Assembly: GCF_021545845.1 (NCBI RefSeq) | Contig: NZ_CP088923.1 | Span: 372,001 to 436,000, forward strand | Origin: Rhodanobacter thiooxydans | GTDB taxonomy: Bacteria; Pseudomonadota; Gammaproteobacteria; Xanthomonadales; Rhodanobacteraceae | Reading direction: 5' to 3' | DNA: 64,000 nt | Part shown: positions 1 to 64,000 of the stretch, piece after piece | How the letters are laid out: each line of letters opens with the position of its first letter | Position numbering within the stretch: the stretch's first letter is position 1 | Notes under the pieces: model-generated | Told to the model about the DNA's origin: nothing | What the model saw: only the letters and a program-made list of their open reading frames with translations | Databases searched by the model: none | Program-made: the position numbers and the translations under genes

Positions 1-17
1 AACCGCGATCGGCGGCG

Positions 18-2819
18 TCAATGCGCTTCGTCCCAGTTCGCACCCACGCCGACGTCGACCAGTAGCGGCACCGCCAGTTGCGCCGCGCCGGACATCCGTT
101 CGTTCACCGCGGCGCGGACGGCGTCGACGGCCTCCGCCTGTACCTCGAACACCAGCTCGTCGTGCACCTGCATCAGCATGTGGGCGTCGTCGCGATCGGC
201 CAGCCACGCCGCCACGCCGATCATCGCGCGTTTGATGATGTCCGCCGCGCTGCCCTGCATCGGCGCGTTCACCGCGGCGCGCTCGGCGCCCTGGCGCAGG
301 CCGGCGTTGCGCGAGGTGAGGTTCTCCAGGTACAGGCGGCGGCCGAAGATCGTCTCCACGTAGCCGTCGCGATGGGCCTGTTCGCGGGTGGCGTCCATGA
401 ACGCGCGCACGCCGGGGTAGCGGGAAAAATAACGCGCCATGTAGTCGCTGGCTTCGCCACGGTCCACGCCGAGCTGGCGCGCCAGGCCGAACGCGCTCAT
501 GCCGTACATCAAGCCGAAGTTGATCGCCTTGGCGGCGCGGCGCTGGTTGGCGCTGACCTCCTCGGGCTTCAGCCCGAACACCTCGGCGGCGGTGGCGCGG
601 TGCACGTCGCCGCCCTCGCGGAACGCCTTGAGCAGGCCCTCGTCGCCGGACAGGTGCGCCATGATGCGCAGCTCGATCTGCGAGTAGTCCGCCGCCATCA
701 CCCGCCAGCCCGGCGGCGCGATGAAGGCCTGGCGGATGCGTCGGCCTTCCTCGGTGCGTACCGGGATGTTCTGCAGGTTCGGATCGGACGAGGAAATCCG
801 CCCGGTCGCCACCGAGCCCTGGTGGTAGCTGGTGTGCACGCGCCCGGTGCGCGGGTTGACGATGCTGGACAGCTTGTCCGTGTACGTGCTGCGCAGCTTG
901 GCCAGACCGCGATAGTCAAGGATCAGCCGCGGCAGTTCGTGGGTGTCGGCGATCGCCTCAAGCGCCTCTTCGTTGGTGGACGGCTGGCCGGTCGGCGTCT
1001 TCAGTTTCGCTTCGAGGTGCAGTTCGTCGAACAGCACGGCCTGCAGCTGCTTCGGCGAATCGAGGTTGAACTCGCGCCCGGCCAGCGCGTACGACTGCTG
1101 CTGCAGTTCCAGCATGCGCTTGCCCAGCTGCTGGCTCTGCCGGCGCAGCTCGTCGCCGTCGATCAGCACGCCGCGGCGTTCCATCTCGGCCAGCACCGGC
1201 ACCAGCGGGATCTCGATCTCCTCGTACACGCGGCGCAGCGACGGCACGCTCACCAGCTTCGGCCACAGCGCATGGTGCAGGCGCAGGGTGACGTCGGCGT
1301 CCTCCGCGGCGTAGCGGCAGGCGGTGTCCAGGTCCACCTGCGAGAACGAAATCTGCTTCGCGCCCTTGCCGGCGACTTCCTCGTACTTCACCGTGTCGTA
1401 GCCGAGGTACTTCTTCGCCAGCGAGTCCATGTCGTGGCGCGTGGCGGTGGTGTTCCACACGTAGGACTCCAGCATCGAGTCGTGCCTGAGCCCCTGCACG
1501 GCGATGCCGTAGTGCGACAGGATGTTGATGTCGTACTTCGCGTGCTGGCCCAGTTTGGGCCGCGCCGGATCCTCGAAGACGGGCTTCAAGGCGGCGAGCA
1601 CGCTGTCGCGATCGAGCTGCTTCGGCACGCCGGGATAGTCGTGGTCGAGCGGGATGTAGCAGGCCTTGCCCGGCTCCACCGCGAGGCTGAGGCCGACGAT
1701 GTCCGCGCGCATCGCGTCGATGCTGGTGGTTTCGGTGTCGAACGCGATCAGTTCGGCGCTGCGGAGTTTTTCCAGCCAAGCGTCGAGCTGTGCCTGGGTG
1801 GTGACGAGTTCGTAGTCGCCTTTCGCCGAGAATTCGAAGCCCCTCTCCCCTCGGGAGAGGGGTTGGGGCGAGGGTTCGGCTGAGCCGTGCGCTCCGGTCG
1901 CACCCTCACCCACGGCCCCTCTCCCAAGGGGAGAGGGGAGAGCAGCATCCGTCGGCCCGTCCAGCTCCTTCAGCGCCGCCTTGAATTCGTAGCGCGTGTA
2001 CAGCTCGCGCAGCAGCGTGGTGTCGGCCTCGCGCCGGGTCAGGTCGGTGGGGCCGAACTCCAGCGCCACGTCGGTCTTGATCGTCGCCAGCTGGCGCGAC
2101 AGCGGCAGCTGCGGCAGCGTGGCGCGCAGGCTCTCGCCGATCTTGCCGCCGATGCGGTCGGCATTGGCGATCACGCCGTCCAGCGTGGCGTATTCGGCCA
2201 GCCACTTGGCGGCGGTCTTCGGGCCGCACTTGGGCACGCCGGGGATGTTGTCGATGGCGTCGCCGGTGAGGGCGAGGAAGTCGATGATCTGCTCCGGCTG
2301 CACGCCGAACTTGGCCAGCACGCCGGCGCGATCCGTCGTGGTGCCGGTCATGGTGTTGACCAGGGTGACGCGCGGGCCGACCAGCTGCGCCATGTCCTTG
2401 TCGCTGGTGGAAACCTCCACCTCGATGCCGAGCGCCTGCGCCTGCAGCGCCAGCGTGCCGATCACGTCATCGCCCTCCACGCCGTCCACGCGCAGGATCG
2501 GGAAGCCCAGCGCGCCCACGGTCGCCAGCATCGGCTCGACCTGGGAGCGCAGCTCCTCCGGCATCGGCGGGCGGTTCGCCTTGTAGCGGTCATACAGCGC
2601 GTCGCGGAAGGTGGGGCCGGGCGCATCGCTGACGAAGGCCAGGTAGTCGGGGTTCGCCTTCAAGGTGGCACGCAGCATGTTGACCACGCCGAACAGCGCG
2701 CCGGTGGGCTCGCCGCGCGCATTGGAGAGCGGCGGCAGCGCGTGGAACGCGCGGTACAGGTAGGACGAGCCGTCGATCAGGATGAGTTTGGGCATGGTGT
2801 GCTTCGCGTGAGTCAGCAT
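18..2819 (-). CDS. polA: DNA polymerase I
   Basis: Repair and Okazaki-fragment polymerase, 933 residues (E. coli 928). Domains in order: 5' nuclease (about 1-290), 3'-5' exonuclease (about 330-525) and family A polymerase. The proofreading site looks intact: FDTETTS near residue 365 supplies the Asp/Glu pair, and a later YAAEDADVTLRL fits the third exonuclease motif. Polymerase motifs DYSQIELRI, KAINFGLMYG and VHDELVFE are present, so all three activities are expected. Residues about 294-327 are a Gly/Pro/Arg-rich linker encoded by an inserted palindromic repeat (separate entry). The ATG at 2819 is the first start; the next candidate, ten residues on, begins the conserved PKLILIDGSSYLYRAFHALP block and may be the real one. 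The gene stands alone, divergent from a small exported-protein gene. Confidence 0.97.
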   Translation of the reverse strand: MLTHAKHTMPKLILIDGSSYLYRAFHALPPLSNARGEPTGALFGVVNMLRATLKANPDYLAFVSDAPGPTFRDALYDRYKANRPPMPEELRSQVEPMLATVGALGFPILRVDGVEGDDVIGTLALQAQALGIEVEVSTSDKDMAQLVGPRVTLVNTMTGTTTDRAGVLAKFGVQPEQIIDFLALTGDAIDNIPGVPKCGPKTAAKWLAEYATLDGVIANADRIGGKIGESLRATLPQLPLSRQLATIKTDVALEFGPTDLTRREADTTLLRELYTRYEFKAALKELDGPTDAALPSPLGRGAVGEGATGAHGSAEPSPQPLSRGERGFEFSAKGDYELVTTQAQLDAWLEKLRSAELIAFDTETTSIDAMRADIVGLSLAVEPGKACYIPLDHDYPGVPKQLDRDSVLAALKPVFEDPARPKLGQHAKYDINILSHYGIAVQGLRHDSMLESYVWNTTATRHDMDSLAKKYLGYDTVKYEEVAGKGAKQISFSQVDLDTACRYAAEDADVTLRLHHALWPKLVSVPSLRRVYEEIEIPLVPVLAEMERRGVLIDGDELRRQSQQLGKRMLELQQQSYALAGREFNLDSPKQLQAVLFDELHLEAKLKTPTGQPSTNEEALEAIADTHELPRLILDYRGLAKLRSTYTDKLSSIVNPRTGRVHTSYHQGSVATGRISSSDPNLQNIPVRTEEGRRIRQAFIAPPGWRVMAADYSQIELRIMAHLSGDEGLLKAFREGGDVHRATAAEVFGLKPEEVSANQRRAAKAINFGLMYGMSAFGLARQLGVDRGEASDYMARYFSRYPGVRAFMDATREQAHRDGYVETIFGRRLYLENLTSRNAGLRQGAERAAVNAPMQGSAADIIKRAMIGVAAWLADRDDAHMLMQVHDELVFEVQAEAVDAVRAAVNERMSGAAQLAVPLLVDVGVGANWDEAH
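1840..1938. repeat. paired short hairpins inserted in frame within polA
   Basis: Two perfect 10-bp stems with 3-bp loops, CCCCTCTCCC/GGGAGAGGGG at 1840-1862 and again at 1916-1938, are separated by about 53 bp. They look like a dispersed intergenic repeat of the kind common in GC-rich proteobacteria, but lie inside polA without breaking the frame. They encode the polymerase's interdomain linker, with the translated motifs SPLGRG and PLSRGERG. Confidence 0.85.
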
Positions 2820-2914
2820 ACCCCGCCCATTCTCGCATGCACGGCGAAACGTCGCGCTTCACGAGCGGCCGCCGACGGACTGTTATGCTGCTGTCCCCAA
2901 ACGAGGTTGCCGTC

Positions 2915-3439
2915 ATGAAAACCGCTGCCTTGCTGGTTGCCGCCAGCGTCCTGTTCACGTCGAGCGTACTGGCGCAGTCGGCCCCATCGGCGAGCGTGCC
3001 GCCACCCCCGGGGATCAACGACCCGGGCGTGAAGGCGGTGGAACCCCCGGCCAAGCCGGCGGTCAGGCATCGCTCGACCCACGTCGCGCCGTCCGCGTCC
3101 GGCCAGTCGCTGGATCTGAAGCCGCAGGCGCTGCCCGCAATGCGCGACGAAGGCAGCGCGCAGAGCGGCCGCGAGCAGGCGCCGCCGGAAGTGCGGATCC
3201 GCCAGGAAGGCGACAACAGCATCCAGGAATACAGCCGCAACGGCCGCGTCTACATGGTGGTGGTCACCCCGAAGAACGGCATCCAGCAGACCTACATGGT
3301 TGATCCGCAGGGCCGGCTGGTCGACGAGCACGGCATGAAGCCGGTGGGGCCGGTGATGTACAAGGTGCTGGAGTGGGGCAAGAGCCGGCCGCCAGCCGAG
3401 AATGCCAGCGAGGCGCCGCCGGCCGACAGCGGCCACTGA
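2915..3439 (+). CDS. exported DUF2782-like protein
   Basis: A 174-residue protein of unknown function. It has a signal peptide (MKTAALLVAASVLFTSSVLA, cleavage likely after ALA), a Pro/Ala-rich disordered middle, and a compact C-terminal segment (about 95-150) with EVRIRQEGDNSIQEYSRNG and YMVVVTPKNGIQQTYMVDP. That segment matches my memory of DUF2782, whose genes often sit beside polA in Xanthomonadales. The start at 2915 was chosen over an upstream in-frame ATG at 2837 because it begins directly with the signal peptide. It is divergent from polA. Periplasmic location is inferred; no function is assigned. Confidence 0.75.
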   Translation: MKTAALLVAASVLFTSSVLAQSAPSASVPPPPGINDPGVKAVEPPAKPAVRHRSTHVAPSASGQSLDLKPQALPAMRDEGSAQSGREQAPPEVRIRQEGDNSIQEYSRNGRVYMVVVTPKNGIQQTYMVDPQGRLVDEHGMKPVGPVMYKVLEWGKSRPPAENASEAPPADSGH

Positions 3440-3455
3440 GAGGTGCACCGCGGGT

Positions 3456-4172
3456 CTACGCCGGCTCGTCCAGTTCCGGATAGTGGCGAAAGATGCCGTT
3501 CTCGTTGAACGGCAGCCGCCGCGGTGAGGCCAGATAGGCCGCGACGCGCGACCGCTCGGCCACCCGCTGCTTCAGCGCTAGCAACAACGGCAGCCGGTGC
3601 CCGAGCTGCTGCATGGTGCGCGGGTACGCATACTCCAGCCCGCTGATCAGCTGGAACAACGAAAGGTCGACGTAGGAGTGTCCGTGCAGGGCATGCTGGC
3701 CGCCGCCGCGTTCCAGCACCTGCTCGAAGTAATCGAGGTATTTCGGCAGCCGCGTTGCGCGCAGGTCGGCCGCGCGGCGGAGCGCCTCCACGCGCTGGTC
3801 CTCGTAGTACAAGCTGCTGGCGATCGGGTGGTGCGAGTCGTGCACCTCGGCGACCAGGTCGGCGATGGTCAGCTGCAGCTGGTGGGCGTACAGCCGCCGA
3901 CCCTCGCTTTCCGGCACCAAGCCGAGCGGCGGGCCGAGGTATTGCAGGATGTTCGCGGTTTGCGCGATCAGCAGGCGGCCAGCCTTGAGGAACGGCGGCG
4001 CGAACGGCAGCGCACCCTCGTGCACGCCGTCGAGGTAGCGCACGATGGCGTCGTCGCCCTGCTCGCGGGCCACGTCGACGTAGCTGGCGCCGGCGTCTTC
4101 CAGCGCCAGCCGCACGAACTCGCCGCGGCCCTGGATGCCGGTCCAGTAATACAGTTCGTAACGCATGGCCAT
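3456..4172 (-). CDS. glutathione S-transferase family protein
   Basis: A 238-residue soluble protein with an N-terminal thioredoxin-fold half starting MAMRYELYYWTGIQGRGEFVRLALEDAG and an all-helical C-terminal half, the GST arrangement. Tyr8/Tyr9 of the YELYYWTG stretch are candidates for activating glutathione. LIAQTANILQYLG is the usual segment that binds the glutathione gamma-glutamyl group. The substrate cannot be read from sequence. Start at 4172 is preferred because GGGGAC lies just upstream; the longer frame to 4241 runs back towards a palindromic repeat. It lies downstream of purH on the same strand, separated by that repeat, so probably not strictly co-transcribed. Confidence 0.88.
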   Translation of the reverse strand: MAMRYELYYWTGIQGRGEFVRLALEDAGASYVDVAREQGDDAIVRYLDGVHEGALPFAPPFLKAGRLLIAQTANILQYLGPPLGLVPESEGRRLYAHQLQLTIADLVAEVHDSHHPIASSLYYEDQRVEALRRAADLRATRLPKYLDYFEQVLERGGGQHALHGHSYVDLSLFQLISGLEYAYPRTMQQLGHRLPLLLALKQRVAERSRVAAYLASPRRLPFNENGIFRHYPELDEPA

Positions 4173-4220
4173 GTCCCCGGACTGGATCCGATGCTGGCAC
4201 GCGCGACTTCTACGGGACGT

Positions 4221-4315
4221 GTAGGAGCGCGCCCTGTCCACAGGGGACTTCCTTCGGTCGTGCGCGATGCTTTTGCGTCACGTGACGAAAAGCATCGCGC
4301 ACAGGGTGCGCCTAC
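4221..4315. repeat. palindromic REP-like element, copy 1
   Basis: A 95-bp nested inverted repeat between purH and the GST gene. The outer arms GTAGGAGCGCGCCCTGT and ACAGGGTGCGCCTAC pair with small bulges. The inner 41 bp (4261-4301) is a nearly perfect palindrome: TGCGCGATGCTTTT, then CGTCACGTGACG at the centre, then AAAAGCATCGCGCA. A close copy occurs at 8479-8575. The GTAGGAGCGC termini resemble REP sequences of Pseudomonas and Stenotrophomonas that are mobilised by RAYT transposases; no RAYT gene is in this window. Confidence 0.9.
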
Positions 4316-4330
4316 ATGGGGCCCTCGACC

Positions 4331-5941
4331 TCAGTGGCGGAAGTGGCGCATGCCGGTGAACACCATCGCCATGCCGTGCTCGTCGGCGGCGGCGATCACC
4401 TCGGCGTCGCGCATCGAGCCGCCGGGCTGGATCACCGCGCTGATGCCCGCGGCGGCGGCGGCGTCGATGCCATCGCGGAACGGGAAGAACGCATCGCTCG
4501 CCATCACCGAGCCGCGCACTTCGAGCTTTTCGTCGGCGGCCTTGATGCCGGCGATCTTCGCGCTGTAGACGCGGCTCATCTGGCCGGCGCCGATGCCGAT
4601 GGTCTGGCGCTCCTTCGCATAGACGATGGCGTTGGACTTGACGAACTTGGCCACCTTCCAGGCGAAGATGAGGTCGTGGATCTGCGCTTCGGTGGGCGCC
4701 TTGCGGGTCACCACCTTCAGGTCCGCCGCGCTGATCATGCCGGTGTCGGCACTCTGGATCAGCAGACCGGAACCGACCCGCTTGGAATTCATGCCGGGGT
4801 GTGCGGCACGCAAGTCGCCGCCAGCAGGCGTCGGGATCACCAGCACGCGCACGTTGCCCTTCTTGTGGAAGGCCTTCAGCGCGTCATCCGCATAGGCCGG
4901 CGCCAGCACCACCTCGACGAACTGGCGCTCGACGATGGCCTTCGCGGTGGCGCCGTCGACTTCGCGGTTGAACGCGATGATGCCGCCGAAGGCGGAGGTG
5001 GGGTCGGTCTGGAAGGCCAGGTCATACGCCTTGCCGATGCCGTCCAGGCTCACCGCCACGCCGCACGGGTTGGCGTGCTTGACGATCACGCAGGCCGGCT
5101 TGACGAAGCTGCGCACGCATTCCCACGCCGCGTCGGCGTCGGCGATGTTGTTGAACGACAGCTCCTTGCCCTGCAGCTGACGGAAGGTGGCCAGCGTGCC
5201 CGGCACCGGATACAGGTCGCGGTAGAACGCAGCCTGCTGGTGCGGGTTCTCGCCGTAGCGCAGGTCCATCAGCTTCACGAAGCGGCCGTTGACCTGACCC
5301 GGGAAGGCGGCATGGCCGGCGATCGCGTCCTGCGTGTCGTTGAGCTCCAGCCCGGACAGGTAGTCGCTGATCGCGCCGTCGTAGCTGGACACGTTGTTGA
5401 ACGCCGCCACCGCGAGCCTGAAGCGGGTGGCGCGGGTGAGACCGCCCTGGCTTTCGATCTCGGCCAGCGCGCTCTCGTACTGCTCAGGCGCGGTCAGCAC
5501 GCCCACGTCGTTCCAGTTCTTCGCCGCCGAGCGCAGCATCGCCGGGCCGCCGATGTCGATGTTCTCGATCGCCTGCTCCAGCGTGCAATCGGGCTTCGCC
5601 ACGGTGCTCTCGAACGGGTAGAGATTGAGCACCAGCAGGTCGATCGGCGCGATGCCCAGCTCGGCCATCACCTGGTCGTCGGTGCCGCGGCGGCCGAGCA
5701 GACCGCCATGCACCTTCGGGTGCAGCGTCTTCACGCGGCCGTCCATGATCTCCGGAAAACCGGTGATGTCACTGACTTCGGTGACCGCGATGCCCGCTTC
5801 GCGCAGCGCCTTCGCGCTGCCACCGGTGGAAAGCAGCTCGATGCCCTTCGCGGCCAGCCGCCGGCCCAGCTCGATCAGCCCGCTCTTGTCGGAAACACTG
5901 AGCAGGGCGCGACGGACCGGGACGAGCTGGGGGGCGGACAT
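4331..5941 (-). CDS. purH: bifunctional AICAR formyltransferase / IMP cyclohydrolase
   Basis: Catalyses the last two steps of de novo IMP synthesis in the cytosol: formylation of AICAR with 10-formyl-THF, then ring closure. The 536 residues match the family length. The N-terminal MGS-like cyclohydrolase domain shows [20 protein letters not shown] and [11 protein letters not shown]. The C-terminal transformylase domain carries the Lys-His of [14 protein letters not shown] and a later [18 protein letters not shown] ribosome site precedes the ATG; it is formed where the adjacent inverted-repeat arm ends. The gene lies downstream of fis on the same strand, as in many gammaproteobacteria, but the inverted-repeat element now separates them. 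Confidence 0.97.
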
Positions 5942-5950
5942 GGATTACTC

Positions 5951-6094
5951 CGGGATTCGGGATTTGGGAGACGGGATTCGGGCGCGGAGGGGGAGCTGGA
6001 CAATCGGGGTGGGATGAGTGCGCAGTACGCAGATGGCGAAGCGCTTGGGAGCCGGCTTTTGCAAATCCCGAATCCCGTCTCCCGAATCCGGGCT
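5951..6094. repeat. inverted heptamer-repeat element, fis/purH copy
   Basis: Left arm (about 5951-5982) is built from GGGATTCGG-type units; right arm (about 6062-6094) is its inverted counterpart with units such as AATCCCGAATCCC. The block GGGAGACGGGATTCGGG on the left is mirrored by AATCCCGTCTCCCGAATC on the right. About 80 bp lie between, with no gene. The right arm abuts the fis stop codon and the left arm ends just before the purH ribosome site. Two further elements of the same design are at 9950-10395 and 16161-16278. Confidence 0.85.
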
Positions 6095-6095
6095 C

Positions 6096-6419
6096 TCAGA
6101 GCAAGCCGTGTGCAGCCAGCTTCTTGCGCAAGGTGGCGCGGTTGATGCCGAGCGCGCTGGCGGCGCGGCTCTGGTTGCCATCGTGGAATGCCAGCACCTC
6201 GCGCAGCAGCGGCACCTCGACCTCGTGCAGCACCAGCGCATGCAGGCCCTCGGCGCATTCGGTGTCGCCGATGTCGGCAAGGTAGCGGCGCACCATGCGG
6301 GTGACGCATTCGCTCAGCGCGCTCTGCCCTTGGAGGCTGGCGCCAGGCGAACCCGTGCCCTGCAACGAGGCCTGTTTTGCGGCCTCGGCAGCAGGCAGTC
6401 TTACAGCATTCACGGACAT
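6096..6419 (-). CDS. fis: Fis-family nucleoid protein / regulator
   Basis: A 107-residue DNA-binding protein. The C-terminal helix-turn-helix (about 70-107) is the Fis signature, with GNQSRAASALGINRATLRKKL close to the E. coli sequence and a normal C-terminus. In enterobacteria Fis bends DNA and activates rRNA promoters. The N-terminal 30 residues are unconserved. The start at 6419 has GAGGG a few bases upstream. In E. coli fis follows dusB; here it sits downstream of a zinc-ribbon gene and prmA and upstream of purH. An rRNA operon with a strong promoter lies in the same window, but no Fis sites were sought there. Confidence 0.93.
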   Translation of the reverse strand: MSVNAVRLPAAEAAKQASLQGTGSPGASLQGQSALSECVTRMVRRYLADIGDTECAEGLHALVLHEVEVPLLREVLAFHDGNQSRAASALGINRATLRKKLAAHGLL

Positions 6420-6575
6420 TTTCCCTCGCGTGCGAAGTGGCGACTGCATCGGTCGCTGCTTATGGTTATGGCTGCTCTTGCGTGTCGCGGCGTCTGTGGC
6501 ATGTCGTCAGACATGTCGGCGCGAGCGGTCGAGTCTACCCGCGCGGGCCGACAATTTTAAGTACCGCGAACGTCA

Positions 6576-7436
6576 TTATTCGAAACCGATCTCGAATGCC
6601 ACCGCCTTGTCGCCCGGATCCTCCACCTCCAGCAGCAGCACGGCGCTGCCGCCAGGCGCCAGGCCATGGCGCTGGATGGTGGCGTCATCCAGGTAATCCG
6701 CCGGCTGCAGCCGACGCATGGCGATGCGCCGACCCTGTGCGTCGGACAGGGCGATCGTCAGCACCGGCCAGGGCTGGGCGAAGGCGGCATCGTTGCGCAC
6801 GCTGGCGCTGATCATCAGCGCACCGGCGACGCTGGGATGGGCTTGCACGTTGCTGGCCAGCAGGTGCAGCTGCCGCGGCGCGGCGACCAGCGGCAGTTCG
6901 CAGCCGAGCATGGCGCAACCGCCGCGCAGCCAGTGGCCCACGACGGGTTGGCGGATCAGCTCGTCGCGCTTGGCCCAGGCCAGCTGCGCGGCGAGCAACA
7001 GCGTGAGCAACAGGCAAGCCACCATCCACGGCCAGTGCCGCTCGCCGGACGAGTACAGGTGCCGCCGGCTGCGTCGGGCCGCCCGTCCGTGCGGTGGCAC
7101 ACGCGGCTCGCGGGCGAAACGCGGTGCGAACACCAGTTGCGAAAAATCATCGATCGCCGGCCGCGGCGTGGCCGCGGCGACCGCCGCATTGGCAACGACT
7201 ACCGCCGGCGGTTCGGGACGCGGTCGATAGACCACCAGGTCCAGTTGCGGCGGTTCCAGCGCGGGCTGGTTCAGCGACAGCTCGACAAACGGCTCCGGCG
7301 GCAGCTGCTCGGCGAGCGTGGCGAGGCTGTCGAAGCCGGCTTCACAATGCCCGCACACGACGTGGCCGTGCGCCTGCGCCAGCGTCTGCGCGTCAAGCGA
7401 AAACACGGACAGACATTCGGGACACTGGGTATACAT
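6576..7436 (-). CDS. zinc-ribbon, DUF3426-type membrane protein
   Basis: A 286-residue protein with an N-terminal MJ0042-type zinc ribbon (CPEC at 5-8 and CGHC near 33-36), a Pro/Ala-rich linker, one membrane segment around 155-170 (MVACLLLTLLLAAQLAW) and a C-terminal domain resembling DUF3426 (SVRNDAAFAQPWPVLTIALSD). The ribbon is predicted cytoplasmic and the C-terminal domain periplasmic. The family is often found between prmA and fis in Xanthomonadales and its function is unknown. It starts 107 bp downstream of the prmA stop, on the same strand. Confidence 0.85.
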   Translation of the reverse strand: MYTQCPECLSVFSLDAQTLAQAHGHVVCGHCEAGFDSLATLAEQLPPEPFVELSLNQPALEPPQLDLVVYRPRPEPPAVVVANAAVAAATPRPAIDDFSQLVFAPRFAREPRVPPHGRAARRSRRHLYSSGERHWPWMVACLLLTLLLAAQLAWAKRDELIRQPVVGHWLRGGCAMLGCELPLVAAPRQLHLLASNVQAHPSVAGALMISASVRNDAAFAQPWPVLTIALSDAQGRRIAMRRLQPADYLDDATIQRHGLAPGGSAVLLLEVEDPGDKAVAFEIGFE

Positions 7437-7543
7437 GCGGACCGTTGCGGATCGATACCCGGCAAGCTTAGCAGGGTGGTCGCGGCGGCTTCAGTGCATG
7501 CCCGACGCTATGGACGGCCATGCCGGCGACCTCGGCCAGATGC

Positions 7544-8467
7544 TCAGCGGCGGCGCCGGCCGCTGATGCGCACCCAGTCCTCGCGGGTGTCCACGCGCAG
7601 CTCGTCGAACCATTCGGCGTAGCGCTGCAGCAGCTCGTCCTGCTGGCCGGCAAGGATGCCGGAGATGGCGAACGGCGCGCCGGGCTTCGCGGCGGCGGCG
7701 AAGCTGGGGGCCAGTTCGCCGAGCGGGCCGGCCAGGATGTTGGCGATGAAGACGTCGGCCGCCTCGGTGTCGAAATCTTCCGGCAGGTACAGCGCGAGAC
7801 GGTCGGCCACACCGTTGCGTTCAGCATTGTCGCGCGAGGCGGTGAGTGCCTGCGGGTCGTTGTCGATGCCGGTCGCGCTGGCGGCGCCCAGCTTCAGCGC
7901 GGCGATGGCCAGGATGCCCGAGCCGCAGCCGTAGTCGGTGATGGTCTTGCCGCCGAGGTCGAGGCCGTCCAGCCATTCCAGGCACAGCGCGGTGGTTGGA
8001 TGGGTGCCGCTGCCGAAGGCGAGGCCGGGGTCGAGGCGTATCACGACGCGAGCGGAGGTGCCGGAGGCATCCTCATCCATCGGCGGCTCGATGTTCCACG
8101 GATAGATCCACAGCCGCCGGCCGAACGACATCGGCTTGAACTGGTCCATCCAGGCGCGTTCCCAATCCTGGTCGGCGACCTCGGTGAAGTCCAGCTGGCC
8201 GGGTTCGAGCCAGGGCAGCAGTTCGCTCAGCGCGGCGGCGAGGCCGCGGCGGTCGGCACGTTCGTCGAACAGTGCGTTGAGCGTGATCGTGGGCCACAGC
8301 GGCAGCTCGCCCACGCCCGGCTCGAAGATCGCCTGCTCGTCCGGCGTCTCGGCATCGGCGTCGCGTAGCGTGACCGACAACGCGCCGAGGTCTTCCAGCG
8401 CTTCTTCCGCGCGGGGCTGCTGTTCGATGCGGACGATCAGGGAGAGTTCGAGGAAAGGCATGGGCAT
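7544..8467 (-). CDS. prmA: ribosomal protein L11 methyltransferase
   Basis: S-adenosylmethionine-dependent enzyme that trimethylates ribosomal protein L11. From the chosen ATG it is 307 residues (family about 290-300). The N-terminal substrate-recognition domain leads through LDPGLAFGSGTHPTTALCLEWL into the SAM-binding motif DYGCGSGILAIAALKLGA, then NILAGPLGELAP, the PrmA catalytic signature. The frame is open to 8560, but those first 31 codons come from a palindromic repeat, so the start is placed at 8467 (or two codons on, at 8461). No clear Shine-Dalgarno is visible. The gene lies between accC and the zinc-ribbon gene on one strand. Confidence 0.95.
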   Translation of the reverse strand: MPMPFLELSLIVRIEQQPRAEEALEDLGALSVTLRDADAETPDEQAIFEPGVGELPLWPTITLNALFDERADRRGLAAALSELLPWLEPGQLDFTEVADQDWERAWMDQFKPMSFGRRLWIYPWNIEPPMDEDASGTSARVVIRLDPGLAFGSGTHPTTALCLEWLDGLDLGGKTITDYGCGSGILAIAALKLGAASATGIDNDPQALTASRDNAERNGVADRLALYLPEDFDTEAADVFIANILAGPLGELAPSFAAAAKPGAPFAISGILAGQQDELLQRYAEWFDELRVDTREDWVRISGRRRR

Positions 8468-8478
8468 GTTCGGTAGCG

Positions 8479-8575
8479 GTGGGAGCGCACCCTGTCCACA
8501 AGGGACTTCCTTCAGTGGTGCGCGATGCTCTTCGTCACGTGACGGAAAGGCATCGCGCACCGGGTGCGCTCCTAC
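8479..8575. repeat. palindromic REP-like element, copy 2
   Basis: A 97-bp nested inverted repeat between accC and prmA, strongly similar to the element at 4221-4315 along its whole length. Outer arms are GTGGGAGCGCACCCTGT and CCGGGTGCGCTCCTAC; inner arms TGCGCGATGC and GCATCGCGCA surround the same CGTCACGTGACG centre. Both copies lie in the gap between two co-oriented genes and follow the 3' end of the upstream gene, where such elements usually affect mRNA stability or termination. Confidence 0.9.
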
Positions 8576-8581
8576 GTGAGG

Positions 8582-9949
<1,368 letters not shown>

Positions 9950-10395
9950 GGGATTCGGGATTCGGGATTCGGGATTCGTAGGAGCGAGAGCCGGCTTTGC
10001 ATCAGTCACCTCTCTTGGCTTCGATGGATCGGATAAGCGCGTTGAGTTTGGCAAACACTCGATCGGTCAGCTCGGTTACGTCATTTGCGCCGGAGACATA
10101 GGCGAGTCGTTCGGCGATTTGCAGTTGCGTGTCCAGTTCGGACAAGGAGCCGCGAGCCATGGACAGGAACCGCAGATACTCAGGTGTGGATCGGCGGGCC
10201 GCACCCTCCGCAATGTTCGACGGGATGCTGATCGCGGCACGCCGCAGTTGCGAAGTGAGCGTAAAACGTTCGGAGTCCGGGAAACCGGCACTGATTCGAT
10301 AAATGGCTTCGACAAGGTCCATGGCATCGCGCCACACTTCAAGCTGGTGGTGTGGCCGCTTTGCCGAATCCCGAATCCCCATTCCCGAATCCCGG
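9950..10395. mobile_element. inverted heptamer-repeat element carrying a four-helix-bundle gene
   Basis: The left arm is four exact tandem copies of GGGATTC (9950-9977), directly against the accC start codon. The right arm (10364-10395) has the inverse units, CCGAATCCCGAATCCCC then ATTCCCGAATCCCGG, ending next to the accB stop codon. Between them lies one complete gene (10002-10382) whose ATG falls within the right arm. The design matches the gene-less elements at 5951-6094 and 16161-16278. That the unit moves as a cassette is inference: no transposase or target duplication is visible. Confidence 0.6.
10002..10382 (-). CDS. four-helix-bundle protein, S23/IVS type
   Basis: A 126-residue protein of the family called 23S rRNA-intervening-sequence (S23) protein. 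Signature parts: [39 protein letters not shown], then [29 protein letters not shown]. Family members form pentameric helical bundles; relatives occur within 23S rRNA intervening sequences of Leptospira and Coxiella and, as Avd, in diversity-generating retroelements. The role of free-standing copies is unknown. The first residues MGIRDSA are encoded by the repeat arm, so the start may lie there or further in. It interrupts the accB-accC pair on the same strand. No reverse transcriptase is nearby. Confidence 0.88.
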
Positions 10396-10399
10396 CCGC

Positions 10400-10858
10400 T
10401 CAGCCAATCACGAACATGGGTTCGTCGAATTCCACCGGCTGGCCGTTCTCGACCAGGATCGCCTGCACGGTGCCGGCCACGTCGGCCTCGATCTGGTTGA
10501 ACATCTTCATCGCCTCGATGATGCCCAGCGTCTCGCCGGCCTTGACCTGCTGGCCGACCTTGACGAAGGCGGGCGTGCCCGGGGTGGCCGAGGCGTAGAA
10601 GGTGCCGACCATCGGTGCCTTCACCACATGGCCTGCCGGCAGCGCATCCACGGCGGGCGCCTCGACGGCGACCGCCGGTGCGGCAGCGACCGGTGCGGCG
10701 GCCACGGCGACCGGGGCCACTGGCGCGGCGGCGACCGGTGCGGCGTTCTTCGGCACGCGCGACAGGCGCACGACTTCCTCGCCTTCCTTGATTTCCAGCT
10801 CGGCGAGGTTGGATTCCTCGAGCAAGTCGATCAGCTTCTTGATTTTGCGCAAATCCAT
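10400..10858 (-). CDS. accB: biotin carboxyl carrier protein of acetyl-CoA carboxylase
   Basis: Carries biotin between biotin carboxylase and carboxyltransferase. It is 152 residues: a conserved N-terminal helix ([23 protein letters not shown]), an Ala/Pro/Val-rich flexible linker (about 38-75) and a biotinyl domain whose [12 protein letters not shown] contains the biotinylated lysine. The ATG is at 10858. aroQ lies 75 bp upstream on the same strand, the common aroQ-accB-accC order. An inserted element follows the stop codon before accC, which could uncouple the two subunits' expression. Confidence 0.97.
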
Positions 10859-10933
10859 CGGATCAGCCTTTGGTCAGTCAGGCCACCGCCGCGGTGGCTG
10901 GGAGTTGAATGGGGTGGCCGCGTGGCCGCGGCA

Positions 10934-11386
10934 TCAGGGAACGCGGCCGGCCTGCAGCCGCTGCAGCGCGACGTCCAGCGCCAGCCGGTAGCTGTCGGCG
11001 CCGAAGCCGCAGATCAGGCCGAGCGCGATGTCGGACAGATAGGACTGGTGGCGAAACGGCTCGCGGGCGAACACGTTCGACAGGTGCAGCTCGATGAACG
11101 GAATCGCCACGGCGGCGAACGCGTCGCGCAGCGCGATGCTGGTGTGGGTGAACGCGCCGGCGTTGCACAGGACCATCGCGGTGCCGTCGTCACGGCCCTG
11201 GTGGATGCGCCCGACCAGCTCATGCTCGGCGTTGGACTGGAACCAGACCAGCTCGTGCCCGGCCGCGCGCGCCCGCTCGGCCAGCTGCTGGTTGATCTCG
11301 GCCAGGGTCTCGTGGCCGTAGATGTGCGGCTCGCGCGCGCCCAGTAGGTTGAGGTTGGGTCCGTGCAGGACCAGGATTTTCGCCAC
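10934..11386 (-). CDS. aroQ: type II 3-dehydroquinate dehydratase
   Basis: Converts 3-dehydroquinate to 3-dehydroshikimate in aromatic amino acid synthesis. The 150 residues fit the type II dodecameric enzyme. Seen: [21 protein letters not shown] with the catalytic Tyr and Arg lid, then [15 protein letters not shown] and the terminal substrate-contacting [25 protein letters not shown]. First gene of the aroQ-accB run. The 133-bp gap upstream, after the thioredoxin-like gene, is where its promoter should be; I saw no convincing -35/-10 pair. Confidence 0.96.
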
Positions 11387-11519
11387 GGTGGTGTTCCGGC
11401 CAGCGTCCGGGGGATCCGGAACCGGGCGCAGTGTGCACGCAGTCTAGGATGTTGTCCAGTTCGCTGCAGATCGGCGATGTTTGGCGGAGAAGCGTTGGAT
11501 TTCCGTGCGTGGGCGTATG

Positions 11520-12059
11520 TCAGTGCCCGACCTGCGCCGGCGCCAGCCACCGCACCAGCTGCGCGGGCGGGAGCGGGCCGGCATGCGTGGCCAAAATGCG
11601 CCCATCGGCGTCGATCAGCACGCTATAAGGCAACACCTGACGCGTATTGCCGAGTTTCAATGAGGTGCTGGGTGGGCCAAGATCGCCGATCAGGATGGGG
11701 TAATCCACCGCATGTGCGGCCAAAAAGGCGCGAACGTGCGCAGGCTCATCCATTGCAATTCCAACCACGATCGCCCCCTGTTCGCCGAACTTGGCCTGGG
11801 CCTCGGCCAACGCCGGCATCTCCTGCAGGCATGGCGCGCACCAGCTGGCCCAGAAATTCAGCAGCACCCGGCGGCCGCGGTAATCGTCCAGCCGGTGCGG
11901 CTTGCCATCCAGGTCGGGCAGCACCAGCGGCGGCAGCGGCTGGCCGAGCAGGCTTGGCGGCGGCGAATCGACTTGCCGCTGGTGGCGTTGCGCGTAGCCG
12001 CCCAGCGCGGCGGCCAGCACCGCCAGGCCGATGATCAGCCAGTTGCTGCGGCTCAGCAT
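11520..12059 (-). CDS. TlpA-like membrane-anchored thioredoxin
   Basis: A 179-residue protein with one N-terminal membrane anchor (NWLIIGLAVLAAALGGYA) and a periplasmic AhpC/TSA-thioredoxin domain. The active site is WASWCAPCLQEMPAL, a CAPC redox pair typical of TlpA/ResA reductases, followed by LPYSVLIDADGRILATHAG with the cis-Pro loop. It probably reduces periplasmic disulfides with electrons from DsbD: its ATG overlaps the dsbD stop (TGATG), indicating translational coupling. Its client could be cytochrome c apoproteins or other thiol proteins; the sequence does not decide. Confidence 0.9.
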   Translation of the reverse strand: MLSRSNWLIIGLAVLAAALGGYAQRHQRQVDSPPPSLLGQPLPPLVLPDLDGKPHRLDDYRGRRVLLNFWASWCAPCLQEMPALAEAQAKFGEQGAIVVGIAMDEPAHVRAFLAAHAVDYPILIGDLGPPSTSLKLGNTRQVLPYSVLIDADGRILATHAGPLPPAQLVRWLAPAQVGH

Positions 12060-14248
12060 CAGCGCGTCGCTTCGGTCAGCGCCTGCTCGACCATCGAGTA
12101 GGTCAGCACGGTGGGCAGCTGTCGGCCCGGTCCGAGGTTTTTCGGGAACACCACGTACAGCGGCACACCGGGCGAGTGGTATTCCTGCAGGAAGGCGCTG
12201 ATGGCCGGGTTGACGTCGGTCCAGTCGCCCTTCATGTAGACCGTGTCGGTGCGCCTGAGCAGGTTGCGGAACGCCTGCGTGTTCAGCACCGCGTGCTCGT
12301 TCGCCTTGCAGGTGACGCACCAGTCGGCGGTGATGTCGACGAACACCGGGGTGCCGGCGGCGCGCAATTCGGTAAGTTTCTGCGGGCTGTAGGCGACCAC
12401 GCCCTGCTCGGCCGTGGCGGCCGCCGACGGCGGTGGCACGTGGGCCAGCAGGTACAGCGGCGCCAGGGTGGCGAGCGCCAGCATTACCACCGCGACCTTG
12501 CTGGCCGCGCCGCGCGAGCGGCTGCGCTCGAACCACCACAGCGTCATCGCCAGCAGCACCATCGCCACCAGCACCAGGCCGACCGCGTCGGCGCCGCGCT
12601 GGTTCGCCAGCACCCAGACCAGCCAGGCGGCGGTGAGGAACATCGGGAACGCCAGCACCTGCTTCAGCGTTTCCATCCAGCGCCCCGGCTTCGGCAGCAG
12701 GCGCGCCAGCGCGGGCACGAAGCCGACCGCCAGGAACGGCAGCGCCAACCCCACGCCCAGCACAATGAACACCAGCAGCGCCGACAGCATCGGCGCGGCG
12801 AACGCATAGGCCAGCGCGCTGCCCATGAACGGCGCGGTGCACGGGCTGGCCACCACCACCGCCAGCACGCCAGTGAAGAAGTCACCGGCCGGCCCGGAAC
12901 GCGATGCCAGCGACGCGCCGGTGTTGCCCAGCGAGGCGCCGAACTGCACCACGCCGGACATCGACAGGCCTACCGCCAGCATCACGCAGGCCAGCACGCC
13001 CACCAGCAGCGGCTGCTGCAACTGCGAGCCCCAGCCCAGCGCATGACCCGCGGCGCGCAGGGCGAGGATGCCCAGCCCAAGCGCGGCAAAGCTGCACAGC
13101 ACGCCGGCGGTGTAGAACAGCGCATGGCGGCGCGCGGTGGCGCGGTTCTCGCCGCTTTCCAGCACGCTGACCGCCTTGATCGACAGCACCGGCAGCACAC
13201 ACGGCATCAGGTTCAGCACCAGGCCGCCGCCCAGCGCCAGCAGCAGGGCGGCGAGTAGGCTGACCTGCAATGGGCCGCCGACAAGATCGGCCGGTGGCAG
13301 CTCCGGCGCCGGTGTGCCGGCCGTTGCCGCACCGCTGTTCAGCTCGATGTCCACCGTGCGCGTCATCAGCGGATAGCACAGGCCGCCGTCCTGGCAGCCC
13401 TGGAAACTCGCCTGCAGCGCGAGATGCGTGCGGCCGGCCAGGTCGCCCTCCACCGTCACCGGCAGTTCGACCTGGTCGAAGTAGACGATGACCTCGCCGT
13501 AATGTTCATCGCGATGCGCGACGCCGGGCGGCCACGCGGGCGTCAGCGTGAGACCAGCGGCGTCGGCGAGCTTCAGCGCGGTCTGGTCGCGGTACAGGTA
13601 GTAGCCCTTCGGCATCGTCCAGCGCAGCAACAGGTGTTTGGGACCCTGCGCCAGCGCCTCGAAGTGGAACGCCTGCTCGGTCGGCAGCGGTGCGCCCACC
13701 GCGGTCGTACCGGTGCTGCTGCCCAGCCGGCTGAGTGCCGCACCCAATGCATTGCCGGCCGCCGGCGTCGCCGCCACGCCGGCGTTGGCCGGCAGCGGCA
13801 GGTCCAGCTTCTCGGTATGCGGCGGATAGCAGATCTTCGGGTCGACCTCGTGGCAGCCCTGGTATTGCACGCTCAGGGTGAGTCGCGTGGTGCCGGCGGC
13901 GACCGTGTACGGGATGCTGGCGTCGACGCCGTGGCGGTAGGTTTCCACGTCGCCGAGATACTCGTCGTGGTCCTTCCTGCCGTCCGGCAGCTGCGCCTCG
14001 CCGAGCGTGACGCCGTCGCCGCCCTTGAACTTCATGCGGCCGCGGTAGAGGTAGTAGTCCGGTGCGATGGTCCAGTGCAGCTTCAGCACGCCCGGGGTGC
14101 TGGTGTCGGCGCTGAGCTTGTAGGCCTCGGTCACCGGCAGCAGGCTTTCCGTGTCCTGCGCCGGCGCGGGCGCGGTGCACAGCAGGCCGAGCAGCAGCAG
14201 GGCCAGTGCGGGCAGGCGGGCGGCCAGGCGGCCGGAGATCAGGCGCAT
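12059..14248 (-). CDS. dsbD: thiol:disulfide interchange protein DsbD with two N-terminal domains
   Basis: Moves electrons from cytosolic thioredoxin across the inner membrane to periplasmic thiol proteins. It is 729 residues, far longer than E. coli DsbD (565). A signal peptide is followed by two consecutive nDsbD-like immunoglobulin-fold domains: about 35-150 with Cys132 and Cys140 (QGCHEVDPKICYPP), and about 190-305 with Cys285 and Cys291 (QGCQDGGLCYP, the E. coli spacing). Next comes an eight-helix transmembrane domain with LNLMPCVLPVLSIKAV and ASPCTAPFMGSALAY, then a C-terminal thioredoxin domain with DWCVTCKANE. All redox cysteines are present. It is downstream of a DMT transporter and cutA. 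Confidence 0.95.
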   Translation of the reverse strand: MRLISGRLAARLPALALLLLGLLCTAPAPAQDTESLLPVTEAYKLSADTSTPGVLKLHWTIAPDYYLYRGRMKFKGGDGVTLGEAQLPDGRKDHDEYLGDVETYRHGVDASIPYTVAAGTTRLTLSVQYQGCHEVDPKICYPPHTEKLDLPLPANAGVAATPAAGNALGAALSRLGSSTGTTAVGAPLPTEQAFHFEALAQGPKHLLLRWTMPKGYYLYRDQTALKLADAAGLTLTPAWPPGVAHRDEHYGEVIVYFDQVELPVTVEGDLAGRTHLALQASFQGCQDGGLCYPLMTRTVDIELNSGAATAGTPAPELPPADLVGGPLQVSLLAALLLALGGGLVLNLMPCVLPVLSIKAVSVLESGENRATARRHALFYTAGVLCSFAALGLGILALRAAGHALGWGSQLQQPLLVGVLACVMLAVGLSMSGVVQFGASLGNTGASLASRSGPAGDFFTGVLAVVVASPCTAPFMGSALAYAFAAPMLSALLVFIVLGVGLALPFLAVGFVPALARLLPKPGRWMETLKQVLAFPMFLTAAWLVWVLANQRGADAVGLVLVAMVLLAMTLWWFERSRSRGAASKVAVVMLALATLAPLYLLAHVPPPSAAATAEQGVVAYSPQKLTELRAAGTPVFVDITADWCVTCKANEHAVLNTQAFRNLLRRTDTVYMKGDWTDVNPAISAFLQEYHSPGVPLYVVFPKNLGPGRQLPTVLTYSMVEQALTEATR

Positions 14249-14320
14249 CGCGATTCCAGTGGCACAACGGCAGGACAGCCATTATGGACCATGCCGATCG
14301 CGCTTCCGTTCCTTACGGCC

Positions 14321-15217
14321 TTATGCCTCCTCGGGGGCCAGCGCTGGCGCGGCGCGCCGTGTGCGCACCAGCCCGGTGGTGAGCGCGGTGCCGAGCAGGA
14401 TCACCGCGCAGCCGCCGAGCAGGCGCGCGCTCACCGGCTCGCCCAGCAGCAGCGCACCCCACAGCACGCCGAACGCCGGGATCAGGTACGGGATCACCAT
14501 GATCCGCGTCGCGCCGACCCGCGCCAGCACCCAGAAGAACAGCACGTAGGCCAGCGCCGTGCACAGCACGGCCAGCCCCGCGGCGGCCAGCCAGGCCTGC
14601 AGCGGCGGTGGCTGCGCCGGCCACGCCAGCAGCGTGGTCGGCAACAGCAGCAGCGCGGCCACCATGTGGCTGCCGACCGTCACCACCAGCGGCGTCACCC
14701 GGCCCAGACGCAGGTGGGTGTAATGCACCGCAAAGCCGTACAGCACGGTGGCGGCGACGCAGGCCAGCAGCGCCACGCCCGCGCCCGGCCCCAGCGCGAG
14801 GCTGCCCTCAGCCAGCCAGACCACGCCGGCAAAGCCGATCGCCAGCCCGGCGCCGCGCCATACATCCAGTCGCTGGCCCAGCCACAGCCAGCCGATCAGC
14901 GCGGCGAACATCGGCGTCATGCCGTCGATGATCGAGGCCACGCCCGCCGGCAGGCTGCGCGTGGCGAAGGTGAACAGCACGAACGGCAGCGCCGAGTTGG
15001 TCAGCCCGACCACCGCGATCGGCCACCAGTGCGCCCGCCATTCGGCCAACCGCGCACGCGAGACCAGCAGCGGCAGGAAGCACAGCGCGGCGCCGATCGC
15101 GCGCAGCCCGGCCAGCGGCAGCGCGCCGAAGGCGCCGGCACCCATGCGCATGAACAGGAACGAGCCGCCCCACAGGGCGCCCAGCGACAGCAGCACAGCG
15201 TAGTCGATCTTCTTCAT
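14321..15217 (-). CDS. EamA/DMT-superfamily transporter
   Basis: A 298-residue integral membrane protein with about ten hydrophobic helices in two repeated EamA halves, the drug/metabolite transporter design. The N-terminal half starts AVLLSLGALWGGSFLFMRMG, a typical EamA first helix. The second half ends AFGVLWGALLLGEPVSARLLGGCAVILLGTAL. The substrate is not predictable. It lies between cutA and dsbD; in E. coli those two are adjacent, so this gene looks like an insertion into the cutA-dsbD pair. Confidence 0.88.
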   Translation of the reverse strand: MKKIDYAVLLSLGALWGGSFLFMRMGAGAFGALPLAGLRAIGAALCFLPLLVSRARLAEWRAHWWPIAVVGLTNSALPFVLFTFATRSLPAGVASIIDGMTPMFAALIGWLWLGQRLDVWRGAGLAIGFAGVVWLAEGSLALGPGAGVALLACVAATVLYGFAVHYTHLRLGRVTPLVVTVGSHMVAALLLLPTTLLAWPAQPPPLQAWLAAAGLAVLCTALAYVLFFWVLARVGATRIMVIPYLIPAFGVLWGALLLGEPVSARLLGGCAVILLGTALTTGLVRTRRAAPALAPEEA

Positions 15218-15280
15218 CTTGGGGAGGCGGCAGCGGGGTGGCGAAGATGCAATTTAACGCCCTGCCGCTGACAAGGATTG

Positions 15281-15625
15281 TCAGCAGTCTTGCGCTGCCT
15301 CGCCGGTCGCCTCGCGCACCCAGTCCAGGTAGGCCGCGTGGCCGCGCTCCACCGGTACCGCGACCAGCTCGGGCAGCTCGTACGGGTGCAGTTGGAGCAG
15401 GCGGCTTTTCAGCGCGTCGAAGCGGACGGCAGTGGTCTTGATCAGCAGCAGTTCCTCGCGGTCCTGGCTCACCGCGCCCTGCCAGCGGTAGGTGGAGTGG
15501 ACGCCGGGCAGGCGGTTGACGCAGGCGGCCAGCCGCTCGCCGACCAGGGCTTCGGCGATCGCCTGGGCGCTGGCGGCGTCGGGACAGCTGCAATAGCAGA
15601 GCAGGACGGTGGCGGGGTCGGTCAT
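15281..15625 (-). CDS. cutA: divalent-cation tolerance protein CutA
   Basis: A small trimeric cytosolic protein (114 residues) linked to copper tolerance in E. coli. Seen: LLCYCSCPDAASAQAIAEALVGERLAACVN, STYRWQGAVSQDREELLLIKTT and HPYELPELVAVPVERGHAAYLDWV, the three conserved CutA blocks. The ATG at 15625 was chosen because conservation begins there; the frame continues to a TTG at 15712 with unlike sequence. It is divergent from groES. Confidence 0.94.
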   Translation of the reverse strand: MTDPATVLLCYCSCPDAASAQAIAEALVGERLAACVNRLPGVHSTYRWQGAVSQDREELLLIKTTAVRFDALKSRLLQLHPYELPELVAVPVERGHAAYLDWVREATGEAAQDC

Positions 15626-15743
15626 GCCTGAAGCGTACCCGGGTCGCGCCGGCCGTGCGTGGCCATGGGCGATTTGGCGGCCAGCCCTTGAAACGGAGCC
15701 CGGTCCGCCCAATTAGCTGCTGCATCCCCGGTTCGCCAAGCTC

Positions 15744-17937
<2,194 letters not shown>

Positions 17938-18027
17938 GTATCCCCCGCCGTTGCGCGGCGACGGATCAACTCGGCGCGTTCGAGCGGCAGGGCTGCCGCT
18001 CAACGCACCGGAAATCCAAGGCAACAC

Positions 18028-18055
18028 GAAAAACCCCGCTACGGCGGGGTTTTTC
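18028..18055 (+). terminator. rho-independent terminator after groEL
   Basis: AAAAACCCCGC and GCGGGGTTTTT form a perfect stem around TACG, ending in a T run. It lies about 90 bp past the groEL stop. Confidence 0.92.
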
Positions 18056-18408
18056 TTTGGCCGCGTTGCGGCCTCGCCGTAGTGGCATGTTGTTGCATGC
18101 ATCAAAAATGTTGTCGTGCTGCCGGCGAACGGACAGGGACGAGTCGATGAAATGCGGCGGGTTCCCGCGCCGGCTCAGGCGGCAGGGCGTGAGCTTCGAG
18201 CCGGTGCTTGGAAATGCATTCGACGAGACCGTTGCCGCGCCGGGTATGGCAGCTTCCCTGGCGATGAGCTTGGATGCCGCGTACTTTGCTACAGGTATCG
18301 ACCATTGGCACAACCGCCGCCCCGACGATTGATTGGTACGCCTGCGCATCGCAGACAGGTCTCGCGGAGGGGCGGAAAGCCTTCGCGTCCAGTGTCGGCA
18401 GCAAAGTA
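18056..18408. other. stretch with no supported gene
   Basis: About 350 bp between the groEL terminator and the terminator of the next, opposite-strand gene. Several short frames are open on both strands, the longest about 100 codons, but none has a convincing ribosome site or resembles a known family. The region is less G+C-rich than the flanking genes. A short unrecognised gene or RNA cannot be excluded. Confidence 0.4.
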
Positions 18409-18440
18409 AAAGCCCCGGGAGTTGCCTCCCGAGGCTTGGC
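18409..18440 (-). terminator. terminator of the exported Ala/His-rich protein gene
   Basis: On the minus strand AAGCCTCGGGAG, TTGC-type loop and CTCCCGGGGCTT form a stem with one mismatch, followed by TTTTACTTT. It begins about 20 bp after the stop codon at 18462. Confidence 0.75.
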
Positions 18441-18461
18441 GTTGCCGCATTCGCCGAAGGC

Positions 18462-18995
18462 TCAGTGCCCGTGGGCGTGGGCATTGCCGCTGACGTGGGC
18501 GTTGCCGCTGGCGTTGACGCCCCGCACGGCGTCACCGATCGAGCCGGCCGCGCGGTCGGTGGACTGGATCGCCGCATGTGCGTCGTCGCGCACCTCGCCG
18601 CCCACGCCCCGGCCCATCTCGCCAGCCTTGCCGGCATTGGCGGCGGTATCGAGGCCTTCGCCCGCGTCGGCGTTGGCGCCGGCATGCGCGTCGCCGGCGC
18701 CCGCTTCGATCGTGTCGTTGGCATCCGCGTCGGTGCCGGCGTGGTCGTCGATGTCCGAGCGGGTCTTGTCGACGGTCTTGCGGGCATGCTGTTTTACGTG
18801 GGAACTGCTGCGATGCAGGGTCCGTTCCGTCTGGGTGGTGGCCTGATCGGCGGCGTGGATGGCGCCGGGTGCGGCGACGCCGGCACGGATACCGGCATCG
18901 GCCCGGGTGCCGCCGCCCAGGTGGGCTTGGGCGAAAGCGGATGCGGTGAATACGCTGGCACCGATGACGAGCACGGAAAGCATGGTCTTGCGCAT
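18462..18995 (-). CDS. exported Ala/Gly/Asp/His-rich protein of unknown function
   Basis: A 177-residue protein with a clear signal peptide (MRKTMLSVLVIGASVFTASAFA). The mature part is low-complexity, rich in Ala, Gly, Asp and His, and contains HVKQHARKTVDKTRSDIDDH and a terminal SGNAHVSGNAHAHGH. No enzyme motif is visible. The His clusters at the C-terminus could bind metal; that is inference. The start at 18995 has GGAGG upstream. It stands alone with its own terminator. I do not recognise the family. Confidence 0.65.
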   Translation of the reverse strand: MRKTMLSVLVIGASVFTASAFAQAHLGGGTRADAGIRAGVAAPGAIHAADQATTQTERTLHRSSSHVKQHARKTVDKTRSDIDDHAGTDADANDTIEAGAGDAHAGANADAGEGLDTAANAGKAGEMGRGVGGEVRDDAHAAIQSTDRAAGSIGDAVRGVNASGNAHVSGNAHAHGH

Positions 18996-19080
18996 GGGAT
19001 GAGCCTCCACGATAGGGGAAAGGCCGCCGAGCACGCCCCTGCGCGCCGCTCTGCGGGCAGGTCGAACCTAGGCGTCGCTG

Positions 19081-19143
19081 GCGAACTGTCGTCTGAACGT
19101 GGGGTCGCCGCCTTCAGCCGCCGGACAGTTCGCTGAACGGCGA
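19081..19143. repeat. spaced inverted repeat
   Basis: GCGAACTGTC (19081-19090) and GACAGTTCGC (19134-19143) are perfect 10-bp inverse copies 43 bp apart, between the exported-protein gene and the 3' end of the sulfatase gene. No T run follows, so it is not an obvious terminator; it could be a longer mRNA hairpin or chance. Confidence 0.5.
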
Positions 19144-19171
19144 TCCCGACGCCGGCGCCGAATCCCTCGCG

Positions 19172-21061
19172 TCACTGGATGGTGGCGGACGACGGCCTCT
19201 GCGCGGCGTCGCGATGGGCAAGCACGCCGGTCGCCGTCGCCGCCGGCTGCGGCAGCAGGTTGTCCAGTTTGTCCTTCATGCGCAGCTGGTCGATACTGGC
19301 CATGGCCTGGTCGAGTTGCTGCTGCGCGTCGCCCGCGGGCAGCGGCGGCGCGCCGGGGGCTTCGGTGAGCGCGGCCAGCTGCGGGCCGACCAGTTCGGTC
19401 AGCGCGAAGTACGGGTCGTCGTGGATGCCGACGTGGGCCAGCAGCTTGCCGGGCAGCAGCCACGAAGCGGTTTCGACGCTGCTGCGCTTGCCCGGGCGCT
19501 TCGGATCGACCAACAGCCACACCCCGGCCTGGCCCAGCATGTCGCCGCCGTCGACGAAGCCGGTGGTCTGGTAACTGTTGCTGAGCGCGGGCAGGTGGTC
19601 GCCGTAGAACAGCAGCACGCTGGGCCGCTGACGCCCGGCCAGCAGTTTTGCCAGCCGGCCGAGTTCGGCGTCGGCGTGCTTCAGGTGGTAGAGGTAGGTT
19701 TGCAGTTCCAGCTTGTCCTGACCCGAGATGCCCTCGGGCACCGGAATCGCGTCGCGCTCGGCAACCTGGGCGGGCTCGACGTCGTACGGGCCGTGTGCCT
19801 CGATGCTGATGGCGAAAATGAACTGCGGCGGCCCGTCGTCCTTCAGCTGGACCATGATCTCGTCGGTCATCGCGCTGTCGGCCATGTACTGGCCGTCGTT
19901 CGTCGCGGTGGGCGGGAACGAGGACTGCGACACGAAGCGGTCGAAGCCGATCGCCTTGAAGGCAGTGGTGCGGTTCCAGAACGCCGGATCGTTGCCGTGC
20001 AGCGCGGTCGTGCGGTAGCCATGCCGGTTCAGCGTGCGCACCAGCCCCGGCAGTGCCTTGTGGCTCATCTGCAGGTAGGGGAACTGCAGGTTGTCGAAGT
20101 AGCGCAGCGACAAGCCGGTGAGCACCTCGAACTCGGTGCGGATGGTGCCGCCGCCGAAGGTAGGCACGTGCAGCTTGCCGCTGGTGCCGCGCGCGGCGAG
20201 CCGGCGCAGGTTTGGCGTGAAGTTGCTGCGTTCGTAGCCGCGCATGATGCTCGGGTCGAAGAACGACTCGCTCTGCACCACCACGATGTCGGGCAGTTCG
20301 CTGCCGGCCGCCGACGCCTGCATCGACTGCAGCAGGGCCGGCGTGGATTGCTCGATCAGCCTGGCCGCCGCGGCGCGGTCGGGCTTGCGCTCGCCCTTGT
20401 TGTATTCGAGATGGAACAGCATCAGCGTGCTGACCAGGCCGGAATGGGCGGTGGTGGAGATCGCCGACCACGGTTCGAGCCACAGCGTCCTGCCGTTGTA
20501 GACCTTGGCCCAGGCGGGCAGGCCGAGCAGGATGCTGGCCAGTGCCAGCGCCAGCACGCCGCCGCCGAGCAGCCGCGCGCCGCGGGTGCGGCGCGGGAAC
20601 AGCGGCGGTTCAAGCCGCCACGCCGCGACAACCAAGGCCACCGCGGTGAGCAGGCCCAGGTACGGCCACGGGCTGTGCGGCAGGTAGCCGGAGAGGATGT
20701 GCATGCCGCCCTTGTGCAGCTGGCCGACGATGCGGAAATCGTCCGGCAGCAGCGGCGTGCCGAGGTTCGCCACCTTCAGCACGTTCACCGCGTACAGCAG
20801 CCCCTGCAGCAGGAACGCCAGCGCGAACGACAGCAGCGCGCGCCGGCTGATCGCCAGCAGTATGCCGGCCAGCAGCAGACCCGGCCAGGCGTTGGCCAGC
20901 GGGACCCGGGCCTGGTCGAACAGGCGCAACGGGGCTACCCCGACGCCACCGTCCAGCAGCCCGGTCAGCAGCACGAAGGCCAGCACCAGCAGCAGCAGTA
21001 GCGCGGCGCGGAGGACGATGACGCGCCAGCGTGCGGACGGATTGGCGGAATTCAGGGGCAT
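19172..21061 (-). CDS. LTA synthase/MdoB-family sulfatase-fold membrane enzyme
   Basis: A 629-residue inner-membrane protein: about five N-terminal membrane helices (to about residue 190), a juxtamembrane region, then an extracytoplasmic sulfatase domain. Seen: VVVQSESFFD (metal-binding Glu), TFGGGTIRTEFEVLTG with the candidate nucleophile Thr, SIEAHGPYD and LLFYGDHLPAL supplying metal-binding Asp/His. In Gram-negatives this family adds phosphoglycerol or phosphoethanolamine to glucans or lipid A; which acceptor is used here is unknown. The ATG at 21061 is preferred over a TTG at 21100. It stands alone, divergent from glnE. Confidence 0.85.
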   Translation of the reverse strand: MPLNSANPSARWRVIVLRAALLLLLVLAFVLLTGLLDGGVGVAPLRLFDQARVPLANAWPGLLLAGILLAISRRALLSFALAFLLQGLLYAVNVLKVANLGTPLLPDDFRIVGQLHKGGMHILSGYLPHSPWPYLGLLTAVALVVAAWRLEPPLFPRRTRGARLLGGGVLALALASILLGLPAWAKVYNGRTLWLEPWSAISTTAHSGLVSTLMLFHLEYNKGERKPDRAAAARLIEQSTPALLQSMQASAAGSELPDIVVVQSESFFDPSIMRGYERSNFTPNLRRLAARGTSGKLHVPTFGGGTIRTEFEVLTGLSLRYFDNLQFPYLQMSHKALPGLVRTLNRHGYRTTALHGNDPAFWNRTTAFKAIGFDRFVSQSSFPPTATNDGQYMADSAMTDEIMVQLKDDGPPQFIFAISIEAHGPYDVEPAQVAERDAIPVPEGISGQDKLELQTYLYHLKHADAELGRLAKLLAGRQRPSVLLFYGDHLPALSNSYQTTGFVDGGDMLGQAGVWLLVDPKRPGKRSSVETASWLLPGKLLAHVGIHDDPYFALTELVGPQLAALTEAPGAPPLPAGDAQQQLDQAMASIDQLRMKDKLDNLLPQPAATATGVLAHRDAAQRPSSATIQ

Positions 21062-21232
21062 GGCAGTTCCGTGGCTACTGTCATGGTTTGGACTTGTCAA
21101 TGTAATGACATCGAGATGAACCGCGGATAGGCGTGGCCGGCGAGTTTCGGGCTTGCATGCGGCTTGTTCAAGCTGGCCTCACGGGTGGCCGGCCGGCTTC
21201 GGCAACCACCCCCCATGCGGCACAATGGCCGG

Positions 21233-24088
21233 ATGACCCATCCGGAATCCGCCGCGCTGCAGGCGCTGATCGACGACCGCTATGCCGAGCTGGCCGCTCG
21301 TTGCCGTGCCGCCGGCGTACCGCTGCACGACGACGCCGGCGTGGCCGAGCGCATCCGCCGCACCCTGCTGGCCAGCGACTTTGCCTTCGAGGTGTGGTGC
21401 CGCCAGCCGCAGCTGCTGGCGCCGGCCGGGCTGGAGCGGCTGCGCTCGGGCAGCGACGCCGGCGCGCGCCTCGACGCGTTGAAGCTGCCGGCGGACGAAG
21501 CCGCCTGCATGACCGCGCTGCGCCGCTTCCGCCATGCCGAGGCGCTGCGGCTGGTGTTCCGCGACGTCAACGCGCTGGACGAGCTGCCGGAAACGCTGTC
21601 CGCCACCAGCGTGCTGTACGAAGCGCTGCTCGAACGGGCGCTGGGCTGGTCCGAGCACGCGCTGGCCGCGCGCTACGGCCACAGCCGCGACCACGACGGT
21701 GTGCGGCAGCGGTTGCTGGTGATCGGTTTCGGCAAGCTCGGCGGCAGCGAGCTGAACTTCTCCTCCGACATCGACCTGGTATTTGCCTACCCGCAGGGCG
21801 GCCACAGCGACGGTGCGCGTCCGCTGGACAACAGCGAGTACTTCGTGCGGCTCGGCCGCCAGCTGGTGCGCCTGCTGAACGAGCCCACCATGGACGGCAT
21901 CTGCGCGCGGGTCGACCTGCGCCTGCGCCCGTTCGGCAACGCCGGGCGGCTGGCGCTGTCGTTCGCCGCGATGGAGCAGTACTACCAGAGCGAGGGCCGC
22001 GACTGGGAGCGTTACGCCTGGATCAAGGCGCGCCCGGTGGCCGGCGACCTCGCCGCCGGCAAGCAGCTGCAGGAACTGCTGCGTCCGTTCGTGTACCGCA
22101 GGTACCTCGACTACACCGCATTCGCGGGGCTGCGCGAGATGAAGGCGCTGATCGACGCGGAGGTGGCGCGCAAGGACCTCGCCGACAACCTCAAGCTCGG
22201 CGCCGGCGGCATCCGCGAGATCGAGTTCATCGTGCAGCTGACCCAGCTGATCCGCGGCGGCCGCGAACCCAGCCTGCGCGTGCGCGGCCTGCTCGGCGCG
22301 CTGACCGCGTGCGAGGCGCGCGGCCACATCGGCGCGGCGCGCGCGCGCATGCTGCGCGAGGCGTACGTGCTGCTGCGCCGGGTCGAGAACCGCGTACAGA
22401 TGCTGCGCGACGCGCAGACCCACGACGTCCCCGCCGACGCGCTCAGCCGCGAGCGCATCGCGCGCGGCCTCGACTACCCCGACTGGGACAGCCTGCACGC
22501 CGCGCTGGCCAGGCAGCGCGCCAATGTCAGCGAGGAATTCGCCGCCGTGCTGATGCCGCAGGGTGGCCGCGCCGCCCGCGTGCCGGCGGCCGACAAGCTG
22601 CTGTGGCAGCGCGCCTGCGACGAATCGCTGGATGCCGCCACGCTGGAGGCTTCCGGTTTCGCGCCCGGCGACGAACTGGCGGATGCGCTGCTGAAATTGC
22701 CGCAGGCCGCGGCGGTGCGCGCGATGTCGCCGCGCTCGCGCGAACGGCTCGACCACCTGATGCCGCAGCTGTTCGACGCCGCGCGCGCCACCCGCGCGCC
22801 GGTGGCCAGCCTGCTGCGGCTGTGCCGGCTGATGCAGGCGGTGGCGCGGCGCTCGTCCTACCTCGCGCTGCTGGAGGAGCAGCCGGCGGCGCGGCGGCGG
22901 CTGGTGCGGCTGTTCGCCGACAGCGCCTTCCTCGCCGAGCGCGTCATCGCGCAGCCGCTGCTGCTGGACGACGTGCTCGACCCGCGTATCGACCAGTTGC
23001 CGCTCAAGCGCGCCGACATCACGGCCGAGATCGCCCGCGTGCTGGGCACGCTGGAGGAGCGCGAGGCCGAGGCGGAGCTGGAGCGGATCAACGAGTTCAA
23101 GGCCTCCACCGCGTTCCGTCTCGGCCTGGCCTTCAACGACGGCCGCGCCGACGCGGTAGCCACCGCGCGCCGGCTGGCCGCGCTGGCCGAGTCGGTGGTG
23201 GGCGCGGTGCTGGCGCTGGCCGCGCGCGAGCTGGTCGCCCAGCACGGCCGCCTGCCGGGAGCCGACATGCAGCCGGGTTCCGGCTTCTCCGTGCTGGGCT
23301 ACGGCAGTCTCGGCGGCGAGGAGCTCGGCTTTGCTTCCGACCTCGACCTGGTGTTCGTCTACGACGGTCGCCGCGCGCAGGCATTGAGCGACGGCGCGCG
23401 GCCGATCGAGGGCTCGCGCTGGTACCAGCGCCTGGCCCAGCGGGTGATGAACTGGCTCACCGTGCTGACCCGCGGCGGTCGCCTGTACGAAGTCGATACC
23501 CGCCTGCGCCCGGACGGCTCCAAGGGCCTGCTGGTCGGCAGCCTGGACGCCTTCGTGGCCTACCAACAGAGTCGCGCGTGGACCTGGGAACACCAGGCGC
23601 TGCTGCGCGCGCGTCCGGTGGCCGGCGATGGGGCGCTGAACGCCGAGCTGGCCAGGGTCCGCCGCGCGATCCTGGCGGTGCCGCGCGAGCGCGGCACCGT
23701 GCTGGCCGAGGTCGGCAGCATGCGCCAACGCTGGCGCGCCGAGCGCGACCGCTCCGACGAGCGCCAGTTCGACCTCAAGCAGGGCCACGGTGGCCTGCTC
23801 GACATCGAGTTCGCGCTGCAGGGGCTGGTGCTGGCGCACGCGGCCGAACAGCCGGGCCTGCTCGGCGTCACCGCGAATGCCGGACTGATCGAAGCCTGCC
23901 GCGTCGCCGGGCTGCTCGACGATCGGCAGGCGGCGACCCTCGCCGCGGCCCACGCCGAGCTGCTGCGTCGCGCGCTGGCCTGCACGCTCGACCTGCGCCC
24001 GCGCATCGCGCCGCGCGAGGCGGCGTTGGAGCAGCTGTGCGGCAGCGTGCGCGGGGTCACCGATGCGCTGGGTTTTGCGTTTGGCTGA
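21233..24088 (+). CDS. glnE: bifunctional glutamine synthetase adenylyltransferase/deadenylase
   Basis: Adjusts glutamine synthetase activity by adding or removing AMP according to nitrogen status. At 951 residues it matches the family. Two nucleotidyltransferase domains are visible: GFGKLGGSELNFSSDIDLVF near 165 (deadenylase half) and GYGSLGGEELGFASDLDLVF near 690 (adenylylase half), each with the G-G/S and D-x-D core. LRPFGNAGRLALS and LRPDGSKGLLVGS are the paired downstream motifs. The ATG at 21233 follows a weak GGCCGG. It is convergent with the ELM1-family gene. Confidence 0.96.
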   Translation: MTHPESAALQALIDDRYAELAARCRAAGVPLHDDAGVAERIRRTLLASDFAFEVWCRQPQLLAPAGLERLRSGSDAGARLDALKLPADEAACMTALRRFRHAEALRLVFRDVNALDELPETLSATSVLYEALLERALGWSEHALAARYGHSRDHDGVRQRLLVIGFGKLGGSELNFSSDIDLVFAYPQGGHSDGARPLDNSEYFVRLGRQLVRLLNEPTMDGICARVDLRLRPFGNAGRLALSFAAMEQYYQSEGRDWERYAWIKARPVAGDLAAGKQLQELLRPFVYRRYLDYTAFAGLREMKALIDAEVARKDLADNLKLGAGGIREIEFIVQLTQLIRGGREPSLRVRGLLGALTACEARGHIGAARARMLREAYVLLRRVENRVQMLRDAQTHDVPADALSRERIARGLDYPDWDSLHAALARQRANVSEEFAAVLMPQGGRAARVPAADKLLWQRACDESLDAATLEASGFAPGDELADALLKLPQAAAVRAMSPRSRERLDHLMPQLFDAARATRAPVASLLRLCRLMQAVARRSSYLALLEEQPAARRRLVRLFADSAFLAERVIAQPLLLDDVLDPRIDQLPLKRADITAEIARVLGTLEEREAEAELERINEFKASTAFRLGLAFNDGRADAVATARRLAALAESVVGAVLALAARELVAQHGRLPGADMQPGSGFSVLGYGSLGGEELGFASDLDLVFVYDGRRAQALSDGARPIEGSRWYQRLAQRVMNWLTVLTRGGRLYEVDTRLRPDGSKGLLVGSLDAFVAYQQSRAWTWEHQALLRARPVAGDGALNAELARVRRAILAVPRERGTVLAEVGSMRQRWRAERDRSDERQFDLKQGHGGLLDIEFALQGLVLAHAAEQPGLLGVTANAGLIEACRVAGLLDDRQAATLAAAHAELLRRALACTLDLRPRIAPREAALEQLCGSVRGVTDALGFAFG

Positions 24089-24125
24089 ATCGCGGGCGCG
24101 CTGCCGGGATTGGTCCGGACCTTGC

Positions 24126-25115
24126 TCAATCCGCCAGTTGTGCCGCCTGTTGCCGTGCCATCCGCTCCCGCAGCGCAGCGGCGATCGCGACCGTTTCGCG
24201 CAGCGGTGACGGTGGCCGCGCCGGCGCGTCGTCGTCGAGGCCACGCAGCCGGCCAGCTTCGCGCAGCGATTGGTGGAAGCGCGCAAGCTTCGCCGGCAGC
24301 GGCGCGGTGACCAGGGTCTCGACCGGGCAGCCGACGGCGCAGGCCTCCGAGAGCATGTTCACCGAATCGGGCGTGACCACCAGCCGGTCGGCCCAGCCGA
24401 GCACGCCGGGGTAGGGATTGCGGCCGTCGTCGGGGCCGGCCCAGAGCAGGCCGGGCACGTCGCGCAAGGCACGGCGAAACACCTCGACCAGCGCCGGTGG
24501 GGTGCGGCGCGAACCCAGCACCAGCAGGCTGCCGCCTCCGTGGCGCTGGCGTTCGAGCAGGTGTGCGGCCAGCTGGCGGGCGTAGTCGGCGTCCAGCGCG
24601 ATGCCGCGGCGCGGACCGCCGAGCAGCACGCCCACGCGCGGCGACGGCAACTCGGCAAAGCGGGGGCAGGCGTCGCGGCCGTCGGCCAGCCACTCCTCGT
24701 CGACCGGGTTCAGCGAGCCCAGCGGCTGCAGCACGTTGGGGCCGTCGAGCTGGTCATGGCGGGGTGCGATCACTGCGTCCCAGTGCGCGGGGTCGATGCG
24801 CGGGTCCAGGATCTGCACCGTGTAGCAGCGGCCATCGGCCAGCCGGCGCAGCAGGCGGGTGCACAGCGCGGCGGCGCGACCGCAGCCGATCGCCACGGCC
24901 GGCCACGGTGGCGCGAACAGTCGCCGCTGGCGGGCGGGCAGGGCGAGCCGGCCACCCAGGGTCAGCCGCGGCGCCAGCCACGCCCACGGTGCCCGCGGCT
25001 GCAGCACCAGGTGGCGCAGCGGCAGTTGCAGGTATTCGGCCAACGCCAGCGCCTGGCGCTGGTTGCCGGCGGCGCTGTCGGTGATCACCCAGCATTCGCC
25101 GCGCAGTTTCAACAT
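24126..25115 (-). CDS. ELM1/DUF1022-family protein (GT-B-like fold)
   Basis: A 329-residue soluble protein resembling bacterial members of the 'mitochondrial fission ELM1' family. It starts CWVITDSAAGNQRQALALAEYL, contains VGVLLGGPRRGIALDADYARQLAAHL and ends with LVVTPDSVNMLSEACAVGCPV, a glycosyltransferase-B-like nucleotide-sugar segment. The bacterial role is unclear; a glycosyltransferase-like activity in cell-envelope synthesis is plausible because members often lie near envelope genes. The start at 25115 is where similarity begins; the frame continues upstream antisense to the nitroreductase gene. Confidence 0.8.
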   Translation of the reverse strand: MLKLRGECWVITDSAAGNQRQALALAEYLQLPLRHLVLQPRAPWAWLAPRLTLGGRLALPARQRRLFAPPWPAVAIGCGRAAALCTRLLRRLADGRCYTVQILDPRIDPAHWDAVIAPRHDQLDGPNVLQPLGSLNPVDEEWLADGRDACPRFAELPSPRVGVLLGGPRRGIALDADYARQLAAHLLERQRHGGGSLLVLGSRRTPPALVEVFRRALRDVPGLLWAGPDDGRNPYPGVLGWADRLVVTPDSVNMLSEACAVGCPVETLVTAPLPAKLARFHQSLREAGRLRGLDDDAPARPPSPLRETVAIAAALRERMARQQAAQLAD

Positions 25116-25248
25116 GCGTGCAGGCGCCGCGACATTGTTTCCCGAATGAACACGGTATGTTCCCTCAGTGGGTGGGCCGTTCGCTTGCAAGCGCCTATAC
25201 ACTTGCACAATGGCATCATTGCCGACACGTCTTCCACCGAGGATACCG

Positions 25249-25842
25249 ATGAGCGAGTTGCTTTCCGAGGCCAGTCTGGACCAGTTGTTCCGCAATGCCC
25301 GCACCTTCAACGCGTGGCTGCCGAAAGAAGTGAGCGACGAACAGCTGCAGCAGGTCTTCGATTTGGCCAAGTTCGGTCCGACCAGCGCGAACTGCTCGCC
25401 GATGCGGGTGGTCTTCGTGAAGTCGAAGGCGGCGAAGGCGAAGCTGGAGCCGTTCCTGTCCGATGGCAACCGCGCCAAGACCATGGAGGCGCCGGTCACC
25501 GCGATCGTGGCCACCGACTACGCGTTCTACGAGCAGTTGCCGAAGCTGTTCCCGCATGCCGACGCGAAAAGCTGGTTCGTCGGCAACCAGCCGCTGATCG
25601 ACAGCACCGCGTTCCGCAACGCCACCTTGCAGGGTGCCTACCTGCTGTTGGCGGCGCGTGCGGTCGGGCTGGACTGCGGCCCGATGTCCGGCTTCGACAA
25701 CGCCGGCGTGGATGCGGCGTTCTTCGCCGGCACCACGGTCAAGTCGAATTTCCTGATCAGCATCGGTTACGGCGACGCCAGCCGCAACCTGTTTCCGCGC
25801 AGTCCCCGCCTGACGTTCGACGAAGCCTGCACGATAGCCTGA
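25249..25842 (+). CDS. RutE-type nitroreductase / malonic semialdehyde reductase
   Basis: A 197-residue FMN-dependent nitroreductase-fold enzyme. Seen: [16 protein letters not shown] (FMN phosphate contact), [27 protein letters not shown] and [19 protein letters not shown]. These match the RutE/HadB group, which reduces malonic semialdehyde to 3-hydroxypropionate in pyrimidine degradation. No other rut genes are nearby, so the substrate is open. GAGGAT precedes the ATG. It is divergent from the ELM1-family gene and 53 bp upstream of yceI. Confidence 0.85.
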
Positions 25843-25895
25843 AGCCCGCGTCCCACCCCCGTTTTTCCGTCCCCTATTTTCCAAGGAGTCTTTCC

Positions 25896-26489
25896 ATGCG
25901 CGCATTGAAGTATCTCGCTCTCGCCGGCCTGCTCGGCGCCGCCGTGTCGGTCCAGGCCGCCCCGGTCACCTACAAGCTCGACCCTGCCCACACGATGGTG
26001 CTGTTCAGCTGGAACCACTTCGGCTACTCCAACCCCACCGCCAACCTCGGCCTGGGCGAGGGCACCCTGGTGTTCGACGAGCAGCACCCGGCCAACTCCA
26101 GCGTGGAGGTGAAGCTGCCGCTCGACCTGCTCGACACCCATGTGCCGGCGCTGGACGAGCACCTGAAGAAGGCGGACTTCCTCGACGCCGCCCAGTATCC
26201 GGTGGTGACCTTCAAGAGCACCGCCGTGCAGGCGCTCGGCGCCAACAAGTTCAAGGTCAGCGGCAACCTCACCGTGCACGGCGTGACCAAGCCGGTGGTG
26301 CTCGCCGCGACACTGAACAAGATCGGCCCGCACCCGATGACCAAGGCGCCCTCGGTCGGCTTCGACGCCACCGCCAGCATCAAGCGCTCGGAGTTCGGTG
26401 TCGCCGGCTATGTGCCGAACGTCGGCGACGAGCTGACCATCCGCATCACCACCGAGGCCTCGGTGCCGAAGCAGGCCGCGGCCAAGTAA
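25896..26489 (+). CDS. yceI: YceI-family periplasmic lipid-binding protein
   Basis: A 197-residue exported lipocalin-like protein. It has a signal peptide (MRALKYLALAGLLGAAVSVQA), then VTYKLDPAHTMVLFSWNHFGYSN, the conserved FDEQHPANSSVEVKLPLDLLDT and LTVHGVTKPVVL. YceI proteins bind polyisoprenoid or amphiphilic ligands in a beta-barrel; several are induced by base or stress. AAGGAG lies at good spacing before the ATG. A strong terminator follows. Confidence 0.93.
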   Translation: MRALKYLALAGLLGAAVSVQAAPVTYKLDPAHTMVLFSWNHFGYSNPTANLGLGEGTLVFDEQHPANSSVEVKLPLDLLDTHVPALDEHLKKADFLDAAQYPVVTFKSTAVQALGANKFKVSGNLTVHGVTKPVVLAATLNKIGPHPMTKAPSVGFDATASIKRSEFGVAGYVPNVGDELTIRITTEASVPKQAAAK

Positions 26490-26501
26490 GTCGCCGTCGC
26501 C

Positions 26502-26539
26502 CACAAAAAAACCGCGCCATCCCGGCGCGGTTTTTTTTG
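26502..26539. terminator. bidirectional rho-independent terminator
   Basis: ACAAAAAAACCGCGCC, ATCC loop and GGCGCGGTTTTTTTT form a strong stem with A and T runs on both sides. It serves yceI and, on the other strand, the Yip1-family gene. Confidence 0.93.
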
Positions 26540-26554
26540 TGTGGATGCGCTGGC

Positions 26555-26692
26555 TCAGTTCGCCCTCACACCGACGTCCTTGAGCGATTCCAGCTTGGTC
26601 AGGTCGATGCCGACCACCGCCTGCTTCAGCTGCTCGATGCCGTCGACGTAGCCGTTCGCCTTCACCGTGAAGCGCTTGCCGACCACCATGCT
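26555..26692 (-). pseudogene. detached C-terminal tail of the Yip1-family gene
   Basis: After the TAA at 26693-26695 the same reading frame continues for 45 sense codons to a TGA at 26555. It encodes SMVVGKRFTVKANGYVDG followed by an amphipathic helix (IEQLKQAVVGIDLTKLESLK). Coding-like composition and the hydrophilic tail suggest the original C-terminus was lost through a single nonsense change (for instance TAC or TAT to TAA). It has its own ATG at 26689 but no ribosome site. Confidence 0.6.
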
Positions 26693-27253
26693 TTACTCAC
26701 CGTACTTCGACTGGGTGTCCCATTCCTCGTGGACCAGGTTGCCATTGGCGCCGTAGGTCTTCTCGTAGCCGTGCTCGGTCTGCTTCTCCTCTTCCGGCGC
26801 CATCGCGGAGGCCAGCGACATAAAGCCCCCGGCGCCGCTGCTGCCGGTGACATGCATGCCGCCGACCGCCGCGCCGGTCAGCGCGGCAGTGCCGATCACG
26901 CCGGCAACGACCAAGCCGACGATCCAGCCCAGCACGGTCGCGCTGATCACGCTGACCGCGGCGTAGCCGCCGGCTTTCTCCGGTGGGCACTTGATGGTGT
27001 GCGGCAGGCCCAGATACAGCAGGTAGATGCTGTAGACACCGCCGATCAGCACGATCGGCAGGCCCAGCCAGGGCCCGATCACGCCGCTGCCGGCAACCCG
27101 GCTGGCGGTCCATGCGTAGGCCACCGCCTTCAGCGCCTGGTTCATGTCCTTCTCGCCGCCGAAGGTCGGCGCCAGCGCGTTGACGATCAACGCCACCACG
27201 TAGACCGGCACCAGCGCCAGCACGTAGTGCAGCAGCATGCCGGCGATGCCCAT
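26693..27253 (-). CDS. Yip1-family membrane protein, probably truncated by an in-frame stop
   Basis: A 186-residue protein with about five membrane helices (LLHYVLALVPVYVVALIVNAL; LGLPIVLIGGVYSIYLLYLGL; AAVSVISATVLGWIVGLVVAG) and the Yip1 pattern YAWTASRVAGSG with PHTIKCPPEKAGGYAAV. The C-terminus is hydrophilic and stops at SKYGE. Readable sequence in the same frame follows the TAA for 45 more codons. Function is unknown; bacterial Yip1 proteins are inner-membrane proteins. GGGGAG precedes the ATG. It is a single gene with a terminator downstream of the tail. Confidence 0.8.
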   Translation of the reverse strand: MGIAGMLLHYVLALVPVYVVALIVNALAPTFGGEKDMNQALKAVAYAWTASRVAGSGVIGPWLGLPIVLIGGVYSIYLLYLGLPHTIKCPPEKAGGYAAVSVISATVLGWIVGLVVAGVIGTAALTGAAVGGMHVTGSSGAGGFMSLASAMAPEEEKQTEHGYEKTYGANGNLVHEEWDTQSKYGE

Positions 27254-27343
27254 GCCGCTCCCCGGTGTTCCGTGTGCTGCCCCCGACAGGGGGCTGCAGC
27301 CCTGCTACCATTTGCAGCTTGATGTCCAGTCCGGAGTCCGCCG

Positions 27344-27553
27344 ATGTCGTCCCCCCTTTCCGCGGCGGTGCCGCTGGTGCCGGCAAATGCCGAAAATCGT
27401 TACGAAGTGACGCGCGCCGACCTGCCGTTGTCCTGCCCGATGCCCGGCATGGCGCTGTGGAATTCCCATCCGCGGGTGTACCTGCCGATCGTCGACGACG
27501 GCGGCGAGACCGTCTGCGCCTACTGTGGCGCGCATTACGTGCTGCGCGACTGA
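27344..27553 (+). CDS. small zinc-finger (zf-CHCC) protein
   Basis: A 69-residue protein whose C-terminal half has the zf-CHCC pattern seen in NDUFS6-like proteins: Cys31, His42, then CAYCGAHY. The central HPRVYLPI is typical. Homologues across proteobacteria are of unknown function, often near glycosyltransferase or amino-transfer genes. It starts close to the Yip1-family gene (divergent) and precedes the glycosyltransferase gene by 54 bp, so it may share that transcript. Confidence 0.85.
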   Translation: MSSPLSAAVPLVPANAENRYEVTRADLPLSCPMPGMALWNSHPRVYLPIVDDGGETVCAYCGAHYVLRD

Positions 27554-27607
27554 TTCTCCGGCAGCGTTCAGCTCGCTGGCGGCATTGTTCTTGCTTGTCT
27601 CCAGAGG

Positions 27608-28759
27608 ATGAAAGCCTCCAGCCCAGAGCTCATGTCCAGCATGGTCGTGCCCGTCAAGCTGCTGACCGTGGTCCAGCTGATCCCTGCGCTGCATTCCGGC
27701 GGCGCGGAGCGTTCGGCGCTGGAAATCGCCCGCGGCCTGGTGCAGGCCGGCCACCGCTCGGTGGTGATCTCGGCCGGCGGGCGGCTGGTCGCGCAGTTGC
27801 AGGCCGAAGGCAGCGAGCACATCACGCTGGACCTGGGGCGCAAGTCGCTGGGCACGCTGGGCCGGCTCGGTGCGTTGCGGCGGGCGCTGCGTGAGCTGAA
27901 GCCCGACATCGTGCATGCCCGTTCGCGGCTGCCGGCCTGGATGGGCTGGTGGGCGCTGAAGGGAATGACGCCGCGGCCGCATTTCGTCACCACCGTGCAC
28001 GGGCTCAACTCGCCTGGGCGCTACAGCGCGATCCTGCTGCGCGGCGAACGCGTGATCGCGGTCTCGCAGACCCTGCGCGACTACGTGCTGAGCCATTACC
28101 GCTGGCTGGAGCCGGGCAAGGTGCGGGTGATCCCGCGCGGCATCGATCCGCTGACGTTTACCTACGGACACCGGCCGGATGACGCCTGGCAGAAAGCCTT
28201 CTTCGCCGAGTTTCCAGCACTGGCCGGCGCGCCGCTGCTGACCCTGCCCGGGCGCGGCACGCGGCTGAAGGGCCACCATGATGCGGTCGAGCTGCTGGCC
28301 GACCTCAAGCGCCGCGGCATCGAGGCGCGGCTGCTGCTGCTGGGAGTGGTCGAGCCCGGCCGCGAGGCCTATGTGGCCGAACTGCGCGAGCTGATCCGCG
28401 TGCGGGGAGTGGCCTCACAGGTGGTGCTGACGCCGTCGCGCGACGACGTGCGCGACATCTACGCGATCTCGGCGCTGGTGCTGCAGCTGTCGAACCGGCC
28501 CGAGTCGTTCGGGCGCACGGTGATCGAGGCGCTGTCGTTGTGCCGTCCGGTGCTGGGCTACGCGCACGGCGGCGTGGGCGAGTTGCTGGCCGAACTGTAC
28601 CCGGCCGGCCGCGTGCCGCCGGGCGACCGTGAGCGGCTGGTCGAGCGGGCCGCCGAATTGCTGCGGGTGGCGCCGCCGATCTCGCCGCTGCAAAGCTACC
28701 GCTTGGTCGACATGCAGCAGGCCACGCTGGCGCTTTATGACGAAGTGACCGGCGGCTAG
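27608..28759 (+). CDS. family 4 glycosyltransferase
   Basis: A 383-residue GT-B enzyme. The N-terminal domain begins LTVVQLIPALHSGGAERSALEIARGL, the acceptor-side loop of GT4 enzymes. The C-terminal domain has LLTLPGRGTRLKGHHDAVELL and SNRPESFGRTVIEALSLCRPVLGYAHGG, where the E-x7-E nucleotide-sugar motif reads ESFGRTVIE. It probably transfers a sugar in LPS core or O-chain assembly, given the ligase gene just downstream. The start is uncertain: AGAGG is flush against the ATG at 27608, and in-frame ATGs at 27632 or 27641 may serve. Confidence 0.9.
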   Translation: MKASSPELMSSMVVPVKLLTVVQLIPALHSGGAERSALEIARGLVQAGHRSVVISAGGRLVAQLQAEGSEHITLDLGRKSLGTLGRLGALRRALRELKPDIVHARSRLPAWMGWWALKGMTPRPHFVTTVHGLNSPGRYSAILLRGERVIAVSQTLRDYVLSHYRWLEPGKVRVIPRGIDPLTFTYGHRPDDAWQKAFFAEFPALAGAPLLTLPGRGTRLKGHHDAVELLADLKRRGIEARLLLLGVVEPGREAYVAELRELIRVRGVASQVVLTPSRDDVRDIYAISALVLQLSNRPESFGRTVIEALSLCRPVLGYAHGGVGELLAELYPAGRVPPGDRERLVERAAELLRVAPPISPLQSYRLVDMQQATLALYDEVTGG

Positions 28760-28829
28760 AGCCTGCCTCCGGGTCCGCGAACGTTCGCGCTCGCCTACAA
28801 TGCGTGACCACTTTCGCTGCGGTTCGCGC

Positions 28830-30161
28830 ATGCATTCCTTCACCACCTCGTTCAAGGCCGCGCTGCGTTCCCCGCTGCTGCCATTCTGGCTGGTGGTCGC
28901 CTTGCTGCCGTTCGGGCGCAGTTCGGAGCTGGGCACGTTGCTGTGCCTGCTCGGCGTGATCATGCTGTTTGCGCGAAACCCGCAGGCGCTGCGCGAGCAC
29001 CCCGGCGCGCAACTGCTGCTGTGGTTGCTGGCCGCCTACACGGGGGCGGCGCTGTTCTCCGCCGTCGATGCGATCCGGCCGGGCAAGAGCTGGGGCACCG
29101 TGGTTGCGCTGCTGCGCTACGCGCCGCTGGGCCTGTACGCCTGCTTCGCGATTCGCCGCGAGGAGAAGTTGCTGGCGCTCTACGTGGCGGTGGCCTGGGT
29201 GCTGGCGTTGTGGTGCGCCGATGCGTGGCTGCAGGCGCTGACCGGGTGGAGCCTGGGCGGGCACGCCGAGGCCGAGCGCGTTTCCGGCATCTTCGGCGCC
29301 GACAATCTCAAGCTGGGGCCGACGCTTGCGGTGCTGTCGCCGTTCGCGCTGTGGGCGGCGCGGCGGCGCTGGGGGTTGCCGGGCCTGCTGCTGGCGTTCG
29401 CCCTGATACTGGGGCCGGTGCTGCTGGCCGGTTCGCGTGCCGCCTGGTTGAGCTATGCGCTGGTGGCGCTGGGTTTCGCCTGGCGCGAGGCGCGCTCGCC
29501 ATGGCGCTTTGCCGGTTTCTGCGCGGTTGCGGCGGTGCTGCTGGCGCTGGCCGGCGGCATCGCCTGGAAAACCTCGACGCGGTTCCATGACCGCATGGAG
29601 CGCACCTTGCTGGTGCTGCACGGCACCGACCAGTCGCTCGATACCGCGCTCAGCGGCCGGCTCGACATCTGGCACGCCAGCATCAAGATGTTCGCGGCGC
29701 ACCCGATCAACGGCGTCGGTGTGCGCGGCTTCCGCTACGCGTATCCGCAGTACGCGCCGGCGAACGATCACTTCGTGGCCACCGGCGAGGCCTGCGGCGT
29801 GGGCGAAGGTGCCTGCCACGCGCATCAGCTGGTGCTGGAGATCCTCACCGAGACCGGCACGCTCGGCCTCGCGCTGTGGCTGGCCGCGGTCGCGCTGGCG
29901 TGGCGCGCATGGCGCCGGGTCGGCGCCGCGGCGCGAGCGCGGGCGTTCCCCGTCACGCTGGCGCTGGGGGTGATGCTGTTCCCGCTGAACACCCACCTGG
30001 CGTTCTACTCGGCCTGGTGGGGCCTGCTGTTCGCCTGGCTGCTCGGGCTGTGGTGCGCCAGTTTATTTGTAACCGGCATCCCTGCCGGCAAAGAAGAGCC
30101 CGGCATCCGTGCCGGACTCCTCAAAGAAGCACGCTCCTTGGAGGCGCGCGATGGGGCGTGA
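28830..30161 (+). CDS. O-antigen ligase family protein
   Basis: A 443-residue polytopic protein with about ten membrane helices and one large periplasmic loop between late helices, the WaaL/Wzy_C design. Seen: SRAAWLSYALVALGFA and a loop with LSGRLDIWHASIKMFAAHPINGVGVRGF, the ligase signature containing Arg and His. It likely joins polymer to lipid A-core. An ATG 30 bp upstream (28800) is possible. The last 30 codons run through two palindromes (separate entry), so the natural C-terminus was probably shorter. It overlaps the next gene by 11 bp. Confidence 0.88.
   Translation: MHSFTTSFKAALRSPLLPFWLVVALLPFGRSSELGTLLCLLGVIMLFARNPQALREHPGAQLLLWLLAAYTGAALFSAVDAIRPGKSWGTVVALLRYAPLGLYACFAIRREEKLLALYVAVAWVLALWCADAWLQALTGWSLGGHAEAERVSGIFGADNLKLGPTLAVLSPFALWAARRRWGLPGLLLAFALILGPVLLAGSRAAWLSYALVALGFAWREARSPWRFAGFCAVAAVLLALAGGIAWKTSTRFHDRMERTLLVLHGTDQSLDTALSGRLDIWHASIKMFAAHPINGVGVRGFRYAYPQYAPANDHFVATGEACGVGEGACHAHQLVLEILTETGTLGLALWLAAVALAWRAWRRVGAAARARAFPVTLALGVMLFPLNTHLAFYSAWWGLLFAWLLGLWCASLFVTGIPAGKEEPGIRAGLLKEARSLEARDGA
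30073..30115. repeat. tandem palindromes at the 3' end of the ligase gene
   Basis: CCGGCATCCCTGCCGG (30073-30088) and CCGGCATCCGTGCCGG (30100-30115) are near-identical 16-bp palindromes 27 bp apart. They encode most of the hydrophilic tail of the O-antigen ligase and also sit over the ribosome-site region of the next gene. Confidence 0.8.
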
Positions 30162-30903
30162 AGCGCTGTCGGTGGTGGTGACCACCTTCAACAGCGCCGG
30201 CACGCTCGACGCCTGCCTGCGCGGGGTGGCCTGGGCCGACGAGATCGTGGTGCTGGACTCGGGCTCGACCGACGCCACCGCGGCGATCGCCGCGCACTAC
30301 GGCGCGCGCCTCCACGCGCAGCCGTTCGCCGGCTACAGCGCACAGAAGCAGGCGGCGATCGACCTGGCCAGCCACCGTTGGGTGTTGCTGCTGGATTCCG
30401 ACGAATCGCTCGAGGCGGACGCCACGGCGCCCCTGCAGCGGGCGCTGCTCGCGCCGGACTGCGCGGGCTACCAGTTGTGGCGGCGCGAGTGGCAGTTCTG
30501 GCGCTGGCAGTCGCGGCGCGGCCGACTCAACCACTACGTGCGCCTGTTCGACCGGCAGCGTGCGCGCATGAGCGACCATGAAGTGCACGAGGAAGTGCAG
30601 GTGGACGGCCCGGTGGGCGTGCTCGACGTGGTCATCGACCACCACGGCGAGCCCGACGTCGCCGGCCGCGTGGCCAAGGCGAACCGCTACTCCAGCCTGC
30701 AGCAGGCCGACCTGGCCAAACGCCGGGTCGGCTGGCTGCGGCTGCGCATGGTGGCGTATCCGACGGTGGCGTTCCTGCGCTACTACGTACTGCGCGGGCA
30801 CTGGCGCTCCGGTTGGGCCGGCTTCATCGCGGCGCGCATCCATGCGTTCTACGCGTTCCTGAAGTACGCCAAGCTGTACGAGCGACGACGGCCGCGGGAC
30901 TGA
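30151..30903 (+). CDS. family 2 glycosyltransferase (WaaE/KdtX-like)
   Basis: A 250-residue GT-A enzyme. Seen: LSVVVTTFNSAGTLDACLRGV, EIVVLDSGSTDAT, VLLLDSDESLEAD (the D-x-D metal site) and HEEVQVDGPVGVLDVVIDHHGE, diagnostic of the WaaE/KdtX group that adds a glucose to the inner LPS core. The C-terminal FLRYYVLRGHWRSGWAGFIAARIHAFYAF would contact the membrane. It starts inside the end of the ligase gene, so is likely translationally coupled, and is convergent with the GT4 gene at 30914. Confidence 0.9.
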   Translation: MGREALSVVVTTFNSAGTLDACLRGVAWADEIVVLDSGSTDATAAIAAHYGARLHAQPFAGYSAQKQAAIDLASHRWVLLLDSDESLEADATAPLQRALLAPDCAGYQLWRREWQFWRWQSRRGRLNHYVRLFDRQRARMSDHEVHEEVQVDGPVGVLDVVIDHHGEPDVAGRVAKANRYSSLQQADLAKRRVGWLRLRMVAYPTVAFLRYYVLRGHWRSGWAGFIAARIHAFYAFLKYAKLYERRRPRD

Positions 30904-30913
30904 TCCGGCGGGC

Positions 30914-31990
30914 TCAGTCGCCGCTCAGGATCTGCAGGAAGCGGTCGGCGATCACCAGCATGCTGAAGTGCTGCTCCACGTAGTCGCGCGCGGCGGTGCC
31001 CATCGACGCCAGCAGCGCCGGATCGCACAGCTTCAGGATTGCCTCGCGCCACGCCGCCACGTCGCCCGGCGGCAGCAGCAGGCCGGTCACGCCGGCCTGC
31101 AGCGTCTCGGGTATCCCGCCGATGTCGCTGCCCAGCACCGGGACGCCGGCGGCTTGCGCCTCGACCGAGACGCGCCCGAAGGTTTCCGTGGCGACCGACG
31201 GGAAGGCCAGCATCGACATCGCGCTGTAATACGGCAGCACGTCGGGGATCCAGCCCAGGAAGTGGTGCCGGTCCGCGGTAGGGTCCGCTGCGGCGCGTTC
31301 GCGCAGCGCCGCGGCATCCGGGCCGTCGCCCAGCCACAGGCAATGCAGCCGCGGCTGCTGCGCCATTGCCGCGCTGGCCGCCTCGAACAGCGGGAAGATG
31401 CCCTTGCCGCCATGCATGCGGCCGCTGTAGCCGAGTACGATCGCCTGCTCGTCCAGGCCAAGCGCGCGCAGGATCTCACGGCGCCGCTGCGGGTCGGGCC
31501 GGCACAGTTCCGTGTTGACCGGGTTGTAGAGCACCCGCACCAGATGGCCGGGGACGCCCCGGTCCAGATAGGCCTGGCGCGCATGCTCGGAGACGGCGAG
31601 GAAGCGTTGCGCGAGGCGCGGGATCAGCCAGCCGGAAAGGCGCTTCATCGGCGGCGTGCGATGCCGGAACAGCGCCACCGGAATGCGCAGCAGCCGCCCG
31701 ATCAGGATCAGCGGCCAGTACTCCTTGCCGAAATTGCCCACCAGCCAGTCCGGTTTCAGCTGCCGCGCCGCCCTGATGACGGCGAGATAGCCGCGCAGGT
31801 CGAACGCGTTGCGGAACTTCGCCTTGCTCAGGCGGACATCCGAGCCGGCCAGCCCCTGCCAGATCAGTCCGTTGGGGTAGACCACTGCGCCGACCTGATG
31901 ACCGGCCACGGCCATCGCCTGCGCCAGGGCGACGAAGTGGCTGGCGGCGCCGGTGTTCTCGGGATTGGTGCCGACGAAGAGCAGCTTCAC
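30914..31990 (-). CDS. family 4 glycosyltransferase
   Basis: A 358-residue GT-B enzyme. Seen: LLFVGTNPENTGAASHFVALAQAM, YSGRMHGGKGIFPLFEAA and a C-terminal FPSVATETFGRVSVEAQAAGVPVLGSDIGGIPE with the E-x7-E motif as ETFGRVSVE. Start is a GTG at 31990, overlapping the stop of the deacetylase gene (GTGA), so the two are translationally coupled. A role in capsule or LPS sugar transfer is inferred from context; the sugar is unknown. Confidence 0.88.
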   Translation of the reverse strand: MKLLFVGTNPENTGAASHFVALAQAMAVAGHQVGAVVYPNGLIWQGLAGSDVRLSKAKFRNAFDLRGYLAVIRAARQLKPDWLVGNFGKEYWPLILIGRLLRIPVALFRHRTPPMKRLSGWLIPRLAQRFLAVSEHARQAYLDRGVPGHLVRVLYNPVNTELCRPDPQRRREILRALGLDEQAIVLGYSGRMHGGKGIFPLFEAASAAMAQQPRLHCLWLGDGPDAAALRERAAADPTADRHHFLGWIPDVLPYYSAMSMLAFPSVATETFGRVSVEAQAAGVPVLGSDIGGIPETLQAGVTGLLLPPGDVAAWREAILKLCDPALLASMGTAARDYVEQHFSMLVIADRFLQILSGD

Positions 31991-32733
31991 GCGCGGCGAT
32001 CCTCGTAGCGCGACAGCACGCGCAGGGCGAATTGCGGCAGCAGGTGGTGGCGCGCCACCTGCACCCGCGGCAGCTGCCACAGGTCCATGCCGGCAATGGC
32101 GCGGCCGCGCCGGGTGGTGGTGGCGGCATCGAAGCCGGCCTCGCGCGCCACGCCGGCCACGCGGTCGTCGGCGTCGCCGTACGGGTAGCAGAACTGGCTG
32201 ACCGGGGTGCCGAGGCGATCCTCCAGCGTGGCCTTGCTGCCGTGGATCTCGTCGTGCAGCTGGGCGTCACTGCATTGCGTCAGGCGAGGGTGGCTGCGGC
32301 TGTGCGCGCCAATCTCCATGCCGCCGCGGTGCCAGTCGCGGAGCTGCTCCGCCGACATCAGCGGCTTGCGCACGCCCAGCCGTTCGGCGTCCCACTGGTT
32401 GTAGCGGCCGATGCTGCCGCTGACGACGTAGCAGGTGGCGCTGAAGCCGTGGCGCTGCAGGATGGGCAGGGCGGCGTCCAGGTTGTCCACGTAGCCGTCG
32501 TCCAGCGTGATCACGGCGACGCGGCCGCTGCGCTCGCCGCGCAGGTAGGGCATCGCGGCCGACATCGACAGTCCGCGGTAACCGAGCCGGCGCAACAGCC
32601 ACATCTGCCGCGCGAACGCCGCCGGGCTCACGAACAGGCTGCGGTACACGCGCAGGTCGGGCGGCGCGCGCGCGATGTTGTGATACATCAGGATGGGCAG
32701 GGGCGGTGTGCCCTGCGCAGCGGCGTCGTTCAC
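31987..32733 (-). CDS. polysaccharide deacetylase (CE4)
   Basis: A 248-residue NodB-fold enzyme. Seen: PILMYHNIARAPPDLRVYRSLF, ITLDDGYVDN (catalytic Asp and metal-binding Asp), EIGAHSRSHPRLTQ (metal-binding H-x3-H) and FCYPYGDADD. It probably removes acetyl groups from an amino-sugar in a surface glycan. Start is a GTG at 32733 with AGGAGTTGG upstream; the frame continues to 32940 without similarity. Coupled by GTGA to the GT4 gene. No signal peptide was seen, so a cytoplasmic or membrane-associated substrate is possible. Confidence 0.9.
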   Translation of the reverse strand: MNDAAAQGTPPLPILMYHNIARAPPDLRVYRSLFVSPAAFARQMWLLRRLGYRGLSMSAAMPYLRGERSGRVAVITLDDGYVDNLDAALPILQRHGFSATCYVVSGSIGRYNQWDAERLGVRKPLMSAEQLRDWHRGGMEIGAHSRSHPRLTQCSDAQLHDEIHGSKATLEDRLGTPVSQFCYPYGDADDRVAGVAREAGFDAATTTRRGRAIAGMDLWQLPRVQVARHHLLPQFALRVLSRYEDRRA

Positions 32734-32952
32734 TTTCCAACTCCTGTGCCGGTGCGGCGCTGGGGAAGCGGCGCACCGCTGCGCGAACCCGCCGGTCCGT
32801 TCGCACCGCCAGCCTGGAAGGGCCGGCGGCCTGTGCGGATCAGGGTGGTTGCGCAAAGTCGCCACTCGCATGCGAGGCGGGTCGGCGGAGTCGACCCGGG
32901 TCCCGGAATTGGCGCAATTCTCGGCGGGCCAGGCTTTCACCCGGCTTACGGA

Positions 32953-33870
32953 TCAGTAGATCGCGGGCGCCCCGGGCGGGCGGGTCTTGAAGCGCTTGTG
33001 CACCCACAGGTACTGCTCGGGCGCTGCGCGCACCATCTGCTCGATGCAGGCGTTGACGCGGGCGGTGTCGGCTGCTGCGTCGGCGCCGGGGAAGCCGTCC
33101 AGTGGCGCGCCGAGGCGCAGCGCGTAGCCCCCGCCATCCGGCAGGCGGCGGTGGAAGAACGGGATCACCAGCGCGCCGGACATGCGCGCCAGGTGATGGG
33201 TGGCGGTGATGGTGGCCGCCGGCACGCCGAAGAACGGCACGAACACGGTGTCCTTGCTGCGCATGTCCTGGTCCGGCGCGTACCACAGCGTGCCGCCGCC
33301 GCGCAGGTACTTCACGGTGCCGCGGAGGTCGTCTTTCTCGAACATCGCGTCGGCGTAGTCCAGTCGCGCGCGCAGCACGACCCACTCGAATACGGCCGAA
33401 TCCATCCGGCGGTACATGCCGGCGATGCGGATGCGCCGCGAGACCAGTCGCGCGCACAGCTCCAGGTGCGAGAAGTGCCCGCCGACCAGCAGCACGCCCT
33501 TGCCCTGCGCGCGCGCCGCCTCGAGGTGTTGCAGCCCCTCGATACGGGTCGGGATGGCGGCCATGCGCCGCTCGCTGCCCATCCAGCCCAGCGCGAACTC
33601 CACCAGCATCAGGCCGATGTCGCGCAGGTTCGCGTCGACCAGCGCGGCACGCGCGGCAGCGTCGAGTTCGGGAAAGCACAGCGCGATGTTCGCCGCGGCG
33701 ATGCGCCGGCGCTCGGAAGGAACCAGCCGCACCAGCGCGCCGAGCCGCCGGCCCAGCCACATCAGCGCGCGCTGCGGCAGCCGCGCGATCAGCCAGATCA
33801 CGCCCGCGCCCAGCCACGCCGGCCAGTGGCGCGGCGCGAGCAGCGAGCGGGTGAAGCGGGGGCGTGGCAT
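32953..33870 (-). CDS. lipid A biosynthesis lauroyl/myristoyl acyltransferase
   Basis: A 305-residue LpxL/HtrB-type enzyme that adds a secondary acyl chain to Kdo2-lipid A. Seen: N-terminal membrane anchor (HWPAWLGAGVIWLIARLP), GGHFSHLELCARL with the catalytic H-x4-E, and a later YRRMDSAVFEWVVLRARLD, RGGGTLWYAPDQDM and VPFFGVPAATITATHHLA. The start could also be at 33879 or 33888; none has a clear Shine-Dalgarno. It is divergent from waaA with a 126-bp gap that must hold both promoters, a sensible pairing since both act on lipid A. Confidence 0.92.
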   Translation of the reverse strand: MPRPRFTRSLLAPRHWPAWLGAGVIWLIARLPQRALMWLGRRLGALVRLVPSERRRIAAANIALCFPELDAAARAALVDANLRDIGLMLVEFALGWMGSERRMAAIPTRIEGLQHLEAARAQGKGVLLVGGHFSHLELCARLVSRRIRIAGMYRRMDSAVFEWVVLRARLDYADAMFEKDDLRGTVKYLRGGGTLWYAPDQDMRSKDTVFVPFFGVPAATITATHHLARMSGALVIPFFHRRLPDGGGYALRLGAPLDGFPGADAAADTARVNACIEQMVRAAPEQYLWVHKRFKTRPPGAPAIY

Positions 33871-33996
33871 GCCGGGCATCGTGCGCATTGTAGAGGAGGC
33901 CGCCAGCCGGCACCGCGCCGCGACGGCATGCCGCGTGCCCGGCGGGGGCGGCGCGCGCTCTCGTATACTGCCGCGCTGGACTGACGGGCCCCGACG

Positions 33997-35262
33997 TTGC
34001 GTTACCTCTATACCCTCGCGATGTATCTGGCGACGCCGCTGCTGGTGCTGCGGCTGCTGGCGCGTGGCGTGCGTTCGCGGCCGTACCACTGGCGCTGGCC
34101 GGAGCGCTTCGGCTTTTTCGACCCGCCCGGTTTCCGCGGCAGCCTGTGGGTGCATGCGGTGTCGGTGGGCGAGGTGAACGCGGCTGAGCCGCTGATCAAG
34201 GCGCTGCGGCGCGACTACCCGAACGCGCCGCTGGTGATCACCACGGTTACCCCGACCGGTACCGCACGCGTGCAGCAGTTGTTCGGCAACAGCGTGTTCC
34301 ACGTCTACCTGCCGTACGACCTGCCGTACTCGGTGGGCCGCTTCCTGAAGAAGATCCGGCCGCGGCTGGCGCTGATCGTGGAAACCGAGATCTGGCCGAA
34401 CCTGTACTTCGCCTGCCACCGGCGCGGCATTCCGCTGATGATCGTCAATGCGCGACTGTCGGAGCGCTCGCTGCGTGGCTACAAGCCGTTGCGCGGGCTG
34501 CTGCGCTCGGCGCTGCGCTGCGTGCGGCTGATCGCTGCGCAGTCGCGCACCGATGCGGCCCGCTACCGCCTGCTCGGGGCCGCCCCGGAGCAGGTGCTGG
34601 TCACCGGCAACATGAAGTTCGACATGCCGATCCCCGACGGCGCGGTGGCCGAAGGCGCCACGATGCGCGGACACTGGGGGCCGCGGCGGCCGGTGTGGAT
34701 CGCGGCCAGCACCCACGAGGGCGAGGAGCAGGCGGTGCTGGAGGCACACCTGCAGGTGCTGAAGCGTCTGCCCGACGCGCTGCTGCTGCTGGCGCCGCGC
34801 CATCCGGAGCGTTTCAAGCTGGTCGAACACACGGTGCGCAGTCTCGGCTTCACGGTCGCCACGCGCAGCCTCGACGGGGTGCCGTCCACTGCGCACCAGG
34901 TGTTCGTGATCGACGCCATGGGGCAGCTGATGCCGTTCTTCGCGGCCTCCGACCTGGCCTTCGTCGGCGGCAGCCTGGTGCCGATCGGCGGCCACAACCT
35001 GCTGGAGCCGGCGGCGCTGTCGGTGCCGGTGCTGGTGGGGCCGCACACCTTCAACTTCGAGGAGATCACCCGCAGCCTGATCGAGGAGGGCGGCGCCGAG
35101 CGCGTGGCAGATGCCGCACGGCTGGGGCCGGCCGCGCTGAAGCTGTTGCTCGATGCGGTCGCGCGCGCGCGCATGGGGCAAGCCGCGCAGCGCGTGTTCG
35201 AGCGCGAACGCGGCGCGGTGCAGCGGGTCATGCGGCTGATCGACGCCCTGCTGCAGGAGTGA
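33997..35262 (+). CDS. waaA: 3-deoxy-D-manno-octulosonic acid transferase
   Basis: Adds Kdo to lipid IVA at the cytosolic face of the inner membrane. 421 residues. Seen: LWVHAVSVGEVNAAEPLIKAL with the catalytic Glu, ITTVTPTGTARVQQLFG, LALIVETEIWPNLYFACHRRG, then FVGGSLVPIGGHNLLEPAAL, the CMP-Kdo-binding segment. N-terminal hydrophobic helix. Start is a TTG at 33997. It completes a lipid A/core cluster with the acyltransferase gene opposite. Confidence 0.96.
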   Translation: MRYLYTLAMYLATPLLVLRLLARGVRSRPYHWRWPERFGFFDPPGFRGSLWVHAVSVGEVNAAEPLIKALRRDYPNAPLVITTVTPTGTARVQQLFGNSVFHVYLPYDLPYSVGRFLKKIRPRLALIVETEIWPNLYFACHRRGIPLMIVNARLSERSLRGYKPLRGLLRSALRCVRLIAAQSRTDAARYRLLGAAPEQVLVTGNMKFDMPIPDGAVAEGATMRGHWGPRRPVWIAASTHEGEEQAVLEAHLQVLKRLPDALLLLAPRHPERFKLVEHTVRSLGFTVATRSLDGVPSTAHQVFVIDAMGQLMPFFAASDLAFVGGSLVPIGGHNLLEPAALSVPVLVGPHTFNFEEITRSLIEEGGAERVADAARLGPAALKLLLDAVARARMGQAAQRVFERERGAVQRVMRLIDALLQE

Positions 35263-35279
35263 CCGCTCGGAAAACGGCA

Positions 35280-35301
35280 CGACCGGGCGTGGGCCCGGTC
35301 G
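35280..35301. terminator. stem between waaA and tolC
   Basis: CGACCGGGC and GCCCGGTCG form a perfect 9-bp stem around a 4-base loop, between the convergent waaA and tolC genes. There is no T run, so it may be a weak terminator for both or only an mRNA end hairpin. Confidence 0.5.
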
Positions 35302-35325
35302 CGCTTGCGTGCAACGCGCGGTGGT

Positions 35326-36627
35326 TTACTGCAACAGCGCGTTGATCTCCTCGATATCCTTCAGCTCGGCGGTGCCGGCGGTCTGCCTGAGCAGCAGCTT
35401 GTTCAGGATGAACTGGTGGCGGGCCTGCGAGTAGCTGCTCTCCGAGGAGGTCAGGACCTGGATCGCCAACAGCACGTTGGTCATCGTCTGGGTGCCCACC
35501 TCGAAGCCGGCACGGGTCGCCTCCAGCGCCTTGCGGCCCGACTCCACCGAGGCCTTGGCCGATTCCACCTGGGCGATGCCGGCGATCACCGAGCGGTAGT
35601 AATTGAGCGTGTCGCGCACTACCTGGCGGCGCTGCGCTTCCAGCGCGTCGGTGGCGGCGTCGCGCTGGTAGATCGACTGGCGTACGCGCGACTGGGTGAA
35701 GCCGCCGGAGAAGATCGGCACGTTCAAGGTCAGGCCGATGGTGGTCGAGGAGGGGTCGCGGTAGCGTGCGCCGGCGTTGCTGTCCGACCAGCCGGCACCC
35801 TTGCCGTAGCTGACACCGGCGGTGATCGTCGGCAGGTGGCCGGCGCGCGCGGCACTGATGTTGTGCTGCGCCGTCTGCACGTTGTACTTCTGGGTGAGCA
35901 GGTTGGGGTTGGTCTCCAGCGCCTGCTTGACCCAGCTGTCCTGGTCAGCCGGTGTCGGCGGCTGCATCGGCAGGTCGTCGCGCAGCTTCTTCAGTTCACC
36001 GGTCGGCTTGCCGGTGACCTGGGTGAGCGCCTCGCGGGCGTCGTTGAGTGTATTCTGCGTGGCAATGGTCTGCGACTTGGCCGCCTCGTAGTAGGCCTTG
36101 GCCTGGTACACGTCGGTGATCGCCGAGAGGCCAACCTTGAAGCGCTGGTCGGACTGCTCGTACTGCTGGCGGAAGGCATCCTCGTTGGCCTTGGCGAAGG
36201 TCAGCTCGTCCTCGCTGGTGAGCACGCCGAAGTAAGCCGCGGCCACGCGCCCGTAGAGCTCCTGCGCCGCGGCCTGGTACAGCTCGTCCTGCGCATCGGA
36301 GGCCGAGTGCGCGGCCTTGAGGTTGGCGTACTTGCTGAAGTCGAGCACGGTCTGGCTGAGCGTGCCGTTGATCGAGCGCGTGCGGCTGTGGCCGATCTGG
36401 TTGCCGCCGTTGATCTGATTGAGGCTCATGCTGGCGCCGATCTGCGGCAGCAGCAGCGCGCGCGCCTGGTCCACCCCCTCGGCGGTGGCCAGGCGGGTGG
36501 CGTCGGCCTGCGACAACACCGGATCGTTGGCGCGCGCATCGCGATAAGCATCGAGCAGATCCTCGCTGTGACCGGGCAGCGAGACGGCAGCCAGGGCCAG
36601 GGCAAGGGTAAGCAGCTTCAAACGCAT
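35326..36627 (-). CDS. tolC: TolC-family outer-membrane channel
   Basis: A 433-residue exported protein with signal peptide MRLKLLTLALALAAVSLPGHS and the TolC internal duplication: two halves each with long coiled-coil helices and beta segments (LSQADATRLATAEGVDQARALLLPQIG; LLTQKYNVQTAQHNISAARAGHLPTI). Trimers form outer-membrane exit ducts for RND pumps and type I secretion. It lies 35 bp downstream of the pcm-like gene, the usual order in Xanthomonadales, and is probably co-transcribed with it. Confidence 0.95.
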   Translation of the reverse strand: MRLKLLTLALALAAVSLPGHSEDLLDAYRDARANDPVLSQADATRLATAEGVDQARALLLPQIGASMSLNQINGGNQIGHSRTRSINGTLSQTVLDFSKYANLKAAHSASDAQDELYQAAAQELYGRVAAAYFGVLTSEDELTFAKANEDAFRQQYEQSDQRFKVGLSAITDVYQAKAYYEAAKSQTIATQNTLNDAREALTQVTGKPTGELKKLRDDLPMQPPTPADQDSWVKQALETNPNLLTQKYNVQTAQHNISAARAGHLPTITAGVSYGKGAGWSDSNAGARYRDPSSTTIGLTLNVPIFSGGFTQSRVRQSIYQRDAATDALEAQRRQVVRDTLNYYRSVIAGIAQVESAKASVESGRKALEATRAGFEVGTQTMTNVLLAIQVLTSSESSYSQARHQFILNKLLLRQTAGTAELKDIEEINALLQ

Positions 36628-36661
36628 GGGGTGCCTCGTGAGGATCGGTGCGGGGGCGGAA

Positions 36662-37315
36662 TCAGAACACGAACCGCGGTGGTGGTTCGGCGTGGGTCAG
36701 GTAGGGCAGGTCGGTTTCGAACAGGGTTTCTTCGCGGTAGCGACCGGCGCCTTCGTGGGTGAGCAAGGCGGCCTGCTGCACCGGCGACAGGCCGCGAATC
36801 ACCAGCGCGCGCGCACCGGGCTTGAGCCAGTCCAGCCAGCGCGACGGCACCGCGTGTACCGCGCCGGTCACCACCAGCGCGTCGAACAGGCCGTCGGGCT
36901 GCCACTCGCGCACCGCCTCGCCGGTGGCCAGTATCGCATTAGTGACGCCGGCGGCCTGCAGGCGCTGCGTGGCGGCGGCGGTGAAATCGGCGTGGATGTC
37001 GACACTGGTCACCTGCCCGCCAAGGCCGGCCAGGCAGGCGGTGAGGAAGCCCGAGCCGGTGCCGATCTCCAGCACGCGGTCGGTGGGTGCCAGCTCCAGC
37101 GCCTGCAGCACGCGGCCTTCCACCACCGGCTTCATCATCACCTCGCCGTGGCCCAGCGGCAGGCACAGATCGGCGAACGCCAGCTGGCGATGCTGGGCGG
37201 CAACGAAGTCCTCGCGGCGCACGCGGCCGAGCACCTCCAGCACGCGGCCGTCCAGTACTTCCCACGGGCGTACCTGGTTTTCCACCATGTTCACCCGCGC
37301 CTGTTCGATATTCAT
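36662..37315 (-). CDS. protein-L-isoaspartate O-methyltransferase-like protein
   Basis: A 217-residue class I methyltransferase of the Pcm family. Seen: IEQARVNMVENQVRPWEVLD, the SAM-binding VLEIGTGSGFLTACLAGLGG, then VTSVDIHADFTAAATQRL and DALVVTGAVHAVP. True Pcm has a PVG...IP-type substrate motif that is less clear here, so repair of isoaspartyl residues is likely but not certain. An ATG at 37321 is an alternative start. It is the upstream partner of tolC. Confidence 0.85.
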   Translation of the reverse strand: MNIEQARVNMVENQVRPWEVLDGRVLEVLGRVRREDFVAAQHRQLAFADLCLPLGHGEVMMKPVVEGRVLQALELAPTDRVLEIGTGSGFLTACLAGLGGQVTSVDIHADFTAAATQRLQAAGVTNAILATGEAVREWQPDGLFDALVVTGAVHAVPSRWLDWLKPGARALVIRGLSPVQQAALLTHEGAGRYREETLFETDLPYLTHAEPPPRFVF

Positions 37316-37526
37316 TACCATCTGCCATGTCCCGTGGGGAGCGAAAAAGACCAAGAAGGATAAGCGCTGGCGCCTGCCTCGACAACGACACTCCGACACT
37401 CCGGGGTGCTGGCAAGCCTGACGGTTGCCTGCGGGGCCACGAAGTGCCGGAAGTCACCGCCGCGCGTTGACGTTCGTCATGGTGTCCGGCGCACAGGCGG
37501 TGGACACTGACGGCGTTGGCGTCGTT

Positions 37527-37555
37527 CTGGAAATAATTGAACCGTTGCGTATAAT
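37527..37555 (+). promoter_or_regulatory. AT-rich promoter of the TetR-family gene
   Basis: A perfect -10 TATAAT lies at 37550-37555 in an AT-rich island in otherwise GC-rich DNA. The -35 is poor. GTTC and GAAC flank the island as a short inverted pair (around 37524 and 37538), a possible TetR operator half-site arrangement, but the match is weak. Confidence 0.4.
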
Positions 37556-37596
37556 AAAGCTTGGCTATTTCTTTGTGAAGGTGTGAAGGTAGTGGC

Positions 37597-38244
37597 ATGA
37601 ACAGCGCGCAGGTCAAATCCCAGGGCCCCGGCCGCCCGAAGGACATGGAGAAGCGTGCGGCGATCCTGTCGGCGGCGAAGGCCCTGTTCATCCGCAACGC
37701 GTTTGCCGGCACCAGTATGGACGCGATCGCCGCGGACGCGGGCGTGTCCAAGCTCACCGTGTACAGCCATTTCGGTGACAAGGACAACCTGTTCCGCGAG
37801 GTGATCCGCTCGCGCATCCAGGACTTGCTGCCGGAAGAGACCTACTTCTTCGATCCAGCTGCCGACATCCACGACACCCTGCTGCGGGTGGCGCTGACTC
37901 ACGCCCATCTCGACTGCAACGCCGAGACCGTCGGCACCTTCCGCGCCATCCTCAGCGATTGCCGCCAAGGCAACCCGCGCTACGGCAAGCTGATCTGGGA
38001 AGAGGGCGCGGCGCGTACGCATGGCCTGATGGAACGGCTGCTGCAGCAGGCGATCGACGCCGGCCAGCTCGACATTGACGACGTGGTGCGCGCCAGCGGG
38101 CAGTTCCTCAGCCTGATCAAGGGCAACCTTATGATGCGCCAGATGTTCGGCTGCACCGACTGTGCCGAGAGCTACGCCGAGGAAATCGAGAGCACCGCGC
38201 GGGCCGGCGTCGCGATGTTCCTGCGCGCCTACCAGCCGCGTTGA
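37597..38244 (+). CDS. TetR/AcrR-family transcriptional regulator
   Basis: A 215-residue repressor-type protein. The N-terminal helix-turn-helix is MDAIAADAGVSKLTVYSHFGDKDNLFREV, the TetR signature; the C-terminal ligand domain resembles AefR-like members. The preceding AT-rich promoter (TATAAT) and upstream position next to the divergent pcm/tolC pair make autoregulation or control of tolC-type efflux a reasonable guess, not shown by sequence. A strong terminator follows. Confidence 0.92.
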   Translation: MNSAQVKSQGPGRPKDMEKRAAILSAAKALFIRNAFAGTSMDAIAADAGVSKLTVYSHFGDKDNLFREVIRSRIQDLLPEETYFFDPAADIHDTLLRVALTHAHLDCNAETVGTFRAILSDCRQGNPRYGKLIWEEGAARTHGLMERLLQQAIDAGQLDIDDVVRASGQFLSLIKGNLMMRQMFGCTDCAESYAEEIESTARAGVAMFLRAYQPR

Positions 38245-38262
38245 AGCAGCGTTGGCGAAACG

Positions 38263-38294
38263 AGCCAGGTGAAGTCCTCTTCACCTGGCTTTTT
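38263..38294 (+). terminator. rho-independent terminator after the TetR gene
   Basis: AGCCAGGTGAAG, TCCT loop and CTTCACCTGGCT form a perfect 12-bp stem followed by TTTT. Confidence 0.92.
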
Positions 38295-38375
38295 CATGCG
38301 CGTTCCTAGGCTGGTCGGACTTCCGACGGCATCGGCACGCTCGCCGCTGCCCATCCGTGCCCGCAGGAGCAAGCC

Positions 38376-38972
38376 ATGGCCAAGACCAAGCCGTTCGTCA
38401 GCGACATCGAGAACATCCGCAAGCGTGCGCGCCAGGATATCGACAAGGGCGCGATAACGGCGGGTTACCGCGCCGATCGCGGAACGGTGGTCAAGTTGCT
38501 CAACCATGCGCTGGCCACCGAGATCGTCTGCGTGCTGCGCTACAAGTACCACTACTACATGGCTTCGGGCATCCACTCGCAGGCGATCAAGGCCGAGTTC
38601 CTGCAGCACGCGAACGAGGAGCAGGGCCACGCCGACCTGATCGCCGAGCGCATCACCCAGCTCGACGGCAAGCCGAACCTGTCGCCGGACGGCCTGCTCA
38701 GCCGCAGCCATGCCGACTACGTGGAGGGCGAGGATATCGTCGACATGATCAAGGAGGACCTGATCGCCGAGCGCATCGCGATCGACAGCTACCGCGAGGT
38801 GATCGCCTACATCGGCACCGACGACCCGACCACCCGCCGCGTGCTGGAAGGCATCCTGGCGATGGAGGAAGAGCACGCCGAGGACATGAACACGCTGCTG
38901 GAGCAGCTCGGCAAGAAGGGCGAGCCGGCCAAGCCCTCGCCGGCCAGGAAGGCGGCGGGCAAACGCGGCTGA
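38376..38972 (+). CDS. bacterioferritin-like di-iron protein
   Basis: A 198-residue four-helix ferritin-like protein. Iron ligands are visible: NHALATEIVCVLRY with the first Glu, HANEEQGHADLI (E-x2-H), EDLIAERIAIDSYRE and AMEEEHAEDMNTLLEQL (E-x2-H again). No haem-binding Met of classical Bfr is evident. The C-terminus is Lys/Ala-rich. It probably stores or detoxifies iron and peroxide in the cytosol, like the Dps/Bfr-like proteins of Xanthomonas. It has its own promoter region and is convergent with the next gene. Confidence 0.88.
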   Translation: MAKTKPFVSDIENIRKRARQDIDKGAITAGYRADRGTVVKLLNHALATEIVCVLRYKYHYYMASGIHSQAIKAEFLQHANEEQGHADLIAERITQLDGKPNLSPDGLLSRSHADYVEGEDIVDMIKEDLIAERIAIDSYREVIAYIGTDDPTTRRVLEGILAMEEEHAEDMNTLLEQLGKKGEPAKPSPARKAAGKRG

Positions 38973-38990
38973 CCGCTCGCCGGCACCGTC

Positions 38991-40007
38991 TCACCAGCCG
39001 GCCAGCACCAGCTTGCCGAGCGTGCGGCCGGACTCCAGCTGGCGGTGCGCCTCGCGCAGGTTCGCCGCGTTGATCGGTGCCAGCAGCGCGCTGCGCGTGC
39101 TGCGCAGTTCGCCGGAGTCGACCAGCGCGGCGATCCGTTCGAGGATGCGGCCCTGTTCGGCCATGTCGGCGGTGCCAAAGCGCGCCCGCGCGAACATGAA
39201 CTCCCAGTGGATGCCGATGCACTTGGCCTTGTACGGATCGCCGACCCTCAGCGCGCCGGCCGGCTCCACGATCAGGCCGACGTGGCCTTGCGGCGCCAGC
39301 AGCTGGCCGACCGCGTCCCAGTAGTGGTCGGTGTCGGCGAGGTTGAGCACGGCGTCGACCTGGTTGAAACCCAGGGCCTCCAACTGCAGTGCCAGCGGAT
39401 GGCGATGATTGGCCACGTGGTGCGCACCCATCGTGCGGCACCAGTCGGTGGTTTCGCTGCGCGAGGCGGTGGCGATCACCGTGAAGCCCGCGCGCCGCGC
39501 CAGCTGGATGGCGATCGAGCCCACGCCGCCGGCGCCGCCGATGATCAGCAGTGACTTGCCTTCGCCGCCATCCTCGCTGTCGAACGGCATGCGCTGAAAC
39601 AATAGCTCCCACGCGGTCAGCGCGGTCAGCGGCAGCGCCGCCGCCTCGGCCAGGTCCAGCGAGCGCGGCGCATGCCCGACCAGCCGCGCGTCGACCAGCT
39701 GGAACTGCGCGTTGCTGCCCGGGCGGGTGACGTCGCCGGCGTAGTACACGCGGTCGCCCGGCCGGAAACCGTCGACCGCGTCGCCGGTCGCCTCTACCAC
39801 CCCGGCGGCGTCGTAGCCGAGCACCTTCGGCTGCGTCTCGATCTGCGGCTTGGGTGAACGGATCTTGGTGTCGACCGGATTCACCGAGATCGCCTCCACG
39901 TGCACCAGCAGGTCATGCTCGCCGGGCGTCGGCGGCGGCAGCTCGACGTCGAACAACGATTGCGGGTCGTCGATTGGCAGGTAGCGGGTGAGTGCGACGG
40001 CTTTCAT
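38991..40007 (-). CDS. zinc-type alcohol dehydrogenase/quinone-reductase-like protein
   Basis: A 338-residue MDR-superfamily oxidoreductase. Seen: N-terminal GroES-like fold (VHVEAISVNPVDTKIR; LGYDAAGVVEATGDAV) and Rossmann domain LLIIGGAGGVGSIAIQLARRAG. The structural and catalytic zinc cysteines of classical ADH are missing, so it is probably a zinc-free quinone or enal reductase using NADPH. GGAG precedes the ATG. It is a single gene, convergent with the ferritin-like gene. Confidence 0.88.
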   Translation of the reverse strand: MKAVALTRYLPIDDPQSLFDVELPPPTPGEHDLLVHVEAISVNPVDTKIRSPKPQIETQPKVLGYDAAGVVEATGDAVDGFRPGDRVYYAGDVTRPGSNAQFQLVDARLVGHAPRSLDLAEAAALPLTALTAWELLFQRMPFDSEDGGEGKSLLIIGGAGGVGSIAIQLARRAGFTVIATASRSETTDWCRTMGAHHVANHRHPLALQLEALGFNQVDAVLNLADTDHYWDAVGQLLAPQGHVGLIVEPAGALRVGDPYKAKCIGIHWEFMFARARFGTADMAEQGRILERIAALVDSGELRSTRSALLAPINAANLREAHRQLESGRTLGKLVLAGW

Positions 40008-40188
40008 GGGACAACTCCATGGATGACTCGAAGGCCGCCCTTTGCTTCCTTCCGCAGGGAGGCGGGCAGGCGGCCTGATCCCCGATCGTACGCCCCGGCG
40101 GCGTGACGGGACGGTACCGGCTCGGCGCTGGTCACGCGGCGCCGAGCCGAGCCTGTAAGCTTGGCCCATTCCCCGCAGGAGCCGCGCG

Positions 40189-41211
40189 ATGCAGACCCCG
40201 GATATTTCGAACTCCTCGCGTCACGGCATCCGCCGCGCCATCCTGGCATTGCTCGCGCTGCTGGTGCTGGGCGTGGCGGCGCTGATGTGGTGGTGGGACA
40301 CCGAGCCGGCGCTGTTCGATCCGGCGGCGGCGACCCAGGCGCAGCTGCAGGAGCTGAAGCGGCCGGTCAGCACCGGCGCGACCACCACCGCCACCCTGAT
40401 CGCCTCGGTGCGTACGCTGCTGGACAAGCGCGGCGGCTACCTCAGCAACGACAAGCTGCCGCCGGGCGTGCTGCTGGACAACATCCCCAACTGGGAATTC
40501 GGTTCGCTGACCGCCTCGCGCGACCTGGTGCGCGCGCTGCGCAACGACTTCAGCCGCTCGCAGACGCAGTCGACCGAGGACAAGGACCTGGCCGAGGCCG
40601 ACCCGCTGCTCAACAGCCCGAACGACCGCTGGCTGCTGCCCAGTTCGGAGAGCCAGTACCGCAAGGCGATCAAGCATCTGGAAGGCTATCTGGCCCGGCT
40701 CGGCGACAGCGAAACCAGCGGCGCGCATTTCTATGCCCGCGCCGACAATTTGGCCGACTACCTGCAGCTGGCCTCGGCGCGGCTCGGTTCGCTGTCGCAG
40801 CGGCTATCAGCCAGCGTGGGCCAGATCCGCATCGGCGAGGTGGCCGGCGCCGACCAGCCTGCGGCCGCCGGCACGGTGGCCGCGCCCGGCGGCGGCCGGC
40901 TGGTGAAGACGCCATGGACGAAGATCGACGACAACTTCTACGAGGCGCGCGGCTACACCTGGACGCTGCTGGAACAGCTCAAGGCGTTCCGCCAGGACTT
41001 CGGCCCGATCCTGCGCTCCAAGCACGCCGACGTCAGCCTGGAGCAGGTGATCCGCGAGCTGGAGGAGGCGCAGCGCCCGCTGCACAGCCCGATGGTGCTG
41101 AACGGTTCGCCGTTCGGCTTCTTCGCCAACCACTCGCTGGTGATGGCGAACTACGTGTCACGCGCGAACGCGGCGCTGATCGACCTGCGCGAACTGCTCA
41201 GGCGCGGCTGA
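40189..41211 (+). CDS. DUF2333-family membrane protein
   Basis: A 340-residue protein with one N-terminal membrane anchor (ILALLALLVLGVAALMWWW) and a large domain with the family signature YLSNDKLPPGVLLDNIPNWEFG, DLVRALRNDFSRSQTQS and KHLEGYLARLGD. DUF2333 proteins are common in gammaproteobacteria and of unknown function; the domain is probably periplasmic. It is a stand-alone gene with its own terminator. Confidence 0.88.
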   Translation: MQTPDISNSSRHGIRRAILALLALLVLGVAALMWWWDTEPALFDPAAATQAQLQELKRPVSTGATTTATLIASVRTLLDKRGGYLSNDKLPPGVLLDNIPNWEFGSLTASRDLVRALRNDFSRSQTQSTEDKDLAEADPLLNSPNDRWLLPSSESQYRKAIKHLEGYLARLGDSETSGAHFYARADNLADYLQLASARLGSLSQRLSASVGQIRIGEVAGADQPAAAGTVAAPGGGRLVKTPWTKIDDNFYEARGYTWTLLEQLKAFRQDFGPILRSKHADVSLEQVIRELEEAQRPLHSPMVLNGSPFGFFANHSLVMANYVSRANAALIDLRELLRRG

Positions 41212-41222
41212 GTGCATGAGCG

Positions 41223-41248
41223 ACAAACCCCGCCGGGGCGGGGTTTGT
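41223..41248. terminator. bidirectional terminator between the DUF2333 gene and ppa
   Basis: ACAAACCCCGCC and GGCGGGGTTTGT form a perfect stem with a two-base loop between the two convergent genes. T runs are short. Confidence 0.85.
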
Positions 41249-41276
41249 GCATGGATACTTCTGGTTGGCGGCAGGC

Positions 41277-41816
41277 TCAGCCGCTGATGGCGTCCTGGTA
41301 GCGCTGGAAGCCGGCGAGGATCTCGGCCTTCGCCTCGTTGGCGCCGACCCAGCCGTCCACCTTTACCCACTTGCCCTTCTCCAGATCCTTGTAGTGCTCG
41401 AAGAAGTGGCCGATGCGTTCCAGCCAGTGCGGCGAGACGCCCTTCATGTCGTTGATGTGCGCGTAGCCCGGGAACACCTTCGGCGAGGGGATCACCACCA
41501 GCTTCTCGTCGCTGCCGGCCTCGTCGCTCATCTTCAGCATGCCGACCGGGCGGCAGCGGATCACCGAGCCGACCGCCAGCGGCAGCGGCAGGATCACCAC
41601 CGCGTCCAGCGGATCGCCGTCGCCGCCCAGGGTGCGCGGCACGTAGCCGTAGTTGCACGGGTAGCGCATCGGGGTGGACAGGATGCGGTCCACGAAGATC
41701 GCACCCGACTCCTTCTCCACCTCGTACTTGACCGGCTCGGCGTCCTTGGGGATCTCGATGATGACGTTGATTTCTTCCGGCACGTTGCGGCCGGCGGAGA
41801 CGAGGTGCAGACCCAT
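41277..41816 (-). CDS. ppa: family I inorganic pyrophosphatase
   Basis: Soluble enzyme that hydrolyses PPi to phosphate and pulls biosynthetic reactions forward. 179 residues. Seen: INVIIEIPKDAEPVKYEVEK, the metal-binding GDGDPLDAVVI (three Asp) and GMLKMSDEAGSDEKLVVIP. AAGGACAG precedes the ATG. The nearby hppA and pfp genes also act on PPi (see the findings). Confidence 0.97.
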   Translation of the reverse strand: MGLHLVSAGRNVPEEINVIIEIPKDAEPVKYEVEKESGAIFVDRILSTPMRYPCNYGYVPRTLGGDGDPLDAVVILPLPLAVGSVIRCRPVGMLKMSDEAGSDEKLVVIPSPKVFPGYAHINDMKGVSPHWLERIGHFFEHYKDLEKGKWVKVDGWVGANEAKAEILAGFQRYQDAISG

Positions 41817-41911
41817 GGACTGTCCTTGGCGAGGAAGGGGAAAAGAGGGTCCGCAAGAATACGCCAAACGCTGCTGCGATGCAGCAGTGGCGGGCTTCGC
41901 TGCGCCGGCGT

Positions 41912-42766
41912 TCAGGCCTTCGTCGGCTTCCGGTACGGCCGCTCGCGCAGCCATTTGGTGGCGATCCACTTCTCGCCCTCGAGCACCGGCAGGCCGGCGT
42001 GCAGCGAGCTGCGGTCGCCGCCCTCGTAGGCGAAATACACCGCGGCGCCGCGTCGTGCGGTGACGGTGAGGCCGAGCTCGGGGAACGCCGTGCCGCCGCC
42101 CCGCAAGGGCGTGTTCAGGTACATCACCACGCTGGCGATGCGCTGCCCGCCTGCGGCGGTGATCGCCTCGTAGCCGGGTTGCTCCGGGTCGAACCAGTCG
42201 AAGTGCGGCTCGTACTCCTGACCGGGCAGGTAGTGCAGGATCTGCAGTCCCTCGCCGTGGCTCGCCGGCACGCCGGTGAGGGCGGCCAGGCGCTGCTCGA
42301 TGCGGCCGACCGGCGGCACTTCGTCCAGGGTGAAGAACATGCCCTCGCTGGTGCGCCGCCGGTCCACCTGCTGGCGGCCGGCGCTGTCGACGGTGAGCGC
42401 GCGCTGCAGGCGCGGCTGCGCCAGCGCGATCAGCTCGTCGCATTCGTTCTCGTCGAGGAGGTTCTCCAGCACGCGCAGCACCGGCGCGTCGACGCTGAGC
42501 GAGACGCCGATCGTGCGATCGCCGGCGCGGACCTCGGGCGCCTCGGGGTGTTTTGCGCGCAGCCCCTGCAGCGATCCCCTGGTCGTGCCGGCGAGCAGCG
42601 TCGCCAGCGGCAGCTTCAGCACTTCGGCGACGATGCCGCGGCTCTGCCGCGGATCGTAGCCGTGCTCCTTCATCAACTGCAGCACCGCCGCCGTGCCGTG
42701 GCCGGCGCGTGTGGTGGCGAGGATCCATTCGCGCAGTTCGTGGCTGATGGTGGTGCGTGGGTGCAT
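41912..42766 (-). CDS. prolyl 4-hydroxylase-type 2-oxoglutarate/Fe(II) oxygenase
   Basis: A 284-residue enzyme. The C-terminal double-stranded beta-helix carries the iron triad: HFDWFD (H-x-D) and, about 65 residues on, the distal His in SSLHAGLPVLEGEKWIATKW with the 2-oxoglutarate Lys. The N-terminal part (1-95), with ISHELREWILATTRAGHG, is helical and likely binds substrate. The family hydroxylates proline in peptides; the bacterial target is unknown. It is 10 bp downstream of the S9 peptidase gene on the same strand, so probably co-transcribed with it. Confidence 0.9.
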   Translation of the reverse strand: MHPRTTISHELREWILATTRAGHGTAAVLQLMKEHGYDPRQSRGIVAEVLKLPLATLLAGTTRGSLQGLRAKHPEAPEVRAGDRTIGVSLSVDAPVLRVLENLLDENECDELIALAQPRLQRALTVDSAGRQQVDRRRTSEGMFFTLDEVPPVGRIEQRLAALTGVPASHGEGLQILHYLPGQEYEPHFDWFDPEQPGYEAITAAGGQRIASVVMYLNTPLRGGGTAFPELGLTVTARRGAAVYFAYEGGDRSSLHAGLPVLEGEKWIATKWLRERPYRKPTKA

Positions 42767-42776
42767 GGGGTCGGGA

Positions 42777-44909
42777 TTACTTCAGCTGGTCCCACAGGAA
42801 GTCGTAGGCCATCGCGTGCATGTGGGCGGATTGCCGGTTGTCCGCACCGGCGCCGTGGCCGCCTTCGAGGTTCTCGTAGAACCACACGTTCCGGTGGCCT
42901 TGCGCCTGCATCCGCGCGGCCATCTTGCGCGCCTGCACCGGGCCGACGCGGTCGTCGCTGGTGGCGGTGTAGAACAGCACCGGCGGGTAGTGGCCGTCCT
43001 TCTGCACGTTCTGGTACGGCGAGAAGGTCTTGATGAAACTCCAGTCGGACGTGTCCGGGTTGCCGTATTCGGCCATCCACGAAGCGCCGGCGGACAGGTG
43101 GATGTAGCGCTTCATGTCCAGCAGCGGCACCTCGCAGGCGATCGCGCCGAACAGCTGCGGGTACATGGTCAGCATGTTGCCCATCAGCAGGCCGCCGTTG
43201 CTGCCGCCTTCGGCGCCGAGGTGCTGCGCCGAGGTCACGCCGCGCTTCACCAAGTCTTCGGCTACCGCGGCGAAATCCTCGTACGCGCGTGGGCGGTTCG
43301 CCTTCAGCGCAGCCTGGTGCCACTGCGGGCCGTACTCGCCGCCGCCGCGGATGTTCGCGATCACGTAGACGCCGCCGCGTTCCAGCCAGGCGCGGCCGAC
43401 GCTGCCGCTGTAGTACGGCTGCAGCGAGACCTCGAAGCCGCCGTAGCCATACAGCAGGGTACGGTTGCTGCCGTCGAGCTCGATACCTTTCGGGGCGATC
43501 TCGAAGTACGGCACGCGGGTGCCGTCCTTCGATGTCACGAAGTGCTGGCTGACCGCGAACTTCGTGGCGTCGAAGAACGCCGGCGCCTGCTTGATCGTCT
43601 CGACCGCCGCGTCGTCCAGCACGCCGCGCTGCAGCGACGAAGGGGCCAGGAAGCCAGTGACGTCGAGCCAGTACTCGTCGCTGTGGTCGGGGTCGGTGTC
43701 GATCACGCTGATCGTGCTCAGCGCCGGCGCGCCCGCCATCGCCATGCGCTTCCAGTCGCCGTCGGGAGTGGCCATCCGCGGCGGAGTCAGCACCTCCAGC
43801 CGGCTCTTGACGTCGTCCATCAGGTTGAGGATCAGGTGGTTCCTGGTCCAGGCATACGAGTCCAGCGAGGTGTGCACGTCGGGTTTGAACAGCACGGTGA
43901 AGTGGCGCTTGCCGGCCATGAAGCCGTCGAATGGCGCCGCCAGCAGCGCGCCGGCAGGGTAGCTGCTGCCGTCCACCGTCCACGGCGAGCGGGTGCGCAC
44001 CAGCAGCCAGTCGCGATGGGCGTCGGCTTCCGCGTCGGCCGGCACTTCGACGCGGGCCAGCTTGTCGCCGAGGCGCTGGTACAGGTCGCTGTGGTAGAAA
44101 TCCCGGGCGACGGAAACGAAGTCGCGCTCGTAGCCCGGCGTGCGGTCGTGGTGGGCGCTGACCGCCAGGTCGCTCGGCTTGCCCTCGTACACGGTGGTGG
44201 CCGCGGCCAGCGGCGTGCCGCGCTTCCACTCCTTGGCGATGCGCGGATAGCTCGACTCGGTCATCGAGCCGGGGCCGAAGTCGGTGCCAATGTAGAGGGT
44301 GTCTTCGTCGATCCAGTCGACCTCGCTCTTCGCCACCGGCAAGACGAAGCCGTCCTTCACGAACGCCTTGTGCGGGATGCTGAACTCGCGCACGGCCACG
44401 GCGTCGCCGCCGTCCGGCGACAGCGAGACCAGGCAGCGCTCGTACGCCGGCTTCAGGCATCGCACGCCCTTGAACACCCAGCGCTTGCCTTCGGCCTGGT
44501 TCAACGCGTCGACGTCCAGCAGCACTTCCCACACCGGCACGGCCTTGCGGTACTCGGCCAGCGTGGTGCGCCGCCAGATGCCGCGCGGATGCGCCTTGTC
44601 GCGCCAGAAGTTGTACAGGTGGTCGCCCATGCGGTTGACGTAGGGGATGCGCGCTTCCGAGTCGAGCACCTCGAGAATGCCGTCGCGGGTATGGGCGAAC
44701 TCGGCGTTGTCGACGAACTGCTTCGCGGTGGTCGCGTTCTGCTGCTTCACCCAGTCCAGTGCGCGCTCGCCGTGGATGTCCTCCAGCCACAGGAACGGGT
44801 CGTCGCTGGCCGCGTTGGCGGCGGGAGCGGGGGTGGTGTCGCGGGCGTGGCTATCGTTCATGCCCGCCAGTGTGACGCCGAGCGCCAGCGTCAGCCAGAC
44901 TGCTTTCAT
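42777..44909 (-). CDS. S9 prolyl oligopeptidase-family serine peptidase
   Basis: A 710-residue exported protein (signal peptide MKAVWLTLALGVTLAGMNDSHA) with a seven-bladed propeller (about 60-430) and a C-terminal alpha/beta hydrolase. Catalytic Ser sits in EGGSNGGLLMG; candidate Asp in TSDDRVGPVQARKMAARM and His in LEGGHGAGADN. It cleaves short peptides after proline. GGGGAT precedes the ATG. A prolyl hydroxylase gene follows 10 bp downstream, an intriguing pairing of proline-directed enzymes. Confidence 0.93.
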   Translation of the reverse strand: MKAVWLTLALGVTLAGMNDSHARDTTPAPAANAASDDPFLWLEDIHGERALDWVKQQNATTAKQFVDNAEFAHTRDGILEVLDSEARIPYVNRMGDHLYNFWRDKAHPRGIWRRTTLAEYRKAVPVWEVLLDVDALNQAEGKRWVFKGVRCLKPAYERCLVSLSPDGGDAVAVREFSIPHKAFVKDGFVLPVAKSEVDWIDEDTLYIGTDFGPGSMTESSYPRIAKEWKRGTPLAAATTVYEGKPSDLAVSAHHDRTPGYERDFVSVARDFYHSDLYQRLGDKLARVEVPADAEADAHRDWLLVRTRSPWTVDGSSYPAGALLAAPFDGFMAGKRHFTVLFKPDVHTSLDSYAWTRNHLILNLMDDVKSRLEVLTPPRMATPDGDWKRMAMAGAPALSTISVIDTDPDHSDEYWLDVTGFLAPSSLQRGVLDDAAVETIKQAPAFFDATKFAVSQHFVTSKDGTRVPYFEIAPKGIELDGSNRTLLYGYGGFEVSLQPYYSGSVGRAWLERGGVYVIANIRGGGEYGPQWHQAALKANRPRAYEDFAAVAEDLVKRGVTSAQHLGAEGGSNGGLLMGNMLTMYPQLFGAIACEVPLLDMKRYIHLSAGASWMAEYGNPDTSDWSFIKTFSPYQNVQKDGHYPPVLFYTATSDDRVGPVQARKMAARMQAQGHRNVWFYENLEGGHGAGADNRQSAHMHAMAYDFLWDQLK

Positions 44910-45027
44910 CGTGTATCCCCAGGTGTGCGGTTGGAGGTGGTCGCGGTGGGCGCGGCCTGCCCCGCCGAGCGTAGCCGGGCTTGGCCGGCCGCCGCCCGTG
45001 ACTAAAGTCAGGCGCGCGAGCCGGAAA

Positions 45028-45057
45028 CAGAAATCCCGCCACGCGGCGGGATTTCTG
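45028..45057. terminator. terminator downstream of hppA
   Basis: CAGAAATCCCGCC and GGCGGGATTTCTG form a perfect 13-bp stem around ACGC. On the minus strand it is followed by TTTCC. It lies between hppA and the S9 peptidase gene. Confidence 0.85.
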
Positions 45058-45076
45058 CGAGAGACGGTGGCGCGGC

Positions 45077-47149
<2,073 letters not shown>

Positions 47150-47312
47150 CGGAGCCTCCCCATGGGTTGTAAGTGGCCGTCCGGAACGGGCGGTCGCAGG
47201 GAGTATAAGGCAGACGCGGCGGCGCAGGCCGTTGTGCGGCGCAGGGCCGTCCGCCAAAGAAAAGGGCCATGCGCGGATGCTCAGCCCCCGGAACGCTTGC
47301 CTCGGCGCGGAT

Positions 47313-47750
47313 TTACCGCAGCGCGTAGTCCAGGATGATGCCGGTGGCGATCGCGACCAGCAGGTAGTCGTTGTTCGCGCGCACCCAGTGGTAGCCGCGC
47401 GGCGGCGGGTGCAGGCGGTAATGGCGGTAGTCGCGCACCACGTAGCTCGGGCCATAGTAGCGGTGGCCGCGTTCCCAGCGATGGGGGTGCGCCGGGTAAT
47501 AGCGCGGGCCGGCGTAGTGGTAGTCGCGATGGTCGTAACCGTAGCGACGGTCGTCATGGCGGCGATGGTCGCGGCGCCAGTCGCCGTGGCGACGGTCGTC
47601 ATGCCAGCGGCGGCCGTCGTGATGACGGTCGTAGCCACGGTCATGGCCATGCCGGCCATGATCATCCGGGCCGGGCCCCGGGGCGGCCAGCGCGAGGCTG
47701 CCGGTGGTGAGCAAGGCGAGGGCGATGAGCAGGCGGTGGACGAGTTTCAT
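47313..47750 (-). CDS. RcnB-family periplasmic protein
   Basis: A 145-residue exported protein: signal peptide [22 protein letters not shown], then a His/Arg/Asp/Tyr-rich, low-complexity stretch ([20 protein letters not shown]), and a C-terminal RcnB domain ([28 protein letters not shown]). RcnB helps retain nickel and cobalt in E. coli; in this clade the family is common and its role is not settled. The His-rich part could bind metal. It lies between hppA and pfp on the same strand. Confidence 0.85.
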
Positions 47751-47889
47751 CTCGGGTCTCCTCCCGTGGCAGGTCGTGGCCGCAACAGCGCGGCGATCGA
47801 CCCGGGCAGGGTGGATCGTAGGAAATTGCGGCTGAACGAAACCCGATCCCGCGGCCCGGTTCCAGGTGGCCCTCACCAGCAAGGCGGCC

Positions 47890-49167
47890 TCAGCGCCGGA
47901 ATGCCGCCAGCCTGTTCGCCACCGCCACGTTCTTCAGCCGCACGTAGCGCGGCAGCCCGTCCTTGCCGTACGGCAGCGGCGCTTCGCCGCAGATCAGCGG
48001 GGCGAGGTAACGGCGGGCGGCGGCGGTGATGTCGAAACCGTCGCGGCTGATGAAGTTCTTCGGCATCTTCTTTTCGCGGTTGGCGATCTTCGCCAGCGGT
48101 GCCGGTTCGATCTTCCAGCGGTACGGCGCGTCGGACGTGCGCACGATCACCGGCATCACCGCGTTCATCCCGGCCAGTGCGTAGCCGACCGCGGCACGGC
48201 CCACCGCATAGGCCTGCTCCGCGTCGACCTTTGAGGCGGCGTGCCGCGCGGAGCGCTGCAGGTAGTCGGGCAACGCCCAGTGGTACTTGTAGCCGAGCTT
48301 TTCCTTCACCAGTGCCGCCAGCACTGGCGCCACGCCGCCGAGCTGGGCGTGGCCGAACGCGTCACGGGTGCCGGCCTCGGCGAGGAACTGGCCGGCTGTG
48401 TTGCGCACGCCTTCGGAAGCGACCACGGTGCACCAGCCGACGCGCTCGACGGTGGTTTTCACTTTCGCCAGGAATGCGGCCTCGTCGAACGCATTCTCGG
48501 GGAACAGGATGATGTGTGGCGGCGCGTCCGCACCTTCGCCAGCGAGGCCGGCGGCGGCGGCGATCCAGCCGGCGTGGCGGCCCATCACTTCCAGGATGAA
48601 CACCTTGGTCGAGGTCTCGGCCATCGAGGCCACGTCCAGGCTGGCCTCCAGCGTGGAAATCGCGGTGTACTTCGCCACCGAGCCGAAACCGGGGCAGCAG
48701 TCGGTGACGGCGAGGTCATTGTCCACCGTCTTCGGCACGCCGATGCAGCGGATGTCGTAGCCCAGTGCCTTGCCGATCTGCGACAGTTTCAGCGCGGTAT
48801 CGGCCGAATCGTTGCCGCCGTTGTAGAGGAACCAGCGGATGTCGTGCGCACGGAACACCTCGATCAGCCGCTCGTACTCGGCGCGGTTCTCGTCCAGCGA
48901 CTTCAGCTTGTAGCGGCACGAGCCGAACGCGCCGCCGGGCGTGTGGCGTAGCGCGGCGATCGCGGCGGCCGATTCCTTCGAGGTGTCGATCAGCTCCTCG
49001 CGCAGCGCGCCGAGGATGCCGTTGCGCGCGGCGTAGACCTTCACGCCCTTGCCGCGGGCGGCTTCGATCACACCGGCGGCGGTGGCGTTGATCACGGCGG
49101 TGACACCGCCGGACTGGGCGTACAGCAGGTTGCCGGCGATGGCGGGTGAACGGCGGTTCGGGCTCAT
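47890..49167 (-). CDS. pfp: PPi-dependent 6-phosphofructokinase
   Basis: Phosphorylates fructose 6-phosphate with PPi, reversibly. 425 residues. The N-terminal Gly-rich YAQSGGVTAVINATAAGV is the substrate entry. At 117-121 GGNDS has Asp120, and at 145-151 PKTVDND has Lys146; both are the PPi-type residues that in ATP-type PFK are glycines. EVMGRHAGWIAAAAGLA binds fructose phosphate. Family enzymes of this type occur in Xanthomonas and Methylococcus. The start at 49167 begins the conserved region. Divergent from adk. Confidence 0.9.
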   Translation of the reverse strand: MSPNRRSPAIAGNLLYAQSGGVTAVINATAAGVIEAARGKGVKVYAARNGILGALREELIDTSKESAAAIAALRHTPGGAFGSCRYKLKSLDENRAEYERLIEVFRAHDIRWFLYNGGNDSADTALKLSQIGKALGYDIRCIGVPKTVDNDLAVTDCCPGFGSVAKYTAISTLEASLDVASMAETSTKVFILEVMGRHAGWIAAAAGLAGEGADAPPHIILFPENAFDEAAFLAKVKTTVERVGWCTVVASEGVRNTAGQFLAEAGTRDAFGHAQLGGVAPVLAALVKEKLGYKYHWALPDYLQRSARHAASKVDAEQAYAVGRAAVGYALAGMNAVMPVIVRTSDAPYRWKIEPAPLAKIANREKKMPKNFISRDGFDITAAARRYLAPLICGEAPLPYGKDGLPRYVRLKNVAVANRLAAFRR

Positions 49168-49358
49168 GGGATCCTCGGTCAGGCAGCGGGGTGGTTGGCC
49201 ACGGTCGCCGGCAAATCTTTTCTGCAACAGGTACTTGGCCGAATACGACGAAGGTCGCTGTTTGACGGCACTCGGTGCAGCGGCTAATTTGACGGGCAAT
49301 TCCGTGCATCGGGCAGGCGGCTGCAACATGCGGCGGCCTGCCGAACTTGTGGAGCATT

Positions 49359-49943
49359 ATGCGACTCGTCCTACTTGGTGCGCCCGGCTCGGGCAAAGGT
49401 ACGCAGGCGACCCGACTGAAGACGGCGCTGGGCGTTCCGCATATCTCGACCGGCGACATGCTGCGCGCCGCGGTCGCCGCCGGCACCGCGATGGGACTCA
49501 AGGCCAAGGCGGTGATGGACGCCGGCCAGCTGGTTTCCGACGACATCCTGCTCGGCATGCTGGAAGAGCGCCTGGCCCAGGCTGACGCGAAAACCGGCTT
49601 CATCCTCGATGGCTATCCGCGCAACCTGGCCCAGGCCGACGCGCTCGACCACCTGCTGGCCAAGCTTGGTCAGCCGCTGGATGCGGTGGTGAAGCTGGAG
49701 GTGCCGAACGAGGTGATCATCGGGCGCTGCGAAATCCGCTTCAAGGCCGAAGGCCGCGCCGACGACAACCCGGATACCGTGCGCAAACGCCTCGCCATCT
49801 ACGCCGAGCAGACCGCGCCGGTGGCGGATTTCTACGCCAGCCGCGGCAAGCTGCAGGTGGTGGACGGCGTCGGCGAACTGGACGAGGTCACCGCGCGGAT
49901 CGAGCACGCGCTGCAGAACGAAGCCGCCGCTGCGAACGGCTGA
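49359..49943 (+). CDS. adk: adenylate kinase, short form
   Basis: Interconverts ADP with ATP and AMP. 194 residues (E. coli 214), lacking the long zinc-lid domain. Seen: LVLLGAPGSGKGTQATRL (P-loop), HISTGDMLRAAVAAGT, ILDGYPRNLAQADAL and RADDNPDTVRKRLAIYAEQT. The lid is just RFKAEGRADDN. GTGGAG precedes the ATG. It is divergent from pfp and 36 bp upstream of mpl. Confidence 0.96.
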   Translation: MRLVLLGAPGSGKGTQATRLKTALGVPHISTGDMLRAAVAAGTAMGLKAKAVMDAGQLVSDDILLGMLEERLAQADAKTGFILDGYPRNLAQADALDHLLAKLGQPLDAVVKLEVPNEVIIGRCEIRFKAEGRADDNPDTVRKRLAIYAEQTAPVADFYASRGKLQVVDGVGELDEVTARIEHALQNEAAAANG

Positions 49944-49979
49944 GCCCGCTTCCTGCTCCCTGCAAGGGAATCGCTCGTC

Positions 49980-51425
49980 ATGCGTCTGCACATCCTCGGC
50001 ATCTGCGGCACCTTCATGGGCGGGGTCGCCGCACTCGCGCGCGAGCTGGGCCACGCGGTCGAAGGTTCCGACGCCAACGTCTATCCGCCGATGAGCACCC
50101 AGCTGGAGGCGCTCGGCATCGGCCTGATGAGCGGCTACACCGCCAGGCACCTGCAGCCGGCCCCTGATCTCGTCGTGGTCGGCAACGCGATGAGCCGCGG
50201 CAACCCGGCCGTCGAGTACATGCTCGATGCGCGTCTGCGCTACATCTCCGGCCCGCAGTGGCTGGGCGAGACGGTGCTGGCCGACCGCGACGTGCTGGCC
50301 GTGGCCGGCACCCACGGCAAGACCACCACCACCAGCCTGCTGGCGCATTTGCTGGAGAGCGCGGGGATGGCGCCGGGCTTTCTGGTCGGTGGCGTGCCGG
50401 GGAATTTCGGCGTTTCTGCGCGGTTGGGGGGCAGGCAGGCATACGCAGGCCCCGGACCCTCATCCGGCGCTGCGCGCCACCTTCCCCCGGAGGGGGAAGG
50501 GAGTGTCGTGCCGCCGATGGCGGCGCCTTTTGTCATTGAAGCGGACGAATACGACACCGCGTTCTTCGACAAGCGTTCGAAATTCGTGCACTACCGCCCG
50601 CGCATCGCGATCCTCAACAACCTCGAATACGACCACGCGGACATCTTCCCCGACGTGGCGGCGATCCAGCGCCAGTTCCACCACCTGGTGCGCACCGTAC
50701 CGGGCAACGGCCGGCTGATCGTCAACGCGCACGACGAGCGCCTGGCCGAGGTGCTGGCGATGGGCTGCTGGACGCCGGTGGAAAGCTTCGGCATCGGCAC
50801 CGGTGACTGGCAGGCGGAACTGATCGAGGCCGACGGCAGCGCGTTCAGGGTGACGCACCACGGCGAAGGTGTGGGTGAGGTGCGTTGGTCGCTGCTCGGC
50901 CAGCACAGCGTGATGAATGCGCTGGCCGCACTGGCGGCCGCCGCCGTCGCAGGCGCCGATCCGCAAGTGCTGCTGCCGGCCTTCGCCAGCTTTGAGAGCG
51001 TGAAGCGGCGGATGGAACTGGTCGGCGAGGTGAACGGCGTGCGCGTGTACGACGACTTCGCCCATCACCCCACCGCGATCGCCACTACGCTGGCCGGGCT
51101 GCGCGCCAAGGTGGGCAGCGCGCGCATCCTGGTGGCGCTGGAGCCACGTTCCAACTCGATGCGCCAGGGCGCGCACGCCGAGGCGCTGGCGCCGTCGCTG
51201 GCCGACGCCGATGCGGTGGTGTTCCTGCATCGCCCCGAGCTGTCGTGGGACGCCGGCCGGGTCACCGCGGCGTTGGGCGGGCGCGGCGCCACGGCGCCGA
51301 CGGTCGATGCACTGATTGCCGCGCTGCGCGCGCAGGCACGGGCGGGCGACCAGGTGATCTTCATGTCCAACGGCGGTTTCGAGGCGGCGCCGCGCCGTTT
51401 CGTGGAAAGCCTGCGGCAGGCCTGA
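49980..51425 (+). CDS. mpl: UDP-N-acetylmuramate:L-alanyl-gamma-D-glutamyl-meso-diaminopimelate ligase
   Basis: Recycles the murein tripeptide by joining it to UDP-MurNAc in the cytosol. 481 residues. Seen: N-terminal LHILGICGTFMGGVAALAREL, ATP-binding AGTHGKTTTTSLLAHLLE, ADEYDTAFFDKRSKF (Mg), DDFAHHPTAI and LEPRSNSMRQG. Between PGNFGVSARLGG and the conserved FVIEADEYD is an extra stretch (about 157-180, GPGPSSGAARHLPPEGEG) encoded by a repeat (separate entry). E. coli Mpl is 457 residues, so the insert accounts for the difference. Start is the ATG 36 bp after adk. Confidence 0.94.
   Translation: MRLHILGICGTFMGGVAALARELGHAVEGSDANVYPPMSTQLEALGIGLMSGYTARHLQPAPDLVVVGNAMSRGNPAVEYMLDARLRYISGPQWLGETVLADRDVLAVAGTHGKTTTTSLLAHLLESAGMAPGFLVGGVPGNFGVSARLGGRQAYAGPGPSSGAARHLPPEGEGSVVPPMAAPFVIEADEYDTAFFDKRSKFVHYRPRIAILNNLEYDHADIFPDVAAIQRQFHHLVRTVPGNGRLIVNAHDERLAEVLAMGCWTPVESFGIGTGDWQAELIEADGSAFRVTHHGEGVGEVRWSLLGQHSVMNALAALAAAAVAGADPQVLLPAFASFESVKRRMELVGEVNGVRVYDDFAHHPTAIATTLAGLRAKVGSARILVALEPRSNSMRQGAHAEALAPSLADADAVVFLHRPELSWDAGRVTAALGGRGATAPTVDALIAALRAQARAGDQVIFMSNGGFEAAPRRFVESLRQA
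50454..50505. repeat. short palindromic repeat inserted in frame within mpl
   Basis: The stretch has GGACCCTCATCCGGCGCTGC followed by a perfect 9-bp stem CCTTCCCCC (50480-50488)/GGGGGAAGG (50492-50500), again like a dispersed intergenic repeat. It lies in frame and encodes a low-complexity loop between the ATP-binding and central segments. Confidence 0.8.
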
Positions 51426-51471
51426 GCCGGCTGCCGCAGACCGGAGCGCCGGCTCTGGGTACACTCGCTGG

Positions 51472-52080
51472 ATGGTCGCCCAATCCCAGTCGCTGCTCGT
51501 CGAGATGCCGCTGTTTCCGCTGGCCTCGGTGCTGTTTCCCGGCAGCCAGCTGCAGCTGCGCATCTTCGAGCCGCGCTATCTAGATCTGGTGCGCGAATGC
51601 ACGCGGCATGGCACTGGTTTCGGCGTCTGCCTGATCCTCGAGGGCAAGGAAGTGGGCGAGCCGGCGCTGCCGGCGGCGATCGGCACCATCGCGCGGATCA
51701 GCGATTTCCACCGTGGCGACGATGGCCTGCTCGGCATCGTCGCCGAGGGCGGTCCGCGTTTTCGTGCGGTACGCAGCCGGGCACGCGTCGACGGCCTGCT
51801 GCGCGGCGACGTGGAGGTCTGGCCGGACGAGCCGGAGCAGCCGGTGCCGGTCGAGTTCGCCCTGCTGCAGACCATCCTGGAGCGGTTGATCGAGACGATG
51901 GCGCCGCAGTGGCGCGATGCGCCGCGCAGCGCCTACGACGACGCCAGCTGGCTGGGCTTCCGGCTGGCCGAGCTGCTGCCGCTGGACGCCGGCGAACAGC
52001 AGCGCATGCTCGAACTGCCTGATCCGGTGCAACGGCTGGCCGAACTGCGCGACATCCTGCCGCGCTTTCAGAAGCCGTGA
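51472..52080 (+). CDS. Lon-substrate-binding-domain protein
   Basis: A 202-residue protein consisting of a Lon N-terminal-like (LAN) domain without ATPase or protease parts. Seen: MPLFPLASVLFPGSQLQLRIFEPRYLDLV and IGTIARISDFHRGDDGLLGIVAEG. Its role is unknown; stand-alone family members occur widely. It has its own likely promoter 46 bp downstream of mpl and overlaps the upstream noncoding part of the next gene by none; 47 bp separate them. Confidence 0.88.
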   Translation: MVAQSQSLLVEMPLFPLASVLFPGSQLQLRIFEPRYLDLVRECTRHGTGFGVCLILEGKEVGEPALPAAIGTIARISDFHRGDDGLLGIVAEGGPRFRAVRSRARVDGLLRGDVEVWPDEPEQPVPVEFALLQTILERLIETMAPQWRDAPRSAYDDASWLGFRLAELLPLDAGEQQRMLELPDPVQRLAELRDILPRFQKP

Positions 52081-52127
52081 GTCCGGCGGGTTCTACACTG
52101 AACACTTTATTCGACGGAGCAACGCGC

Positions 52128-52946
52128 ATGACCGACCTTGCCGGCAAGACCCTGTTCATCAGCGGTGCCTCGCGTGGCATCGGCCTGGCGATCGCGCTGC
52201 GCGCCGCGCGCGACGGCGCCAACATCGTGATCGCGGCCAAGAGCGGCGTGCCGAACCCGAAGCTGCCCGGCACCATCCACACCGCGGCGGCGGAGGTCGA
52301 GGCGGCCGGCGGCAAGGCGCTGGCGCTGCAGGTGGACATCCGCGAGGAGGCCCAGGTGGTGGCCGCCGCCGCGCAGGCGGCCGAGCGTTTCGGCGGCATC
52401 GACATCGTGGTCAACAATGCCAGCGCGATCTGGCTGGCCGGCACCGAAGGCACGCCGATGAAGCGCTTCGACCTGATGCAGCAGGTCAATACGCGCGGCA
52501 CCTTCCTGGTCACCCAGGCCTGCCTGCCGTACCTGAAGAAAGCGGCCAATCCGCATGTGCTGATGCTGTCGCCGCCGCCCAGCCTCGACCCGAAATGGTT
52601 CGCGCCGCACACCGCCTACACCATCGCCAAGATGGGCATGAGCCTGTGCGTGCTGGGCATGAGTCCGGAGTTCGCCCCGCTGGGCATCGCGGTGAACGCG
52701 CTGTGGCCGCGCACGGTGATCGCCACCGCGGCGATCGGCATGATCGACGGGGTGAAGGCCGAGCATTGCCGTAAGCCGGAGATCGTGGCCGACGCCGCCC
52801 ACGCCATCCTGACCCGCCCGGCGCGCAGCTACACCGGCCATTTCGCGATCGACGAAGAGATCCTGCGCGAGGCCGGCGTGAGCGATTTCGACGGCTATGC
52901 CGTGCAGCCGGGCGCCGCCCTGCTGCCGGATCTCTTCCTCGACTGA
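52128..52946 (+). CDS. short-chain dehydrogenase/reductase (HSDL2-like)
   Basis: A 272-residue NAD(P)-binding enzyme. Seen: LFISGASRGIGLAIALRAARDG (cofactor loop), VNNASAIWLAGTEGTP, and the catalytic Tyr-x3-Lys in YTIAKMGMSLCV, with the Ser in LSPPPS. Closest group by feel is HSDL2-type SDR, linked to fatty-acid metabolism; the substrate is open. The ATG at 52128 is 47 bp after the LAN-domain gene. Confidence 0.9.
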   Translation: MTDLAGKTLFISGASRGIGLAIALRAARDGANIVIAAKSGVPNPKLPGTIHTAAAEVEAAGGKALALQVDIREEAQVVAAAAQAAERFGGIDIVVNNASAIWLAGTEGTPMKRFDLMQQVNTRGTFLVTQACLPYLKKAANPHVLMLSPPPSLDPKWFAPHTAYTIAKMGMSLCVLGMSPEFAPLGIAVNALWPRTVIATAAIGMIDGVKAEHCRKPEIVADAAHAILTRPARSYTGHFAIDEEILREAGVSDFDGYAVQPGAALLPDLFLD

Positions 52947-53019
52947 AGTCGGCCGTGCCAAGGCCCGAGCCGGGCGCTAGCATGCGCAACCCTTCCCCTT
53001 CTCGCACGCCGGAACACCC

Positions 53020-54255
53020 ATGACCCGCCCCGATGCCACCACCGAAGCCCTGATCTCGCTTGGCAAACGCTACTGGCTGCCGGTGTACAAGCCGCGCGAG
53101 CTGGTGCTCGACCACGGCAAGGGCGCGCGGGTGTGGGACACCGAGGGGCGCGACTACGTGGATTTCGGTGCCGGGATCGCGGTGAACGCGCTCGGCCACC
53201 AGGATCCGGACCTGCTCGCCGCGCTGACCGCGCAGGCGCACAAGCTGTGGCACAGCAGCAACGTGTTCTACACCGAGCCGCCGCTGCGCCTGGCCGAGGA
53301 GCTGGTGCAGGCGAGCGGTTTCGCTGAACGTGTGTTCCTGTGCAATTCCGGCGCCGAGGCGAACGAGGCGGCGATCAAGCTGGTGCGTAAGTGGGCGGCC
53401 GCGCAGGGGCGCGCGCCGGAGCGGCGCGTCATCGTCACCTTCAATGGCTCGTTCCACGGCCGCACGCTGGCCACCGTCACCGCCACCGCGCAGCCGAAGT
53501 ACCAGCAGGGCTACGAGCCGCTGCCGGCGGGTTTCCGCTACCTCGACTTCAACGATGCCGCGGCGCTGGAGGCGGCGTTCGCCGCCGGCGACATCGCCGC
53601 GGTGATGCTGGAGCCGGTGCAGGGCGAGGGCGGCGTGGTGCCGGCCGCGCCGGGTTTCCTCAAGCGCGTGCGCGAGCTGTGCGACGCACACGGCGCCTTG
53701 CTGGTGCTGGACGAGATCCAGTGCGGCATGGGCCGCACCGGCACGCTGTTCGCGCATGCGCACGACAATGTCGCACCGGACATCGTGACCCTGGCCAAGG
53801 CGCTCGGCGGCGGTTTCCCGATCGGCGCGATGCTGGCCGGACCCAAGGTGGCCGAGGTGATGCAGTACGGCGCCCACGGCACCACCTTCGGCGGCAACCC
53901 GATGGCCGCCGCGGTGGCGCGCGTCGCGCTGGCCAAGCTGTCCTCGTCGGCGGTGCTGATGAACGTGGAGCGCCAGGCGAACGACCTGCGCGCGGGGCTG
54001 GCGCGTATCAACCACGAGCTGCAGTTGTTCGACGAGGTGCGCGGCCGCGGCCTGATGATCGGGGCGGCGCTGGCCGAGGCACATCGGGGCAAGGCCGGCG
54101 CGATCCTCGACCACGCCGCCGCGCACGGCCTGCTGCTGCTGCAGGCGGGGCCGGACGTGCTGCGCTTCGTGCCGCCGCTGACCATCACCGACGAGGAACT
54201 CGCCGACGGCCTCGGGCGCCTGCACGCGGCGTTGAGCGATTTTGCGGCAGGCTGA
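53020..54255 (+). CDS. argD: acetylornithine/succinyldiaminopimelate-type class III aminotransferase
   Basis: A 411-residue PLP enzyme. Seen: WDTEGRDYVDFGAGIAVNALG, FLCNSGAEANEAAIKLVRKW, VTFNGSFHGRTLATVTAT, VLDEIQCGMGRTG and the PLP Lys in TLAKALGGGFPIGAM. ArgD makes N-acetylornithine from the semialdehyde in arginine synthesis; AstC, the catabolic twin, cannot be excluded. The gene is isolated from other arg genes. GGAACACCC precedes the ATG. Confidence 0.9.
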   Translation: MTRPDATTEALISLGKRYWLPVYKPRELVLDHGKGARVWDTEGRDYVDFGAGIAVNALGHQDPDLLAALTAQAHKLWHSSNVFYTEPPLRLAEELVQASGFAERVFLCNSGAEANEAAIKLVRKWAAAQGRAPERRVIVTFNGSFHGRTLATVTATAQPKYQQGYEPLPAGFRYLDFNDAAALEAAFAAGDIAAVMLEPVQGEGGVVPAAPGFLKRVRELCDAHGALLVLDEIQCGMGRTGTLFAHAHDNVAPDIVTLAKALGGGFPIGAMLAGPKVAEVMQYGAHGTTFGGNPMAAAVARVALAKLSSSAVLMNVERQANDLRAGLARINHELQLFDEVRGRGLMIGAALAEAHRGKAGAILDHAAAHGLLLLQAGPDVLRFVPPLTITDEELADGLGRLHAALSDFAAG

Positions 54256-54279
54256 GGCTGGCCGGTCAGGAGAGTTCCG

Positions 54280-54699
54280 ATGAAATACCTGCACACCATG
54301 GTGCGCGTGCGCGACATCGACGCCTCGCTGCGTTTCTACTGCGAGGGCCTGGGCCTGCGCGAGGTGCGCCGCATGGAAAATGCCCAGGGCAAGTTCACCC
54401 TGGTGTTCCTCGCCGCGCCGGACAGCTCCGAGGCCGAGGTCGAGCTCACCTGGAACTGGGGCTCCACCGAGGACTACGGCAGCGCGCGCAACTTCGGCCA
54501 CCTGGCGTTCCGCGTGGAGGACATCTACGCCACCTGCCAGCGCCTGATGGACATGGGCTACACCATCCACCGCCCGCCGCGCGACGGCCACATGGCCTTC
54601 GTGCGCTCGCCCGACCTGATTTCGGTGGAGCTGCTGCAGGACGGTCACCTGCCGCCGACCGAGCCGTGGGCCTCGATGCCGAACACCGGCGCGTGGTAA
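54280..54699 (+). CDS. gloA: lactoylglutathione lyase (glyoxalase I)
   Basis: A 139-residue VOC-fold metalloenzyme that detoxifies methylglyoxal with glutathione. Seen: [22 protein letters not shown], with metal ligands His and Glu in [13 protein letters not shown] [26 protein letters not shown] and ISVELLQ. Family length is about 130-140. AGGAGAG precedes the ATG, 24 bp after argD. Its stop is directly followed by the stop of the opposite-strand regulator, so the two are convergent without a gap. Confidence 0.9.
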
Positions 54700-55341
54700 T
54701 CAGCCGGGGCGCGGCTTGCCGAGGCGAAAGCGGCAGGCCTGCCCGCCGCGTACCAGGCATTCCATGTGCTGGATATGCCGTCCGGTGGCGGCTTCCATGA
54801 AGGCGAGGTCGAAGCGGCAGACGTCGGGGTGGGTCTTGGCGAGGTCGTGGAACACGCAGTTGTAGGCCTCCACCTGGGTTTCGCCGTCGCGCTTCACGGT
54901 GGCGGCTTCATAGCCCAGCGTGTCCAACTGTTCGGCCAGGCGCGCGGCGATCGCGGCGTCGCTTTCGCCCTTGATGCGGCTGGCCGCCGCGTGGCCGAGT
55001 TCCTCGCCCATGCTCGCCAGCAAGGCCTGCACGCCGGCCTTGCCGGCGCTGGCGTACAGGTGTTCGAGGATGCTGCCGGCGATCAGGCCGTAATGGCGCG
55101 GAAAGAGTTCGCGGCCCGCCTGCGTCAGCAGGTAGCGTGCCTGCGGCCGGCCGCCGGTGGGGCGCGCCGTGCCGCGTTCGACGTGACCCGTGACGATCAG
55201 CGCGGAGAGGTGCTGCCGCACGGCGTTGTGGGTCACGTGCAGCGCCAGGCACAGCGCCTCCACACTGGCGCCCTGCGGCGCGGCCAGCAGTGTCCGCAGC
55301 AGCTTCTGCTGGGTCTGGCCGAGCTGGCGCAGGGCGCCCAC
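54700..55341 (-). CDS. SufR-like transcriptional regulator with conserved cysteines
   Basis: A 213-residue regulator of the COG2345 type. N-terminal winged helix-turn-helix: TQQKLLRTLLAAP, then ALHVTHNAVRQHLSAL and a wing rich in Arg/Gly. The C-terminal half holds four cysteines in YNC, HPDVCRFDL, HMECL and GQACRF, the pattern that holds a 4Fe-4S cluster in cyanobacterial SufR (established for SufR). It may therefore sense Fe-S status or oxidative stress. The start is a GTG at 55341, four bases after the upstream gene's stop; an ATG at 55395 overlaps that gene. Co-transcribed with the exported helical protein gene. Confidence 0.8.
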   Translation of the reverse strand: MGALRQLGQTQQKLLRTLLAAPQGASVEALCLALHVTHNAVRQHLSALIVTGHVERGTARPTGGRPQARYLLTQAGRELFPRHYGLIAGSILEHLYASAGKAGVQALLASMGEELGHAAASRIKGESDAAIAARLAEQLDTLGYEAATVKRDGETQVEAYNCVFHDLAKTHPDVCRFDLAFMEAATGRHIQHMECLVRGGQACRFRLGKPRPG

Positions 55342-55345
55342 GGAC

Positions 55346-56002
55346 TTACTGGGCCTTTTGCGGGAACTGCGCGGCGATGCCGCCGGACAGCGCATCGGCG
55401 ATGGTGTTCATGTGTTCTTCCATCATCGTCCAGTCCTTCGCGCTGGTGGCTTGGTCGCCGGCCATGATCGCGCCCACCAGCGACTGGTGGTCGGCGGCAT
55501 GTTGCAGCAGCAGGCCGTCGACGGTGGCTTCGGGCCAGTGGTTCGGATTGGCGCCGTGCAGGAATTTGGCGATCTCGCCGGCGTTCGTGGCGAGAGCCTG
55601 CATGGCCTTGTCGGCAGCGGCCTTGTCGCCGGCGTGGGTCGCGTCGGTGAGTGCCTTCACGCCGCCCCAGTGACCGGCGAGCAAGGTGAGCAAGCCCTTG
55701 CCGGCGTCGGCGCCGTAGAAGCCGGCCACCGCGTCGGAAATCTGCTTGGCGTTCGCCACCACGGCGTCGGCGGTCTTGGCTTCAGCCGCCTTGTTGCCGG
55801 CTTTCACGGCCGTCGCGTAGTCGCGCGTGGCGACCAGATGGCCGTGCCACAGGCCGCGCAGCGCGGCGTGCAGCTTCGGTGCGGCGGGTGCGGCGGCGGC
55901 TTGCGGGGCGGCCTGCATGCCGGGCATGGCCGGCTGCGCGAGCGTAGTGAGGGGGAGGCTCAGACCCATGGCAAGGGCACAGGCAATGGCAAGGGATTTC
56001 AT
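55346..56002 (-). CDS. exported helical protein of a conserved unknown family
   Basis: A 218-residue exported protein, signal peptide MKSLAIACALAMGLSLPLTTLA. The mature part is almost wholly helical with recurrent motifs: LRGLWHGHLVATRDY, FYGADAGKGLLTLLAGHWGG, NAGEIAKFLHGANPNHWPEATVD and MEEHMNTIADALSGGIAAQFP. I recall the same pattern (FYG-x2-AG, N-AxEIAxFL-x4-NP-xWP, QFP) in proteins of Bacillus and actinobacteria that lack a function. Conserved His could bind metal. It precedes the cysteine-bearing regulator by 4 bp and is preceded by a palindrome, so regulator and target may share one operon. Confidence 0.75.
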   Translation of the reverse strand: MKSLAIACALAMGLSLPLTTLAQPAMPGMQAAPQAAAAPAAPKLHAALRGLWHGHLVATRDYATAVKAGNKAAEAKTADAVVANAKQISDAVAGFYGADAGKGLLTLLAGHWGGVKALTDATHAGDKAAADKAMQALATNAGEIAKFLHGANPNHWPEATVDGLLLQHAADHQSLVGAIMAGDQATSAKDWTMMEEHMNTIADALSGGIAAQFPQKAQ

Positions 56003-56071
56003 GATGTTTGTTCCGGTGATAGGTCGTCGGATGGCGACCCCGTCATCCTGAACGACGGCGACAAATAGTAA

Positions 56072-56083
56072 ACATGTTCATGT
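56072..56083. promoter_or_regulatory. palindromic operator upstream of the exported helical protein gene
   Basis: ACATGTTCATGT is a perfect 12-bp palindrome in an AT-rich stretch (TAGTAAACATG...CATGTGTAAAG), about 70 bp upstream of the gene start. It is a candidate binding site for the co-operonic regulator. No consensus known to me fits exactly. Confidence 0.5.
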
Positions 56084-56116
56084 GTAAAGCTTGTCATTGC
56101 GTGATTTTTTTCCGGG

Positions 56117-57396
<1,280 letters not shown>

Positions 57397-57400
<4 letters not shown>

Positions 57401-58044
57401 CGTGAGGGTTCTCGATCGGAGGGGTACAGGTCGGCGAAGTGCTGCGCGGCGGCGCGCACGTCGGGAGCGGCGAACACGGCGGTGATGGCCGCCAGGTAAT
57501 CGGCGCCGGCTTCGACCAGTGAGGCGCCATTGTCCGGCGTGATCCCGCCGATCGCCACCCGCGGCACGCCCAACGCGGCGCTTTGCCTCAGCAGGTCGAT
57601 CGGGACGCGCGCTGCCAGCGGCTTGGTCGGTGAGGGAAAGAACGCGCCGAACGACACGTAGCTGGCGCCGGCGCGTGCGGCAGCCTGTGCGCGCGGCAAC
57701 GAGCCGTAGCACGACACGCCGACGATCGCATGCTCGCCCAGCACGGCACGCACGGCAGCGGGATCGTCGTCGTCCTTGCCCAGGTGCACGCCGTCGGCGC
57801 CGACGGCTTGGGCCAGTGCGATGTCGTGGTCGATGATCAGCGGTACGTGATGAGTGCGGCACAGCTGCATGAGTGCCGTCGCTTCGGCGTGGCGCCGCGC
57901 CGCGTCGTCGCTCAGGTCGCGGTACTGCAGCAGCCTTGCGCCGCCGGCCAACGCCTGGGCGACGACGGCGAGCAGGTCGTCGCGCGGCCCGTCGGTGATG
58001 GCGTACAGGCCGCGGTCGGCGGAGAGTATTGGCGTCTTCTTCAA
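57397..58044 (-). CDS. thiE: thiamine-phosphate synthase
   Basis: Couples the pyrimidine and thiazole halves of thiamine. 215 residues. Seen: [61 protein letters not shown] and [22 protein letters not shown]. The start is a TTG at 58044 with GAGG at good spacing; no ATG fits. Divergent from the rubredoxin gene. Confidence 0.94.
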
Positions 58045-58156
58045 ATCGTCGCCTCGTAGGTGGGTGGGGAAGGTAGCGGCATCATTGTCGCGCTTTCGTA
58101 TTGTCGGGCGAGTTGCGAGAATGCTCCATTCCCTAGCGATCCGAAGAAACCCGATC

Positions 58157-58351
58157 ATGAGCCAGAGCTCCACCGAAACCGCCTTGCGCAAATGGATGTG
58201 CGTTGTCTGCGGCTACATCTACGACGAAGCCATGGGCGTGCCCGATGAAGGCATTCCCGCCGGTACGCGCTGGGAGGATGTGCCCTACACCTGGACCTGC
58301 CCGGATTGCGGTACGACCAAGGACGATTTCGAGATGATCGTGATCGACTGA
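58157..58351 (+). CDS. rubredoxin
   Basis: A 64-residue one-iron electron carrier. Iron ligands CVVCG and CPDCG (two C-x2-C knuckles) with YIYDEAMGVPDEGIPAGTRW between. The start at 58157 has no strong ribosome site; the frame is open far upstream without similarity. It is divergent from thiE, a recurrent arrangement in this class. Confidence 0.95.
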   Translation: MSQSSTETALRKWMCVVCGYIYDEAMGVPDEGIPAGTRWEDVPYTWTCPDCGTTKDDFEMIVID

Positions 58352-58460
58352 ACGCCGATCCCTGCCCGCAAACGGCCCGATTCCGTCAGTGCATTGGCCG
58401 GGCCGGCTGCTTTGATGTTCCTGCGCCGGTCAAGCGGCGCGCCGTACTCAGGAACATCCC

Positions 58461-58667
58461 ATGCGACAGTTCATTCCGTTCGAAGACGACTGGGGTGTAC
58501 TGGAAAACCTGCGTCCCGAGGACCTGATCCCCTATCGCACCGGCATGCTCGACGTACCTGGTGCGGTTGTTCAGCGTATCGGCCCGATATCGCCCTCGAT
58601 CTTCAACACATCCCCCGGCTGCGCACCGATACGTCGCGCCGTGCCGGCAGACAGCTCCAGCACGTAG
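58461..58667 (+). pseudogene. short open frame with a strong ribosome site, probably truncated
   Basis: Starts with AGGAACATCCC before ATG and encodes MRQFIPFEDDWGVLENL, then RPEDLIPYRTGMLDVPG, which looks like a real N-terminus. After about residue 35 the sequence is antisense to the DUF192 gene and no longer looks protein-like. Either a tiny protein ends near 58571 in another way, or a longer gene lost its 3' part. I do not recognise the family. Confidence 0.4.
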
Positions 58668-59023
58668 ATTGCCGGCGCGTCGCTGGGGTAGGTCGGGCAA
58701 GGGTCGGCCTTGCATGGCGGCACGTCCACTTGCATCGAGACCAGCCGACGCTCCGCATCGAAGTACAGGATGTCCAGCGGGATCAGGGTGTTCTTCATCC
58801 AGAACGCCTGCGGCCCGGTGTGGGGAAACACGAACAGCATGCCGTGGTCGGGCGCCAGCGCGGTGCGCATCATCAGGCCATGCTGGCGGCTGGCGTCGTC
58901 GGTGGCGAGCTCCACCGGAAAATGCTGCCCATGCAGCTCGAGCGCCGATGCCTTGGATGGCGTGGGAGCAGGGCCGGAGCAACCGGCCAGCAGGAAAAAC
59001 ATCGGGGCAACCCATCGTTTCAT
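58571..59023 (-). CDS. DUF192-family lipoprotein
   Basis: A 150-residue protein with a lipoprotein signal (MKRWVAPMFFLLAGCSG, lipobox LLAGC). The DUF192 domain shows QHGLMMRTALAPDHGMLFVFP, FWMKNTLIPLDILYFD and YVLELSAGTARRIGAQPGD. Function is unknown; such proteins are widespread in proteobacteria. The start at 59023 was chosen for the lipobox; the frame continues upstream without similarity. Its 3' end overlaps the short frame at 58461 on the other strand. Confidence 0.92.
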   Translation of the reverse strand: MKRWVAPMFFLLAGCSGPAPTPSKASALELHGQHFPVELATDDASRQHGLMMRTALAPDHGMLFVFPHTGPQAFWMKNTLIPLDILYFDAERRLVSMQVDVPPCKADPCPTYPSDAPAIYVLELSAGTARRIGAQPGDVLKIEGDIGPIR

Positions 59024-59219
59024 TGCAGCTGCTCGTCGCGGGCGGGAAGGCGCGACGGGCAGTGTAGCGCTGCGCGCGAGCGTTGCTTTCCGGAGAAAAG
59101 TGCATGCGCCCCCTTCCCAGACGCCCAGCTCGGCGCTATGATTCACGCCCCTTCGACGAGGCGCCCTTTCGCGAAGGTCTCCGCGACACCCCACGCTAAA
59201 AATTTCCTTGCTGCGGGTG

Positions 59220-59247
59220 TTGACGGTCGCAAAAAGCGATGTAGAAT
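59220..59247 (+). promoter_or_regulatory. rRNA operon promoter
   Basis: TTGACG (59220-59225), 16-bp spacer, TAGAAT (59242-59247), preceded by an AT-rich UP-like stretch (GCTAAAAATTTCC) and followed by a GC-rich discriminator GGGCGGCTC, as expected for growth-rate and ppGpp control. Confidence 0.85.
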
Positions 59248-59307
59248 GGGCGGCTCACCCGGAACGAAAGGTTCCGGGGCGATCACCGAAGTGGTGGTTG
59301 GCGAGAA

Positions 59308-59318
59308 GATCTTTGACA
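59308..59318 (+). promoter_or_regulatory. boxA-like antitermination signal in the rRNA leader
   Basis: GATCTTTGACA resembles the boxA consensus TGCTCTTTAACA bound by NusB-S10. The same motif recurs after tRNA-Ala before the 23S gene. The leader from the promoter to 16S is about 220 bp and holds no gene. Confidence 0.6.
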
Positions 59319-59469
59319 GTGTGCGCAGGTGAATTGTGTGGACGTCTTGTGCTGATGGGTTGCGACCTGTCCAAGCAATGCAAGCGTCCCACCAAAGAAA
59401 GTCAGTAATGAGTTTTTTCGGTTGGGAAGAACGCTTCAGAAAGATAGATGGCATTAAGCCATCGATAAC

Positions 59470-61011
<1,542 letters not shown>

Positions 61012-61191
61012 CAAGAAACGACGGCGTGATTCTTCACGCAAGACGTCCACACAAGACACCTGTACTTTACGCAAAGTCCCTTTTGCGAAGAGCGAACATC
61101 AAGACCGGCCATGCATGGCCGGACTCTTCAACAAAGCCGCTCCGAACCCAAGTTCGAAACAGGCTGGTGCAGGCTCTGGGGCTCAATCTCT

Positions 61192-61268
<77 letters not shown>

Positions 61269-61334
61269 TTACCTCACGCGGAGTCATCCGCGAAGGGCAG
61301 ATCAAGGCCGCCCTTCCGTGGGCGGACTCCTCAA

Positions 61335-61410
61335 GGGGCCATAGCTCAGCTGGGAGAGCACCTGCTTTGCAAGCAGGGGGTCGTCGGTTCGATCCCGACT
61401 GGCTCCACCA
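61335..61410 (+). tRNA. tRNA-Ala (TGC)
   Basis: A 76-nt cloverleaf starting GGGGCCATAGCTCAG, anticodon TGC in CTTTGCAAG, T-loop GGTTCGATCCC, ending with encoded CCA. Second spacer tRNA, 66 bp after tRNA-Ile. Confidence 0.97.
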
Positions 61411-61477
61411 TCAAGCGCTGCGTGAAGTATCAGCACACCAAAGATTTTGAAATCATCCGGCATCGAGGCCGGCGTGA

Positions 61478-61492
61478 TGTTCTTTGAAAACA
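61478..61492 (+). promoter_or_regulatory. second boxA-like signal before the 23S gene
   Basis: TGTTCTTTGAAAACA matches the boxA core TTCTTTGA and resembles the leader copy at 59308. E. coli rrn operons also carry a spacer boxA. Found between tRNA-Ala and 23S. Confidence 0.55.
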
Positions 61493-61613
61493 AGTAAACG
61501 AGTGACAAGCGTCTTGGTTCGAACCGAACCGAGGCAAGTGTTAAGGCACGAAAACGAAGTAACTTGGCTGCACCTGAGGAGGGTGCATGCCCCGAGGCGA
61601 CTTGGGGTTATAT

Positions 61614-64000
<2,387 letters not shown>

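Follow-up and report, generated by a model that had tools for sequence, protein, structure and literature searches.

The closest described relatives of the element reported here are the intervening sequences of 23S rRNA genes, which occur sporadically and at preferred sites, and for which horizontal transfer has been proposed and transposition discussed as a hypothesis (PMC4990558). In the Coxiella intervening sequence, tandem heptamers precede the S23 open reading frame, and its 28-bp stem is an in vitro substrate of RNase III; in the accessible text of the same 2016 paper S23 proteins are without known function (PMC4990558). S23 genes have also been noted in cas loci (PMC3936711; figure legend in PMC10910872). 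Heptamers are known from other work as well: Xanthomonas genomes contain 70-75 inverted heptamer pairs each, with generally no link to mobile elements according to the accessible text (PMC4692102; Rehm et al., 2015), and TAACTGA heptamers of Beggiatoaceae are reported without S23 in the accessible part of that study (PMC4679880). Within the literature covered, which excludes preprints and most subscription papers, we found no publication that connects operon-borne inverted arms of heptamers with S23 genes.

The locus studied here lies in a 64-kb stretch of DNA (the window), for which the first-pass annotation had described an S23-type gene between accB and accC, enclosed by inverted arms of GGGATTC-type heptamers, and had seen such arms without a gene at two other loci. 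Coordinates and the PF05635 match agree with the first description, and both gene-less copies were located:

8582..9949, minus strand: accC (biotin carboxylase), the downstream neighbour; Pfam Biotin_carb_N, CPSase_L_D2 and Biotin_carb_C
9950..9977, minus strand: downstream arm of four inverse heptamers that directly adjoins the accC start codon
10002..10382, minus strand: S23/IVP gene, 126 codons for 126 aa (PF05635, E=1.1e-34), its first codons read from the arm
10366..10393, minus strand: upstream arm, read in the sense direction of S23 as the heptamers GGGATTC, GGGAATG, GGGATTC and GGGATTC
10400..10858, minus strand: accB (biotin carboxyl carrier protein), the upstream neighbour; Biotin_lipoyl, E=1.7e-23
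16162..16276, plus strand: gene-less heptamer hairpin between two genes that we take, from their sequences, to be groES (stop at 16156) and groEL (ATG at 16288)
5952..6076, strand not assigned: gene-less paired heptamer element with degenerate arms

On the forward strand, positions 9950-9977 consist of four exact GGGATTC units, as had been noted before, and the proposed inverse on the other side (10366-10393) holds for three GAATCCC units, the fourth being CATTCCC; over 29 nt the arms are 93% complementary. The arms had also been said to touch both genes, which is correct for the accC ATG; the other arm begins 6 nt past the accB stop codon. The S23 start codon does fall within an arm if the ATG chosen by the ORF finder (10380-10382) is used. 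When the S23 transcript is folded, about 27 arm pairs close round the reading frame (z=-3.75 versus 100 shuffles); a stem in the transcript, as found in the intervening sequences of 23S rRNA, is therefore predicted for the accB-accC element as well. GGGATTC or GAATCCC occurs 16 times in the window compared to 6.8 expected from 50 base shuffles, and the 15-mer CGGGATTCGGGATTC has 243 overlapping matches in the 4.2-Mb source genome (G000) and none in the reversed control. Taken together, this excess and the genome-wide count argue that the arms are not due to chance. Elsewhere in the window, an inverted REP-type pair (TGGGAGCGCACCCTG...CGGGTGCGCTCCTA) is located at the 3' end of accC (8480-8590), and positions 56001-64000 have a G+C content of 0.594 versus 0.68-0.69 in the remainder together with stronger skews, possibly an acquired region.

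The encoded protein is a member of the S23/IVP family (PF05635), with 119 bits against a curated cut-off of 33.8, and also matches TIGR02436 (E=1.1e-34). Its nearest solved structure is PDB 2gsc (Xcc0516, five chains, E=1.7e-45), according to the title of the structural report a ring of five four-helix bundles (Lin et al., 2006), and the protein probably has the same architecture here. The gene is under purifying selection, with dN/dS values of 0.14-0.17 against four relatives and saturation against a fifth, which implies that the protein matters. Pfam and NCBIfam scans matched it to no transposase, nuclease, recombinase or homing endonuclease family, and S23 is the only gene of the accB-accC element, which encodes no transposase. 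Against the Avd equivalog of diversity-generating retroelements the protein scores 19.6 bits with a cut-off of 80, and no reverse transcriptase adjoins the gene, its direct neighbours being accB and accC.

G000 contains one S23 gene. In a 400-kb sample of this genome we found 10 paired-arm elements, among them the one that carries S23, alongside 10 single arrays, most of which sit in the loops of REP palindromes. Gene-carrying and gene-less copies have terminal inverted repeats of the same heptamers and a similar motif at the inner end: judged by eye, the inner end of paired arms often lies near G(N)CAAAAGC, which resembles the start of the S23 frame after the arm GGCAAAGCGGCC. On the basis of this resemblance, the sequences suggest that gene-less copies derive from gene-carrying ones. 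Single GGGATTC arrays in REP palindrome loops (GGCGATGCTCTT...AAGAGCATCGCC) are seen at L002, L006, L013, L015, L017, L025, L027 and L030, and such REP-loop arrays are usually bordered by CC on the outer side, with GCAAAAGC-like sequence on the inner side. The matches to CGGGATTCGGGATTC are also polar in G000: all 61 matches listed between 805,677 and 2,843,837 are on the plus strand, and 121 of the 143 outside those listed are on the minus strand. This polarity may reflect the direction of replication or lagging-strand insertion of REP-embedded arrays.

That about half of the sampled arrays are single and mostly placed within REP palindromes, together with seven Y1_Tnp matches in G000, would be compatible with heptamers that are independent G-quadruplex-type simple repeats, spread by slippage or by Y1/RAYT-moved REPs, with S23 as a caught passenger; the GGGNATC heptamers of Xanthomonas and Nostoc are indeed known as G-quadruplex repeats in the accessible text of PMC4692102. 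The distribution of the gene-less hairpins points in a different direction. Our survey of the family covered 147 genomes, 53 of them with S23, and 64 genes were counted, with one split gene merged and the match of G085 retained in spite of a score under the Pfam cut-off. Paired hairpins, defined by a pattern modelled on the accB-type heptamers (GGGANTS twice, 25-55 nt, then the inverse), occur in 47 of the 147 genomes and are absent from the controls. They were found in 32 of 53 genomes with S23 versus 15 of 94 without (p=5e-8), and most clearly in genomes with S23 at the accB site (22/26 versus 25/121 others, odds ratio 21); for genomes with S23 at other sites only, the association is weak (10/27 versus 15/94, p=0.03). 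Since the genomes are related and not independent samples, these p-values are indicative. Hairpins are independent of Y1 transposases (31/98 with and 16/49 without Y1, p=1, RAYT and IS200 types pooled) and follow S23 in both strata, with 22/37 versus 9/61 and 10/16 versus 6/33, respectively. The correspondence has exceptions on both sides, as 15 genomes scored S23-negative (including G110 with a decayed remnant) bear hairpins and 21 S23-positive genomes lack the pattern. The possibility that RAYT/Y1 moves the paired hairpins was considered and rejected owing to this missing association with Y1 transposases (p=1).

A second set of data comes from S23 loci of other phyla. Among named genomes there were 583 S23 relatives, from which we took the best 80, picked by likeness to the source S23; 71 of these had both flanks. 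The best repeat period was 7 bp at 56 of these 71 loci, 8 bp at 11 and another value at four. A lag-7 score of at least 16/21 was reached in both flanks at 28 of the 71 loci versus 11 of 1706 pseudo-gene controls from the same loci, and in either flank at 49 versus 119. At the 28 loci with periodicity on both sides, the arms resemble each other more in inverted than in direct orientation in 24 cases, and in 24 they score at or above the 95th percentile set by foreign partners; on the sense strand, the 5' side of S23 is G-rich in 27 and the 3' side C-rich in 24. The heptamer itself varies by genome (among others, GGGATTC, GGGACCG, GTGAATG, AAGTGAG, AGACGTA, GCTAGAT and CGTGGAC). Dispersal of the arms was tested with two heptamer patterns in ten genomes: pairs of GTGAATS match 34 times in the genome of Oryzomonas, compared to 0-2 times in the nine others (reversed control 0), and pairs of GGGACYS have 41 in Geobacter AOG1, 228 in Pseudoxanthomonas and 0-3 in the remaining eight (reversed control 0-4). 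In the three genomes with these patterns in their S23 arms they are therefore dispersed, and elsewhere nearly absent. Judging from the 11 loci that are best fitted by an 8-bp period, some groups may have arms of octamers. A crude motif scan placed none of the best 80 of 583 loci in 23S rRNA. As a general function of the arms, G-quadruplex formation was rejected, because many S23 arms of other phyla have no GGG runs. That the heptamers beside S23 in other phyla often do without GGG and still keep a period of 7 in mostly inverted arms is difficult to reconcile with simple repeats that caught S23 by accident; in combination with hairpins that track S23 regardless of Y1, it leads us to consider the passenger explanation unlikely.

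The first-pass annotation also raised the question whether S23 genes of this clade are always flanked by such arms. This is the case for a majority: at 20 of the 29 family loci scored, one flank or both attain 16/21 for lag 7 (both at 16 loci), and at nine neither does. The nine failing loci are the nrdA-nrdB and prfB-lysS sites, and the dnaK-dnaJ loci L236 and L250 have low arm scores too. S23 genes without such arms had been named beforehand as speaking against mobility, and in part they do occur; they slightly favour the passenger explanation.

We compared the accB-accC junction in 78 related genomes, which are not a random sample (the 30 best AccB loci, carriers of S23 at the accB site and others mostly from S23-bearing genera); three named genomes were excluded. 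DHB23 and G022 look like one genome, and DokdImm and G059 perhaps do, too. The junction holds an S23 element in 26 genomes, a decayed one in one, a gene-less heptamer hairpin in three, other sequence in three and a short gap in 45. The elements measure 435-586 bp, where five gaps of 435-470 bp were counted because S23 genes were located there, and the short gaps 2-22 bp. Filled and short gaps coexist within 10 genera. G086 has an S23 element and G091 71 bp of other sequence, and an identical 10-bp gap is common to five genomes of the source genus. Empty and filled sites thus exist side by side, and the first of the two findings named beforehand as speaking against mobility, the gene at this site in all relatives, is not what we see. 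Altogether, 26 of the 64 family genes adjoin accB.

The gene-less hairpins at this junction belong to G146, G026 and G111; those of G026 and G111 (L266, L292) are built from another heptamer, GGGCTGA, at the same junction in two genera. Among the short gaps, those of G081, G109 and G120 measure 19, 13 and 13 bp. A single GAATCCC closes the gap in G109 and G120 (L265, L267), directly next to the accC ATG, perhaps as the scar of a lost element or perhaps by chance. The decayed S23 remnant of G110 (L268) spans 426 bp, and this genome, scored S23-negative, nevertheless has a paired hairpin. The downstream arm directly adjoins the accC ATG in 18 of the 26 elements. The arm stem matches in 24.3 of 28 positions on average, and arms swapped between elements still match in 22.0 of 28; swapping costs little since the heptamers are common to the elements. 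The preference for a register is biased, as the best register was selected.

To look at empty sites outside this junction, we compared G000 over roughly syntenic 400 kb with G039, which is closely related and gave no S23 match. The accB-accC gap of G039 is 10 bp. From the 19 array elements of G000, 12 have a collinear place in G039 and seven have no syntenic pair; at 12 of 12 syntenic places such arrays are absent from G039, as viewed in full for 11 sites and derived from a pattern scan for 627111. Across the same 400 kb there is one array match in G039, which is not near an aligned site, versus 50 in G000. The gene-less elements of the window are missing as well, at 5952-6076 from the syntenic place and at 16162-16276 from the groES-groEL gap. 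In G000, the gene-less hairpin at 335280 lies directly against a start codon, which is uninterrupted in G039. Since some G039 gaps are filled by other sequence, the direction of change is clear at few sites only. No target-site duplication was seen by eye in the 12 syntenic pairs, of which only those at 381950 and 335280 are clean enough for a judgement.

Movement was assessed by comparing the phylogeny of the element with that of its flanks in 26 elements, 25 from family genomes and one from Luteimonas. Distances correlate weakly (r=0.39), and individual pairs deviate in both directions: flanks differ by 4.4% and elements by 32% between G060 and G031, by 7% and 38% between G059 and G141, and by 10% and 2% between G073 and G059. 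The two trees have 2 of 23 splits in common, and AU tests reject either tree on the alignment of the other (p=1e-26 and 4e-43). The conflict of the element ORF against flanks amounts to a delta logL of 198-371, which includes flanks cut to 120 nt on each side (243 and 198). For comparison, one part of the flanks against another gives 25, 52 and 92, with mild mutual rejection (p 0.0001-0.01). The strength of the conflict even at 120 nt argues that divergent elements entered one site repeatedly and without long donor flanks. Together with the mixed junctions, this supports the initial proposal of small mobile elements that form one family with gene-carrying and gene-less members.

Short-tract homologous recombination could mimic such movement. 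Passive exchange, in which DNA uptake and recombination over short tracts swap alleles of the accB-accC junction, would use the homology that conserved genes offer on both sides, and it would account for the same site being occupied every time and for the absence of an encoded recombinase. However, it has to cope with nearest flanks of 120 nt that still conflict with the element tree, and it offers no explanation for the gene-less hairpins that these heptamers form at many other places, so we judge it quite improbable.

The S23 genes of the family are not restricted to accB. The 67 loci (64 from the family and three from the named genomes) fall at about 11 junctions: accB-accC (27), nrdA-nrdB (9), carA-carB (8), dnaK-dnaJ (6), prfB-lysS (4), ahcY-metF (4, which may include one genome twice, as the S23 regions of L093 and L138 are identical), glyA-nrdR (3), an ABC-transporter pair (2), an Fe-S oxidoreductase-POR pair (2) and two single-locus junctions, one of which is a weak match under the cut-off. 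The accB and carA sites were separated by gene adjacency and locus clusters, and neighbours were checked with Pfam at one locus each for nine junctions. Some names are our own reading: presumably, the release factor is prfB and not another RF-1 protein, lysS is assumed from an OB-fold match only, and the partner of the ABC ATPase (no family match) and the gsp-type single site are likewise named by our own reading. At six of the nine shared junctions the S23 proteins form a clean clade (accB with 27 loci and a support of 0.948, nrd, ahcY, glyA, ABC and Fe-S-POR); a single intruder occurs in the prfB set, and neither the carA nor the dnaK loci form a clade in the S23 tree. With its fixed site, patchy spread and host-independent phylogeny, the accB-accC element shows the pattern of homing elements. 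S23 and both neighbours are co-directional for 45 of 64 genes versus 50 of 83 control triplets, no clear difference in a count for which the crude ORF caller mis-called the neighbours of at least L032, L033, L034 and L080. At the nrdA-nrdB locus looked at (L118), S23 is antisense, and the NrdB reading frame seems to start inside the arm (SLTSHSSSLTPR); arms may thus extend host proteins.

An old resident regulatory gene, vertically inherited and often lost, with arms as RNA-processing or stoichiometry elements, would match the purifying selection, the use of the same junctions by several genera and, with L033 (Luteimonas) and L080 (Pseudoxanthomonas), by a second family, and the sites between coupled genes (accB-accC, carA-carB, dnaK-dnaJ, nrdA-nrdB), but it is the least probable account in view of the conflict between element and flank phylogenies, as for G060 and G031, the intact 10-bp junction in five short gaps of one genus and the antisense orientation at nrdA-nrdB.

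We therefore favour, with a probability of about 0.65, the reading that the S23 gene and its arms constitute a discrete laterally moving element, resident at operon junctions, with S23 needed for its spread and the hairpins as its non-autonomous derivatives. A unit of approximately 440 bp (S23 gene and two arms) would pass between genomes and settle between a stop codon and the next start codon in conserved operons, with S23 subfamilies that are mostly dedicated to one junction each in a homing-like manner. The arms, about four 7-bp units each, are predicted to form a stem of roughly 27 bp in the transcript. In analogy to 23S rRNA intervening sequences, RNase III may cleave it and so release the messages on either side, and the element would thereby be tolerable inside operons and rRNA. 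The S23 ring would most likely bind the heptamer stem and be required for spread together with host enzymes, and gene-less hairpins with the same heptamers would be copies that lost autonomy. The data show directly that the unit is discrete, that its sites are empty or filled, that its tree conflicts with that of the flanks, that most shared junctions have an S23 subfamily of their own, that 7-bp arms accompany most of the S23 loci sampled across phyla, and that hairpins follow S23 genes in one family. The role of the S23 protein, the cutting by RNase III at this locus and the insertion chemistry are steps that we infer from the data at hand, and the preference for S23 as agent over passenger derives from association only.

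On the best reading of all data, S23 elements move laterally and are dedicated to sites, probably including the intervening sequences of 23S rRNA, and they are the source of Xanthomonas-type hairpins. A wider formulation is more tentative, and we would sooner bet against it than for it: S23 elements as a phylum-spanning homing-like class without a nuclease or transposase of their own, in which pentameric S23 and host enzymes copy units into operon junctions and rRNA helices via 7-bp stems, and which would be the parents of the heptamer repeats of Xanthomonas and perhaps Nostoc. S23 and the Xanthomonas heptamers have been studied apart, and linking them yields one testable object, a minimal element that returns to the same operon junctions and packs two heptamer arms and the gene of a single 126-aa protein into about 440 bp. 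The heptamer-armed S23 package appears to be a little-recognised kind of mobile DNA, and S23 genes in cas loci, as noted in the accessible text of PMC3936711, would be recast as possible insertions instead of functional partners.

Compared to the 23S rRNA intervening sequences of Leptospira and Coxiella, as far as their accessible descriptions go, the element has the same protein family (PF05635), a terminal inverted stem, heptamers and a sporadic spread; in contrast to them, it resides in a protein operon and not in a 23S rRNA helix. It further differs from the Coxiella sequence in that both arms are heptamer arrays, that S23 is under purifying selection here and decaying there, and that gene-less hairpins accompany it. 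With the repeats of Rehm et al. (2015) it has in common the heptamer family, the inverted pairs (two Xanthomonas genomes) and the positions at stop and start codons, with groES named there as well, whereas the terms S23, IVS and four helix are absent from the accessible text of that account (PMC4692102). REP/REPIN-RAYT systems are likewise short, inverted, intergenic and dispersed, and single heptamer arrays do lie inside REPs here; unlike these systems, the paired hairpins have no association with Y1_Tnp and S23 does not belong to a transposase family. Finally, Avd of diversity-generating retroelements is a distant profile match only, and the neighbours here are accB and accC.
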